Part shown: one piece after another, positions 1 to 42,516 of the stretch | How positions within the stretch are numbered: the first letter of the stretch is position 1 | How the letters are laid out: each line of letters starts with the position of its first letter | Source of the DNA: Pseudomonadota bacterium | Lineage (GTDB): Bacteria; Pseudomonadota; Gammaproteobacteria; Competibacterales; Competibacteraceae | Direction of reading: 5' to 3' | NCBI GenBank assembly: GCA_030917925.1 | Contig: JAUPTV010000290.1 | Span: 1 to 42,516 of the forward strand | DNA length: 42,516 nucleotides | The notes under the pieces: model-generated | Seen by the model: only the letters and a program-made list of their open reading frames with translations | Database searches by the model: none | What the model was told of the DNA's origin: nothing | Made by a program: the position numbers and the translations under genes

Positions 1-119
1 AAAACTGCCCCGGATTTAAAGGCAAGATTGGCGCTCTATCCGCAAAGGACATCTCGATGAGCGTTAAAATGGGAATTTTTATAATGGATTACTGAGAAAA
101 CTCGTGGAGAATAAAGGTT
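1..119. other. left edge, possible tail of an upstream gene
   Basis: One reading frame on the + strand stays open from base 3 to a TGA at 93-95 and encodes about 30 residues. It could be the C-terminal end of a gene starting outside the window, but nothing in the peptide is recognisable. A second frame is open only to the TGA at 58-60. A GGAG at 106-109 is the ribosome binding site of the next gene. Confidence 0.2.
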
Positions 120-611
120 ATGTCTATTCAAGATGATTATGCGACGGTTCGAGAGAATTTGTTTATTGGCCGGTGTCCTGACAATCCCGATGAGGTAGAA
201 GCGATTAAAACCCAGATTGGTGCATCGGCTATTTTATCATTGCAGCAAGATGATTGTTTAAGACATTTCAATATTAACTATGCACTACATGAAAAGCGAG
301 GTCGAAAACTGGGTTTAGTGATGAAACGCTGTCCATTAATAGATCATAATATTCCAGATCAGCAACTTAAACTACCGGAAGCTGTCAATGTCCTCCAGGA
401 GTTGCTGGAGGCTAAACACCGGGTGTATGTTCATTGCACCTTGGGCATCAATCGCGCACCTACGGTAGTACTGGCGTATCTTACCGTCATTGAGAAGATG
501 GATTTAATTAGTGCTCAGAAATGTATTAAGCAAGTCCGCCCACGGGCTGATTTTAGCTGGGGGGCTATTAATGCTTATCATGCGGCCCTTGGGATCAATG
601 GCCTCCGGTAA
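120..611 (+). CDS. dual-specificity protein/glycan phosphatase
   Basis: A 163-residue protein with the Cys-dependent phosphatase signature HCTLGINR (His105, Cys106, Arg112), the CX5R loop, followed by AP as in plant SEX4/LSF-type glucan phosphatases. Asp75 or Asp80, about 30 residues before the Cys, is the likely general acid. The family removes phosphate from proteins, phosphoglucans or nucleotides, and the substrate here cannot be read from sequence. The protein has no signal peptide and should be cytosolic. The ATG has a GGAG about 10 nt upstream. It lies 86 nt before an NADAR gene and a SLOG gene on the same strand, in an AT-rich stretch unlike the rest of the window, so it is probably part of an acquired three-gene cassette. 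Confidence 0.85.
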   Translation: MSIQDDYATVRENLFIGRCPDNPDEVEAIKTQIGASAILSLQQDDCLRHFNINYALHEKRGRKLGLVMKRCPLIDHNIPDQQLKLPEAVNVLQELLEAKHRVYVHCTLGINRAPTVVLAYLTVIEKMDLISAQKCIKQVRPRADFSWGAINAYHAALGINGLR

Positions 612-697
612 AGATAAGCAGGGTTCACTGTGCAGGACTGGAGAGGCGATGCGACGACACTCTGCTTCATCATTCGACCCTATTGGAGATTTTGAAA

Positions 698-1156
698 ATG
701 ATACAAAGTTTTGATAAACAATTCGCCTATTTAAGCAATTTCTTTCCCAGTCCCATTTTGTTAAATGGGCAGGAATGGCCTACAGTTGAGCATGTTTTCC
801 AAGCGGCTAAAACATTGGATTCATCTGAACAAGAGCAGATTCGATTAGCAGAAACTCCGGGAAAAGCTAAACGGCTTGGTCAGAAAGTACATTTGCGATC
901 TGACTGGGAAACTTGCAAGCACGCGGTGATGGTTGAAGCGGTCCGATTGAAGTTCAGTCAATACCCTGAACTCTTAAATCGTTTACTGTCCACCGGAGAA
1001 GAGGAACTGGTTGAAGGCAATACATGGCATGATAATGTTTGGGGAGATTGTCAATGCCCAAGATGTCAAAACATTCCTGGCAGGAATTTATTAGGAACAA
1101 TCCTTATGCAAATCCGGCGAGATCTGGCTGATTATAAGGGGCAATCGCATGTCTGA
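698..1156 (+). CDS. NADAR (YbiA-like) family N-glycosidase
   Basis: A 152-residue protein with the NADAR family landmarks: an N-terminal F..LSNF segment, EHVFQAAK (31-38), WHDNVWG (110-116) and GRNLLG (128-133) near the end. Family members cleave N-glycosidic bonds. YbiA acts on riboflavin intermediates, and other NADAR proteins remove ADP-ribose from guanosine in DNA. The ATG at 698 is chosen over an in-frame TTG at 683 because a GGAG at 685-688 is well placed for it. A cysteine cluster (C118, C120, C123) inside the WGDC region is unusual and could bind metal. The gene overlaps the following SLOG gene by 8 bases, which points to coupled translation and a joint role in NAD or ADP-ribose metabolism. 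Confidence 0.85.
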   Translation: MIQSFDKQFAYLSNFFPSPILLNGQEWPTVEHVFQAAKTLDSSEQEQIRLAETPGKAKRLGQKVHLRSDWETCKHAVMVEAVRLKFSQYPELLNRLLSTGEEELVEGNTWHDNVWGDCQCPRCQNIPGRNLLGTILMQIRRDLADYKGQSHV

Positions 1157-1826
1157 AAGCAAATCAGGACACGCCACGGCGATGACCCTTTCCGATTTCA
1201 TTACTATCATTCAGAGTCAACCAGATGGCGTCATTCTGCTCGAAGGGCGGCGTAATATACCCGTAAGCGATTATGAGCACGCCACGCGCCTTGCACGAAG
1301 CCTTGCGCAACGATTTCCCCCGATTCGATTTCGCTCAGGGAATGCAGAAGGAGCAGACCAAGCTTTCTCCGAAGGCGTAGCACAAGTGAACGCGAGCCGC
1401 TTGCAGGTCATTGCGCCTTATGCATCGCATAGAAAGAGCTTCTGTTATGCAGACGCAATATACGTTACGCCCGACTCATTATCCCGTATTCAGGAGGATG
1501 AGATCGCTTACAAAACTAAGGAGGCAACTCCGAAGAATAAAGGCTTGGTTGACGGGCGAACCGAGAGGAGGCGTCTCGCGGCAAAAGCGGCCTATTTGAT
1601 TCGAGACACCATGAAAGTAACTGGATATTCTGAGGATTTCAGGAAACCCATTTGTGCCCTTTTCTATGTAGATATCAACGACCCGATGGCGGGAGGCACC
1701 GGGCATACCATTCGTGTTTGTGAACAGGAAGGTGTTCCAGTGGTGTTTCAAAACTCATGGAAAGACTGGATTGAGGAAGATGTCGAACAAGCGGATGGAG
1801 GCAATCGGTCTTCTGCCAGTGCCTGA
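1149..1826 (+). CDS. SLOG/YspA-like nucleotide-binding protein
   Basis: A 225-residue protein with a Rossmann-like start (GVILLEGRR, 27-35) and the pattern RSGNAEGAD (62-70). This resembles the nucleotide-phosphate-binding loop of the SLOG superfamily (YspA, DprA, LOG), whose members bind or process NAD-, ADP-ribose- or nucleotide-derived ligands. A further conserved-looking stretch, DPMAGGTGHTIRVCEQEGVPV, lies near the C-terminus and would close the Rossmann fold. The ATG lies inside the end of the NADAR gene (8-base overlap in another frame). NADAR and SLOG genes are known from published surveys to recur together in nucleotide-signalling and conflict systems. The exact ligand is unknown, and the family call rests on the GAD motif and the context. 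Confidence 0.65.
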   Translation: MSESKSGHATAMTLSDFITIIQSQPDGVILLEGRRNIPVSDYEHATRLARSLAQRFPPIRFRSGNAEGADQAFSEGVAQVNASRLQVIAPYASHRKSFCYADAIYVTPDSLSRIQEDEIAYKTKEATPKNKGLVDGRTERRRLAAKAAYLIRDTMKVTGYSEDFRKPICALFYVDINDPMAGGTGHTIRVCEQEGVPVVFQNSWKDWIEEDVEQADGGNRSSASA

Positions 1827-1844
1827 TCCTTAGATTTAGTGCAT

Positions 1845-2040
1845 TAAGTGAAGCTTGACGCTTCTGGCCGGGTGAAAGTCCCGGTCAGGTAAGGAGGACT
1901 AGCCACATACCTGTATCGAGTCTTGCGCGACTGATGGAGTGCTCAGAGCAGGTTTAAACCATGCCCAATGCGTGAACAAGAGTCGTGAAATGTAGATCGA
2001 GAAACCGCTAGGCCAGAGGAAGGTTGTACCTTCCTGAATT
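1845..2040 (+). mobile_element. probable group II intron 5' fragment (domain I)
   Basis: This non-coding stretch contains structured RNA-like elements. There is a hairpin GAAGC-TTGAC-GCTTC (1849-1863), then a stem-loop CCGGG-TGAAAGT-CCCGG (about 1869-1885), then a GGTAAGGAGGACTAGCCA-like segment and GAGAAACCG. These resemble the start of domain I of bacterial group II introns, where a GGGTGAAAGTCCC element is common. No reverse transcriptase/maturase gene follows. The stretch stops at the converging esterase gene, so this would be a truncated remnant. Both boundaries are approximate. Confidence 0.45.
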
Positions 2041-2041
2041 A

Positions 2042-2560
2042 TCAGAGAATTAGAGAGTTTTCTGCTTTAGATAACATTATAGGAATATTCTCTGGATATT
2101 GAATACGATGATGTCCCCCTTCGATCAATTCCATATATCCTTCATTTTTAATCTCATTGAGATAAGGTCTAAAATTAAGAACTTCATCACCTAATTCAAT
2201 GTAGTACAGTAAATAACCTTGGCCTTTAAAAGGCTCGTATGCACTATACTGAGGTACCAAAGGTAATGTTTCTTCAGAGGTAATCATTGACACTGAATAG
2301 ACAGGATTCAATAGAACTGCTTTAGTGTGATATTTCTTTGCAAATAATCTAGCCCACCACCCTCCTAATGAGTGACCTAAAATGATAGGTTCATCTTCCA
2401 GTTTTAAAGCTTTCAATACTATCTCATCGTAGATTTCATAAACTTTATCTACAGATAGCTTCTGATAATCAACGGGTACTCCAGTAAAAGGAATACCTAA
2501 TTGAGTATATCTAGGATTACTCAAACTAGATCCAAACCCATGGAAGATAACTAGATTCAC
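2042..2560 (-). CDS. YqiA-like alpha/beta-hydrolase esterase
   Basis: A 172-residue small alpha/beta hydrolase. It opens with VIFHGFGSS (oxyanion region), carries the nucleophile elbow GHSLGG, and ends with GGHHR, which supplies the catalytic histidine. This matches the YqiA/UPF0227 family of short-chain acyl esterases in size and order. The GTG start at 2560 is favoured because GGAGGG (2571-2566) lies just upstream. The open frame extends further, but that extension reads through the end of the neighbouring gene and has no family match. The gene is clearly AT-rich compared with its right-hand neighbours and converges on the intron fragment, so it probably belongs to the same acquired segment. 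Substrate unknown. Confidence 0.75.
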   Translation of the reverse strand: MNLVIFHGFGSSLSNPRYTQLGIPFTGVPVDYQKLSVDKVYEIYDEIVLKALKLEDEPIILGHSLGGWWARLFAKKYHTKAVLLNPVYSVSMITSEETLPLVPQYSAYEPFKGQGYLLYYIELGDEVLNFRPYLNEIKNEGYMELIEGGHHRIQYPENIPIMLSKAENSLIL

Positions 2561-2618
2561 AGCATCCCTCCAAAGATAAAGGGGTGAGCGAGGGTGACGC
2601 CCCACAGCCGTCAATCTC

Positions 2619-2993
2619 TTAAAAATTGACCCAAGTCCCGCCGCAGCCTTGCCGATTAGTCCAACCATCGCGGTTGCCATTCATCCAGGGACGACGAGGT
2701 TTACCATCCCGAGGCGGGTCGCGGCTATCGCCCCCTTGCAGGCGAATGTCGGCATCCGCGCTGTTAATCCAGTGGCCGCCGCTGCCACTGCTGTTCAACC
2801 ACGCAGGGTCATTCCGGCAATCATTCCAGTTGACGGCCCGCGCTGGATAGGCAGCGATCATTCCGCCGCCCATGATGCCCATAATCACAGCTTTCGACCA
2901 TTTCCCTAGACTGCGCAGAACATCGCGCCGTTTCAGGTCAATTTCAGCTATCCCGTTATCGATCAACGTGTTTTTAAGGATCATTTCCGTCAC
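2619..2993 (-). CDS. secreted Trp-Asn-repeat peptide, candidate RiPP precursor
   Basis: About 120 residues, with no confident family match. Numbering from a TTG at 2996, an N-terminal part carries a twin-arginine-like LKRRDVLRSLGK, a hydrophobic stretch and an ARA cleavage-like site near residue 54. The remaining 70 residues are rich in Gly, Asn, Asp and Arg and contain W-x-N five times: W66-L-N, W76-I-N, W104-M-N, W112-T-N and W122-V-N. The last falls within a C-terminal GGTWVNF. There are two cysteines, C60 and C118. W-x-N followed by Gly is typical of substrates of cyclophane-forming radical SAM enzymes (Xye/Grr-type triceptides), but no such maturase is visible nearby. Possible starts are GTG 2993, overlapping the stop of the gene before it, and ATG 2984. 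Confidence 0.6.
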   Translation of the reverse strand: MTEMILKNTLIDNGIAEIDLKRRDVLRSLGKWSKAVIMGIMGGGMIAAYPARAVNWNDCRNDPAWLNSSGSGGHWINSADADIRLQGGDSRDPPRDGKPRRPWMNGNRDGWTNRQGCGGTWVNF

Positions 2994-3445
2994 CAAGTCA
3001 CCGGGTTGCGCGGCTGGTTTTGAAGGGGTTGCGGCTGTTTCGGTTGTTGCCGCTGTTGCTGAATCGATTGATCCCGATAATTCTGCAACTGTTGTTGAAC
3101 TTCATTCCGGTAGGTCTGTTGACTGTCCTGCAACTGCTTCATCTCCTCCTTGAGCGCATCATTCACCGCCTTGTAGAGTTCGACCGTTTTTTTTACTTGA
3201 TCTAGGTCGCTGGACAAGCTTTGAACCTGAACTTGTAACGCCTGCAATTGGGGATCAGGCTGAGGCAGCAGGGGGGAAACAGCCTGATCCTGCCGCCATA
3301 AATGCCATAAATAGGCATTACTGCCCATACTCAGGAAAATCAACAGAAAACAGACCACGATGAGTCCAATCATCAAGGGATTCATCGCACTAGGCGCGGA
3401 CTCAACACGCATGGAGTCCGCCTGATCAGGGTTTTCATCGGCCAC
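2990..3445 (-). CDS. small coiled-coil membrane protein
   Basis: 151 residues with no recognised family. A polar N-terminus is followed by one strong membrane segment (about residues 22-47, LMIGLIVVCFLLIFLSM). Next comes a long heptad-like coiled coil (about 68-125) and a Gln/Pro-rich tail. The topology suggests a single-pass inner membrane protein with a periplasmic coiled coil. The GTG start has a strong GGAGG seven bases upstream. The gene abuts or overlaps the W-x-N peptide gene downstream, so the two are probably co-transcribed, and it may help the export or anchoring of that peptide (inference). It could also be an unrelated envelope spacer protein. Confidence 0.6.
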   Translation of the reverse strand: MADENPDQADSMRVESAPSAMNPLMIGLIVVCFLLIFLSMGSNAYLWHLWRQDQAVSPLLPQPDPQLQALQVQVQSLSSDLDQVKKTVELYKAVNDALKEEMKQLQDSQQTYRNEVQQQLQNYRDQSIQQQRQQPKQPQPLQNQPRNPVTW

Positions 3446-3507
3446 TGGAGGACCTCCGAATCAGCAGGATCGCGCCGCCCGCCTGGACAGCGCGACCGTA
3501 ATCGAAC

Positions 3508-4725
3508 TTAATCCGCAAACCGCCGGAAGACCAGCGTCGCGTTGGTACCGCCAAAGCCGAAGCTGTTGGACATCACCACGTTCAGGTTCGCGTTATCCAC
3601 CCGTTCCCGAACGATGGGCAACCCTTCCGCGACCGGATCGAGGGTTTCGATATTCGCCGAGGCAGCGATAAAGCGGTTATCCATCATCAGCAGCGAGTAA
3701 ATCGCTTCATGGACGCCCGCCGCGCCCAGCGCATGGCCAGTGAGCGACTTGGTGGCACTGATCGGTGGAATACGGTCGCCGAACACTTCACGAATGGCTT
3801 CCAGTTCCTTGGTATCGCCCGCCGGGGTGCTGGTGCCATGGGTATTGATATAGTCCACCGACTCGGTAACACCCTCCAGCGCCTGTTTCATGCAGCGCAT
3901 GGCACCCTCGCCAGAAGGTTGCACCATGTCATGCCCATCGGAGGTCGCGCCATAGCCGATCAACTCGCCGTAAATCCGCGCACCACGTCGTTGAGCATGT
4001 TCCAATTCCTCCAGCACCACCAGACCGCCGCCGCCGGAAATTACAAAGCCATCGCGGTTAGCGTCATAGGGCCGTGAAGCGGTTTGGGGGGCTGCGTTGT
4101 ATTTGGTGGACAACGCGCCCATCGCGTCGAACAGATGCGTGAGGCTCCAGTGGACTTCCTCGCCGCCGCCGACAAACATGATGTCCTGCTTGTTCCACTG
4201 GATCAGCTCCGCGCCATGGCCAATGCAATGGGCGCTGGTGGCGCAGGCGGAACTGATGCTGTAGTTGACGCCCTTGATCTTGAAGGGCGTCGCCAGGCAA
4301 GCCGTGGTCGTGCTGCTCATCGTGCGCGGCACCATGTACGGTCCCACCCGCTTTAACCCCTTATTACGCAGCAGGTCAGCCGCGTCGATAATATTCTGTG
4401 GACTGCCGCCGCCACTGCCGGTGACCAGTCCGGCGCGGGGATTCGACACTAAATCGTCCGGCAATTGCGCATCGGCAATCGCCTCGCGCATCGCCAAATA
4501 GTTATATGCGGCCGCATCGCCCATAAAGCGCAGCACTTTGCGGTCGATCAGCGCCGCCAGATCAACCCGCAAGGGACCCCGGACATGGGAACGCAGTCCC
4601 ATCTCCTTGTAATCTTCCGCATATTCCAAACCGCTGCGGCCCTGTCGCAAGGATTCCAACACTTCCCAGCGGTCGTTGCCGATGCTGGACACAATACCGA
4701 TGCCGGTGACTACAACCCGTCTCAT
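3508..4725 (-). CDS. fabB: 3-oxoacyl-ACP synthase I
   Basis: A 405-residue ketosynthase that starts [16 protein letters not shown], almost as in E. coli FabB, and has the family's usual length. The active-site Cys161 (SSACATS), His296 (NTHGTST) and His331 (GHALGAAG) are all present. It condenses malonyl-ACP with acyl-ACP and is the elongating enzyme needed for unsaturated fatty acids in type II fatty acid synthesis. The ATG at 4725 is chosen because a GAGAGG ribosome site precedes it and because the upstream extension of the frame lies in fabA. It follows fabA by 10 bases, the standard fabA-fabB operon. Confidence 0.97.
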
Positions 4726-4735
4726 AAGCAACCTC

Positions 4736-5251
4736 TCAAAACCCGTCAGTAGAGGTAAATAGTCCGACCCGCAGATCCTTGCCGGTATAAATCGTCCGGC
4801 CATCGACCTCCAGAGTCGCGTCAGCAATACCCATCACCAATTTACGCAGAATGACCCGTTTCATGTGAATGTGATACGTCAGTTTATGGGCTTCGGGACG
4901 GACCTGGCCGGTGAACTTGACATCCCCGCATCCCAGCGCCCGTCCCCGGCCCAATCCGCCCATCCAGCCCAGAAAAAAGCCGACCAGTTGCCACATGGCG
5001 TCCAGTCCCAGACAACCCGGCATCACCGGATCGCCAATGAAATGGCAGCCGAAAAACCACAGGTCGGGATGAATGTCCAGTTCCGCAACGATTTCGCCTT
5101 TACCGTATTGACCGCCCTCGGAGCCAATATGGACGATGCGGTCGACCATCAGCATGTTAGGCAACGGTAATTGGGCGTTGCCAGGGCCGAACAGTTCGCC
5201 TCGGGCGCAGGCAAGCAGTTCATCATGCGTGTAGCTGGATTGTTTGTTCAC
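4736..5251 (-). CDS. fabA: bifunctional 3-hydroxydecanoyl-ACP dehydratase/isomerase
   Basis: 171 residues, the normal FabA length, colinear with the E. coli protein from its first residues ([17 protein letters not shown]). Catalytic His70 ([14 protein letters not shown]) and Asp84 (LGLDAMWQL) are present. FabA dehydrates 3-hydroxydecanoyl-ACP and isomerises trans-2 to cis-3-decenoyl-ACP, the entry to unsaturated fatty acids, and FabB (10 bases downstream) elongates the product. The GTG start at 5251 fits the family N-terminus, but the ribosome site is weak (AGGT). I could not find a clear FadR or FabR operator in the 109 bases upstream. Confidence 0.97.
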
Positions 5252-5360
5252 GAAAGTGAATACCTGGAAAGGTTAGTTAGAAAACTCATCGGGAACCTGA
5301 AATTGTAAAGGTTTTTTCCCTGGATGGGGAACGGGTTTAAAAGGCGCGGAGAAGGGTGCT

Positions 5361-5963
5361 TTATCCTTCCGGGCGATCCGTGCCAATTTTGTCCTCAGCG
5401 CCCGCCAGCAGGTTCCGAATATTGGCTTGATGCCGCCAGATCAGCAGCAGGACCATGGCCATGATGACGGCCTGAGCGGCCAGCGCCAGATCAAACAGCC
5501 AGACGTACACGGGCGTTAATACCGCTGCGGTCAGCGCGGACAGTGATGAAATCCGCACCACAAACGCCATGAACAGCCAGGTCGCCAACGCGCCTAGCGC
5601 CACCGGCCAGGATAGCCCGAGCATCGCCCCGAAAGCGGTGGCTACGCCCTTGCCGCCTTCAAAGCCGAAAAATACCGGATAGAGATGCCCCAGGAACGCC
5701 GCCAGCGTGGTCAGGGCCAAACCGGAATGATCCAGACCGATCCACTGGGCGAGCAGCACCGGCAACAGACCCTTGAGAAAATCACCGGCCAGCGTGATGG
5801 CCGCAGCCTTCTTGCCGCCAAAGCGCAGCACATTGGTCGCGCCCGGATTGCGTGAACCTTCGCTGCGTGGGTCGGGCAGGCCCATCGCCCGGCACACCAG
5901 GATGGCGGTGGAAATGGAACCGGCCAAATAGCCGAGAACGATCATTAAGACAGTTATCAACAT
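5361..5963 (-). CDS. plsY: glycerol-3-phosphate acyltransferase PlsY
   Basis: About 200 residues, an inner-membrane protein with five or so hydrophobic segments. It has the three PlsY signatures: GSRNPGATNVLR, GHLYPVFFGFEGGKGVATA, and a C-terminal HQANIRNLLAGAEDKI. It transfers the acyl group from acyl-phosphate to glycerol-3-phosphate, the first committed step of phospholipid synthesis. The ATG at 5963 follows GAGTGG, and a GTG four codons upstream is also possible. It is divergent from folB, an arrangement shared by many gammaproteobacteria. fabA and fabB lie just downstream on the same strand, giving a small lipid-synthesis neighbourhood. Confidence 0.96.
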   Translation of the reverse strand: MLITVLMIVLGYLAGSISTAILVCRAMGLPDPRSEGSRNPGATNVLRFGGKKAAAITLAGDFLKGLLPVLLAQWIGLDHSGLALTTLAAFLGHLYPVFFGFEGGKGVATAFGAMLGLSWPVALGALATWLFMAFVVRISSLSALTAAVLTPVYVWLFDLALAAQAVIMAMVLLLIWRHQANIRNLLAGAEDKIGTDRPEG

Positions 5964-6054
5964 GAATAGCGCCACTCACTACGGGAAAAGAAGGAAAACC
6001 GGGATGAATGCGGCCCCTTTGCATGTAAGATAATGCATTGCCTGGGGACCCGTC

Positions 6055-6417
6055 ATGGATATTATTTTCATTCATCAACTGCCGGTTGAAACCATTATTG
6101 GCGTGCACCCCTGGGAGCGCGACCTTTGTCGAACCCTGCTGCTGGATCTGGAGCTGGGCACCGACATTCGCCCTGCGGCGACCACTGATCACTTGGCGGA
6201 AACGCTGGATTATCAAGCCGTCGCCCGTCGCATCCGCGCCTTTGCCAGTGTCTGTGATTTCCAGTTAGTGGAAACTTTGGCCGAGCGGATCGCGGAACTG
6301 CTGTTGCAGGAATTCGCGGTTCCCTGGTTGCGGCTCACCCTGCATAAACCCGGCGTCCCCTCTGGCGCGAAGGCTGCCGGCGTGATCATCGAACGGGGTT
6401 GTCGGCCTCCGCCCTGA
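6055..6417 (+). CDS. folB: dihydroneopterin aldolase
   Basis: A 120-residue protein of FolB size. It begins DIIFIHQLPVETIIGVHPWER, the usual FolB opening where the small tunnel-fold domain binds pterin, and has the conserved VETLAERIA segment with the Glu that anchors the pterin. The C-terminal LTLHKPG supplies the conserved catalytic Lys. It converts dihydroneopterin to 6-hydroxymethyl-dihydropterin in folate synthesis. It is divergently transcribed from plsY, with 91 bases between the two starts, which therefore must contain both promoters. Confidence 0.95.
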   Translation: MDIIFIHQLPVETIIGVHPWERDLCRTLLLDLELGTDIRPAATTDHLAETLDYQAVARRIRAFASVCDFQLVETLAERIAELLLQEFAVPWLRLTLHKPGVPSGAKAAGVIIERGCRPPP

Positions 6418-6419
6418 TG

Positions 6420-6460
6420 GCTGCTCGCCACTCGCTGCTCGCCACTCGCCACTCGCTGAT
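6420..6460. repeat. short tandem repeat between folB and the SH3 gene
   Basis: A 14-base unit (GCTGCTCGCCACTC) occurs twice in tandem at 6420-6433 and 6434-6447, followed by a shorter GCCACTC copy and a degenerate end. It sits exactly between two convergent stop codons and encodes nothing obvious. Possibly it came from slippage. Confidence 0.7.
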
Positions 6461-7258
6461 TCACAACCGGTTCCACTGCTCGCGTTGTCGTTCCCGGAAT
6501 TTCGGCGTCAATACCGCCGTCAGCAGGGCGGCAACCAGCAACAAGGCACCGATCAGAAACCGGAGATTATCATTGTCATTGCGCAATGCCTGACTTTCCT
6601 GTTGCACGATTTGCAATTCCCGCTCCAGCATCACGACCCGTTCCTGCAACATCTGGTTTTGTTCATCAATCGCCACTATTTCAGCCGCGACCTTGCGGTA
6701 TTGTGCGAATTGCTGGCGCAGGCGCACGGCTTCCTCATACAGTTGTGGATAGGTCAGGCTTTCTCCTTCCGGGCGACTCACCACACTATCCAAATGTTGT
6801 TTGAGATCGCCATGCTGCGCCTGTAATTGCGCCAGTTCCTGACGAACGCCCGCTAACAGTTCCTGACTGCTGGGGGTATTGGTTAATTGGAAGCTCTGAA
6901 TCCAGCCCTTGACCCCTGCGGAAGTGCGAATCTGGGTATAACCTTTAGCCTTATCAACGGTCAGTATCTGTACAGGCGCTCCGCTGCGCACTGAGCCAAT
7001 GACCTTGTGGCGGTTAGAGGCACCAGCCCGTAAGGGAACATCCACACTATCGCTAACGTAGGCTGGTGCCGGGATCTGATTCGGGGTCGATGTTACAGTC
7101 GGGGCTTGAGCTGACGCACCGACCGCCAGCAACAGGGTCAATACTCCTGGAATGATGAAGGTTTTTATCACGCGGTTACTGTATCCAGGGGCAGGAAACT
7201 TCGTAGAGGCGGCGCACCCATCGGGCGAGGAATGTTCGACAGGGGGGATTAAATGCAT
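6461..7258 (-). CDS. SH3-domain envelope protein (YgiM/TIGR04211 type)
   Basis: Up to 265 residues. A hydrophobic signal segment (FIIPGVLTLLLAVGASAQA) is followed by a bacterial SH3 domain (about residues 66-127: YVSDSVDVPLRAG...GWIQSFQL), a long coiled coil (about 130-230) and a C-terminal membrane helix followed by a basic tail. This order matches the YgiM-like SH3 family, an inner-membrane-anchored periplasmic protein of uncertain function, perhaps cell-wall related. The start is uncertain: ATG 7258 gives a 29-residue leader before the signal, and GTG 7171 would put the signal at the N-terminus. Neither has a strong ribosome site. It converges with folB. Confidence 0.85.
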   Translation of the reverse strand: MHLIPPVEHSSPDGCAASTKFPAPGYSNRVIKTFIIPGVLTLLLAVGASAQAPTVTSTPNQIPAPAYVSDSVDVPLRAGASNRHKVIGSVRSGAPVQILTVDKAKGYTQIRTSAGVKGWIQSFQLTNTPSSQELLAGVRQELAQLQAQHGDLKQHLDSVVSRPEGESLTYPQLYEEAVRLRQQFAQYRKVAAEIVAIDEQNQMLQERVVMLERELQIVQQESQALRNDNDNLRFLIGALLLVAALLTAVLTPKFRERQREQWNRL

Positions 7259-7341
7259 GACGCGATTTTAACCGGGTTGCCCGCTCGTGGTAAAACGCCA
7301 TCTTCATTTCTCTCAGACCCATTCGACCAGGCCAGCCCATA

Positions 7342-8541
7342 ATGCCATCCATTGACCCGTTCCAGACTCTGCCCGTTCCAGATCATGCCGCTGCCGCGCA
7401 CAGTATGCGGGTGCTGGATCATCTCCGCGCTGAAATAGCGGCAATGGGCGGCGCTATGTCCTTCGCCCGCTTTATGGAATTCGCGTTATACGCGCCGGGC
7501 TTGGGTTACTACTGCGCCGGAACCCGCAAATTTGGCGCAGGTGGCGATTTCATTACCGCGCCGGAACTGTCGCCGCTCTTCTCCCACTGCCTGGCCCACC
7601 AGTGCCGGGAGATTTTGGACGCACTCGGCGGCGGCACAATTCTGGAGCTTGGCGCGGGAAGCGGAATTATGGCCGCCGACCTGCTCCAGGAATTGCGCAC
7701 CCTGAACGCCCTGCCGGAACAATACGCCATTCTGGAACTGAGCGGCGAATTGCGGGAACGCCAGCGCCAGACCCTGGCTGAACAGGCGCCGGAATTGCTG
7801 GAACGGGTGGTCTGGCTGGACACATTGCCCGCCTCCGGATTTCGCGGGGTCATCCTCGGCAATGAGGTTCTGGACGCCCTGCCAGTCGAGCGCTTTCGCA
7901 TCACTGCCCAGGGACCGCGCCGGTTGATGGTGGTCAGTACGGAAAACGGACTGGACTGCATTGAGGGCGCGGACGATCCAGCAGTGACGGCGATGGTCGC
8001 GCACATTGAAACAGAGATCGGCGGGCGGCTGCCGGAAGGCTACACATCCGAGTATGTTCCCCAGTTGCGCGAATGGCTGGCAGCGGTAGCCGAACCCCTG
8101 ACCGCCGGCGCGTTGCTATTTATCGACTATGGTTATCCACGCCGGGACTACTATCACCCGGAACGCCACACTGGAACCCTGCTTTGCCACTATCGCCACC
8201 GGGCGCACGATAATCCGCTGATTTTACCCGGCCTGCAGGACATCACCGCCAATGTCGATTTCACCGCCGTCGCTGACGCCGCACTCGCTGTGGGACTCGA
8301 CGTCGCGGGCTATACGACGCAGAGCTATTTCCTGCTGGGCTGTGGCTTGATGGAATTGCTGGCGGAGGAAATCCCCCCCAACTCTCACCTGGGCGTGCGC
8401 TATCTGGAACAGGCCCGCCAGGTGAAGTTGCTGACCTTGCCGGGCGAAATGGGCGACCGCTTTCAGGCCATTGCGCTGACCCGGAATCTGGAAATTCCCT
8501 TACGCGGTTTCGCCTGCCGGGATGAACGTGGTCGGCTATAG
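7342..8541 (+). CDS. MidA/NDUFAF7-family SAM-dependent methyltransferase
   Basis: A 399-residue protein typical of the DUF185/MidA family. FMEFALYAPGLGYY and KFGAGGDFITAPELSPLF occur near the N-terminus, the SAM-binding LELGAGSGIMAADLL in the first third, and the family signature GNEVLDALPV after it. The eukaryotic relative NDUFAF7 methylates an arginine in a complex I subunit. The bacterial role is not settled. The gene is followed 38 bases later by a GCS2-like ligase on the same strand, and both may be co-transcribed. The length is normal and the frame intact. Confidence 0.9.
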   Translation: MPSIDPFQTLPVPDHAAAAHSMRVLDHLRAEIAAMGGAMSFARFMEFALYAPGLGYYCAGTRKFGAGGDFITAPELSPLFSHCLAHQCREILDALGGGTILELGAGSGIMAADLLQELRTLNALPEQYAILELSGELRERQRQTLAEQAPELLERVVWLDTLPASGFRGVILGNEVLDALPVERFRITAQGPRRLMVVSTENGLDCIEGADDPAVTAMVAHIETEIGGRLPEGYTSEYVPQLREWLAAVAEPLTAGALLFIDYGYPRRDYYHPERHTGTLLCHYRHRAHDNPLILPGLQDITANVDFTAVADAALAVGLDVAGYTTQSYFLLGCGLMELLAEEIPPNSHLGVRYLEQARQVKLLTLPGEMGDRFQAIALTRNLEIPLRGFACRDERGRL

Positions 8542-8579
8542 TCAAAGTTCAAAGAAGCCATCGTTGCGAGAAGCTGCTT

Positions 8580-10016
8580 ATGGGCCAGGAAATTTCCCGT
8601 TCGACCTTCACCGCCCAGGATTTCCAGCGGTTCCAGACCCGTCTGGGTCAGGAAACGGCGTTGCTGACCGACTGGTTCCAGGAGCGTCGATTTGCCCCGA
8701 CTGGTGGTATTGGCGGTTTTGAAATCGAAGCGTGGCTGGTGGATCGCCAGGGTCAGCCCGCGCCATTGAATCAGCGCTTTCTGGAGCGGATGGCCCATCC
8801 GCTGGTCGTGCCGGAATTAAGCGTGTTCAACATCGAGTTGAATACGCCGCCCCTGCCGTTGCGCGGAGATGCGTTGCGCCGGATGCACACGAATCTCGAA
8901 AGTTTGTGGCGGGACTGTGAGCGCGTCGCGGCAAAACTCGATGTCAGCGTCGCGCTGATCGGGATTCTGCCGACCCTGCGCAATCAGGATTTGATCCCGG
9001 AGAATATGTCCAGCCAGCAACGCTACCGGGCGATCAATGATCAAATTTTGCAACGGCGACACGGCCAACCGATGACCCTGGCGATTCACGGGACGGAGAC
9101 CCTGCGCCTGACTCATGCCGATGTGATGCTGGAAGCCGCAACCACGTCCTTTCAGACCCATTTACAGGTCACGGTGGATCAAGCGCCCGCGTTCTTCAAC
9201 GCCGCTTTGCTCCTGTCAGCGCCGATGGTCGCCGTCACCGCCAATTCCCCATTCCTGTTCGGCAAGGCGCTGTGGGATGAAACCCGCATTCCCCTGTTTG
9301 AACAGGGCGTTGCGCTGGCCGGCGGCGAAAACGCGGATGACCCGACGTGTCGGCGGGTGACCTTTGGCAGCGGCTATGTCCGGGAATCGCTGCTGGAACT
9401 GTTTGCCGAAAATCTGACGCACTATCCACCCTTACTGCCGGTGGATCTCAGTGCGGAACCGGCAGCGCAGTTACCGCATCTGCGCCTGCACAATGGGACG
9501 ATTTGGCGCTGGAACCGGCCACTGGTGGGTTTCGAGGCGGATGGAACGCCGCACCTGCGCATTGAACATCGGGTCATGCCCGCCGGTCCCAGCATTCCCG
9601 ACACCATCGCCAATGCCGCGTTTTACTACGGACTTGTTCACGGTCTGGCGCGGATGATGTCCATCGCCAGCACCGTGCTGGATTTCACCCAATGCCGCGC
9701 CAATTTCTACGCGGCGGCGCGGAATGGATTGCGGGCAGAAGTGGTTTGGCTCCACGGTCAGCGTCAGTCGCTACAGTCACTGGTATTGGCGGAACTGCTG
9801 CCGATGGCCCGTCGCGAGTTGTTAGCGTTAGAGATGAATGCAGCAGATGTCACTGATTATCTGGACATCATCGCTGCACGGGTGGCCAGTGGCCGCACCG
9901 GCGCGCATTGGCAGCAGCGCTTTCTGGAGCGGAACGGTCCCGACTTGCAAGCCCTGACGCTGGCTTATCTGGAACAGCAACACACCGGAACGCCCGTGCA
10001 TGAATGGGGGGTTTGA
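8580..10016 (+). CDS. GCS2-like carboxylate-amine ligase
   Basis: A 478-residue protein resembling glutamate-cysteine ligase family 2 proteins. It has GGFEIEAWLVDRQGQPAPLN near residue 45, where the family has its metal/ATP-binding Glu, then NIELNTPPLPL, and a later SPFLFGKALWDETRIPLFEQ segment. Such enzymes join an amine to a carboxylate with ATP, and the true substrates of this branch are mostly unknown. It is longer than YbdK and lacks any secretion signal. It lies 38 bases after the MidA-type methyltransferase and ends 13 bases before the convergent end of the polyene cluster. A gamma-glutamyl ligase role is inference only. Confidence 0.7.
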   Translation: MGQEISRSTFTAQDFQRFQTRLGQETALLTDWFQERRFAPTGGIGGFEIEAWLVDRQGQPAPLNQRFLERMAHPLVVPELSVFNIELNTPPLPLRGDALRRMHTNLESLWRDCERVAAKLDVSVALIGILPTLRNQDLIPENMSSQQRYRAINDQILQRRHGQPMTLAIHGTETLRLTHADVMLEAATTSFQTHLQVTVDQAPAFFNAALLLSAPMVAVTANSPFLFGKALWDETRIPLFEQGVALAGGENADDPTCRRVTFGSGYVRESLLELFAENLTHYPPLLPVDLSAEPAAQLPHLRLHNGTIWRWNRPLVGFEADGTPHLRIEHRVMPAGPSIPDTIANAAFYYGLVHGLARMMSIASTVLDFTQCRANFYAAARNGLRAEVVWLHGQRQSLQSLVLAELLPMARRELLALEMNAADVTDYLDIIAARVASGRTGAHWQQRFLERNGPDLQALTLAYLEQQHTGTPVHEWGV

Positions 10017-10029
10017 GCGGTGATTTTTG

Positions 10030-10893
10030 TCAAAATTTGAGATGAAATTCCAAACACCAACCGGGCAGATAGGACAATTGCACCTTACCGGGCTGTCGGT
10101 TAGCGATCAGGCGCAGCAAGGGTAAACAGCGTGCGGCGGGATTACTCAGGCGCAAGGATTCCAGCCCCGACAATCCGCTATCCCCGCCATCTCTATCTCC
10201 ATCGTCATCGCCCGTCTGCTGGGCGCAAACCCGAAAATTGTCCAATCGTGCCAGAATACCGTCATCCTGACCATTGCTATCCGTAGAAGCGACCATCCCG
10301 TTACTCCCACCGTCGGACGCCGGCATCAACAACCATGCTGCGCCAAAGGCCGTGGTAACTGCCCGAAAAGATTGCAGGGCCGACGGCGGCGGGGTGTCAA
10401 AAGCCACCAGTAATACCGGTCGCTGATCCAGTTCCACCAGGGCCACCGCATCGAGTAGTCCAGCAGCAAAAGAAGCGTCATAAGCGCCGACACTGGCTGT
10501 AGACTGGTGCGAACCGGCGGCAATCGTCCAGTAACCCAAGGGGGCGTTATGAACCGAATTATTGAATTGATTGGGAGAAATGGGATGTCCTGGTTCAATC
10601 AATGCGCGACATAAGGCATCCAGCGCCTCGGTATTACCCCCGGAACAGGCAAAGATGGCGCTGCAATCTGCCGCCTTCATCCCCACGGCATCCAGCGCCT
10701 CCGTCGCCGCTTGCAGAGCCAGGCGGACTGTCAAACTGGCGCGGCGCGCTTCATTGCGCGGCAATCGCACCCGGTCAAAATGTAAAGGTTCATCGGGCGA
10801 ATAGGGTCGCTGTCCGGTCAGCACCGCGCACCCGACTGGCCAGTTTGGCAACCCGGGCGTGCAGAGACCGATACTGTTGAGATAGACCGCCAT
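10030..10893 (-). CDS. ketosynthase-like partner lacking the active Cys (copy 1)
   Basis: 287 residues, matching the N-terminal ketoacyl-synthase-like domain found in aryl polyene clusters (the chain-length-factor-like ApeC type). The place of the catalytic Cys is taken by Tyr138 (GAYDASFAAG), and the C-terminal half with the two catalytic His is missing. It should therefore not condense on its own but could pair with an active ketosynthase. It begins 3 bases after the acyltransferase fusion gene. A homologous copy sits at 19308-20108 (for example SVHN.P.GYW.IA and SFAAGL...A are shared), so the cluster has two such partners. An insertion rich in Asp/Gly near residue 225-240 is specific to this copy. 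Confidence 0.8.
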   Translation of the reverse strand: MAVYLNSIGLCTPGLPNWPVGCAVLTGQRPYSPDEPLHFDRVRLPRNEARRASLTVRLALQAATEALDAVGMKAADCSAIFACSGGNTEALDALCRALIEPGHPISPNQFNNSVHNAPLGYWTIAAGSHQSTASVGAYDASFAAGLLDAVALVELDQRPVLLVAFDTPPPSALQSFRAVTTAFGAAWLLMPASDGGSNGMVASTDSNGQDDGILARLDNFRVCAQQTGDDDGDRDGGDSGLSGLESLRLSNPAARCLPLLRLIANRQPGKVQLSYLPGWCLEFHLKF

Positions 10894-10896
10894 AGT

Positions 10897-12495
10897 TCAA
10901 CGGATCTCTGCCGGGCTGTGGCGATGCCCTATCCAGTGCGCCCAGCGTTGGTATACCTCATACCAGTGCAGGTAAGCGGTTTCCACGACCAGCCGCCATA
11001 CCGTCAACAGGTCAAGACGCAGGCGCTCCTCGGCAGCGCACAACACCGGGCATAGACCCAGACCCTGCGCCAGCGCTTCACTGCGGGCCAGATGGTAGCG
11101 ACTGGTCACCAGCACCAAGGATGGTGTCTGATATTTCTCCAACAACTGTCGGGCGTGACGCAGATTATCCAAGGTATGCAGAGATTGCTCTTCAACCACT
11201 AGCGCCTCGGCAGGCAGACCCCTTGCCAAGAGATATTCCCGACCCCGCGCTGCCTCGCTGTCACGGCAACCGGTTTGGCCACCGACCAGCAGGATGCGCC
11301 GCTGTGGATCCGCACGATACAGCACCACAGCCCGCTCCAGTCGGCAAGCGTAGTCGCGGCTCACTTGGTTATGTTGCAGGCGCATACCCAGCACAATCAC
11401 CCAGTCGCCGGCCACAACCTGACATGGCGTATCCCGCGCTGTTCGCCAAACCCGGCGCAACGGCCACAGCCCACTCAGACCCAACGTCACTAACAGGAGC
11501 ATGTTGGACAGCAACAACGTCCACAATCCTTGCCAACCCATCTCAAGTTGTCTGGCGAAGCGCTGTGGCCGACGGACCTTCACCCTTGCCCTGTCTACTA
11601 ACGGAGCATCCTGCCAGTAATCATAGAAATTGAACCAATTGTAAGGCGCAGCGCGTGTGTAATGCTCCAGTCGGTCTACATAGCGCTGTACCCAGACTGC
11701 TACTTGTTCCTGTCGGCAGCGCCGATCCAGAACCACGCGCTCGGCCAGTCGCTCGAAATGCACCTCGTAGCAATGGCCGCCCCGATAGAGGCCAAAACAC
11801 AAAATGACCGGACAACCGGTCAACGCCGCCATGATGATCGGTGCCGTGGGAAAATCCACTTGCTGGCCAAAAAACCGGCAAGCAACCGCTTTCTCACCCG
11901 GTGCCACCCGATCACCCAACACCCCTACCAAGCAGCCCTGCTCCACGCTTTCACTCACTTTAAGCAGGGTTTCCGGTCCACCCACTGGGATAATGCCTTG
12001 CGCTAACTCAGGATTCAGCACGTCCAGTAATTGGCTCATCATCGGATTATGAGCGGTATTCATCAGCATCCGGATGGGCAACTGACGCTGGTGAACACCA
12101 AGACCCCGCAACGCCTCGAAACTGCCCAAATGTGATCCCAGCAGAATACATCCACGACCGGACTCGGCCTGATCCAGAATCGATTGGCTACCATGAATCG
12201 TCATTGCAAAGTGTTCCAGCCGCCCGGTCAAAAAATAAACCCGATCAAGAATCGTGGCGGCAAAGCAGTGCATGTGACGAAATTGATCCCGCCAATTGGG
12301 TTCACGGGCCAATGCCCGGCGCAGGAATTGTTGTGATCCACGCCGCGCTTCGCCAGTAGTAAGCAGAAAATAGAGAGTAATGGGGTACAGCAGAGCGCGA
12401 CCTGCCAGGCGACCAAGGCGCAATGCAATCCAGCGAATCAGCCATAAAGCCAGGGTGTTGCTCCGCTCTGGCAGTTGTGTCCATGGCCGATTCAT
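10897..12495 (-). CDS. LpxL-like acyltransferase fused to a DUF218 (YdcF/SanA) domain
   Basis: 532 residues in two parts. Residues about 1-300 form an HtrB/LpxL-like lysophospholipid acyltransferase with the HX4E active motif GSHLGSFE (His122, Glu127) and a later GVLGDR. After a membrane segment (about 325-345) comes a DUF218 domain (about 366-505) with WVIVLGMRL, LLVGGQ, EEQSLHTLDNL and SRYHLARS. In aryl polyene clusters the acyltransferase is thought to attach the polyene to a lipid. The DUF218 domain is normally a separate envelope protein of poorly known function. The fusion is continuous with no stop or frameshift. It lies between the ACP (33 bases upstream) and a ketosynthase-like gene, consistent with a tailoring or anchoring role. 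Confidence 0.8.
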   Translation of the reverse strand: MNRPWTQLPERSNTLALWLIRWIALRLGRLAGRALLYPITLYFLLTTGEARRGSQQFLRRALAREPNWRDQFRHMHCFAATILDRVYFLTGRLEHFAMTIHGSQSILDQAESGRGCILLGSHLGSFEALRGLGVHQRQLPIRMLMNTAHNPMMSQLLDVLNPELAQGIIPVGGPETLLKVSESVEQGCLVGVLGDRVAPGEKAVACRFFGQQVDFPTAPIIMAALTGCPVILCFGLYRGGHCYEVHFERLAERVVLDRRCRQEQVAVWVQRYVDRLEHYTRAAPYNWFNFYDYWQDAPLVDRARVKVRRPQRFARQLEMGWQGLWTLLLSNMLLLVTLGLSGLWPLRRVWRTARDTPCQVVAGDWVIVLGMRLQHNQVSRDYACRLERAVVLYRADPQRRILLVGGQTGCRDSEAARGREYLLARGLPAEALVVEEQSLHTLDNLRHARQLLEKYQTPSLVLVTSRYHLARSEALAQGLGLCPVLCAAEERLRLDLLTVWRLVVETAYLHWYEVYQRWAHWIGHRHSPAEIR

Positions 12496-12528
12496 GGAGG
12501 GTCCTTGATTATCGAGGGAAATGTGAAA

Positions 12529-12798
12529 TCAGCGGGCGCGGTTTAGAGCGATATGTGCGCTCAGGGTGCGCAGCGACGCAAAAACTTGCAGGTTTTGTTG
12601 ATCATCAGAACGCAGTTGAAACCCATAGGTTTTGGAGATGGCCAGCGCCAGTTCCAGGGCATCAATAGAATCCAGGCCCAGTCCATCGTTAAACAGGGGT
12701 TCTTCAGGCGCAATATGTTCTGGATGGATATCTTCCAGATGCAGGGTTTCGACCAGTAGTCGGGCGACCTCCAGCTCAAACGGCGAGAGCGCTTCCAT
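12529..12798 (-). CDS. acyl carrier protein of the polyene cluster
   Basis: An 89-residue acidic helical protein with GLDSIDALEL, in which Ser44 is the phosphopantetheine attachment site. The ATG at 12798 follows a GAGG seven bases upstream. The frame stays open to 12852, but that extra part does not look like ACP. It would carry the aryl starter and the growing polyene for the ligase, ketosynthase, reductase and dehydratases encoded nearby. Aryl polyene clusters usually encode two ACPs, and I see only this one in the window. It heads a three-gene minus-strand unit and is divergent from the chorismatase gene. Confidence 0.92.
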   Translation of the reverse strand: MEALSPFELEVARLLVETLHLEDIHPEHIAPEEPLFNDGLGLDSIDALELALAISKTYGFQLRSDDQQNLQVFASLRTLSAHIALNRAR

Positions 12799-12845
12799 GA
12801 GTGACCTCGTGATAGTGGATGCGTAGTAGGAATGGGCTATCCGGG

Positions 12846-12872
12846 TTGACAAATTAAGCCATAAACTATATC
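12846..12872 (+). promoter_or_regulatory. candidate promoter in the ACP/chorismatase divergent gap
   Basis: The 176 bases between the divergent ACP and chorismatase starts are AT-rich. TTGACA (12846-12851) is followed after 15 bases by TATATC (12867-12872) on the + strand. The spacing is one or two bases short of ideal. On the minus strand a weaker TTTACA-17-TTATGG overlaps it. Both are plausible but unproven. Confidence 0.35.
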
Positions 12873-12903
12873 ACGTCCTGTTGTAAAAATTGACTACCGT
12901 CTT

Positions 12904-12927
12904 ACGTCTGAATGTCTGGACGTCTCG
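12904..12927. repeat. three 8-base near-repeats upstream of the chorismatase gene
   Basis: ACGTCTGA, ATGTCTGG and ACGTCTCG follow one another with no gap. They lie between the candidate promoter and the chorismatase start. Direct repeats in such a place can be operator sites, but no regulator is known here. Confidence 0.35.
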
Positions 12928-12974
12928 ATGGGAACTCGCCAATATTTCCATAATGCCTTGCTAAAACAGTCCTC

Positions 12975-13952
12975 ATGCCTCCCTTTACGGTCACCTACCG
13001 CCACGCTACGCCAGAGATGGACGCCTTGGATGCCGAACGGTTGCTGGCGCTGATCCAGTTTTGTGAACCAGCAGTGACCGATTTAGATCCACGGATCTGC
13101 CGGATTCCCCTGATTGAATTGGGCGCTACGGTGACTTCGGAGGTCTGGCTTAGCCCATCACCCGTGCGCGCCGGGACGATGAATGGCGTAGGTTACGCAG
13201 AGGATGGCGAGGCGGCGTTTCTGCATCTGCAACTGGATGAATATGCGCAAGACGCTCTGCAACCATTAACTGCCGTCGCCTACCGCCGCTTGCTCGCCGC
13301 TGCACATACGCTGGGTTACCCGCATATTCTGCGCGCCTGGAACTATTTTCCCGAGATCAACCAGGAATGTGTTGGTTTGGAGCGCTATCGGGCTTTTTGT
13401 GCGGGCCGACATCAAGCGTTGATGGCGGAATTGGCGGATTGCGCACCGCATCTGCCGGCAGCCTGCGCTATTGGGACCTACCGCCCAGGATTGCGAATAT
13501 CCGTACTGGCCGCCCGGCAACCCGGAATACAGATTGAAAACCCCCGTCAGGTGAGCGCCTTTCACTACCCGCCCCAATACGGTCGGCGCAGCCCCTCTTT
13601 TTCTCGCGCGGTGTTGAAAACCTGGGGGCAACGGGATTGCCATCTCTACATTTCCGGTACCGCCAGCATCGTCGGCCACGCCAGCCAGCATCATGATTTG
13701 AGGACGCAACTGGACGAGACGCTGCTGAATCTGGAAACGTTGCTGGCTGAGGCCCAGCGTGTCGCTCCAGCGCCCTTGCGTCTGACGCTGCTCAAAGTCT
13801 ATTGCCGTCACGAATTCAACCCGGCACCGTTGCGCGCCAGCATCGTCAGCGCACTGGGCGCAGACGCCGACCTGTTATTCCTGCATGCCGATATTTGCCG
13901 TCGCGAGCTGTTGATCGAAATTGAGGGCATGGCGGTTGGCGGCGACCGGTAA
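12975..13952 (+). CDS. FkbO/Hyg5/XanB2-like chorismatase (hydroxybenzoate synthase)
   Basis: A 325-residue protein like the chorismatase family (FkbO, Hyg5, XanB2). It has paired YjgF-like folds with RAWNYFPEIN in the middle and the family hallmark SGTASIVGHAS followed by LDETLLNLETLL. Hyg5 makes 3-hydroxybenzoate from chorismate, and XanB2 makes 3- and 4-hydroxybenzoate for xanthomonadin and ubiquinone. Which product is made here cannot be told by eye. This would supply the aromatic starter for the cluster's aryl-ACP ligase. It lies on the + strand, divergent from the ACP and just before a UbiE-like methyltransferase (48 bases). The ribosome site is weak. Confidence 0.85.
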   Translation: MPPFTVTYRHATPEMDALDAERLLALIQFCEPAVTDLDPRICRIPLIELGATVTSEVWLSPSPVRAGTMNGVGYAEDGEAAFLHLQLDEYAQDALQPLTAVAYRRLLAAAHTLGYPHILRAWNYFPEINQECVGLERYRAFCAGRHQALMAELADCAPHLPAACAIGTYRPGLRISVLAARQPGIQIENPRQVSAFHYPPQYGRRSPSFSRAVLKTWGQRDCHLYISGTASIVGHASQHHDLRTQLDETLLNLETLLAEAQRVAPAPLRLTLLKVYCRHEFNPAPLRASIVSALGADADLLFLHADICRRELLIEIEGMAVGGDR

Positions 13953-14000
13953 TGTCGATCCTCATTAATAAACGGTATAACACTCTTCAGGAATTTTGCT

Positions 14001-14750
14001 GTGAAACCCGATGCCCCACTAAAACCCCATCCACCACTGCCCGACTATTACCCCGATCTGGCGCAACGCCCGGCATTCGTGCGTGGGTTGTTCGACCGGA
14101 CCGCCCGCTATTATGATCATGTCAATCGGCTGCTCTCGCTGGGTTCAGGCAGTTGGCACCGCCGCCGGGAATTAACCCGTGCGGGTTTGCAACCGGGCAT
14201 GACGGTGCTGGATGTCGCGATTGGCACCGGCTTGGTGGCTCGCCAAGCGCTGCGCATTACCGGCGATCCGCAATCAGTGATCGGACTGGATGTGAGCGCG
14301 GGAATGCTGGACGAGGTTCGCCGCTTGCTGAATATTCCATTGATGCAGGGACTCATGGAGCAGTTGCCGGTCGCCGATCAGTCGGTCGATCTGGTCAGCA
14401 TGGGCTATGCCTTGCGGCATGTGGCTGATCTAAACACCACGTTTAGCGAGTTTCACCGGGTTCTGCGACCGGGCGGCGTCCTGCTGATTCTGGAAATCGC
14501 CCGCCCGACACACCCCTTGAAACGCACCTTGCTCAAGTTCTATCTGGGGCGACTGGTTCCACTGCTGGGCCGACTAACGACGGGGGAGCGGGATACGCAA
14601 ACCTTGATGCGCTACTACTGGGACACCATCGAACATTGCGTACCGCCGGAAACCATTCTGCAGGCCATCCGCGCTGCCGGCTTCGCTGAGGCCGATTGTC
14701 GTGTGGAATTCGATCTGTTTCGGACCTATTCAGGACGCAAGGCGATCTGA
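14001..14750 (+). CDS. UbiE/COQ5-like SAM-dependent methyltransferase
   Basis: 249 residues with the UbiE-like start FDRTARYYDHVNRLLSLGSGSWHRR, SAM-binding motif I VLDVAIGTGLVARQ, and later motifs VDLVSMGYALRHV and RVLRPGGVLLILE. The GTG start has AGGA eight bases before it. The position in the polyene cluster suggests methylation of the aryl ring or its hydroxyl, as in methylated aryl polyenes, though a ubiquinone role cannot be excluded. It follows the chorismatase on the same strand. Its last 25 bases overlap, tail to tail, with the end of the dehydratase gene on the other strand, so the two genes share sequence at their stops. Confidence 0.85.
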   Translation: MKPDAPLKPHPPLPDYYPDLAQRPAFVRGLFDRTARYYDHVNRLLSLGSGSWHRRRELTRAGLQPGMTVLDVAIGTGLVARQALRITGDPQSVIGLDVSAGMLDEVRRLLNIPLMQGLMEQLPVADQSVDLVSMGYALRHVADLNTTFSEFHRVLRPGGVLLILEIARPTHPLKRTLLKFYLGRLVPLLGRLTTGERDTQTLMRYYWDTIEHCVPPETILQAIRAAGFAEADCRVEFDLFRTYSGRKAI

Positions 14751-15028
14751 CCCCGCGCCAATAACTGCCCCCCTTCCCGGATGCACTCAAACCGCACCCG
14801 GCCAGGACCGGTTTCCACGAGACCAACGGAAAAGGGTTGTTCCGGGCGCAGTGGAGCCAGGAATTTCACAACGGGCATCCCGACCGCCTGGGCGTCAGGC
14901 CGCCAGTCGCTGAGCGCCTGGATGACCTCATCCAGAAGGACCACGCCGGGCACAATGGGATTGTCGGGAAAATGCCCGGCCAGACTGGGATGATCGGCAG
15001 GAATGACCATCCATTTTTCAGTGTTCAC
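14726..15028 (-). CDS. FabZ-like hotdog dehydratase (ApeI type)
   Basis: A 100-residue single hotdog domain with LAGHFPDNPIVPGVVLLDEV, where His19 and Glu34 fit the FabZ catalytic pair. It would dehydrate the 3-hydroxyacyl-ACP intermediate in each elongation cycle to give the conjugated double bond. It is short compared with FabZ (about 150), as is usual for the ApeI-like branch. The GTG start at 15028 overlaps the ligase gene's end by 11 bases, and an ATG at 15010 is also possible. It is the last gene of the long minus-strand run and converges on the methyltransferase. Confidence 0.85.
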   Translation of the reverse strand: MNTEKWMVIPADHPSLAGHFPDNPIVPGVVLLDEVIQALSDWRPDAQAVGMPVVKFLAPLRPEQPFSVGLVETGPGRVRFECIREGGQLLARGQIALRPE

Positions 15029-16340
15029 CGGCGCTTTCCGCTACCCAGTAACCCGGCTTGATCAGCGCCAGCAGTGACTCCCGCGTTAGCTTGCCGGTTT
15101 CATTACGCGGCAACGCTTCGACTTTCACCAACGGGCGCGGCAGAAACACCGGATCGAGGCGTTCCGCCAGCGCCGCCAGCGCCTGGCGTGTGCTCAATTT
15201 CGGCGCAACGACCACCGCCGCCAACCGACCCATCCCCACCTCCGGGCCATCTGGCTGGACGAACACCCCTTCCACTATGCCCTCGATCTGACTGAGTTGA
15301 TGATTCAGATACGCCAGCGAACTGCGCTTGCCGACGATGTTAACCAAGTCCTCACGGCGGCCCAGCAGGCGGAACTCATCATCGCCACTGGCTTCAATCA
15401 CGTCGTTCAGCGGCGTCGGTTCCACTAAATGCGCCCCGGTTAGCGTCTCTCCGGCCAGCCGAAACCCTTCATACAGCCGCCAGTAGTTGCCATCCAGAGT
15501 GCGGCGACTGGCGATGGAACCGGCTTCGGTGCAGCCATAAATTTCCAGCACGGGCGCGTTGAACACCTGTTCAGCCTGCGCCGCCAAGTCCGGGGACAGT
15601 GGCGCCGTAGCGGAAATAATAAAGGCAAGGTCTGGCCAGCGCAGTTCCGCCTGGACGCAGGTCTGCAAATGGACTGGGGTCGTTACCAGGATGCGGTGTG
15701 CCGATGTTTCGCTTAATGCCGTGCGCACATCTTCGGGGAAAAAAGGCCGACCGGTATGGATGCAAACCCCACTGGCCAACGGGGCCATGATCGAGGTTTC
15801 AAGACCATACATGTGCTGGGGCGGCACGGTGGCCACTACGGTGAGACCGGGCGCAAAACCAAAGCGTTGCCGGGCCTGCCGTGCGCCATTGACCAGTTCA
15901 CTCCAGCGCTTGGGATGCGGTTTGGCGCGACCGGTGCTCCCGGAGGTGAACGTGATCGCCATGACGTGATCGCCGGGCAATTCGAGCGATGGGAGAGACG
16001 AATCGTCGCCCGTCTCCTGCATCAACCAGCGCACAACATCCTCGTCGCCGATCCGGGCATGGTCAGGATAATCGTCAGCCAGTTGGCGCAGATGCAGAGT
16101 AGCTCGACTTGACGGCAATAGATTGGTCTGGCCGTTAAGACCCACCGCGGCGAATGCAACCAGGAACCGGTAGCGGTCTTCGCACAAATTAAGGATGAAA
16201 CGCGCTGCGGGCAGTTGCCGGACCACGCTCGCGACCTGACGCAGAAAAGCCGCACGGTGGATGACGCCATTGCGCCCACAGGCCATCGGCATTTCCGGCG
16301 CGGCCGTGGCCAGCAGTGGCAGTTTGCAGTTTCGGATCAC
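15018..16340 (-). CDS. AMP-dependent aryl/acyl-ACP ligase (ApeH/XanA2 type)
   Basis: 440 residues with the ANL-family motifs ITFTSGSTGRAKPHPK (phosphate loop), EIYGCTEAG (A5), and the C-terminal lysine in PRNETGKLTRESLL. It is shorter than acyl-CoA synthetases because the N-terminal part is reduced, as in the ligases of aryl polyene clusters. It would adenylate the hydroxybenzoate made by the chorismatase and load it onto the ACP. It lies 32 bases after the radical SAM gene and overlaps the dehydratase gene. A fatty-acid substrate is not excluded by sequence alone. Confidence 0.85.
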   Translation of the reverse strand: MIRNCKLPLLATAAPEMPMACGRNGVIHRAAFLRQVASVVRQLPAARFILNLCEDRYRFLVAFAAVGLNGQTNLLPSSRATLHLRQLADDYPDHARIGDEDVVRWLMQETGDDSSLPSLELPGDHVMAITFTSGSTGRAKPHPKRWSELVNGARQARQRFGFAPGLTVVATVPPQHMYGLETSIMAPLASGVCIHTGRPFFPEDVRTALSETSAHRILVTTPVHLQTCVQAELRWPDLAFIISATAPLSPDLAAQAEQVFNAPVLEIYGCTEAGSIASRRTLDGNYWRLYEGFRLAGETLTGAHLVEPTPLNDVIEASGDDEFRLLGRREDLVNIVGKRSSLAYLNHQLSQIEGIVEGVFVQPDGPEVGMGRLAAVVVAPKLSTRQALAALAERLDPVFLPRPLVKVEALPRNETGKLTRESLLALIKPGYWVAESAGEH

Positions 16341-16372
16341 ACTAAAAACTCGTTATTTAACCATCCAGAAAA

Positions 16373-17845
16373 TTAGCACAACTGACCCGAAACGGCAGGC
16401 GCTGCCGAACCCGGCCAGTCCCACAATTCACGCGGAAAATCGCGATAGAGCCGCCGGAAGGCCCGTTCATAGCGCTGTTCGGCGACGATCACCCGCGCCA
16501 GTTCCCAGGGCCGGATCGGATGGCGTTCTACCCGCAACGGATTACGCCACGCGGCTTCGTGGAGTTGGCGGGCGAACACCTCGCCAAACTCTCGCAAAGG
16601 CAGAGCGGTCGGCATCAGCGGATGCATACAGTCATGCAAATCGTAAGCATCGCCAGCCCAGAACGCTGGACGCGCGGCGGCATAGTCCGCCGTACCCGGC
16701 GAGGGGGTGCAGACGGTAAAACTGCACTGAGCGGGCGGCATGGCGTTGACATAGTCGCGCAGCCGCTGAAATTCCCCAGAGCCGTACTCCGGGCGCACCA
16801 TGAATGCGGTATGACAGGCAATCCCCAAGCTGCGCAGCGTATCCAGGGCGCGTTCATTGTGTGAGACCGTGCCTCCCTTATGCACGGCTTTCAGTTCCTG
16901 GTTAGTGACAAATTCAAAACCGACGAAAACGCCATCCAGTCCGATTTCCCGCCAGCGCCGCAATAGCTCCGGGTAGCGCAAGATGGTCGTCGCCCGCGCC
17001 CAGGCGAAATAGCGCTTGCGCACGCCGCGTTTCTCCAGCGCCTCAGCCAGTTCGAAGCCGAAGGCTTCATCGATAAAGTTCTCATCGTCGGCGAAATAGA
17101 CATGATCGACAGCGATTCGCGCAATATCTTCAGCAACCACGTCGGCAGCGCGGGGCAGATGAACGCCGCCGCTCAGGAATGGCACGATACAAAAGGAGCA
17201 GGTCATCTTGCAACCGTAGGACGTGCGCACCATCGCTACCGGGGGATAGAGCGCTTGCCAGTGGCGGGGATTTTCGCAGACCCAGGCGCAGTAATAGGAT
17301 CGAGGGTCCCACAGATCGCGCCGGGGCAAGGGCAAGGTGCGCGGATCGGGATAACGCGGCCATTCAACAGTGGCGGCCGCGTCAAAATGCGCCCCGGTTC
17401 GCAGCAGGTTGGCGATTCCGTCCGGTTCATGACCCTGATGCAGTGCTGTGACCAGATCACGGAACGGCGCACAGCCCTCGCCGCGCACGATGTAGTCAAT
17501 CTCGGGAATATTGCAATCTGCTGTGGCGACCGTAGCATGATGACCGCCCATCACGATACGCGTTTTCGGCATCAGGCGGCGAACTAGGGCGGCCAGCCGT
17601 TTCATCGTGCCGGATTCGTGGCTGTAGGCAGTAAAACCCACCAGATCCGGTTGGAACCGAGCCAACTCACGAATCAGAGCCGCGTCTGGCCGCCAGAACA
17701 GCCGCAAATCAAGCACGCGCACCGGATGTTCCGGCGGGATGGCAGCGGCCAGATAGCCGAATTCCAAGGGTTCCAGGCATTGGAAACGTTGCAAACCCAG
17801 AACGGTTTGCAGATGAGCCTGGGGTTTAACCAGCAAAATTCGCAT
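16373..17845 (-). CDS. B12-binding domain radical SAM enzyme
   Basis: 490 residues. The N-terminal part (about 1-150) looks like a cobalamin-binding fold (DLVGFTAYS, MGGHHATV). The radical SAM core has CKMTCSFC (Cys212, Cys216, Cys219), the CX3CX2C ligands of the 4Fe-4S cluster. No SPASM-type cysteine cluster is seen at the C-terminus. Enzymes of this class often methylate unactivated carbons or do other radical chemistry. It lies inside the polyene cluster, 12 bases after the glycosyltransferase and 32 before the ligase, so it probably tailors the polyene or a lipid it is joined to. The substrate is unknown, and it is not a standard part of aryl polyene clusters as I know them. Confidence 0.88.
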   Translation of the reverse strand: MRILLVKPQAHLQTVLGLQRFQCLEPLEFGYLAAAIPPEHPVRVLDLRLFWRPDAALIRELARFQPDLVGFTAYSHESGTMKRLAALVRRLMPKTRIVMGGHHATVATADCNIPEIDYIVRGEGCAPFRDLVTALHQGHEPDGIANLLRTGAHFDAAATVEWPRYPDPRTLPLPRRDLWDPRSYYCAWVCENPRHWQALYPPVAMVRTSYGCKMTCSFCIVPFLSGGVHLPRAADVVAEDIARIAVDHVYFADDENFIDEAFGFELAEALEKRGVRKRYFAWARATTILRYPELLRRWREIGLDGVFVGFEFVTNQELKAVHKGGTVSHNERALDTLRSLGIACHTAFMVRPEYGSGEFQRLRDYVNAMPPAQCSFTVCTPSPGTADYAAARPAFWAGDAYDLHDCMHPLMPTALPLREFGEVFARQLHEAAWRNPLRVERHPIRPWELARVIVAEQRYERAFRRLYRDFPRELWDWPGSAAPAVSGQLC

Positions 17846-17857
17846 CGCCTGAATCTC

Positions 17858-18589
17858 CTATGGCAAAGGCCCGACGCCCAGTGACCGCAGCAGACCCCAC
17901 GGATACAGCCCCCGTTTAATGAGTTCCCAGGCCACCATCCGGGTAATCTGCCAGGTATCCCGCCAAGGCTGATAATGACTGGCGCGACTTGCGGTCAGAT
18001 AAATCGTCGCGACCGCTACGGTCGTCGGGCGAGATCCCCCTTGCGCCGCCCGGATCAAAATCTCGCTCTCAAACACAAAACCACGCCGACCAGGGCGTGG
18101 GGGAAACAGTTTTTGTAACAGGACCGCTGGATACAATCGAAACCCGGACTGCGTATCACGAATAGGGCAACCTGCGGCCCAGGATACCCAGAAATCAGCC
18201 ATGCCATTGGCGAAACGCCGCAGGCGCGGAGCGCACTCCCGATGCTCCAGTCGGGCGGCGATCACCAAACACTCCGGCTGACGTTGATGGATGTCCAGCA
18301 ACTTGGGGATATCCTCGGGACAGTGCTGACCATCGGCGTCCAGCGTGATCACCGCCGTTGCGCCCTGCGCCAACGCAGTCTGCATTCCCCGCCATAGCGC
18401 TGCGCCCTTGCCCTGATTGAGCGGTTGCCGCAATACCTGCGCCCCGGCGGCCTCGGCCTGAAGCGCTGTTTCATCCTCCGACCCATCATCCACCACAATC
18501 ACTGTAGCGACATACGGTCGGGCGCGACGGACGACGTCGGCAATCGTCGCGGCTTCAGCATAAGCGGGAATGACCACAGCGATAGACAT
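17858..18589 (-). CDS. GT2 glycosyltransferase
   Basis: 243 residues of the DPM1-like family 2 type. The nucleotide-sugar/metal motifs are VVDDGSEDET (about 33-42) and TLDADGQH (about 82-89), with a following FESEILIRAA. One or more basic and hydrophobic stretches near the C-terminus suggest membrane contact. It would transfer a sugar or sugar-phosphate to a lipid carrier or to the polyene lipid. It starts 2 bases after the ketoreductase stop, so the two are probably co-translated. Acceptor and donor cannot be read from sequence. Confidence 0.88.
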   Translation of the reverse strand: MSIAVVIPAYAEAATIADVVRRARPYVATVIVVDDGSEDETALQAEAAGAQVLRQPLNQGKGAALWRGMQTALAQGATAVITLDADGQHCPEDIPKLLDIHQRQPECLVIAARLEHRECAPRLRRFANGMADFWVSWAAGCPIRDTQSGFRLYPAVLLQKLFPPRPGRRGFVFESEILIRAAQGGSRPTTVAVATIYLTASRASHYQPWRDTWQITRMVAWELIKRGLYPWGLLRSLGVGPLP

Positions 18590-18591
18590 GG

Positions 18592-19311
18592 TTAGGCTAT
18601 CCCGCCATTGACGCCGATAATCTGCCCGGTGACATAACTGGCTGCGGGAGAAGCCAGGAAGCCTACCAGCGCCGCAACTTCCTCCGGCGTCCCCGCGCGC
18701 CGCATGGGGGTCAGACGCTGGATCGTCGCGGCGTCAAATGCCGCATCAGCCACTTCTCCTGCGATAATTCCCGGAGCGACCGCATTGACCGTCACCCCCC
18801 GGGTCGCCAGTTCCAACGCCAACGCTTTGGTAGCGCCATGTAGGCCCGCCTTGGCCGCCGCGTAGTTGGCTTGACCGCGATTTCCAGTCACGCCCGCCAG
18901 CGAAGAAATATTGATGATGCGTCCCCAGCGGGTGCCGATCATGGGCAGCAGCAGGGGCTGGGTCACATTGAAAAAGCCGTGCAGACTGACGTCGATGGGC
19001 AAACGCCACTGCGCGGCTGACATACCCGCCATGGGCGCGTCAGCGTGGACGCCCGCGTTATTCACCAGCACCTGAATCGGCCCGGCTTCCAGCAGTTCCA
19101 TCAGAACCGAATGCGTTTGTTCTTCGTCAGTCACATCGAACACGACGGTTTCCGCTGAACCCCCGGCGGCGCGGACGGCATCAGCGGTTTTCAGCGCCGG
19201 TTCGGGATGACGATGGCCATGCACGATGACATGCAAATCGTTGCGGCCCAGGTATGCACAAATCGCCCGGCCAATGTCGCCGCTGCCGCCCGTCACCAGT
19301 GCCCGTTTCAT
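18592..19311 (-). CDS. 3-oxoacyl-ACP reductase (FabG-like, ApeQ type)
   Basis: A 239-residue short-chain dehydrogenase/reductase. It has the cofactor motif TGGSGDIG (7-14), the NNAG motif, active Ser in INISSLAG, and the YAAAK pair (Tyr150, Lys154). It would reduce the 3-ketoacyl-ACP in the polyene elongation cycle with NADPH. The ATG at 19311 overlaps the stop of the ketosynthase-like gene by ATGA, so translation is coupled. The frame extends upstream, but the extension lies in that neighbouring gene. Confidence 0.92.
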   Translation of the reverse strand: MKRALVTGGSGDIGRAICAYLGRNDLHVIVHGHRHPEPALKTADAVRAAGGSAETVVFDVTDEEQTHSVLMELLEAGPIQVLVNNAGVHADAPMAGMSAAQWRLPIDVSLHGFFNVTQPLLLPMIGTRWGRIINISSLAGVTGNRGQANYAAAKAGLHGATKALALELATRGVTVNAVAPGIIAGEVADAAFDAATIQRLTPMRRAGTPEEVAALVGFLASPAASYVTGQIIGVNGGIA

Positions 19312-20108
19312 GGCTGAATTTCCAAAGTCAGGCATTCGCCCTCGCCCACCGGCAGCGCCACCCGTTGCGCCCGGTGTCGAACAATCGCGCACAGCAACGG
19401 TAGACTCCGGGCCGCGGGGTTGCCCAATCGTAAGGCGTCCAGCGCGGGATTCTCCAGGGCGGTTGCCGATCCGGTGGTTTCCCTGGGGAATCGCAATAAG
19501 GCCAGACGGTGGGCGGTATCCAGGGGATTCAGCAACAGCGCGACCGCGAAGGGCGCGATGATTTGCCGCTGTTCTGACAGGGGAAATGGCAACGGCAGAT
19601 CATAGGCAACCAACAACACCCGCGCCTGTTCCATCCAGGCCAGCGCCGCCGCCTCCCGCAGTCCGGCGGCAAAGCTGCCGTTATAGGCGGACAGACTGAG
19701 CGAGGGCAAGGTGTAGCCGGTAGCAATCGCCCAGTAGCCCGCTGGCGTATTGTGTACCGAGTGATGAAACTGGGTCGGCGATACCGGCCGGTCGGGCTGC
19801 GTCAACGCGGTGCAGATTTTATCCAGCACTTCGCTATCCCCGCCGGAAGAAGCCAGCACCGTATGAACTCCCAAGGTGTGGCGTACCGCGCCAAAGTCGT
19901 TTGCCATCGCCTCCTGCGCGACCTGCAAAGCCAACTTTACCGTCGCGGTGGTGCGGCGGCGCTCATTCGCCGGCAACAGCGTACCCAGCGCCGCCGGTAT
20001 CGGATCGGCCTGGTAGGGCTGTGCACCCGTCAACACCGCCTGACTGGCGGGCCAACCGATCAAGCCTGGGGCCATTAAACCAATGCTCTCGACGGACAAC
20101 TCGTTCAT
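19308..20108 (-). CDS. ketosynthase-like partner lacking the active Cys (copy 2)
   Basis: 266 residues, homologous to the gene at 10030-10893 and to the short ketosynthase-like proteins of aryl polyene clusters. The catalytic Cys position holds Tyr142 (SAYNGSFAAG), and the His-containing C-terminal half is absent. It is most likely the chain-length-factor-like partner of the ketosynthase encoded directly upstream, whose stop it overlaps by ATGA. The ATG at 20108 is chosen for this coupling and because it lines up with the copy-1 start region. Confidence 0.85.
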   Translation of the reverse strand: MNELSVESIGLMAPGLIGWPASQAVLTGAQPYQADPIPAALGTLLPANERRRTTATVKLALQVAQEAMANDFGAVRHTLGVHTVLASSGGDSEVLDKICTALTQPDRPVSPTQFHHSVHNTPAGYWAIATGYTLPSLSLSAYNGSFAAGLREAAALAWMEQARVLLVAYDLPLPFPLSEQRQIIAPFAVALLLNPLDTAHRLALLRFPRETTGSATALENPALDALRLGNPAARSLPLLCAIVRHRAQRVALPVGEGECLTLEIQP

Positions 20109-21310
20109 GCCGCCCCCCGCCCCAATAGCAGACTGCAATTGGTGCCACCGAAGCCGAAAGAATTACTGAGCGCGATGTGCATCGGTCGTTCCTGGTTCTC
20201 CAGCAACACCCCGGCACCCAGTTGCGGATCGCGCTGGCCCGTGTTAAGCGTACCCGGCATAAATCCTTGCTCCAGACCGAGCCAGACGAAGACGGCTTCG
20301 GTAATACCTGCCGCGCCCAACGTATGCCCGGTCCAACCCTTGGTAGAACTACAGGGCGTGTTCGGACCGAAGACCCGCAAGACCGCTTTGTCCTCGGCGG
20401 CGTCATTCAATCGCGTGGCGGTGCCATGCAGATTGATATAGTCAACCTGTTCCGCGCTGAATCCCGCCCGCGCCAGTGCCTGCTCCATGGCCAGCACTGC
20501 ACCTGCGCCTTCGGGATGGGCGGCGGTCATGTGATAAGCGTCGCTGCTTTCGCCATAGCCGAGCAGTTGTATCCGGCTCTCGCCGGGTTCAGCCCGCTCC
20601 AGCAGGGCGAACCCTGCAGCTTCACCGACATTCAGACCATCCCGCGTGACATCCCAGGGCCGACAGATCTGGGTGGAGGCCAGTCCCAGGGCGTTAAAGC
20701 CGTACAACGTCGTCAGGCACAGGCTGTCTACCCCGCCGACCACCGCCGCATCGCAGAATCCGGCGTTGATGTGCCGATACGCCGAAGCAAACGCCTTGGC
20801 GCTGGATGAACAGGCGGTGGATACGGCTAAAGCCACGCCGGTCAGACCCAGCCAATGGCGGGTGAAGTCGGCGACCGAGAACACATTGTGGGTATGCTGG
20901 TAATCAAAGTTTGCGGGCAGGCGGCCCGTGGCCGGATCACGCTGCTGGTAAGCCTGTTCGGTCGCGCCAATCCCGGAGGTGCTGGTGCCCATGAAGACCC
21001 CAATCCGGTCAGCGCCATAGCGGTCGCGAGCGTGCTGAACGGCAGCGGTGAAGCCGTCCTGTTCCAAACCGAGCCGAGCCAGTCGGTTATTGCGGCAGTC
21101 GAAAGCGGCAAAGTTGCCGGTCAGTGACTCCTCCTCCAGACCGGCAACCCGGCCGATCCAGGTCGGCAGGTTCGTGTCGGCAAAATCGCAGGGGCGCAGG
21201 CCACTGATTCCGGCCCGCAGCGCCGCCAGCGATGCCGCGACGCCTCGCCCCAGAGCGTTGGTCACGGTACAGGCAGCCATCGCCAGAGGTTTGATTGCCG
21301 TTTTAGTCAT
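20105..21310 (-). CDS. 3-oxoacyl-ACP synthase of the polyene cluster
   Basis: 401 residues, a complete ketosynthase. Cys167 (STACSSSAK), His295 (NLHGTATRLND), Lys324 and His329 (GWTGHTLGAAG) make up the condensing-enzyme set. It is distinct from the FabB at 3508-4725. It would condense malonyl-ACP with the aryl starter and the growing polyene. Its ATG overlaps the MMPL exporter stop by ATGA, and its stop overlaps the next gene the same way, so it sits in the middle of a tightly coupled run with its Cys-less partner and a ketoreductase. Confidence 0.93.
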   Translation of the reverse strand: MTKTAIKPLAMAACTVTNALGRGVAASLAALRAGISGLRPCDFADTNLPTWIGRVAGLEEESLTGNFAAFDCRNNRLARLGLEQDGFTAAVQHARDRYGADRIGVFMGTSTSGIGATEQAYQQRDPATGRLPANFDYQHTHNVFSVADFTRHWLGLTGVALAVSTACSSSAKAFASAYRHINAGFCDAAVVGGVDSLCLTTLYGFNALGLASTQICRPWDVTRDGLNVGEAAGFALLERAEPGESRIQLLGYGESSDAYHMTAAHPEGAGAVLAMEQALARAGFSAEQVDYINLHGTATRLNDAAEDKAVLRVFGPNTPCSSTKGWTGHTLGAAGITEAVFVWLGLEQGFMPGTLNTGQRDPQLGAGVLLENQERPMHIALSNSFGFGGTNCSLLLGRGAA

Positions 21311-23682
21311 TGTTTGAACTCAATTTTACTCAATAATGGCCGCGCTATCGCCAGGGCGGTGATAAAACTGGCGGCGACGCCCAGACTGACTGTCAGACCA
21401 ATCGCCCGCAACGCCGGCAGTGATGACAGCGACAGCAGGCCAAACACGGTGAGCGCCGAGCCGCAACAAACCAGCAGCGCGTGCAGGGTACGACGGCGCA
21501 TGACCGGGTCCGTATCGGGCCGACTGAAAAATAAACCATAGTCAACGCCGATGCCTAATACCAGTAGCAGTGACACCAGATGGAACAATGTCAGCCGTTC
21601 GCCGAGCGCCAGCAGTAGCGCGACATCCAGCCCCAGCGCCAGGGTCACCGGTAACAATGCAGCCAGCGTCAACCGCCATGACCGCAGGCCCATCCAGACC
21701 ACGGCCATAATCAGCAACGCCCCCCAGCCCATGCGCACCAGTACCGCTTCACGGAAACCGGCCACCAGTCGGCTGGTTTCGGCACGCAGATCGAGATACA
21801 GCGCCTGACTACCCGGATACGTCGGCAACCCGGCGGTCAATCCCTCTCTGACGCCGCTCAATGGGAGTAAAGCCGTCCAACCCCGTTGACCGGGAAACAG
21901 CAGCGCCCCGACCCGTGTTTCCAGCAAGGTTCCCCGCAGATCGTCCAGAGTGATGGGCGTAGCCATGCGGGCGGCAGTAACCGCGTCGAGAAAGGGCTTA
22001 AACAGTTCAGGCTTGAAGGGCAAACCTGAGGCAGCACTGGCCAGATGCGCCGCCAAGGCTTCCGGGTCCGGCAACTGCGCCTGCCGCTGGCGCTGCGTGT
22101 ACTGACTGGGCAAATAACGCGCGGCGGCTTCATAACCGTCCAGCGCTCCAGCTTGGCGGCGAATCTCCAGCCAGGTCATGATTCGTTCGCTGTGTTGCAA
22201 TGCGGTTTCGGCGTCCGGCGCGGCGACGACGATCAATCGACCTACTTCCGGTGCCCCCAGAGCGGTGCGCAACTGTTGATCCAGTTGCAGTAAATCCATC
22301 GGAACCGGACTCAGCACCGCCAGATTGTCTTCCCATACGGTCGGCGCTTTTACCAGCAATGCGGCGAGCAGTAGCAACCCACCGCCCCCTAGCGCCAAAG
22401 CCAGGGTCGGGCGCGGGCGCAACAGCGTATCGGTCCATTCCCCCGGCAATCCGGGCCGCAATGGTGTCCAGTCGGGCGGCAACAGCGCGGGCAAGAGCCA
22501 CCGAGTTGTCGCTACGGCCGCGAGAATCCCGGCAATCGTGAAAACGCCAAGCTGACTCAGACCCGGAAAGTCGCCAACGATCATCGCCAAACAGCCTAGC
22601 ACCGTCGTAGCCACGCACAGCCGCAAGGTCGGCCATAATTGGTGCAGCGTATCGGTCACGGTTTCACCGATTCGGCGATGACTGAACAAATAGGTCGGAT
22701 AATCCAGCGTTTCGCCCAGCAGCGTCATACTGAACGCCAAGGTAATCATATACATCTGGCCAAATACCAAATCGACCGCCGCCGCACCGGCCAGCAGCGC
22801 ACTGAGCATCGGCAGCGCACCCAGCCCCACCGCACGCACCGAGCGGTAGACACTGAAGAGAATCAGCACCATGGCGGCCATCGCCACCGCACTGAGGATC
22901 TCGGCCTCGGCGCGAATCTGGTCTTCAGCCAGCGTCGCCAGCACCCCAGGACCGCTCATCGCCAATTCCACGCGGGTCCCGGCGCGAACTTCGGCAACGG
23001 CGGCGCGAATGGCATTGACGGCCAACCGTTGCGCGGCGAGGTCATAGCCGGAAGCGTGGGTCTCCGCCAAGAGCAAGGCTCGGTCGCCATCAGGACTGAA
23101 CCAGACGCCCAAACGTTTCACCGGTTCGCGCAGACCGCCGGTCCAGACGTTGATCAGACTGAGCAGTTCACCCGTGGGATCGCCCGGCAACCAGCGTTTC
23201 TGCAACACGCCCAGCGGCGATGGCAATTCCCGCAACCGCTGTTCCAATGCGGCGCGGAGGCGTTCCGGGGTAAAACGTTCCGGGGTAAAACGTTCCGGGG
23301 TGATAGTGGGACTCAACAGATAGCGATGGGCGTACAGCGTGGCCAATTCCGCCTCAGGCAACACCTCCACGCCATTGGCCACACGCGAAAAGAATCCGCT
23401 GGTTCGCAGGCGGTTGGCCAACTGTTGGCTCGCGTCGGCTCGGGCCGCCTCCGTATTGCCGGACAAGCCGATGATCATCAATCGGGTCGTCGGGCCGCTG
23501 CGCAACTGTTCCAGCAGCCGTTCCGCCACCGGATCCGTGCGGGGCAGGAACAGGGTCAGATCCGCGACCACCGGGGTTTTCAGCACGATCCAGCCGCAAG
23601 CCAGCGCCGCCAACAACCAGACCAGTGGGATGGGCCAGCGGCGTAATCTCCCCTTTTCTTCAGCCGGGACCGAGGAGCGCAT
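21307..23682 (-). CDS. MMPL/RND-family lipid exporter
   Basis: About 791 residues with two repeats of a large periplasmic loop plus six membrane segments: a first helix near the N-terminus, then a group around residues 260-420, and the second copy in the rest. This is the MMPL/RND plan found in aryl polyene clusters, where it should move the lipid-linked polyene across the inner membrane. The ATG at 23682 lies 2 bases after the LolA-like stop, and a TTG at 23688 would overlap it. The 3' end overlaps the ketosynthase start. A small triplicated stretch (TPERF) is encoded in the first periplasmic loop. Confidence 0.9.
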   Translation of the reverse strand: MRSSVPAEEKGRLRRWPIPLVWLLAALACGWIVLKTPVVADLTLFLPRTDPVAERLLEQLRSGPTTRLMIIGLSGNTEAARADASQQLANRLRTSGFFSRVANGVEVLPEAELATLYAHRYLLSPTITPERFTPERFTPERLRAALEQRLRELPSPLGVLQKRWLPGDPTGELLSLINVWTGGLREPVKRLGVWFSPDGDRALLLAETHASGYDLAAQRLAVNAIRAAVAEVRAGTRVELAMSGPGVLATLAEDQIRAEAEILSAVAMAAMVLILFSVYRSVRAVGLGALPMLSALLAGAAAVDLVFGQMYMITLAFSMTLLGETLDYPTYLFSHRRIGETVTDTLHQLWPTLRLCVATTVLGCLAMIVGDFPGLSQLGVFTIAGILAAVATTRWLLPALLPPDWTPLRPGLPGEWTDTLLRPRPTLALALGGGGLLLLAALLVKAPTVWEDNLAVLSPVPMDLLQLDQQLRTALGAPEVGRLIVVAAPDAETALQHSERIMTWLEIRRQAGALDGYEAAARYLPSQYTQRQRQAQLPDPEALAAHLASAASGLPFKPELFKPFLDAVTAARMATPITLDDLRGTLLETRVGALLFPGQRGWTALLPLSGVREGLTAGLPTYPGSQALYLDLRAETSRLVAGFREAVLVRMGWGALLIMAVVWMGLRSWRLTLAALLPVTLALGLDVALLLALGERLTLFHLVSLLLVLGIGVDYGLFFSRPDTDPVMRRRTLHALLVCCGSALTVFGLLSLSSLPALRAIGLTVSLGVAASFITALAIARPLLSKIEFKQ
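23261..23305. repeat. 15-base tandem repeat inside the MMPL gene
   Basis: CGTTCCGGGGTAAAA is present at 23261-23275 and 23276-23290, with a third partial copy (first 11 bases) from 23291. Each unit is five codons, so the frame is kept. The protein shows repeated PERFT in the first periplasmic loop. Copy number could vary between strains. Confidence 0.85.
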
Positions 23683-23684
23683 AT

Positions 23685-24248
23685 TCAACGCGGCGTCACC
23701 GTCATCACGCTGCGATCACCGTCGGCTTCCAGCAGATCCACACGGTCGATCCAGTTCTTGCGGCCATACACCATGATCCGCGTCAGATAGTGAGCCACCT
23801 GCGCATCACGGGGCGTCAGATGCAACTGCCAGTCATTAAAAGTGCCCTGGAATGCCAACTGATAGTAGCGTTCCAGCGTGACCCGATCACCGGCCTGCGT
23901 GGCGCGAATGGCCTCTACAAAGGGTTGCAATTGCGGATAGCCCCGCAGATTGAAATCCCGACGACCCTGACCTGGGGTTTCCAGGGTCAGCCACTCACCC
24001 TCAGCCTGGAATTCTTCCGGGTGCGGCTCCAGGGTCTGTTTGCGCAAATAGTCCGGGGCGCGGTAGTACAAGATACCCTCGGTGACCAGTGGCTCCTGGA
24101 GCATGGCCAGGGTTTTCTCTTCGCGAAATACAGCTTCCACCGCCGGCGTCGCCGCCAGCGCCCGCATTACCTCGGACAGGGTATCCTCGCTGGCCCAGAC
24201 CGCCAGTGGCCACAGGATCAGCCACAGCTTCCAGCCTGCCAATTTCAT
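23685..24248 (-). CDS. LolA-like outer membrane lipid/lipoprotein carrier
   Basis: A 187-residue protein with a signal peptide (KLAGWKLWLILWPLAVWASE), then a LolA-like sequence including ALAATPAVEAVFREEKTLAML and GILYYRAPDYLRKQ. LolA proteins carry lipidated cargo through the periplasm. In aryl polyene clusters the related protein is believed to deliver the polyene lipid to the outer membrane. The ATG at 24248 overlaps the stop of the dehydratase gene by ATGA. The frame is open further upstream, but that extension only copies the neighbour in another frame. Confidence 0.85.
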   Translation of the reverse strand: MKLAGWKLWLILWPLAVWASEDTLSEVMRALAATPAVEAVFREEKTLAMLQEPLVTEGILYYRAPDYLRKQTLEPHPEEFQAEGEWLTLETPGQGRRDFNLRGYPQLQPFVEAIRATQAGDRVTLERYYQLAFQGTFNDWQLHLTPRDAQVAHYLTRIMVYGRKNWIDRVDLLEADGDRSVMTVTPR

Positions 24249-24739
24249 GGCAACGCGCTTCCATCGCTCGTTGGCGGAAGACCGGTGCGGGAGGAGGAAG
24301 GTGAAGCTGGTTGGGACATGATGGTGACCCGCGCTTCGGCCAGCAGTTGACCGGCGGCGCTGATCTGAATGGCGTAGATGCATTGGGCGGCTTCGCCCAG
24401 AAGGCGACGTGCGCTCACTTCCAGGGGTGCAGCGATATTGTTCAGTTCAGCGACGAACCAGCGTGCATCGCGCAAGGCCACCAGATAGCCGGGGGGCGCA
24501 ATTTTCCCGTCCGCCCTGGCGCAGAGGCCACCATGTACTGCCGCGGCCTGCGCACCATATTCGAAAGCAACGATGGCCGACAGTCGACCCTGCCGCTGCA
24601 ATGGATGGGCGGGGTCGCGGTGGGTGTTGGCGAGGCACTGGATGGAATCAATGTCCCATGTGAGGATTGAATCGAGCAGGCTCATCGCCCCAGCATGAGG
24701 GATCAGTGTCTGAAGAGGGGATTGCAACACGTCACTCAC
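24245..24739 (-). CDS. hotdog-fold dehydratase (ApeP type)
   Basis: 164 residues resembling the 3-hydroxyacyl-ACP dehydratases of aryl polyene clusters. It has IPHAGAMSLLDSI near the N-terminus, with His15 as likely catalytic base, and FEYGAQAAAVHGG about 60 residues later. It pairs with the FabZ-like enzyme at 14726-15028, so the cluster has two dehydratases, as usual for this type. The C-terminus has a low-complexity Ser/Pro tail (PASPSSSRTGLPP) not needed for the fold. It is the first gene of the long minus-strand run, 16 bases after the pentapeptide-repeat gene. Confidence 0.85.
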   Translation of the reverse strand: MSDVLQSPLQTLIPHAGAMSLLDSILTWDIDSIQCLANTHRDPAHPLQRQGRLSAIVAFEYGAQAAAVHGGLCARADGKIAPPGYLVALRDARWFVAELNNIAAPLEVSARRLLGEAAQCIYAIQISAAGQLLAEARVTIMSQPASPSSSRTGLPPTSDGSALP

Positions 24740-24755
24740 CCAACATCACCCAGCG

Positions 24756-25505
24756 TCACCGGCATTCACCCACCGCGCCCGGCGGACAGCGTTGACGGTT
24801 AATCCAGATAACACTGTCGAGTTTAGCGTCGGTAAAGCGTGCGCCGTCGATTCGTGCTTCCGCCAGCGTGGCTTGCCCCAGATCAGCGCCGGTGAAGTCT
24901 GCATTCAGCAATATTGCGCCATCCAGTCGAGCGCCCCGCAGTTGCGCACCGGTTAGCACCGCATTTTCCAGCATAGCCCGGCTCAGGGTAGCGCCACTCA
25001 GATCAGCATTCAGCAGTTGCGCATCGGTCAGATCCGCCTGCATCAGATTCGCTTGACCTAATTTAGCGCCAGTCAGGTCCGCCCGCGCCAGATTCGCCTG
25101 ATACAGATGGGCCTTGCTCAGATCAGCGTTGCGCAGATTCACCCCGGTCAACACCGCCCGCTCCAACCGTGCGCCGGTCAGACTGGCTCCGGTGAACACC
25201 GCCTGATCGCCTTGCGCCGACACCAGTCGCGCCCCGTGCAGTTGCGCCCCGGTAAAATCCGTCTTGTGCAACACCGCCCGGCCCAAATCCGCGCCGCTAA
25301 GTCGTGCGCCCTTCAGATTGGCACCGCTCAGATTGACCTGGGTCAACACCGCCTCGCGCAAATCCGCGCCCGACAAGTCCACGCCCTGCTTGTCACAGCG
25401 CCACCAGTTGACCCGCCGACCGGGTGGATCATCACAAGCCGTCCAGGCCAGCATCGGCCACTGTAGTAGCGCCAGAAGGAGCAGAAGGTGAGGGTAGGTC
25501 TTCAA
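24756..25505 (-). CDS. secreted pentapeptide-repeat protein
   Basis: About 249 residues. A signal peptide (KTYPHLLLLLALLQWPMLAWTA) is followed by a short CDD region and then about 35 to 40 A(D/N)LxX-type pentapeptides, which form a right-handed quadrilateral beta helix. A short C-terminal part has a Cys pair. Some pentapeptide proteins mimic DNA or inhibit gyrase, but a secreted one must act in the periplasm or outside, and its role is unknown. TTG at 25505 is chosen because GAGGAAG precedes it and the signal peptide follows at once. It overlaps the end of lon by 74 bases and lies just before the polyene cluster, so it may be read from the lon transcript. Confidence 0.85.
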   Translation of the reverse strand: MKTYPHLLLLLALLQWPMLAWTACDDPPGRRVNWWRCDKQGVDLSGADLREAVLTQVNLSGANLKGARLSGADLGRAVLHKTDFTGAQLHGARLVSAQGDQAVFTGASLTGARLERAVLTGVNLRNADLSKAHLYQANLARADLTGAKLGQANLMQADLTDAQLLNADLSGATLSRAMLENAVLTGAQLRGARLDGAILLNADFTGADLGQATLAEARIDGARFTDAKLDSVIWINRQRCPPGAVGECR

Positions 25506-27936
25506 TGGGGGCTTCCTCTTGGAATGCGGCGAACACCTGGTCGACCACTTGCTGAAATCGCTCAACAAAGTGGATCGTCAAGCCTTCGCGGATATGTTCG
25601 GGCAATTCCTCGAAATCGCCCCGGTTGCCTTCCGGTAACAGCAGTTCGGTAATCCCGACCCGGCGAGCGGCGATCAGTTTCTCTCGAATGCCACCCACCG
25701 GCAGCACTTGCCCGGTCAGGGTCAATTCCCCGGTCATCGCCAGTGGCCGGGCCGGTTGTTGACCTCGCGCCAGCGACAGCAGGGCGGTGGCCATGGTAAT
25801 GCCGGCGCTGGGGCCATCTTTCGGCGTCGCGCCTTCCGGGACGTGTAAATGCACGAACGCCTCATCAAAAAATTGGGGATCTGCCTGATACCTTTTCAGA
25901 TGGGCGCTCACATAACTATAGGCGATATTCGCCGATTCCTGCATGACTTCGCCCAGGCGTCCGGTCAGTTTGAATCCACGATTCTTGGTATGAATCAGAC
26001 TGGCCTCGACATTCAGCGTCGCGCCGCCCATCGCGGTCCACGCCAGACCGGTAATCACGCCCACGCCCGCCATCAGCGTTTCTCCCCGGAACGACGGCTT
26101 GCCGAGATAGCGTTCCAGATCGGAACGTTCCACGGTAATCGCGCCTTCCTCGTGATTTTCGACGATCTGCACCGCGCACTTACGGACGATCCGGCCCATC
26201 TGCTTTTCCAGATTGCGCACCCCGGCCTCGCGGGCGTAGCCTTCGATGATCTGCTGCAGCGCTTCTGCGTTGAGGATAATCCGGTCGCGTTCCATCCCGC
26301 TGCGCTCCAGCAACTTCGGCCAGAGATGATTACGGGCGATTTGCAACTTCTCCGCCGTAATGTAGCCGGACAGCCGAATGTTCTCCATACGGTCCAGCAG
26401 CGGTGCCGGAATCGTATCGAGCTGATTCGCGGTGCAGATAAATAGCACCTTGGACAGATCAAAGCGCACGTCCAGGTAATGATCGAGAAATTCGTTATTC
26501 TGTTCCGGGTCCAGAACTTCCAGCAGCGCCGAGGCGGGATCGCCCCGGTAGGATGCGCCAATCTTGTCAATTTCATCGAGCATGATGACCGGGTTGGCGG
26601 TCTTGGCGTCGCGAATGGCTTGAATGAATTTGCCGGGCAGCGCCCCGATGTAGGTTCGGCGATGGCCCTTGATTTCCGCTTCGTCGCGCATCCCACCGAC
26701 GCTGAGTCGGTAAAATTGGCGATCCAGCGCAGAGGCGACCGACCGGCCAATCGAAGTTTTGCCCACGCCCGGCGGACCGACCAGCAGAATGATGGAGCCG
26801 CCGACCTGGCCCTTGAGCGCCCCGACCGCCAGGAATTCGATGATGCGATCCTTCACATCCGCCAGCCCGTCATGGTCGCGATCCAGCACCTCGCGGGCGT
26901 GTTTTAAGTCGAGATTGTCCGTCGAATAAACACCCCAGGGCAGATCGGTCATCACGTCCAGATAATTGCGAGTCACCGCATATTCCGGGGAGCCGGTTTC
27001 CAGAATCGACAGCTTGTCCAACTCCTCATCCATGCGCTTTTTGGCCGCTTCGGGAACGTGGCGGGTTTCCAGCCGTTCGCGGAAGCGATCCACATCGGCG
27101 GTCCGGTCATCCTTGGCAATACCCAGTTCCTGCTGAATCGCCTTGAGCTGTTCGCGCAAGAAGAACTTGCGCTGGTGATCGCTCATTTTGTCTTCAACCT
27201 GCTTGCGAATCTTGGTCTGCAGTTGCGCGACTTCCAGCTCCTTTTTGATCAGCACAATGACCTTTTTCATCCGTTCCAGCACCGGCGCCGTCGCCAGAAT
27301 CTCCTGCAAATCTCCCTTGCTGGCGGTGGTCAGACTGGCAGCAAAATCGGCCAGCGGCGACGGGTCATTGGTGTTGAAGCGGTTGAGGAAGAACTTGAGT
27401 TCCTCGGAATACAGCGGATTGAGCGGAATCAGTTCCTTGAGGGTGTTAATGACCGCCAGCGAATAGGCGCGCAATTCATCGGGACCGGCCAGTTCCGTCT
27501 CTTCATTCAGATACTCGACGTGAACGTGATAGGGTGGTTGCGTGGACAGCCAGTGGCTGATGCGAAAGCGCCGCAGTCCCTGAGCAATGAATTGCAGGCG
27601 CCCCTCGTTGCGGGCCAACTGGTGCATCCGGGCCACCGTGCCAATCGGATAAAAGTCATCAGGTCCGGCGTTTTCCGCGCTGTCCGGTTTGACCAGCACC
27701 AGGCCGATGACCCGCTGATCCCGGTTGGCGGCGACTTCGATGGTCGGCAGCCAGGGTTCCTCATTCAACAGCAAGGGCAACGCCTGGGCCGGGAAGAACG
27801 GCCGTTCCGACAGCGGCAGCAGATACAGGGTGTTGGGCAAAACGTCGGCAGCGGCAACAATCGTATTGTTCGCCGAAGTCTCGTCAGGATCATCTTCGCG
27901 CAAGACTTCAGCTTCAATGGCTTCGTGGTCGGTCAT
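25432..27936 (-). CDS. lon: ATP-dependent Lon protease
   Basis: 834 residues in the order of bacterial Lon: substrate-binding N-domain, AAA+ module with Walker A GPPGVGKTS, and a C-terminal protease domain with Ser710 (KDGPSAGITMATALLS) and Lys753 (IREKLIAARR). It is the ATP-dependent protease for damaged and regulatory proteins. The N-terminal 30 or so residues are acidic and not conserved. A sigma32-like promoter lies 36 bases upstream of the ATG. Its 3' end overlaps the start of the pentapeptide-repeat gene. Confidence 0.97.
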   Translation of the reverse strand: MTDHEAIEAEVLREDDPDETSANNTIVAAADVLPNTLYLLPLSERPFFPAQALPLLLNEEPWLPTIEVAANRDQRVIGLVLVKPDSAENAGPDDFYPIGTVARMHQLARNEGRLQFIAQGLRRFRISHWLSTQPPYHVHVEYLNEETELAGPDELRAYSLAVINTLKELIPLNPLYSEELKFFLNRFNTNDPSPLADFAASLTTASKGDLQEILATAPVLERMKKVIVLIKKELEVAQLQTKIRKQVEDKMSDHQRKFFLREQLKAIQQELGIAKDDRTADVDRFRERLETRHVPEAAKKRMDEELDKLSILETGSPEYAVTRNYLDVMTDLPWGVYSTDNLDLKHAREVLDRDHDGLADVKDRIIEFLAVGALKGQVGGSIILLVGPPGVGKTSIGRSVASALDRQFYRLSVGGMRDEAEIKGHRRTYIGALPGKFIQAIRDAKTANPVIMLDEIDKIGASYRGDPASALLEVLDPEQNNEFLDHYLDVRFDLSKVLFICTANQLDTIPAPLLDRMENIRLSGYITAEKLQIARNHLWPKLLERSGMERDRIILNAEALQQIIEGYAREAGVRNLEKQMGRIVRKCAVQIVENHEEGAITVERSDLERYLGKPSFRGETLMAGVGVITGLAWTAMGGATLNVEASLIHTKNRGFKLTGRLGEVMQESANIAYSYVSAHLKRYQADPQFFDEAFVHLHVPEGATPKDGPSAGITMATALLSLARGQQPARPLAMTGELTLTGQVLPVGGIREKLIAARRVGITELLLPEGNRGDFEELPEHIREGLTIHFVERFQQVVDQVFAAFQEEAPIEDLPSPSAPSGATTVADAGLDGL

Positions 27937-27971
27937 GATGGCTCACGGGGCGGTAGCAGAGGTTATTCCCT

Positions 27972-28000
27972 AAATGCGGGCGCAACGCGGGATTGTCAAG
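27972..28000 (-). promoter_or_regulatory. sigma32-like heat-shock promoter of lon
   Basis: On the minus strand CTTGACA (28000-27994) is followed after 14 bases by CCGCATTT (27979-27972). The sigma32 consensus is CTTGAAA, 11 to 15 bases, then CCCCATNT, so each half has one mismatch. Transcription would start near 27965, about 30 bases before the lon ATG, and lon is a known heat-shock gene. The -35 half covers the stop codon of the GGDEF-EAL gene. Confidence 0.6.
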
Positions 28001-30380
28001 GGTTAGGTAAGGGCGCTGGACGACCGATGTGATAGCCCTGGGCATAATCGACCTCAATTTCATGCAGAACCGCCAGGATCTCCGCGTTCTCGACAAATTC
28101 GGCGACCACCCGCTTGCCCATGCTATGGGCGATTTCGACAACCGCCCGGACAAAGACCCGATCTTCATGATTTTGGACGATGTTGCGAATGAACGCACCG
28201 TCGATCTTGATCGAGTTCATTGGCAGTTGACGCAGATAGGCATAAGAAGCAAAGCCACTGCCGAAGTCGTCCAGGGCGAATTGACAGCCGAGTTCCTGAA
28301 TGCGGTGCATGAGCCGGGTGGCGTGTTCCAGACGGTTGATGGCGACCGTTTCGGTAATCTCCAAGGTCAGCCGCGCCGGATCGACCTCATACTGAGCGAG
28401 CAGATTTTGCATGTTTGACAACAGCGCCGGATCTTCAAGGGCGCTGGCCGACAAATTGACCGACAGTTTAATGTCCGGATATTGTTGCAGCGTCAGGATC
28501 GACTCTGCTAGCACCCAGTGATCAATGGCCTGAATCTGCCCGGTCTTTTCCGCCACGGGAATGAAACTGTTGGGATAAACCAGTTTTCCCTGTTCATCAC
28601 GCATCCGGATCAAGGCCTCCATGCGGTGTAAACTCCCGGTCGCCAGTTCCATGATCGGCTGGAAATGCAGTTCAAAGCGCTCTTCGGCCAGAGCCACGGC
28701 GATCCGCTCCGACCACCGCACCCGGCTGTCCGCCTGTTCCCGATCCTGATCCTCCGGGGCAAAGACCGACCAGCGCCGTCGGCCTTTCTCCTTGGCCCGG
28801 TACATGGCCAGATCGGCATGAGCGAGTAATTGCTCAGGTTCTACCCCGTGTTCAGGAAACAGCACGATGCCAATGCTGGCGGAAACCTGATAATGCAAAT
28901 CATGGTGATGGACGACCACCGACCGAATATGCATCTGCACCTGTTCCGCCAGCGCAATGGCTTCGGCCAGATCAGCCTGCGCCACGACCAGGGCGAATTC
29001 ATCGCCGCCCAGTCGTCCCAGGAAGCAGCACTCAGCGGCCAGTTCCGTCAGTCGTTCAGCAATCCGCTGAAGCAGCAAATCGCCTACCGGGTGACCGCTA
29101 ATGTCATTCACATCCTTGAACTGGTCCAGATCAAAGAACAGCAAAGCCCCACTGTGGTTCGCGATGCGAGCTTGCTTCACCAGTTCAGCTAACTCCTGGT
29201 TAAACCGGCGACGGTTGAGCAACTGGGTCAGGGGATCATGATCAGCCAGCCAGACCAGCTCGGCCTGAGCCTCCACACGGTCCCGTTGCAAGCGCTCCAT
29301 GCATTCGGACACATTGGCGACCGTATCGGTCATCACATCCATCTCGTCGCGCCAGGGGATCACGGTATCGCGTGTCGGCAGGTGATTACGCAGATTGGCG
29401 AACTGATCCTCGGCCAGCAAGGGCAGCACATCCGCCAGTCGCTGGAGCCGTCGAACCAAGGGCTGCATCACCAGCCACAGCAGGCTTTCGGACAGGAGCA
29501 GACCGAGGAGGCCGAGGAGAATGCTGTTTTGCGTAATCGTGGCGATGGCCTGCTGCTGTTCGGTGATGCGGTTGATTAGCAAAGCGTCTACACCGGGGGC
29601 CAGGGTGGATCGCCGGGAGATCTCGAACCACTCCCCGCCACGGGCAATGACCTGTACATGAGTATTCCCTGGCGCTGCCCATGATTCCGGAGGGACCTGG
29701 CGTAGTAGGGGTTCGATCTGCTCACGATAGGTGATGACCGGAAAACGGGGCGCTCCGGCGTGGTTGACCATGAGCGCCACATTAGCGCCCGTCAGCCCAT
29801 GAAAGGTTAACAGGGCGTCAGCGACGGAGCGGCTCAACACCAGCGCCCCATGCGAAGAACCGCGCCATAACAGGGGCGACGCCAGATACTGATAGCAGTC
29901 CGGTTTGCAGGACAACAGCTTGGCGGTTTGCTCCGGGGCGTTCTGTAACTCTTCGCTCAATTCCCCAGGGAGGGTCGGTGCCTGGTCTGGCCATAACAGT
30001 AAGGGCCGAGCCTCTGGCCTGATCCAGTGGACTGAACGAATATCCCATTCCAGATCGAGCATAAAACCACTGTTCTGATCGAGCGCCCCTTGCAGACGCG
30101 CTTCAAGATGCGGTTCAGACGGGGCCACTCCCAGGAGCGGTACGATACTGGCGAGCCGCGCCATTTGCTGATAACCATCCTCCAGCAACGCCTGAAGCTG
30201 CCGCGCCTGCTGATCCCGGACTTGCGCCTGTTGCTGTTCAAACTGATCCGCAGATTGATGGTAGGCCAGCCAGGCCAGCGAAGCATTAACCAGAATCAAT
30301 ACGACACTGAGGGCGATCAGCGCTTTCCAGCGCAAACTGAGATAGCGCGCCGGTGAGTGGGGTAGAGCGCTTGTAGCCAT
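27996..30380 (-). CDS. membrane GGDEF-EAL cyclic-di-GMP enzyme
   Basis: About 794 residues. A membrane segment follows the N-terminus (ALIALSVVLILVNASLAWLAY), then a periplasmic domain of about 230 residues and a second membrane segment (SILLGLLGLLLSESLLWL). A HAMP-like linker leads to a GGDEF domain (RLGGDEFAL, residues about 458-462) and an EAL domain (EALIRMRDE, from about 588). The GGDEF motif and the EAL-domain catalytic residues (NLSASALED, EITET, DDFGSGFASY, KIDG) are all present, so both synthesis and breakdown of cyclic-di-GMP are possible. It is the last gene of the two-module operon of binding proteins and barrels, 11 bases after the second barrel gene. Confidence 0.92.
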   Translation of the reverse strand: MATSALPHSPARYLSLRWKALIALSVVLILVNASLAWLAYHQSADQFEQQQAQVRDQQARQLQALLEDGYQQMARLASIVPLLGVAPSEPHLEARLQGALDQNSGFMLDLEWDIRSVHWIRPEARPLLLWPDQAPTLPGELSEELQNAPEQTAKLLSCKPDCYQYLASPLLWRGSSHGALVLSRSVADALLTFHGLTGANVALMVNHAGAPRFPVITYREQIEPLLRQVPPESWAAPGNTHVQVIARGGEWFEISRRSTLAPGVDALLINRITEQQQAIATITQNSILLGLLGLLLSESLLWLVMQPLVRRLQRLADVLPLLAEDQFANLRNHLPTRDTVIPWRDEMDVMTDTVANVSECMERLQRDRVEAQAELVWLADHDPLTQLLNRRRFNQELAELVKQARIANHSGALLFFDLDQFKDVNDISGHPVGDLLLQRIAERLTELAAECCFLGRLGGDEFALVVAQADLAEAIALAEQVQMHIRSVVVHHHDLHYQVSASIGIVLFPEHGVEPEQLLAHADLAMYRAKEKGRRRWSVFAPEDQDREQADSRVRWSERIAVALAEERFELHFQPIMELATGSLHRMEALIRMRDEQGKLVYPNSFIPVAEKTGQIQAIDHWVLAESILTLQQYPDIKLSVNLSASALEDPALLSNMQNLLAQYEVDPARLTLEITETVAINRLEHATRLMHRIQELGCQFALDDFGSGFASYAYLRQLPMNSIKIDGAFIRNIVQNHEDRVFVRAVVEIAHSMGKRVVAEFVENAEILAVLHEIEVDYAQGYHIGRPAPLPNP

Positions 30381-30391
30381 GGTGTCGGCCT

Positions 30392-31573
30392 TTAGAAACG
30401 GAAGGCGGCCTGGATGGCGAACAGGTTCCAATCTTCCTGTAATTCACTGAAATCCGGGTTTTCCCGGGCTGACAGGATGAAAGTTCCGTGATGGCGCTGA
30501 TATTCAGCCCGCATCATCCACTGTTGATTGATGTCCCAGCGCAGGCCCGTCGTCCAGATTTTGGAGAAGGTATTGAAAGGCGGGATCAAGCCACCGGTGA
30601 TCGCGGAAGTCTTGGTCCCATCCCGGTCGTCCGGGTTTGCATACGCCTCATAACGCAGCAAGGCTTCAAGCTCCGGGCGAAGGCGGTAGGTGCCCTGAAG
30701 ATAATAGCTTTCCACAGTCGCCTTGGTGTAGGGGAACAATATATTCCGCCATTCAATGGGTTCGTAAACATACTCGGCAGATAGCGTCCAATCCTCGGCG
30801 TTGTACTGGAGCGATGCGATCCCATAAAAGAGTTCTACCGTCCCGGCGTTCAGCGGCGATCCTGGCCCCGGATGGAGTTGCAACTCAAGGGCCATACCGC
30901 TAAGTCCGAACTTGAACCGCTCGTTCGGTGTGGCGTACCACAGGCTGAACAGCGCCGCCGGGTCTTTTTGTTTAAATTCGCCCTCGAAGCGGTAACTGAG
31001 TGGGAGATAGGTCCATTTGGCATTTTCATCAACGACCGACTGCCCCCCGCCAGCAGTGAACGAGATCGCGCCCTGATCACCGCGCCACTCGCCATAGAGC
31101 ATCAGGCCATCGGTAGACAGTAACTGGTTGCGGATTTTGTCGAAATACACCACCTGCGGCAGGAAAATTCCGGGGTGGGTGAACGGTACATCACGGGTTT
31201 CGTTATAAAGCCCCAGGGGATTTTTGATGCGCCCGAGACGAACCCCCCAGCGCTGCTCCACTGAAGATGCAAAGGTGAGATCCGCCAGCCCATAATCCAG
31301 CGCTGGGGCACCGTCATACAGGTCGCCGGCCCGCCGTGATAGTAATTGACCGGCTAACAGAATTTGCGGACTGACGGGCAGTGAGGCGTTAATGCCGATT
31401 TCCGTGAACGCGAAAGACGTGTCAGGACTGTCGCCAAAAAAGCGGTTGTCGCTGGTTTTGATGACTGCCTGACTGGCGAAGCCGTGAACTTGCAAGCCGT
31501 CCCAGAAGGAATCTTCCGCCCAGGCATCGAATCCGCCAAGCATCAAGAAAAAAGCCACGAGTAGTCGGTGCAT
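30392..31573 (-). CDS. porin-like outer membrane beta-barrel protein (copy 2)
   Basis: 393 residues with a signal peptide (HRLLVAFFLMLGGFDAWA) and alternating aromatic beta-strand patterns. It ends in a C-terminal Phe (IQAAFRF), the signal for outer membrane insertion. It is a paralogue of the gene at 32011-33201: the N-terminal 130 residues and the C-terminal 60 are nearly the same, and the middle differs strongly. The ATG at 31573 is chosen from the signal peptide. It follows the small binding-protein gene with a 1-base gap. Transport specificity cannot be inferred. Confidence 0.8.
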   Translation of the reverse strand: MHRLLVAFFLMLGGFDAWAEDSFWDGLQVHGFASQAVIKTSDNRFFGDSPDTSFAFTEIGINASLPVSPQILLAGQLLSRRAGDLYDGAPALDYGLADLTFASSVEQRWGVRLGRIKNPLGLYNETRDVPFTHPGIFLPQVVYFDKIRNQLLSTDGLMLYGEWRGDQGAISFTAGGGQSVVDENAKWTYLPLSYRFEGEFKQKDPAALFSLWYATPNERFKFGLSGMALELQLHPGPGSPLNAGTVELFYGIASLQYNAEDWTLSAEYVYEPIEWRNILFPYTKATVESYYLQGTYRLRPELEALLRYEAYANPDDRDGTKTSAITGGLIPPFNTFSKIWTTGLRWDINQQWMMRAEYQRHHGTFILSARENPDFSELQEDWNLFAIQAAFRF

Positions 31574-31574
31574 G

Positions 31575-32000
31575 TCAGCGGACCTCCAGGATACGAATTT
31601 GGGGATGATTCGCCCCGGATTCCACATAGCCGATGCCTCCGGGCGTCGCTGCCACCTGCTCGATCATTTCCTGCTCGGTCGCCACGATGACCGGTGCCCG
31701 TCCCGTTCCCGAAAAGATCTGTCGATCCCAGACCTGCCGCAACTGGTAGGGAAACAAACCCAGAACGCTTTTGGTAAATTGACGATGCGTCGGGTGGTTA
31801 TCGGGAAATACAAACACCTTGACCGGTAGGCGATTTTCCCAAGACAGCAACCGCATGGTGAAGCAGAGTCGAGCTGAATTCCGGCTGATCGGCTGATGGG
31901 GCGTAGCGCGGTTGACGATCAGTTCCTGGGCCGTGAGCGTCAATGACCAAAACATCAGAGCCAGGCTGGCAAAGAGCAGGGTCCAATGACGTCGGTTCAT
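31575..32000 (-). CDS. small periplasmic phosphate-binding-like protein (copy 2)
   Basis: 141 residues with a signal peptide (NRRHWTLLFASLALMFWSLTLTAQ) and a PBP-like (PstS-type) domain in short form, about half the usual size. Shared features with phosphate-type binding proteins include W.NRLPVKVFVFP, FTKSVLGLFPYQLRQVWDRQIFSGTG and the C-terminal PGGIGYV. It is about 80% identical by eye to the gene at 33203-33676. It is followed 1 base later by a barrel gene, and the pair is duplicated. It may bind a ligand and report to the GGDEF-EAL protein; the ligand is unknown. Confidence 0.75.
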   Translation of the reverse strand: MNRRHWTLLFASLALMFWSLTLTAQELIVNRATPHQPISRNSARLCFTMRLLSWENRLPVKVFVFPDNHPTHRQFTKSVLGLFPYQLRQVWDRQIFSGTGRAPVIVATEQEMIEQVAATPGGIGYVESGANHPQIRILEVR

Positions 32001-32010
32001 AACATGGCGC

Positions 32011-33201
32011 TTAGAAGCGGAACACGGCTTGAACCGCCCACAGATTCCAGTCTGCCTGTGGTTGACCGGGATCGGGGTTTTCTTTGGATGACAGAATGAA
32101 GGTTCCCTGATGGCGTTGATATTCAGCCCGCACCATCCAGTGCTGATCAATATCCCAGCGCAGGCCGGCAGTCCAGATTTTGGAGAAGCTATTGAAGGGC
32201 GGGATAGCGCCGCCGGTCATGGCTGAAGACTGCACGCCATCCCGATCATTCCGGTCGGCGTAGCCTTCCTCATAGCGCAACAGCAGTTGCAGGTCAGGCC
32301 GGAGTCGATAAGCACCCTGCAAGTAATAACTCTCTGCCGTAACGTCGCGATCAGGCGAGAATGGACTTTGGTAATCGCGCCATTTGATCGGTTCGCCGGC
32401 GTACTCGGCGGTGAGCGTCCAGTCCTCCGCGCCATACTGGAAGGACACGATCCAGAAAAAGAGGTCGGTGGTTCCGGCGCTCAGTGGCGAGTACTGACCC
32501 GGCTCAAACTGCATGGAGACCAACGCGCCACTGACCCCCAGTTGCAAGCGCTCTTCGGGCGTCGTGTACCAGAATCTGAATAGTCCAGCGACGCCATCCG
32601 GTTCGAGTTCACCGCCGAAGTCATTGCCAAGGAAGGCCCAGGCCACATTGTCATCGATGACCGACTGACCACCGCCCAGGGTGAGCGATAGCGTACCCCG
32701 ATCATCGTGGTACGACTCCCCGTAAAACATCAGGCCGTCGGTAGATAGCATCAGGTTACGAACTTTGTCGTAATAAATGACCTGCGGCAGGAAAATCCCT
32801 GGACGGGTGAAGGGAACATCGCGGGTCTCGTTGTAAATCCCCAGGGAATTTTTGATGCGGCCCAGGCGAACACCCCAGCGCTGCTCGGCAGAAGAGGCGA
32901 AGGTCATATCAGCTAATCCATAATCCAGCGTCGGCGTACCGTCATACATATCGCCGGCCCGCCGCGCCAATAGTTGACCGGCCAGGAGGATTTGGGGATT
33001 GACCGGCAGTGAGGCGTTAATGCCGATTTCTGTGAAATCGAAGGAGGTATCGGGGCTGTCGCCGAAAAAGCGATTGTCGCTGGTTTTGATGACGGCCTGG
33101 CTAGCGAAGCCGTGAACCTGCAAGTTGTCCCAGAAGGATTCCTCACTATATGCGTTTAATGAGCACAGTATTAAGGGCAGGGTTATCGCCAGTCGGTGCA
33201 T
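32011..33201 (-). CDS. porin-like outer membrane beta-barrel protein (copy 1)
   Basis: 396 residues with a signal peptide (HRLAITLPLILCSLNAYS) and a C-terminal Phe (VQAVFRF). Paralogue of 30392-31573, with which it shares almost the whole first 130 residues (for example VHGFASQAVIKTSDNRFFGD) and the last 60. The central part, probably surface loops and barrel strands, diverges. It lies 1 base after the stop of the binding protein copy 1 and 10 bases before the start of copy 2, so all four genes are probably one transcript. Confidence 0.8.
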   Translation of the reverse strand: MHRLAITLPLILCSLNAYSEESFWDNLQVHGFASQAVIKTSDNRFFGDSPDTSFDFTEIGINASLPVNPQILLAGQLLARRAGDMYDGTPTLDYGLADMTFASSAEQRWGVRLGRIKNSLGIYNETRDVPFTRPGIFLPQVIYYDKVRNLMLSTDGLMFYGESYHDDRGTLSLTLGGGQSVIDDNVAWAFLGNDFGGELEPDGVAGLFRFWYTTPEERLQLGVSGALVSMQFEPGQYSPLSAGTTDLFFWIVSFQYGAEDWTLTAEYAGEPIKWRDYQSPFSPDRDVTAESYYLQGAYRLRPDLQLLLRYEEGYADRNDRDGVQSSAMTGGAIPPFNSFSKIWTAGLRWDIDQHWMVRAEYQRHQGTFILSSKENPDPGQPQADWNLWAVQAVFRF

Positions 33202-33202
33202 G

Positions 33203-33676
33203 TCAGCGGACCTCCAGGACACGAACTTGGGGATGATTCGCTCCGGATCCCACATAACCGATGCCGCCGGGGGTCGTCGCCACCCGCTCGATCATCTCCT
33301 GCTCGGTCGCCACGGTAATGGGTGCCTGTCCGGTTCCCGAAAAGATCTGCCGATCCCAGACCTGCCGTAACTGGTAGGGGAATAAACCCAAAATGCTTTT
33401 AGTAAATTGACGATGCACCGGATGGTCATCAGGTAACACAAACACCTTGACCGGTATGCGATTTTCCCAAGTGGGCAACCGCATGGTAAAGCAGAGCCGG
33501 GCTTCATTCCGGCTCATGGACTGCTGGGGAGCGGCTTCGTTGACGATCAGCTCCTGGGCCGCGAGCGTGAATGGCCCACAAGCCAGAACCCACCCCATCA
33601 GGAGACGACGCAAAAACCTCCCTGTCCTGGCGGGTGCGAAATTAACGGTGGGAACGCTGTTCAACCGCCTGTCCAT
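33203..33676 (-). CDS. small periplasmic phosphate-binding-like protein (copy 1)
   Basis: 157 residues including a long N-region and a signal peptide (LLMGWVLACGPFTLAAQ). The mature part matches copy 2 (31575-32000) closely: W.NRIPVKVFVLPDDHPVHRQFTKSILGLFPYQLRQVWDRQIFSGTG and PGGIGYVGSG. It is a short form of a PstS-like periplasmic binding domain. It is the first gene of the five-gene operon that ends in the GGDEF-EAL protein. Start at ATG 33676; the region upstream to 33733 holds the presumed promoter, but I see no clear boxes. Confidence 0.75.
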   Translation of the reverse strand: MDRRLNSVPTVNFAPARTGRFLRRLLMGWVLACGPFTLAAQELIVNEAAPQQSMSRNEARLCFTMRLPTWENRIPVKVFVLPDDHPVHRQFTKSILGLFPYQLRQVWDRQIFSGTGQAPITVATEQEMIERVATTPGGIGYVGSGANHPQVRVLEVR

Positions 33677-33733
33677 GAATAGCCTTGGGAACGTGCTATG
33701 GAGGTGCGTCGGAATACAAGGCTGTAGTATAGC

Positions 33734-34357
33734 TCACAGATTGAGGCATTCAGTGGCAGTTTTGCGCAAAATGATCTGCCGGAACCAGTCGCCCGCCAGC
33801 GCCGGTTGATCGAGCATCACCTCCAGGTCCGGGGTTTGTGCCAGTACCTCGTCGAACACTACATTCGTGCGGGTAGCCAGCAGACCGAGTAGCGGACTGA
33901 TCAGCCGCCGCACCGGCGCACACTGTCCTGGCCGCAGGAACTTGTCGAGAATCAGCACTCGCCCGCCGGGGTGCAGCACCCGTGTGGCTTCCTGCAACAC
34001 CTGCTCCGGGTGTGGGGTCACGGCCAGAATCAGATGCAGCACAACCACGTCGAAAGCAGCGGCGGGATAAGGCAGGCAGCGGGCGTCACCCTGATCGAAA
34101 TGGATGTCCATTTTCAGGCGAGCTGCACGGCGTTGGGCGCGGGCCAGCATCGCCGGAGTGAGGTCGATGCCGGTGTAGCGTGGTCCATGTGGCAATAGCG
34201 GTAAATCCAGGCCACTACCGACGCCGACCAGCAACACCTCATCATGCGGGCCATCGCCCAGTCGGGCCAGACTCCGCTGCCGCGCCCCGTGGGTGAACCG
34301 CTCAACAAAAATGTCGTAGACCGGCGCAAATAACGTGTAGGTATAGCGCAGGGTCAA
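33734..34357 (-). CDS. class I SAM-dependent methyltransferase
   Basis: 207 residues with YTYTLFAPVYDIFVERFTHGARQRSLARL at the start, motif I LLVGVGSGLDLPLLP, then GIDLTPAMLARA, and later LHPGGRVLILDKFL. This resembles UbiE/phosphatidylethanolamine N-methyltransferase-like enzymes, acting on small molecules or lipids. The TTG at 34357 is favoured because GAGG lies eight bases upstream and it follows the apaG stop (34368). The open frame reaches 34420, but inside apaG. Substrate unknown. Confidence 0.75.
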   Translation of the reverse strand: MTLRYTYTLFAPVYDIFVERFTHGARQRSLARLGDGPHDEVLLVGVGSGLDLPLLPHGPRYTGIDLTPAMLARAQRRAARLKMDIHFDQGDARCLPYPAAAFDVVVLHLILAVTPHPEQVLQEATRVLHPGGRVLILDKFLRPGQCAPVRRLISPLLGLLATRTNVVFDEVLAQTPDLEVMLDQPALAGDWFRQIILRKTATECLNL

Positions 34358-34367
34358 GATAGTCGCC

Positions 34368-34754
34368 TCAGTGCAGCGTCCGGGGAATGGACAGCACAAA
34401 GGCCGGAATCTCGGCATCAAACGTCACGCCATCGTCGGCCAACATTTGATAGCTGCCCTTCATGCTGCCGATGAGGGTTTCCAGCACTGCGCCGCTGGTG
34501 TACTGAAAGCCTTCGCCAGGACGCAGATAAGGTTGCTCACCCACCACGCCATCGCCGCGCACCTCCTCAATCTTGCCGTTGGCGTCGGTGATGATCCAAT
34601 GCCGGGTCAGCAAGCGGGCGGCGATGTTGCCCTGATTTTGAATGAGTACGGTGTAGGCAAAGACGTAACGCTCCTGATCGGGATTGGACTGCTCCTCCAG
34701 GTAGAACGCTTGCGCGGCGACTTTGATGTTGTAATCGGTTTTTTGCTTCCGCAT
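34368..34754 (-). CDS. apaG: ApaG protein (FN3-like)
   Basis: 128 residues, the usual ApaG size, with the family blocks [43 protein letters not shown] and FQYTSGA, and GSMKGSYQM near the end. ApaG has an FN3-like fold and is often found next to apaH or ksgA. The exact function is unsettled, though it is linked to cation and phosphate effects. Here its neighbour is a methyltransferase with a gap of about 10 bases. The ATG at 34754 is well conserved. Confidence 0.95.
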
Positions 34755-35025
34755 GGTTGGCGGGTTTCCGGTGGGGGTGAGTAGAGTTCAAATGGTCAGG
34801 GTGCGGGTCTTCGCGTCAATGACCGGTGTAGAAAGCTCATAGCCATAAAACTGGCGGCAACCGCATTCATAATTTTTGTTTTTTTTTATTTTTCCCACAG
34901 GGAGCAGACCTTCACAAGATGGGAAGTCACTCATCCGGTTTGAGCTGCTGATCCAACTACCGCTCCTTGACCGCCCTGTAAAATGGAGGAAGCAGGGAGC
35001 GGGAAGTTGTTGTCAGCCAAATTCC
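34755..35025. other. intergenic region, no gene seen
   Basis: 271 bases between the divergent or tandem minus-strand genes apaG and the acyl-CoA synthetase. It holds an A/T tract (a run of T around 34877-34898 on the + strand) and a GC-rich partial dyad (CCGCTCC ... GGAGCGG, about 34969-35002). No ORF, tRNA or clear promoter is evident. The T tract lies on the + strand, so it cannot terminate the minus-strand genes. Confidence 0.5.
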
Positions 35026-36669
35026 TCAGAGATGCCTGGCCCGCTCACGCAGAATGAACTTCTGCATCTTGCCGGTTGAGGTCTTCGGTAGCGGACCGAA
35101 CACCACGGTTCTAGGCACTTTGAACCGTGCCAACTGGTTGCGGCAGAACTCGATAATTTCTTCCTCAGTAGTGTCTTCCGCGCCAGCTTTCACCGTCACG
35201 AACGCGCAAGGCGTCTCGCCCCATTTCTCATCAGGCCGCGCCACCACCGCCACTTCCATCACCGCCGGATGCCGGTACAGAATATCCTCGACTTCAATCG
35301 TCGAGATATTCTCGCCGCCGGAAATAATGATGTCCTTGGAGCGGTCTTTGATGTCGATGTAGCCGTCTTCATGCCAGACTGCCAGATCGCCGCTGTGGAA
35401 CCAGCCGCCCTTGAACGCCTCTTCGGAAGCAGCGGGATTTTTCAGATAGCCCTTCATCACCACGTTGCCGCGCATGAAAATTTCGCCGATGGTTTCGCCA
35501 TCTTTCGGCACGGGTTCCAGCGTTTGCGGATCAGCGACCATCAGCCCTTCCAGCATGGGATAGCGCACTCCCTGGCGGGATTTCAGCGCCGCCCGTTCCG
35601 GCAAGGTCAGCTCATCCCACTCGTTATGCCAAGCGCACACCACTGAAGGCCCGTAGGTTTCCGTCAGGCCGTAGGTGTGGGTGACATCGAAATTCATCCG
35701 CTGCATCCCCTCAATCACCGCTGCTGGCGGCGCCGCGCCGGCGGTCATCGCCTTGACCGGGTGCGTAATGCCCGCCTTCATCTCGTCCGGGGCGTTCTTG
35801 AGCAGGTTCATCACAATCGGTGCCCCGCAGAAGTGATTGACCTTCTCCCGCTTAATCAACTCGAACACTGCGTCAGCGCGCACCTGGCGCAGACAGACGT
35901 TCACGCCCACCGTGGCGGCAATCGTCCAGGGGAAACACCAGCCGTTGCAGTGGAACATCGGCAGCGTCCACAGATACACCGGATGCAGGCCCATGTCCCA
36001 CACCAGGGCGTTACTCACCGCGTTCAGATACGCGCCACGATGGTGATAGACCACGCCCTTGGGATTGCCGGTGGTGCCGGAGGTGTAGTTCAGGCTAATC
36101 GCCTGCCATTCATTGGCCGGAAGCTGCCAGGCAAACGCCGGATCGCCCTCAGCCAGCAGCGTCTCATAATCCAGCGTTCCCAGTTTTTCACCGCCGACAA
36201 ACTGTGGATCATCCACATCAATCACCAGCGGCTGTTTACCGGCTGGCATCAGCTTCAGCGCCTTGCTGATCGTGTCCGAAAATTCGCGGTCAGTGAGCAG
36301 AATTTTCGCCTCGCCATGCTCCAGCATGAACGCAATCGTTTCCGCGTCCAGCCGGATGTTCAGCGTATTCAGCGTCGCGCCAGACATGGGGACGCCGAAA
36401 TGGGCTTCATACATTTCCGGGATGTTGGGCAACATGGCCGCGACGGTATCGCCGAGGCCAATGCCGCGCTGGCACAACGCCGACGCCAGTTGCCGACAGC
36501 GGGTGTAGGTCGTCCCCCAGTCGCGCCGGACTTCGCCATGCACAAGGGCCGTGTGGTGGGGATAAACCGAAGCGGCCCGCTCGATAAAGTTCAACGGGGT
36601 CAGCGGCGCATAGTTGGCCGGGTTTTGATCCAGGCTTCTTTCGTAAATGTTATGCAGACCAGCGCTCAT
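35026..36669 (-). CDS. acyl-CoA synthetase (AMP-dependent)
   Basis: 547 residues starting NFIERAASVYPHHTALVHG (about 27-45), with the phosphate-binding YTSGTTGNPKGVVYHHRG, the A5 motif YGLTETYGP, and a C-terminal PRTVVFGPLPKTSTGKMQKFIL that contains the catalytic Lys. It activates a carboxylic acid with ATP and joins it to CoA; by likeness to medium-chain and methylmercaptopropionate ligases the acid may be a short or medium chain. The ATG at 36669 has GGAGG nine bases before it. The open frame continues to 36972 but reads another frame of the enoyl-CoA hydratase gene. It lies 85 bases after that gene, so the two probably form a catabolic unit. Confidence 0.9.
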   Translation of the reverse strand: MSAGLHNIYERSLDQNPANYAPLTPLNFIERAASVYPHHTALVHGEVRRDWGTTYTRCRQLASALCQRGIGLGDTVAAMLPNIPEMYEAHFGVPMSGATLNTLNIRLDAETIAFMLEHGEAKILLTDREFSDTISKALKLMPAGKQPLVIDVDDPQFVGGEKLGTLDYETLLAEGDPAFAWQLPANEWQAISLNYTSGTTGNPKGVVYHHRGAYLNAVSNALVWDMGLHPVYLWTLPMFHCNGWCFPWTIAATVGVNVCLRQVRADAVFELIKREKVNHFCGAPIVMNLLKNAPDEMKAGITHPVKAMTAGAAPPAAVIEGMQRMNFDVTHTYGLTETYGPSVVCAWHNEWDELTLPERAALKSRQGVRYPMLEGLMVADPQTLEPVPKDGETIGEIFMRGNVVMKGYLKNPAASEEAFKGGWFHSGDLAVWHEDGYIDIKDRSKDIIISGGENISTIEVEDILYRHPAVMEVAVVARPDEKWGETPCAFVTVKAGAEDTTEEEIIEFCRNQLARFKVPRTVVFGPLPKTSTGKMQKFILRERARHL

Positions 36670-36754
36670 CGCGGATTCCTCCAGGGTGGTTAAATCGTTG
36701 TTATAAATCACTTGGCGTTCTTGGCGTATTGGCGGTTTAACGGCTTTTCGGGTT

Positions 36755-37546
36755 TTAACAGCCTTTCCACGTCGGTTTGCGCTTGGCGATGAACGCGTCA
36801 ATGCCTTCGCGGGCGTCTTCGCTGTCCATATTGCAGGCCATGGCGGCGCTGGCGGCGGCATAGGCGTCTTCCAGCGATAGCCCCAGTTGCCGGTAGTACA
36901 GTTCCTTGCCCATGCGGATCGCCAGCGGGGACTTGCTGCAAATCGCGTCGGCCAACCGCCAGATTTCCGCATCCAACTGATCCGGCGGCGTCACCCGGTT
37001 AATCAGGCCCTGGCGCTGGGCGGTCGCGGCGTCGATAAATTCACCGGTCAACAGCATTTCCAGCGCCGGTTTACGGCCCAGATTGCGGCTCAGCGGGACG
37101 CCGGGTGTCGCGCAGAACAGGCCAACGTTGATGCCGGACACGGCAAATCGGGAATTATCGGAGGCGACCGCCAGATCGCAGGCGGCGACCATCTGGCAAC
37201 CAGCGGCGGTAGCGATGCCATGTACGCGGGCAATGACCGGTTGTGGCAGGCGATTAATCGTCAGCATGACCTGTCCGCACTGGGCAAACAGCGCCTGGTG
37301 AAACGCCCGGTCGGTATGGGCGCGCATTTCCTTGAGGTCATGGCCGGCGCAAAAGGCCGGACCGTTTCCGGCGATCACCACGACCCGAATATGCTCATCA
37401 GCCGCGACCGTGTCCAGCGCGGCTTGCAAGGCGCTCAGCATGGCCTGAGATAGTGAGTTGTATTGCCTGGGGCGGTTGAGGGTCAGCGTGGCGATGCCAG
37501 CTTCGTCCTGGCGTAGCACCAGGGTGTCTTCAGCAGATGCAGTCAT
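36755..37546 (-). CDS. enoyl-CoA hydratase/isomerase family protein
   Basis: 263 residues of the crotonase family. It has the CoA-binding AFCAGHDLKEMR region, the oxyanion-hole Gly in HGIATAAGCQM, and the LGRKPALEMLLTGEFI segment. It resembles ECHDC3-type members, where the two catalytic Glu of true hydratases are not always kept. The sequence shows FCATPGVPL where hydratases have a Glu. The hydratase activity is therefore uncertain. The ATG at 37546 has GGAG upstream. The acyl-CoA synthetase follows, consistent with fatty-acid or related acyl-CoA use. Confidence 0.9.
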   Translation of the reverse strand: MTASAEDTLVLRQDEAGIATLTLNRPRQYNSLSQAMLSALQAALDTVAADEHIRVVVIAGNGPAFCAGHDLKEMRAHTDRAFHQALFAQCGQVMLTINRLPQPVIARVHGIATAAGCQMVAACDLAVASDNSRFAVSGINVGLFCATPGVPLSRNLGRKPALEMLLTGEFIDAATAQRQGLINRVTPPDQLDAEIWRLADAICSKSPLAIRMGKELYYRQLGLSLEDAYAAASAAMACNMDSEDAREGIDAFIAKRKPTWKGC

Positions 37547-37662
37547 GTCAATTGCTCCAGGGTGGATGAAATGATGGTTTTTTCAGGGAGTGAAATTGTA
37601 CCGAACTCTCCCGATGCGGACGGGATGTTTTATACTTTGGCACATTCCTTATCTTTCAGCGG

Positions 37663-38301
37663 GTGTCAGAAGCCGTGAGCCATTGCGATGAATCCGTTGT
37701 TTATATTCTGGATCAGGATACCGTGTTGTGCGAGGCGCTATGCCAGTTAATGGCGTCGGTGGGGTTGTCGGTCCGGCCCTTCGTGGACCTGGCAGCGTTT
37801 CTACACGCCTATCAACCCGAGCATCCCGCCTGTCTGCTGCTTGATGTGCGGGCTGACCATGACGTTCAGGACGATTTGCGCCATCAGGGGATTGATCTGC
37901 CAGTGATCGTGATGGCCTATCGTAGCGATGTCGCCACCGCCGTAGCCGCCATGAAGCAGGGGGCGATGGATTTTCTGGAGAAACCGCTCAACGAGCAAAT
38001 GTTACTGGATAGCGTTCACCATGCCATCGCCGAGGATCAGGGGCGGCGGCGGACCCGCGCCCGGCGGCAGGCGCTGCTAAACCGGTTTGAAACTTTGACC
38101 TTGCGCGAGCAGGATATTTTGCAGCATGTCGCCGAAGGCTTGTCCAACCGGGACATCGCGGAGCGGCTGGAATTAAGCCACAAGACCGTCGAAGTGCATC
38201 GCGCCAAGGTGATGCAAAAGATGGGGGCGCGCACCCTGTCGCAACTGATTCAGATGGCGATGGCGCTGGATATTTTGAAGTTGTATGACGGAGGCGAGTG
38301 A
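37663..38301 (+). CDS. FixJ-type response regulator with degenerate receiver
   Basis: 212 residues: receiver domain (about 10-125), then a LuxR/FixJ helix-turn-helix (about 144-200: LTLREQDILQHVAEGLSNRDIAERLELSHKTVEVH). The phospho-acceptor Asp61 (LLLDVRA) and Lys107 remain. The acidic pocket is LDQD instead of VDDD, and the switch Thr position is Ala85 (VIVMAY). It may be phosphorylated weakly or work without phosphate. No histidine kinase is near. The GTG at 37663 is used, and an in-frame GTG at 37675 is possible. The stop overlaps the start of the NRDE gene, suggesting co-transcription. Confidence 0.88.
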   Translation: MSEAVSHCDESVVYILDQDTVLCEALCQLMASVGLSVRPFVDLAAFLHAYQPEHPACLLLDVRADHDVQDDLRHQGIDLPVIVMAYRSDVATAVAAMKQGAMDFLEKPLNEQMLLDSVHHAIAEDQGRRRTRARRQALLNRFETLTLREQDILQHVAEGLSNRDIAERLELSHKTVEVHRAKVMQKMGARTLSQLIQMAMALDILKLYDGGE

Positions 38302-39080
38302 TGTGTCTCATTCTGTTGGCGTACCGCTGTCATCCCGGCTATGAATTACTGGCCGTCGCCAATCGTGATGAATTCCATGAGCGCCCAACTGCGCCACTGG
38401 CGTTTTGGGAGGATGCGCCGGAGGTGCTGGCGGGGCGCGATCTGCAAGAAGGTGGAACCTGGATGGGCGTCACTCGCACGGGCCGCTTTGCCGCGATCAC
38501 CAATTATCGTGATCCGGTCCGGGTGAAACCGGGCGCGCCGTCGCGGGGGCATCTGGTGAGCGATTATCTGCGCGGCGATCAACCGGCGAGCGAAGCGCTC
38601 CAACCGTTGCAAGCCATTGCTGACCGCTATAACAGTTTTAATTTGTTACTGGGCGATGAAACCGGGCTGTACTACTACTCCAATCGCGCTGGCGGACCCC
38701 AGGCGCTGGCTCCGGGGCTGTATGGCCTGAGCAATCATTTGCTGGACACTCCGTGGCCCAAGCTGAAGCGCGGGGTAGCCGGACTGCGCAGTTTGCTGGA
38801 ACGGCAGGCGGACCCTGGGCCGGATGAATTGCTGGACCTGATGGCGGATCGCACCCTGGCCCCGGATGCTGAATTGCCGCAGACCGGTGTCCCCCTGGAA
38901 TGGGAACGGTGGTTGTCGGCGATCTTCATCGACGCGCCCGGCTACGGAACTCGCTCATCGACGGCGCTGGGGATCAATAGTTATGGCGATGCCTGGATGG
39001 CGGAAACGACCTGGGCCGATGCCCGTCGGCGTGAATTTCAGTTGAACGGGTCAGTCCGGACGACAGTCTCGCTTGTTTGA
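38301..39080 (+). CDS. NRDE/TANGO2-family protein
   Basis: 259 residues starting MCLILLAYRCHPGYELLAVANRDEFHERP, the NRDE motif of the TANGO2 family. It also has the RDLQEGGTWMGVTRTGRFAAITNYR stretch near the front and WLSAIFIDAPGYGTRSSTAL near the end. The family has an N-terminal-nucleophile-like fold, with the Cys at residue 2 as a possible nucleophile after Met removal. Roles in lipid or heme handling have been proposed for eukaryotic members; the bacterial function is unknown. The ATG overlaps the regulator stop, and a GGAGG lies six bases before it. Confidence 0.9.
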   Translation: MCLILLAYRCHPGYELLAVANRDEFHERPTAPLAFWEDAPEVLAGRDLQEGGTWMGVTRTGRFAAITNYRDPVRVKPGAPSRGHLVSDYLRGDQPASEALQPLQAIADRYNSFNLLLGDETGLYYYSNRAGGPQALAPGLYGLSNHLLDTPWPKLKRGVAGLRSLLERQADPGPDELLDLMADRTLAPDAELPQTGVPLEWERWLSAIFIDAPGYGTRSSTALGINSYGDAWMAETTWADARRREFQLNGSVRTTVSLV

Positions 39081-39102
39081 ATCGCGCCTGATCGGCTATC
39101 CT
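39073..39102 (+). promoter_or_regulatory. candidate promoter of the tRNA gene
   Basis: TTGTTT (39073-39078) and TATCCT (39097-39102) with 18 bases between them, followed about 20 bases later by the tRNA 5' end. The match to sigma70 boxes is moderate. Confidence 0.4.
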
Positions 39103-39121
39103 TAACCCTGTTTGCTTTTCA

Positions 39122-39198
39122 GCCCCGGTAGCTCAGTTGGATAGAGCGCACCCCTCCTAAGGGTGAGGTCACAGGTTCGATTCCTGTTCGGGGCACCA
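39122..39198 (+). tRNA. tRNA-Arg(CCT)
   Basis: 77 bases folding into a full cloverleaf: 7-bp acceptor stem (GCCCCGG with TCGGGGC, one G-T pair), D arm GCTC/GAGC, anticodon stem CACCC/GGGTG with loop CTCCTAA (anticodon CCT, Arg AGG), and T arm ACAGG/CCTGT with loop TTCGATT. The terminal CCA is encoded. No terminator or integration site is visible next to it, and the flavodoxin gene converges on it. Confidence 0.97.
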
Positions 39199-39226
39199 GA
39201 TTTCCAATGGCTTAATCCTCATCATC

Positions 39227-39805
39227 TCAAAACGCCTCAGCCAGCGCCCGAACGTTCTCCAGCATCGCCTGCCGTTGTGCGTGGGAAACTGAAGGCACTT
39301 GGTAAAACGCCTGGTGAACCACGTTGCGCACCCCGCAGGCTCCAAGAACGCCCTCGGCCATGGGCCGCACCAGCAATTCATGCCAGCGCTCCTGCTGATA
39401 AGTGGCTTCATCGCCGCCCAGGGTATTCAAAATCAGCGCCCGTTCCTGCGTCAACAAACCTTTCATGCCGCCTGGTCCGAAGTCGAACGCAAATTTGCGG
39501 GTGAACACCCGGTCAATCCAGCCCTTCAGAATCGCCGGTGGCCCGAACCACCAGATCGGATAGATAAACACCAGCCCTTGCGCCCACTGCACCGCATCCT
39601 GTTCCCGCCGGGTATCGGCGGACCGCTCGCCGCGCCAGTTCCGCAGCAAATCCTCACCATCCAGCACGGCGCGGAACTGCATCTGATACAGGTCATGAAT
39701 TCGCGTGGTGTGGCCCCGTTCGCGCAGCGCCGCGTCAACCGTTTCCAGAATCGCCTGGTTAAAGCTGCGCGGGTTAGGGTGCGCATAAACAATCAGAATA
39801 TTCAT
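39227..39805 (-). CDS. flavodoxin-fold NAD(P)H:quinone oxidoreductase
   Basis: 192 residues like the KefF/MdaB quinone-reductase family: MNILIVYAHPNPRSFN (phosphate-binding start), FIYPIWWFGPPAILKGWIDRVF (FMN-binding), and LILNTLGGDEATYQ. It would reduce quinones with NAD(P)H through bound FMN and is probably cytosolic. It begins 4 bases after the stop of the FAH-family gene, so the two are co-transcribed and may share a role in aromatic or quinone catabolism (inference). Confidence 0.88.
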   Translation of the reverse strand: MNILIVYAHPNPRSFNQAILETVDAALRERGHTTRIHDLYQMQFRAVLDGEDLLRNWRGERSADTRREQDAVQWAQGLVFIYPIWWFGPPAILKGWIDRVFTRKFAFDFGPGGMKGLLTQERALILNTLGGDEATYQQERWHELLVRPMAEGVLGACGVRNVVHQAFYQVPSVSHAQRQAMLENVRALAEAF

Positions 39806-39809
39806 GGTG

Positions 39810-40472
39810 TTATGACATCACTCGCGCCGGAAAATCCTGACCCGCGACGCTGAGCACCAGCGTATCGCCGGGAGCCAGTGGCGCAACGCCCGCGGGAGTG
39901 CCGGTCAAGACCACATCGCCCGGTTGCAGGGTGAAATGCGTGGAAATAGTAGCCAGGAGTTCAAAAATCCCAATCATCATCAACCTGGTGTTGCCCTGCT
40001 GACGGATGGCCCCATTCACTTGCAAGCTTAAATCCGTAGCCTGGGGTTCCGGCAACGCCTCCGGTTTCAAAAATGGCGACAACGGGCAGGAACCGTCAAA
40101 CGCTTTAGCGGTTTCCCAGGGATGGCCCTGCTTTTTCAAAGCATTCTGCAGATCGCGCAAGGTCAGATCTAGAGCGACACCATAGCCGGCCACCGCCTGC
40201 CGGGCCGTAGCGGCATCAGCCTGGCGCAATTCCTGACCGATCAGCACCGCCAGTTCCACCTCGTGATGGCACTCGCCCCGGCCAGTGGGCAGGTGAATCG
40301 GCTCATCCAGCGCCGTCAGCGCCGTTGCCGGCTTCATAAATAAAATCGGCGTTTCCGGGACGGTGTTGTTCAGTTCGCGGATATGATCGAGATAATTGCG
40401 GCCAATACACACGACTTTGCCGACCGGCAGCGTGAGCGGACTGCCGTCGAGATAACGATGCTGATATGCCAC
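39810..40472 (-). CDS. FAH-family (YcgM-like) hydrolase or tautomerase
   Basis: 220 residues of the fumarylacetoacetate hydrolase family. It has CIGRNYLDHI near the start, the metal-binding Glu in ECHHEVELAVLIG, and GDVVLTGTPAGVAPLAPGD near the end. Relatives are acylpyruvate hydrolases or oxaloacetate tautomerases, so the reaction here cannot be named. It is followed by the oxidoreductase gene four bases later. The 140 bases upstream (40473-40613) separate it from the AAA gene and hold no ORF or clear box. Confidence 0.88.
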   Translation of the reverse strand: MAYQHRYLDGSPLTLPVGKVVCIGRNYLDHIRELNNTVPETPILFMKPATALTALDEPIHLPTGRGECHHEVELAVLIGQELRQADAATARQAVAGYGVALDLTLRDLQNALKKQGHPWETAKAFDGSCPLSPFLKPEALPEPQATDLSLQVNGAIRQQGNTRLMMIGIFELLATISTHFTLQPGDVVLTGTPAGVAPLAPGDTLVLSVAGQDFPARVMS

Positions 40473-40613
40473 GATGATGTCCCCATGCCTTTAATTAGAT
40501 AGAGCGTATTGTCAGACAAGGGGAAGCGGGCCGCAATGCGAAAACACAGGCTCGTATCAAAGCAACCTGCGCCGCGTTAACCTTGTGACCGGCTGACGGC
40601 CCCGGCAGGCAGC

Positions 40614-42191
40614 TCAGGCTCGCACCACCTGAATCCGCCGACCTTGGGGACTGCACTGTTCAACGCTCAGTGTGCGCTCGGCGATGGGCGACTGATTGGA
40701 GCGACGGTCGAAGATCACCAGCCAGCCGGTATCCAGCCCCAACCCGGCCAGATAAAGATCCAGTTGCACCAGTCCGGCGGTCAGGGGATCGGGAGCACCG
40801 TCGCGCCAAACCTTGAGTTCCATGCCCAGCGTCATCCCGCTATAACGCAGACACAGATCCATCCGCCCCGAACCAATCGCATATTCCCGCTCCAAGGTTC
40901 CGTCGCCATTGACCACCCGATGCAGGAAGGCCATCAGCACCAGATGCGGGGCGATTTCGTGATAGGGTGCGCTGCCCAGTAACGGCTGACCGTGCTGCCG
41001 CCAGAAGTCCAGAAAGGCGTCCAGCAGCCGTTCAGCGTTCAGACTGCCGTCGGTATTCAGCCAGGTCGGCGTGATCTGTGGCAGCGAGGCTTGCGGGGTG
41101 AACGCCAGGGCGCGGGGCAACACTTCACGATAGATCGGATTGGCAATGGTCAGACCCTGCCCGGACGCCATCCGACATAGCCCTAGATCGATCAGATACT
41201 GAATGTCATCTTCGGGGACCCCCGCCAGCGCGTTGCCCGCCAGCATCGGCTCAATGACCTGCCGCACTCGCTCCTCACGCAGCTTGTCGGCCAATTGATC
41301 CAGATGGGTGACCCGGTTGACGATGAGATATTCCTTGGCCTGGTCGATGGTGGCGACGGTCACCGGCTGGCTACGGTCGCGCCCTTCCAGCCAGCGAAAA
41401 CAGGCGTGATAAGCCAGGGCATTGACCAGCCACGGTTGACCCTGAGTCAGGTTCCAAACCCGATCCAGCGCCTCGGCGGTGAAGACCTGTCCGGTCTCGT
41501 GGGTGTGTTCCTGGAGCAGAGTGATGATCTCAGCGGCAGTGAAGTCGCCCAGCCGCAACGATTCGGCCTTGATGTTGAAGGCGCTACCGCCGGTAATCGG
41601 ACTGGGTTCGGAACGGGCGTGAATCCGATAGTCGCGCAGATCGCGGACCCCGCACAGAACCACTGTCTGTGGAAAAGGTACTCGAGGGCGCTGGGTGTAG
41701 CCGGTCCGCAACTGGCGCAGCAGCGAAATTAACGTATCGCCAACCAGGGCGTCGACCTCATCGAGCAGCAGGATGGCGGGACGGGGATCGGCCGCCGCCC
41801 AGAACTCCAGTAGATGCGCCAGCCGGTCATCGGCAGGAACAGTCGCGCCGCCGTCCTGATACCAGTCAGCGAGCCGGTGATCGTGGAGATAGCCACGGGC
41901 GGCGCGACCGAGGACGCTGCAAATGGTGGCCATGCCCCGATCTACATCCTCGCGGGCGGTTTGCGCGGCTTCGATATTGACGTAGAGCGCCCGGTAGCGG
42001 CCTTCCTGGTTCAGGTAGTCCATCAGCGCCAACAGACAGGAGGTTTTGCCGGTCTGGCGCGGGGCGTGGAGCAGAAAATATTTTTCTTGGTCGATAAGCG
42101 TCAGGACTTCGTCGAGATCCCATCGATGCAGGGGCGGTAAACAATAATGGAGGTCGGGCCGGTTCGGGCCTTCAGTGTTGAAAAAGCGCAT
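40614..42191 (-). CDS. AAA ATPase with C-terminal PD-(D/E)XK nuclease domain
   Basis: 525 residues. The ATPase part has Walker A APRQTGKTS (about 43-51) and Walker B AILLLDEVDAL (about 139-149). A winged-helix-like middle follows. The end carries a nuclease-like block with Asp445 (GSGRMDLCL) and Glu458-x-Lys460 (MELKVW), the PD-(D/E)XK metal-binding pattern. This AAA + PDDEXK layout is found in many unknown or conflict-related proteins. The ATG at 42191 is chosen because the protein part begins there, while the frame runs on to 42266. Targets and partners are unknown, and no partner gene lies beside it. Confidence 0.8.
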   Translation of the reverse strand: MRFFNTEGPNRPDLHYCLPPLHRWDLDEVLTLIDQEKYFLLHAPRQTGKTSCLLALMDYLNQEGRYRALYVNIEAAQTAREDVDRGMATICSVLGRAARGYLHDHRLADWYQDGGATVPADDRLAHLLEFWAAADPRPAILLLDEVDALVGDTLISLLRQLRTGYTQRPRVPFPQTVVLCGVRDLRDYRIHARSEPSPITGGSAFNIKAESLRLGDFTAAEIITLLQEHTHETGQVFTAEALDRVWNLTQGQPWLVNALAYHACFRWLEGRDRSQPVTVATIDQAKEYLIVNRVTHLDQLADKLREERVRQVIEPMLAGNALAGVPEDDIQYLIDLGLCRMASGQGLTIANPIYREVLPRALAFTPQASLPQITPTWLNTDGSLNAERLLDAFLDFWRQHGQPLLGSAPYHEIAPHLVLMAFLHRVVNGDGTLEREYAIGSGRMDLCLRYSGMTLGMELKVWRDGAPDPLTAGLVQLDLYLAGLGLDTGWLVIFDRRSNQSPIAERTLSVEQCSPQGRRIQVVRA

Positions 42192-42516
42192 GGCGGGACT
42201 CCGGAAAACAGGGACAGGAGGGGGAACAGCGGCGGAAGGCAAGGATAACATGGGGATTTGATCCACCCTGTTGACAAATTGCCCCCTTCCCAGTGACTAG
42301 ACCTCGCATCTGCCCAATTATATTGCCTTTCCGGCTGATCAGCGGACTTCCCGAACCACCCCGGCGCTAACGCGCGACCCCTCCTTTGCCAAGGAGGGGA
42401 ATCCGGAAATCCGGCTTTCACCGGGAAAAGCGATACCGGACGAAAAAACGCCGACGCGCGGACGTCGAAAGGTGAGGAGTTCAAAACCGGCGTGCGGCCG
42501 GTCGCCGGATCAATGC
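42192..42516. other. right edge, intergenic, no gene seen
   Basis: 325 bases upstream of the AAA gene. On the minus strand a TATAAT (42322-42317) could be a -10 box for that gene, but no fitting -35 is seen. The region also holds an inverted repeat (separate entry) and several short GC-rich repeats such as ATCCGGAAATCCGG. No ORF with a believable start could be found. Confidence 0.4.
42378..42399. repeat. inverted repeat (9-bp arms)
   Basis: CCCCTCCTT, four bases TGCC, then AAGGAGGGG: a perfect 9-bp stem. It has no T-run beyond it, so a terminator is unlikely, and it may be a repetitive extragenic element. Confidence 0.6.

What the first reader, a model, noticed from the sequence alone, without database searches (positions are those of the whole stretch)
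120..1826. Phosphatase-NADAR-SLOG cassette: candidate NAD/ADP-ribose conflict system
Three genes lie in order on one strand in an AT-rich block: a Cys-dependent phosphatase (HCX5R), an NADAR protein (ADP-ribose or pyrimidine glycosidase family) and a SLOG-like protein (RSGNAEGAD), the last two overlapping by 8 bases. NADAR and SLOG proteins are known parts of nucleotide-based defence systems. The phosphatase as third member is not a standard partner that I know. The sequence shows a plausible operon; the defence role is inference.
Basis: partly seen in the sequence, partly recalled or inferred. Interest (0 to 1): 0.72.

Follow-up and report, generated by a model that had tools for sequence, protein, structure and literature searches.

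The report
Phosphatase-NADAR-SLOG trio, one-off mobile cluster
Three small genes that probably handle ADP-ribose-like or other nucleotide molecules sit together in a foreign-looking stretch of a bacterial genome; the genes are real, but the trio was not seen in any other genome looked at, so it looks like a chance or recent assembly rather than an established defence system.

Summary
Window 120-1826 holds a Cys-dependent dual-specificity-type phosphatase (HCX5R), a NADAR protein with its key residues, and a SLOG-fold protein with no Pfam, NCBIfam or PADLOC match at E 1. NADAR and SLOG overlap by 8 bases. The block is AT-rich (43-51% GC against about 60%) and is followed by a group II intron-like fragment.

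The reading as a defence trio is only partly supported. No second trio was found: 0 of 35 other SLOG loci has a NADAR near it, 0 of 8 SLOG-bearing genomes gave a NADAR match, and 0 of 25 NADAR loci and 0 of 11 phosphatase loci has the other two partners. The phosphatase occurs in 12 other genomes of the bacterium's family.

What recurs is looser. This SLOG family is sparse and mobile. Of 35 other loci, 10 have a WYL regulator within 5 kb and 5 have a same-strand phosphatase (two Cys-type, one of them overlapping SLOG in an island with BrxL; three calcineurin-like). Against 16 control regions the phosphatase link is not significant (p=0.14).

Best reading: a horizontally acquired, probably co-transcribed cluster of ADP-ribose/nucleotide-handling genes, function inferred.

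The parts
120..611 (+). DSP-type Cys phosphatase, 163 aa, HCX5R motif (Cys106, Arg112)
   Evidence: Pfam DSPc 54.1 bits, cut-off 33.5; nearest solved structures by sequence are plant phosphoglucan phosphatases LSF2 (1.7e-18) and DSP4/SEX4; motif positions
698..1156 (+). NADAR protein, 152 aa, YbiA-subfamily Glu106, CxCPxC insert; alternative TTG start at 683
   Evidence: Pfam NADAR 109.5 bits; TIGR02464 108.3 bits, cut-off 73.7; phrog_1017 1.8e-41; PDB YbiA 1.5e-24; residues
1149..1826 (+). SLOG-fold protein, 225 aa, FRSGNAEGAD and GGTGHT motifs, no LOG-type catalytic Glu
   Evidence: AlphaFold2 model; structure matches; family alignments; phrog_768 9.8e-12
1149..1156 (+). 8-base overlap of the NADAR end and the SLOG start
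1836..1926 (+). 91-bp stretch with an 86% identical copy in contig C170 of the same genome, just after a macro-domain gene
1875..2049 (+). group II intron-like fragment, below the gathering score; no intron-encoded protein recognised among the ORFs
   Evidence: RF02005, 24 bits, gathering 49, E 3.5e-4; ORFs
2042..2680 (-). alpha/beta hydrolase-like ORF; body 34% GC, N-terminal part in the neighbouring higher-GC sequence; not part of the trio
   Evidence: UPF0227 E 1.4e-6; GC

Best explanation
A horizontally acquired, probably co-transcribed cluster at the edge of a mobile region, assembled once and not a conserved trio. The NADAR enzyme most likely cleaves an N-glycosidic bond (ADP-ribosylated guanine or a related reactive ribosyl compound). 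The SLOG protein most likely binds, rather than cleaves, a nucleotide or ADP-ribose-type ligand. The phosphatase would strip a terminal phosphate from the product or act on a regulator. Together they would clear or sense ADP-ribose or other nucleotide derivatives made during phage or toxin attack. Shown: the families, the fold, the motifs, the layout and the lack of recurrence in what was searched. Inferred: co-transcription, substrates and purpose.
For: Same strand, 8-base overlap, SD-like sites. AT-rich against the contig. SLOG has no match in the other 95 relatives searched, while its nearest relative found, in a Verrucomicrobia MAG, is 79% identical in protein and 78% in DNA over 609 bases, so it was probably transferred. 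NADAR has E31, K38 and E106, which by spacing and conservation I equate with E43, K50 and E125 of P. nicotianae NADAR, tied in print to ADPr binding and guanine-ADPr hydrolysis. The SLOG model matches ThsA entries, among them the SLOG domain with bound 3'cADPR (Z 8.9-10.5), and ShosA (Z 12.2), besides DprA and Moco carriers. Phosphatases lie on the same strand as the same SLOG family in 5 of 35 other loci.
Against: No other NADAR+SLOG locus was found, and none of 8 SLOG-bearing genomes, most or all of them MAGs, gave a NADAR match. An 86-bp gap separates the phosphatase from NADAR. The phosphatase-SLOG link is not significant against controls (5 of 35 against 0 of 16, p=0.14). The PADLOC scans gave no clear excess of defence proteins near SLOG. 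The SLOG fold also serves DprA and cofactor carriers, which score as high or higher, so the fold does not give the ligand.
Confidence: 0.42

Rival explanations
1. Hitch-hikers: three unrelated accessory genes that happen to lie together in a mobile island or at the end of an integron cassette array, with no shared function.
For: No recurrence of the trio in what was searched. The phosphatase has varying neighbours in the 11 loci viewed from relatives. The three genes differ in GC. The genome has an integron integrase (469 bits, cut-off 265) and a cassette-array-like contig, C170, whose macro-domain gene is followed by the same 91-bp sequence that follows SLOG here.
Against: NADAR and SLOG overlap by 8 bases, unusual for independently captured cassettes (my judgement); no GTTAG-type attC end was found at 1-3500 of the window; all three families fall in one published functional theme.
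Confidence: 0.38
2. Plain metabolism: a YbiA-type riboflavin-intermediate N-glycosidase next to a laforin/LSF2-like glucan phosphatase and an orphan nucleotide-binding protein.
For: TIGR02464 over its cut-off; YbiA-type Glu106; the phosphatase's nearest solved structures by sequence are plant phosphoglucan phosphatases.
Against: No riboflavin or glycogen gene recognised by eye beside the cluster; the NADAR scores higher against a phage-built family (phrog_1017, 142.9 bits) than against Pfam NADAR (109.5), and 535 phage records hold relatives.
Confidence: 0.12
3. A toxin-antitoxin remnant: NADAR as antitoxin of an ADP-ribosyltransferase that lies beyond the contig end.
For: NADARs serve as antitoxins of DarT1 and, for a YbiA-type one, of YarT (PMC11543638 passages; PMC11125620 abstract and section 4 part 1). 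The contig starts 119 bp upstream of the phosphatase.
Against: No ADP-ribosyltransferase among the six proteins scanned with Pfam; DarT1-linked NADARs have Asp where this protein has Glu106; YbiA and phage NADARs did not rescue from DarT1 in the published test.
Confidence: 0.08

Closest known systems
NAD/ADPr-processing networks of viruses with SLOG, Macro, NADAR and rhodanese-phosphatase (DUF4326), PMC9503650 (2022; passages read)
   Same: Same kinds of parts: SLOG, NADAR and an enzyme of the Cys-phosphatase superfamily; proposed there to process ADPr derivatives
   Different: There viral, as fusions or viral gene neighbourhoods; here three separate bacterial genes, with a DSPc-type phosphatase instead of DUF4326
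E. coli YbiA / YbiA-subfamily NADAR
   Same: Fold family, catalytic Glu of the YbiA type
   Different: CxCPxC insert, best fit to the phage-built family phrog_1017, other gene neighbours
Thoeris ThsA (SIR2-SLOG)
   Same: SLOG fold (Z 8.9-10.5)
   Different: Stand-alone domain without a SIR2 effector
ShosA (PDB 8zva; its place in a ShosTA system is recalled)
   Same: Same fold (Z 12.2)
   Different: This protein is a single domain of 225 aa; no ShosT-like partner recognised by eye
Plant phosphoglucan phosphatases LSF2/SEX4
   Same: DSP catalytic domain, nearest solved relatives by sequence
   Different: 163 aa, catalytic domain only; HCTLGINR signature

Membership tests
NADAR superfamily | Match to the Pfam NADAR model over its gathering score | tested here: met
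   109.5 bits, cut-off 35.1
NADAR superfamily | Active-site Glu and Lys (E43 and K50 of P. nicotianae NADAR) | tested here: met
YbiA subfamily of NADAR | Glu at the catalytic position near the C-terminal end | tested here: met
   E106, invariant in the set; criterion
DarTG1 (BC4488 NADAR + DarT1) | Asp at that position | tested here: not met
   Glu106
DarTG1 (BC4488 NADAR + DarT1) | DarT ART gene adjacent | tested here: inconclusive
   None among six proteins scanned with Pfam; contig starts at base 1
NCBI DS32_2 antiphage NADAR (NF053876) | Score over the curated cut-off of 240 bits | tested here: not met
   65.1 bits
Dual-specificity phosphatase | DSPc model over the cut-off and HCX5R | tested here: met
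   54.1 bits, cut-off 33.5; HCTLGINR
Glucan phosphatase (LSF2/SEX4/laforin) | Activity on phosphoglucan | not testable with these tools
   Only sequence similarity (1.7e-18 to LSF2)
SLOG superfamily | DprA/LOG Rossmann-type fold with Gly-rich loops | tested here: met
   Z 14.0 to a Moco carrier, 13.0 to DprA, 10.5 to ThsA; invariant RSGNA, G68, D70 and GGTGHT
LOG phosphoribohydrolase | PGGxGTxxE with catalytic Glu (motif recalled) | tested here: not met
   GGTGHTIR here; no Glu at the equivalent place
Thoeris ThsA | SIR2 domain fused to SLOG | tested here: not met
   225-aa protein with one SLOG-type domain; PADLOC lists nothing for gene 3
A conserved phosphatase-NADAR-SLOG system | Recurrence of the trio in other genomes | tested here: not met
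   0 of 35 other SLOG loci with NADAR; 0 of 25 NADAR loci with SLOG or this type of phosphatase; 0 of 11 phosphatase loci with either

The most novel reading that the evidence does not exclude
The SLOG protein belongs to an undescribed, horizontally mobile SLOG family that acts as the ligand-binding part of modules in defence islands, often near WYL-domain regulators, with interchangeable turnover enzymes beside it: Cys-phosphatases, calcineurin-like phosphoesterases and, in this window, a NADAR glycosidase. The window would then be one natural recombination of such a module.
Probability: 0.22. Interest if true: 0.6.

Novelty: new variant of a known kind. Interest (0 to 1): 0.36.

Why it matters
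If the cluster works as a unit it would be a bacterial, non-fused counterpart of the SLOG-NADAR-phosphatase combinations proposed for viruses, and would let their predicted division of labour be tested with three small proteins. Even if the trio is chance, the SLOG family it carries matched no Pfam, NCBIfam or PADLOC model here, is spread over several phyla, and has neighbours worth testing.

Tried and rejected
Conserved trio: rejected on present data. Known PADLOC system: only gene 2 matched, and that a candidate model, PDC-M42C at 3.9e-15. LOG-type phosphoribohydrolase: the catalytic Glu is missing. DarTG1: wrong residue at the diagnostic position.

General defence enrichment around SLOG: a PADLOC scan of 117 neighbours of 16 of the 36 SLOG loci listed, by number of proteins, WYL 5, Cas3c-type 4, type I restriction 2, IetA 2, mad3 2, reverse transcriptases (DRT) 2, caspase 2, BrxL 1 and PDC-S26 1. 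The same scan of 114 proteins from 16 control regions listed mad3 3, mad8 2, E1-E2 2, and PDC-S01, Cas1, Cas2b and AbiEi 1 each. The lists are cut at 25 of 64 and 25 of 104 families, so proteins cannot be counted in full, and the control has more families; I do not claim enrichment. WYL: 10 of 35 against 0 of 16, p=0.014; if the six loci with very similar WYL proteins (by eye) count as one, 5 of 30, p=0.10. Phosphatases 5 of 35 against 0 of 16, p=0.14. The profiles used were built largely from proteins of the SLOG loci themselves, so they match those by construction.

Integron cassette: a strict attC pattern (RYYYAAC...GTTRRRY) matched neither the window's first 3500 bases nor C170. A looser look found GCCTAAC and GTTAG-type ends in C170, read by eye as attC sites, and no GTTAG-type end in window 1-3500. 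So the window's place in a cassette array is a lead only. Promoter and terminator scans gave no more than shuffles do. The phosphatase had no match in 72,556 plasmid or 50,697 phage records at 1e-5.

Dropped or overlapping rows: one search clustered 35 loci, because my ORF caller did not call the SLOG ORF of L005; one search used 36 loci, window included. The Rhizobium phage (28-30%) and two IMG/VR relatives (27%, and 52% over 29 residues) were left out of profile A2 and of the neighbourhood counts. From the two partial matches (G921, and a second place in G950) were left out; L080 and L081 repeat L002 and L004, and L046 and L062 repeat L006 and L009, so they were not counted again. Of the 25 NADAR loci, L039 and L042 are one place, and a NADAR ORF was recognised in 21. 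That call's phosphoesterase profile did not match the metallophosphoesterase annotated about 2.8 kb from NADAR on the Deinococcus plasmid.

Full report
What is there. The window is one whole contig of a 4.2-Mb, 299-contig genome. Three ORFs on the + strand at 120-611, 698-1156 and 1149-1826 encode 163, 152 and 225 aa; the second and third overlap by 8 bases, and all three have SD-like stretches before their ATG. Their GC is 0.44, 0.43 and 0.51 against 0.59-0.62 for four other genes of the contig, and third-position GC 0.37-0.48 against 0.66-0.71. A fourth AT-rich gene, alpha/beta hydrolase-like, follows on the other strand. Between them, at 1875-2049, lies a sequence that matches a group II intron model below the gathering score (24 bits, gathering 49, E 3.5e-4). 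The block therefore looks acquired.

Gene 1 is a DSP-type Cys phosphatase (DSPc 1.9e-14) with HCTLGINR. Its nearest solved structures by sequence are plant phosphoglucan phosphatases (LSF2 1.7e-18). In 96 genomes (own included) 19 have a match at E 0.001; 12 other genomes, all of the same family, have one at E 6e-15 or better, 38-48% identical. In the 11 loci fetched from these the neighbours vary (by eye, among others 2-methylisocitrate lyase-like, aldo/keto reductase-like, HypF-like), and the window's NADAR and SLOG find no match within about 1.5 kb. In one of these genomes (G024) a NADAR lies 8.5 kb away on the same contig.

Gene 2 is a NADAR protein (2.7e-31), over the cut-off of the riboflavin-intermediate N-glycosidase model. 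It carries E31, K38 and E106. By spacing and conservation I equate these with E43, K50 and E125 of P. nicotianae NADAR, which passages of PMC11543638 tie to ADP-ribose binding and guanine-ADPr hydrolysis; that protein was not itself aligned. Glu at the last position marks the YbiA subfamily; DarT1-linked NADARs have Asp and gp30.3-type phage NADARs His. It fits a phage-built family best (phrog_1017, 1.8e-41): 535 of 50,697 phage records and 77 of 72,556 plasmid records hold relatives, none at 60% identity or more. It is the only NADAR match of its genome.

Gene 3 had no Pfam, NCBIfam or PADLOC match at E 1. Its relatives were found by sequence: 9 loci in the GTDB contig set (39-79% identity), one plasmid (Microscilla pSD15, 38%) and, more distant, 10 Rhizobium phage records (30%). 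Profile searches gave 2 of 369 genomes of its class, 1 of 398 of its phylum, itself, 16 of 395 of the phylum of the Paludibacter MAG and 11 of 288 of the phylum of the Chthoniobacterales MAG; the last two counts include the starting genomes. The other 95 relatives searched have no match. The nearest relative found, in that Chthoniobacterales (Verrucomicrobia) MAG, is 79% identical in protein and 78% in DNA over 609 bases, so it was probably transferred. An AlphaFold2 model from 10 aligned members (mean pLDDT 84.9, pTM 0.83) matches a Moco-binding protein (Z 14.0, rmsd 2.4, 132 aligned), DprA (13.0, 3.2, 141), ShosA (12.2, 3.5, 154), LOG (11.0, 2.8, 132) and ThsA (10.5, 3.8, 129); Foldseek's best E in the PDB was 5.8e-5 (DprA). 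Among viral models the best is a protein named transposase of Pseudomonas phage Zuri (4.1e-9), and the third is a DprA-like protein of Vibrio phage VP-1 (1.7e-8); rank 25 (E 6e-3) is named 'Dual specificity phosphatase / DNA processing protein' of Marseillevirus LCMAC101, a name that suggests a fusion; I did not read that protein. Invariant residues include R62-S-G-N-A, G68, D70 and G182-G-T-G-H-T. The LOG catalytic Glu is not there, so I take the protein as a binder or sensor rather than a LOG hydrolase (inference).

Is the trio a system? I looked from each gene. From SLOG: of 36 loci (window included; 443 ORFs) only the window has a NADAR, and none of 8 SLOG-bearing genomes gave a NADAR match. 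From NADAR: 25 loci (15 from relatives, two of them one place, and 10 from phages and plasmids) gave no match to the SLOG, Cys-phosphatase and phosphoesterase profiles. One of them, a Deinococcus plasmid, has a DUF4326 gene next to NADAR and an annotated metallophosphoesterase 2.8 kb further on (DUF4326 7.9e-12); DUF4326 is the rhodanese-phosphatase-like domain that PMC9503650 couples with SLOG, Macro and NADAR. From the phosphatase: none of 11 loci. So the trio was not seen twice.

What recurs around SLOG. Cys-phosphatases on the same strand: L095, where the ORF overlaps SLOG by 22 bases and the island also has BrxL (2.1e-126) and DUF2779, and L077, SLOG - 252-aa ORF - phosphatase. Calcineurin-like phosphoesterases on the same strand: L007, L045 and, twice, pSD15. 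Excluding the window that is 5 of 35 loci, against 0 of 16 control regions about 13 to 46 kb away on the contigs of 16 of these loci; Fisher p=0.14. WYL regulators: 10 of 35 against 0 of 16, p=0.014, or 0.10 if six similar loci count as one. DUF2779: 4 of 35 against 0 of 16. Two loci, both of one MAG, have upstream of SLOG a protein that I took by eye for macro-like, and L008 has a 31-residue match to it; Pfam gave it no match at 0.01, so I do not count it. PADLOC scans of neighbours and controls did not show a clear difference.

Mobile setting. The 91 bp at 1836-1926 recur at 86% identity in contig C170 of the same genome. There they follow a macro-domain gene (1.4e-44) whose flanks carry GCCTAAC and GTTAG-type sequences; a foldable attC-like stem (-29 kcal/mol, RNA parameters) lies after it, and a BrnT gene precedes it. 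The strict attC pattern matched neither contig, so the C170 sites rest on the looser look. The genome has an integron integrase over its curated cut-off near a contig end (469 bits, cut-off 265). So this genome probably has a cassette array, and the sequence that ends one array-like stretch also follows the window's trio. The window itself shows no GTTAG-type end; the link is a lead.

Mechanism. The best-supported account is a transferred, probably co-transcribed set in which NADAR cleaves an N-glycosidic bond of an ADP-ribosylated base or a related compound, SLOG binds the ligand, and the phosphatase removes a phosphate. The first step rests on homology to tested enzymes; the other two are inference. 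The rival that the three merely travel together is nearly as likely, given the lack of recurrence.

Literature. Passages of PMC9503650, PMC11833690 and PMC11543638 were read, and of PMC11125620 the outline with abstract, section 4 part 1 and passages. Searches for NADAR+SLOG, NADAR+ADP-ribose+phage, SLOG/WYL/nucleotide/phosphatase, TIR-SLOG/ThsA, DUF4326/NADAR and integron/ADP-ribose terms listed no paper that I recognised, from the listings, as describing this SLOG family or this bacterial trio; most listed papers were not opened, and the library lacks most subscription papers.

Noticed in passing
G000 contig C170 (L118 1-3780): Cassette-array-like contig: methyltransferase-like fragment (by eye), brnT, macro-domain gene with attC-like flanks; the macro gene is followed by the same 91-bp sequence as SLOG in the window.
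   Followed up: partly
G000 contig C149 (L124 7247-8638) and C23 (L125 196-657): Integron integrase over its curated cut-off near a contig end, and a short second ORF like its N-terminal part, preceded by a GTTAGCC site.
   Followed up: partly
window 1875-2049: Group II intron-like remnant without a recognised intron-encoded protein.
   Followed up: partly
L095 1-8371: Island with a PglZ-like end (by eye), BrxL, DUF2779, an ORF that looks glycosylase-like by eye (no Pfam match), a PTP overlapping SLOG, and an AAA-like protein (by eye).
   Followed up: partly
L072, L074, L075, L076, L077: This SLOG family within 500 bp of very similar WYL-type regulators, in what looks like one lineage.
   Followed up: partly
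L133 3998-5085 (Deinococcus wulumuqiensis plasmid pDrdI): NADAR gene followed by a DUF4326 gene, a bacterial neighbour pair like the viral combinations in PMC9503650.
   Followed up: no
window 2042-2680 (-): Alpha/beta hydrolase-like ORF whose body is 34% GC while its N-terminal codons lie in the higher-GC flank, perhaps a junction of the acquired block.
   Followed up: no
L045 5439-5750 and L006 6656-7000: Small ORFs of about 100 aa directly after SLOG, no Pfam match at 0.01, that looked alike by eye but did not match each other by tblastn at 1e-3.
   Followed up: partly
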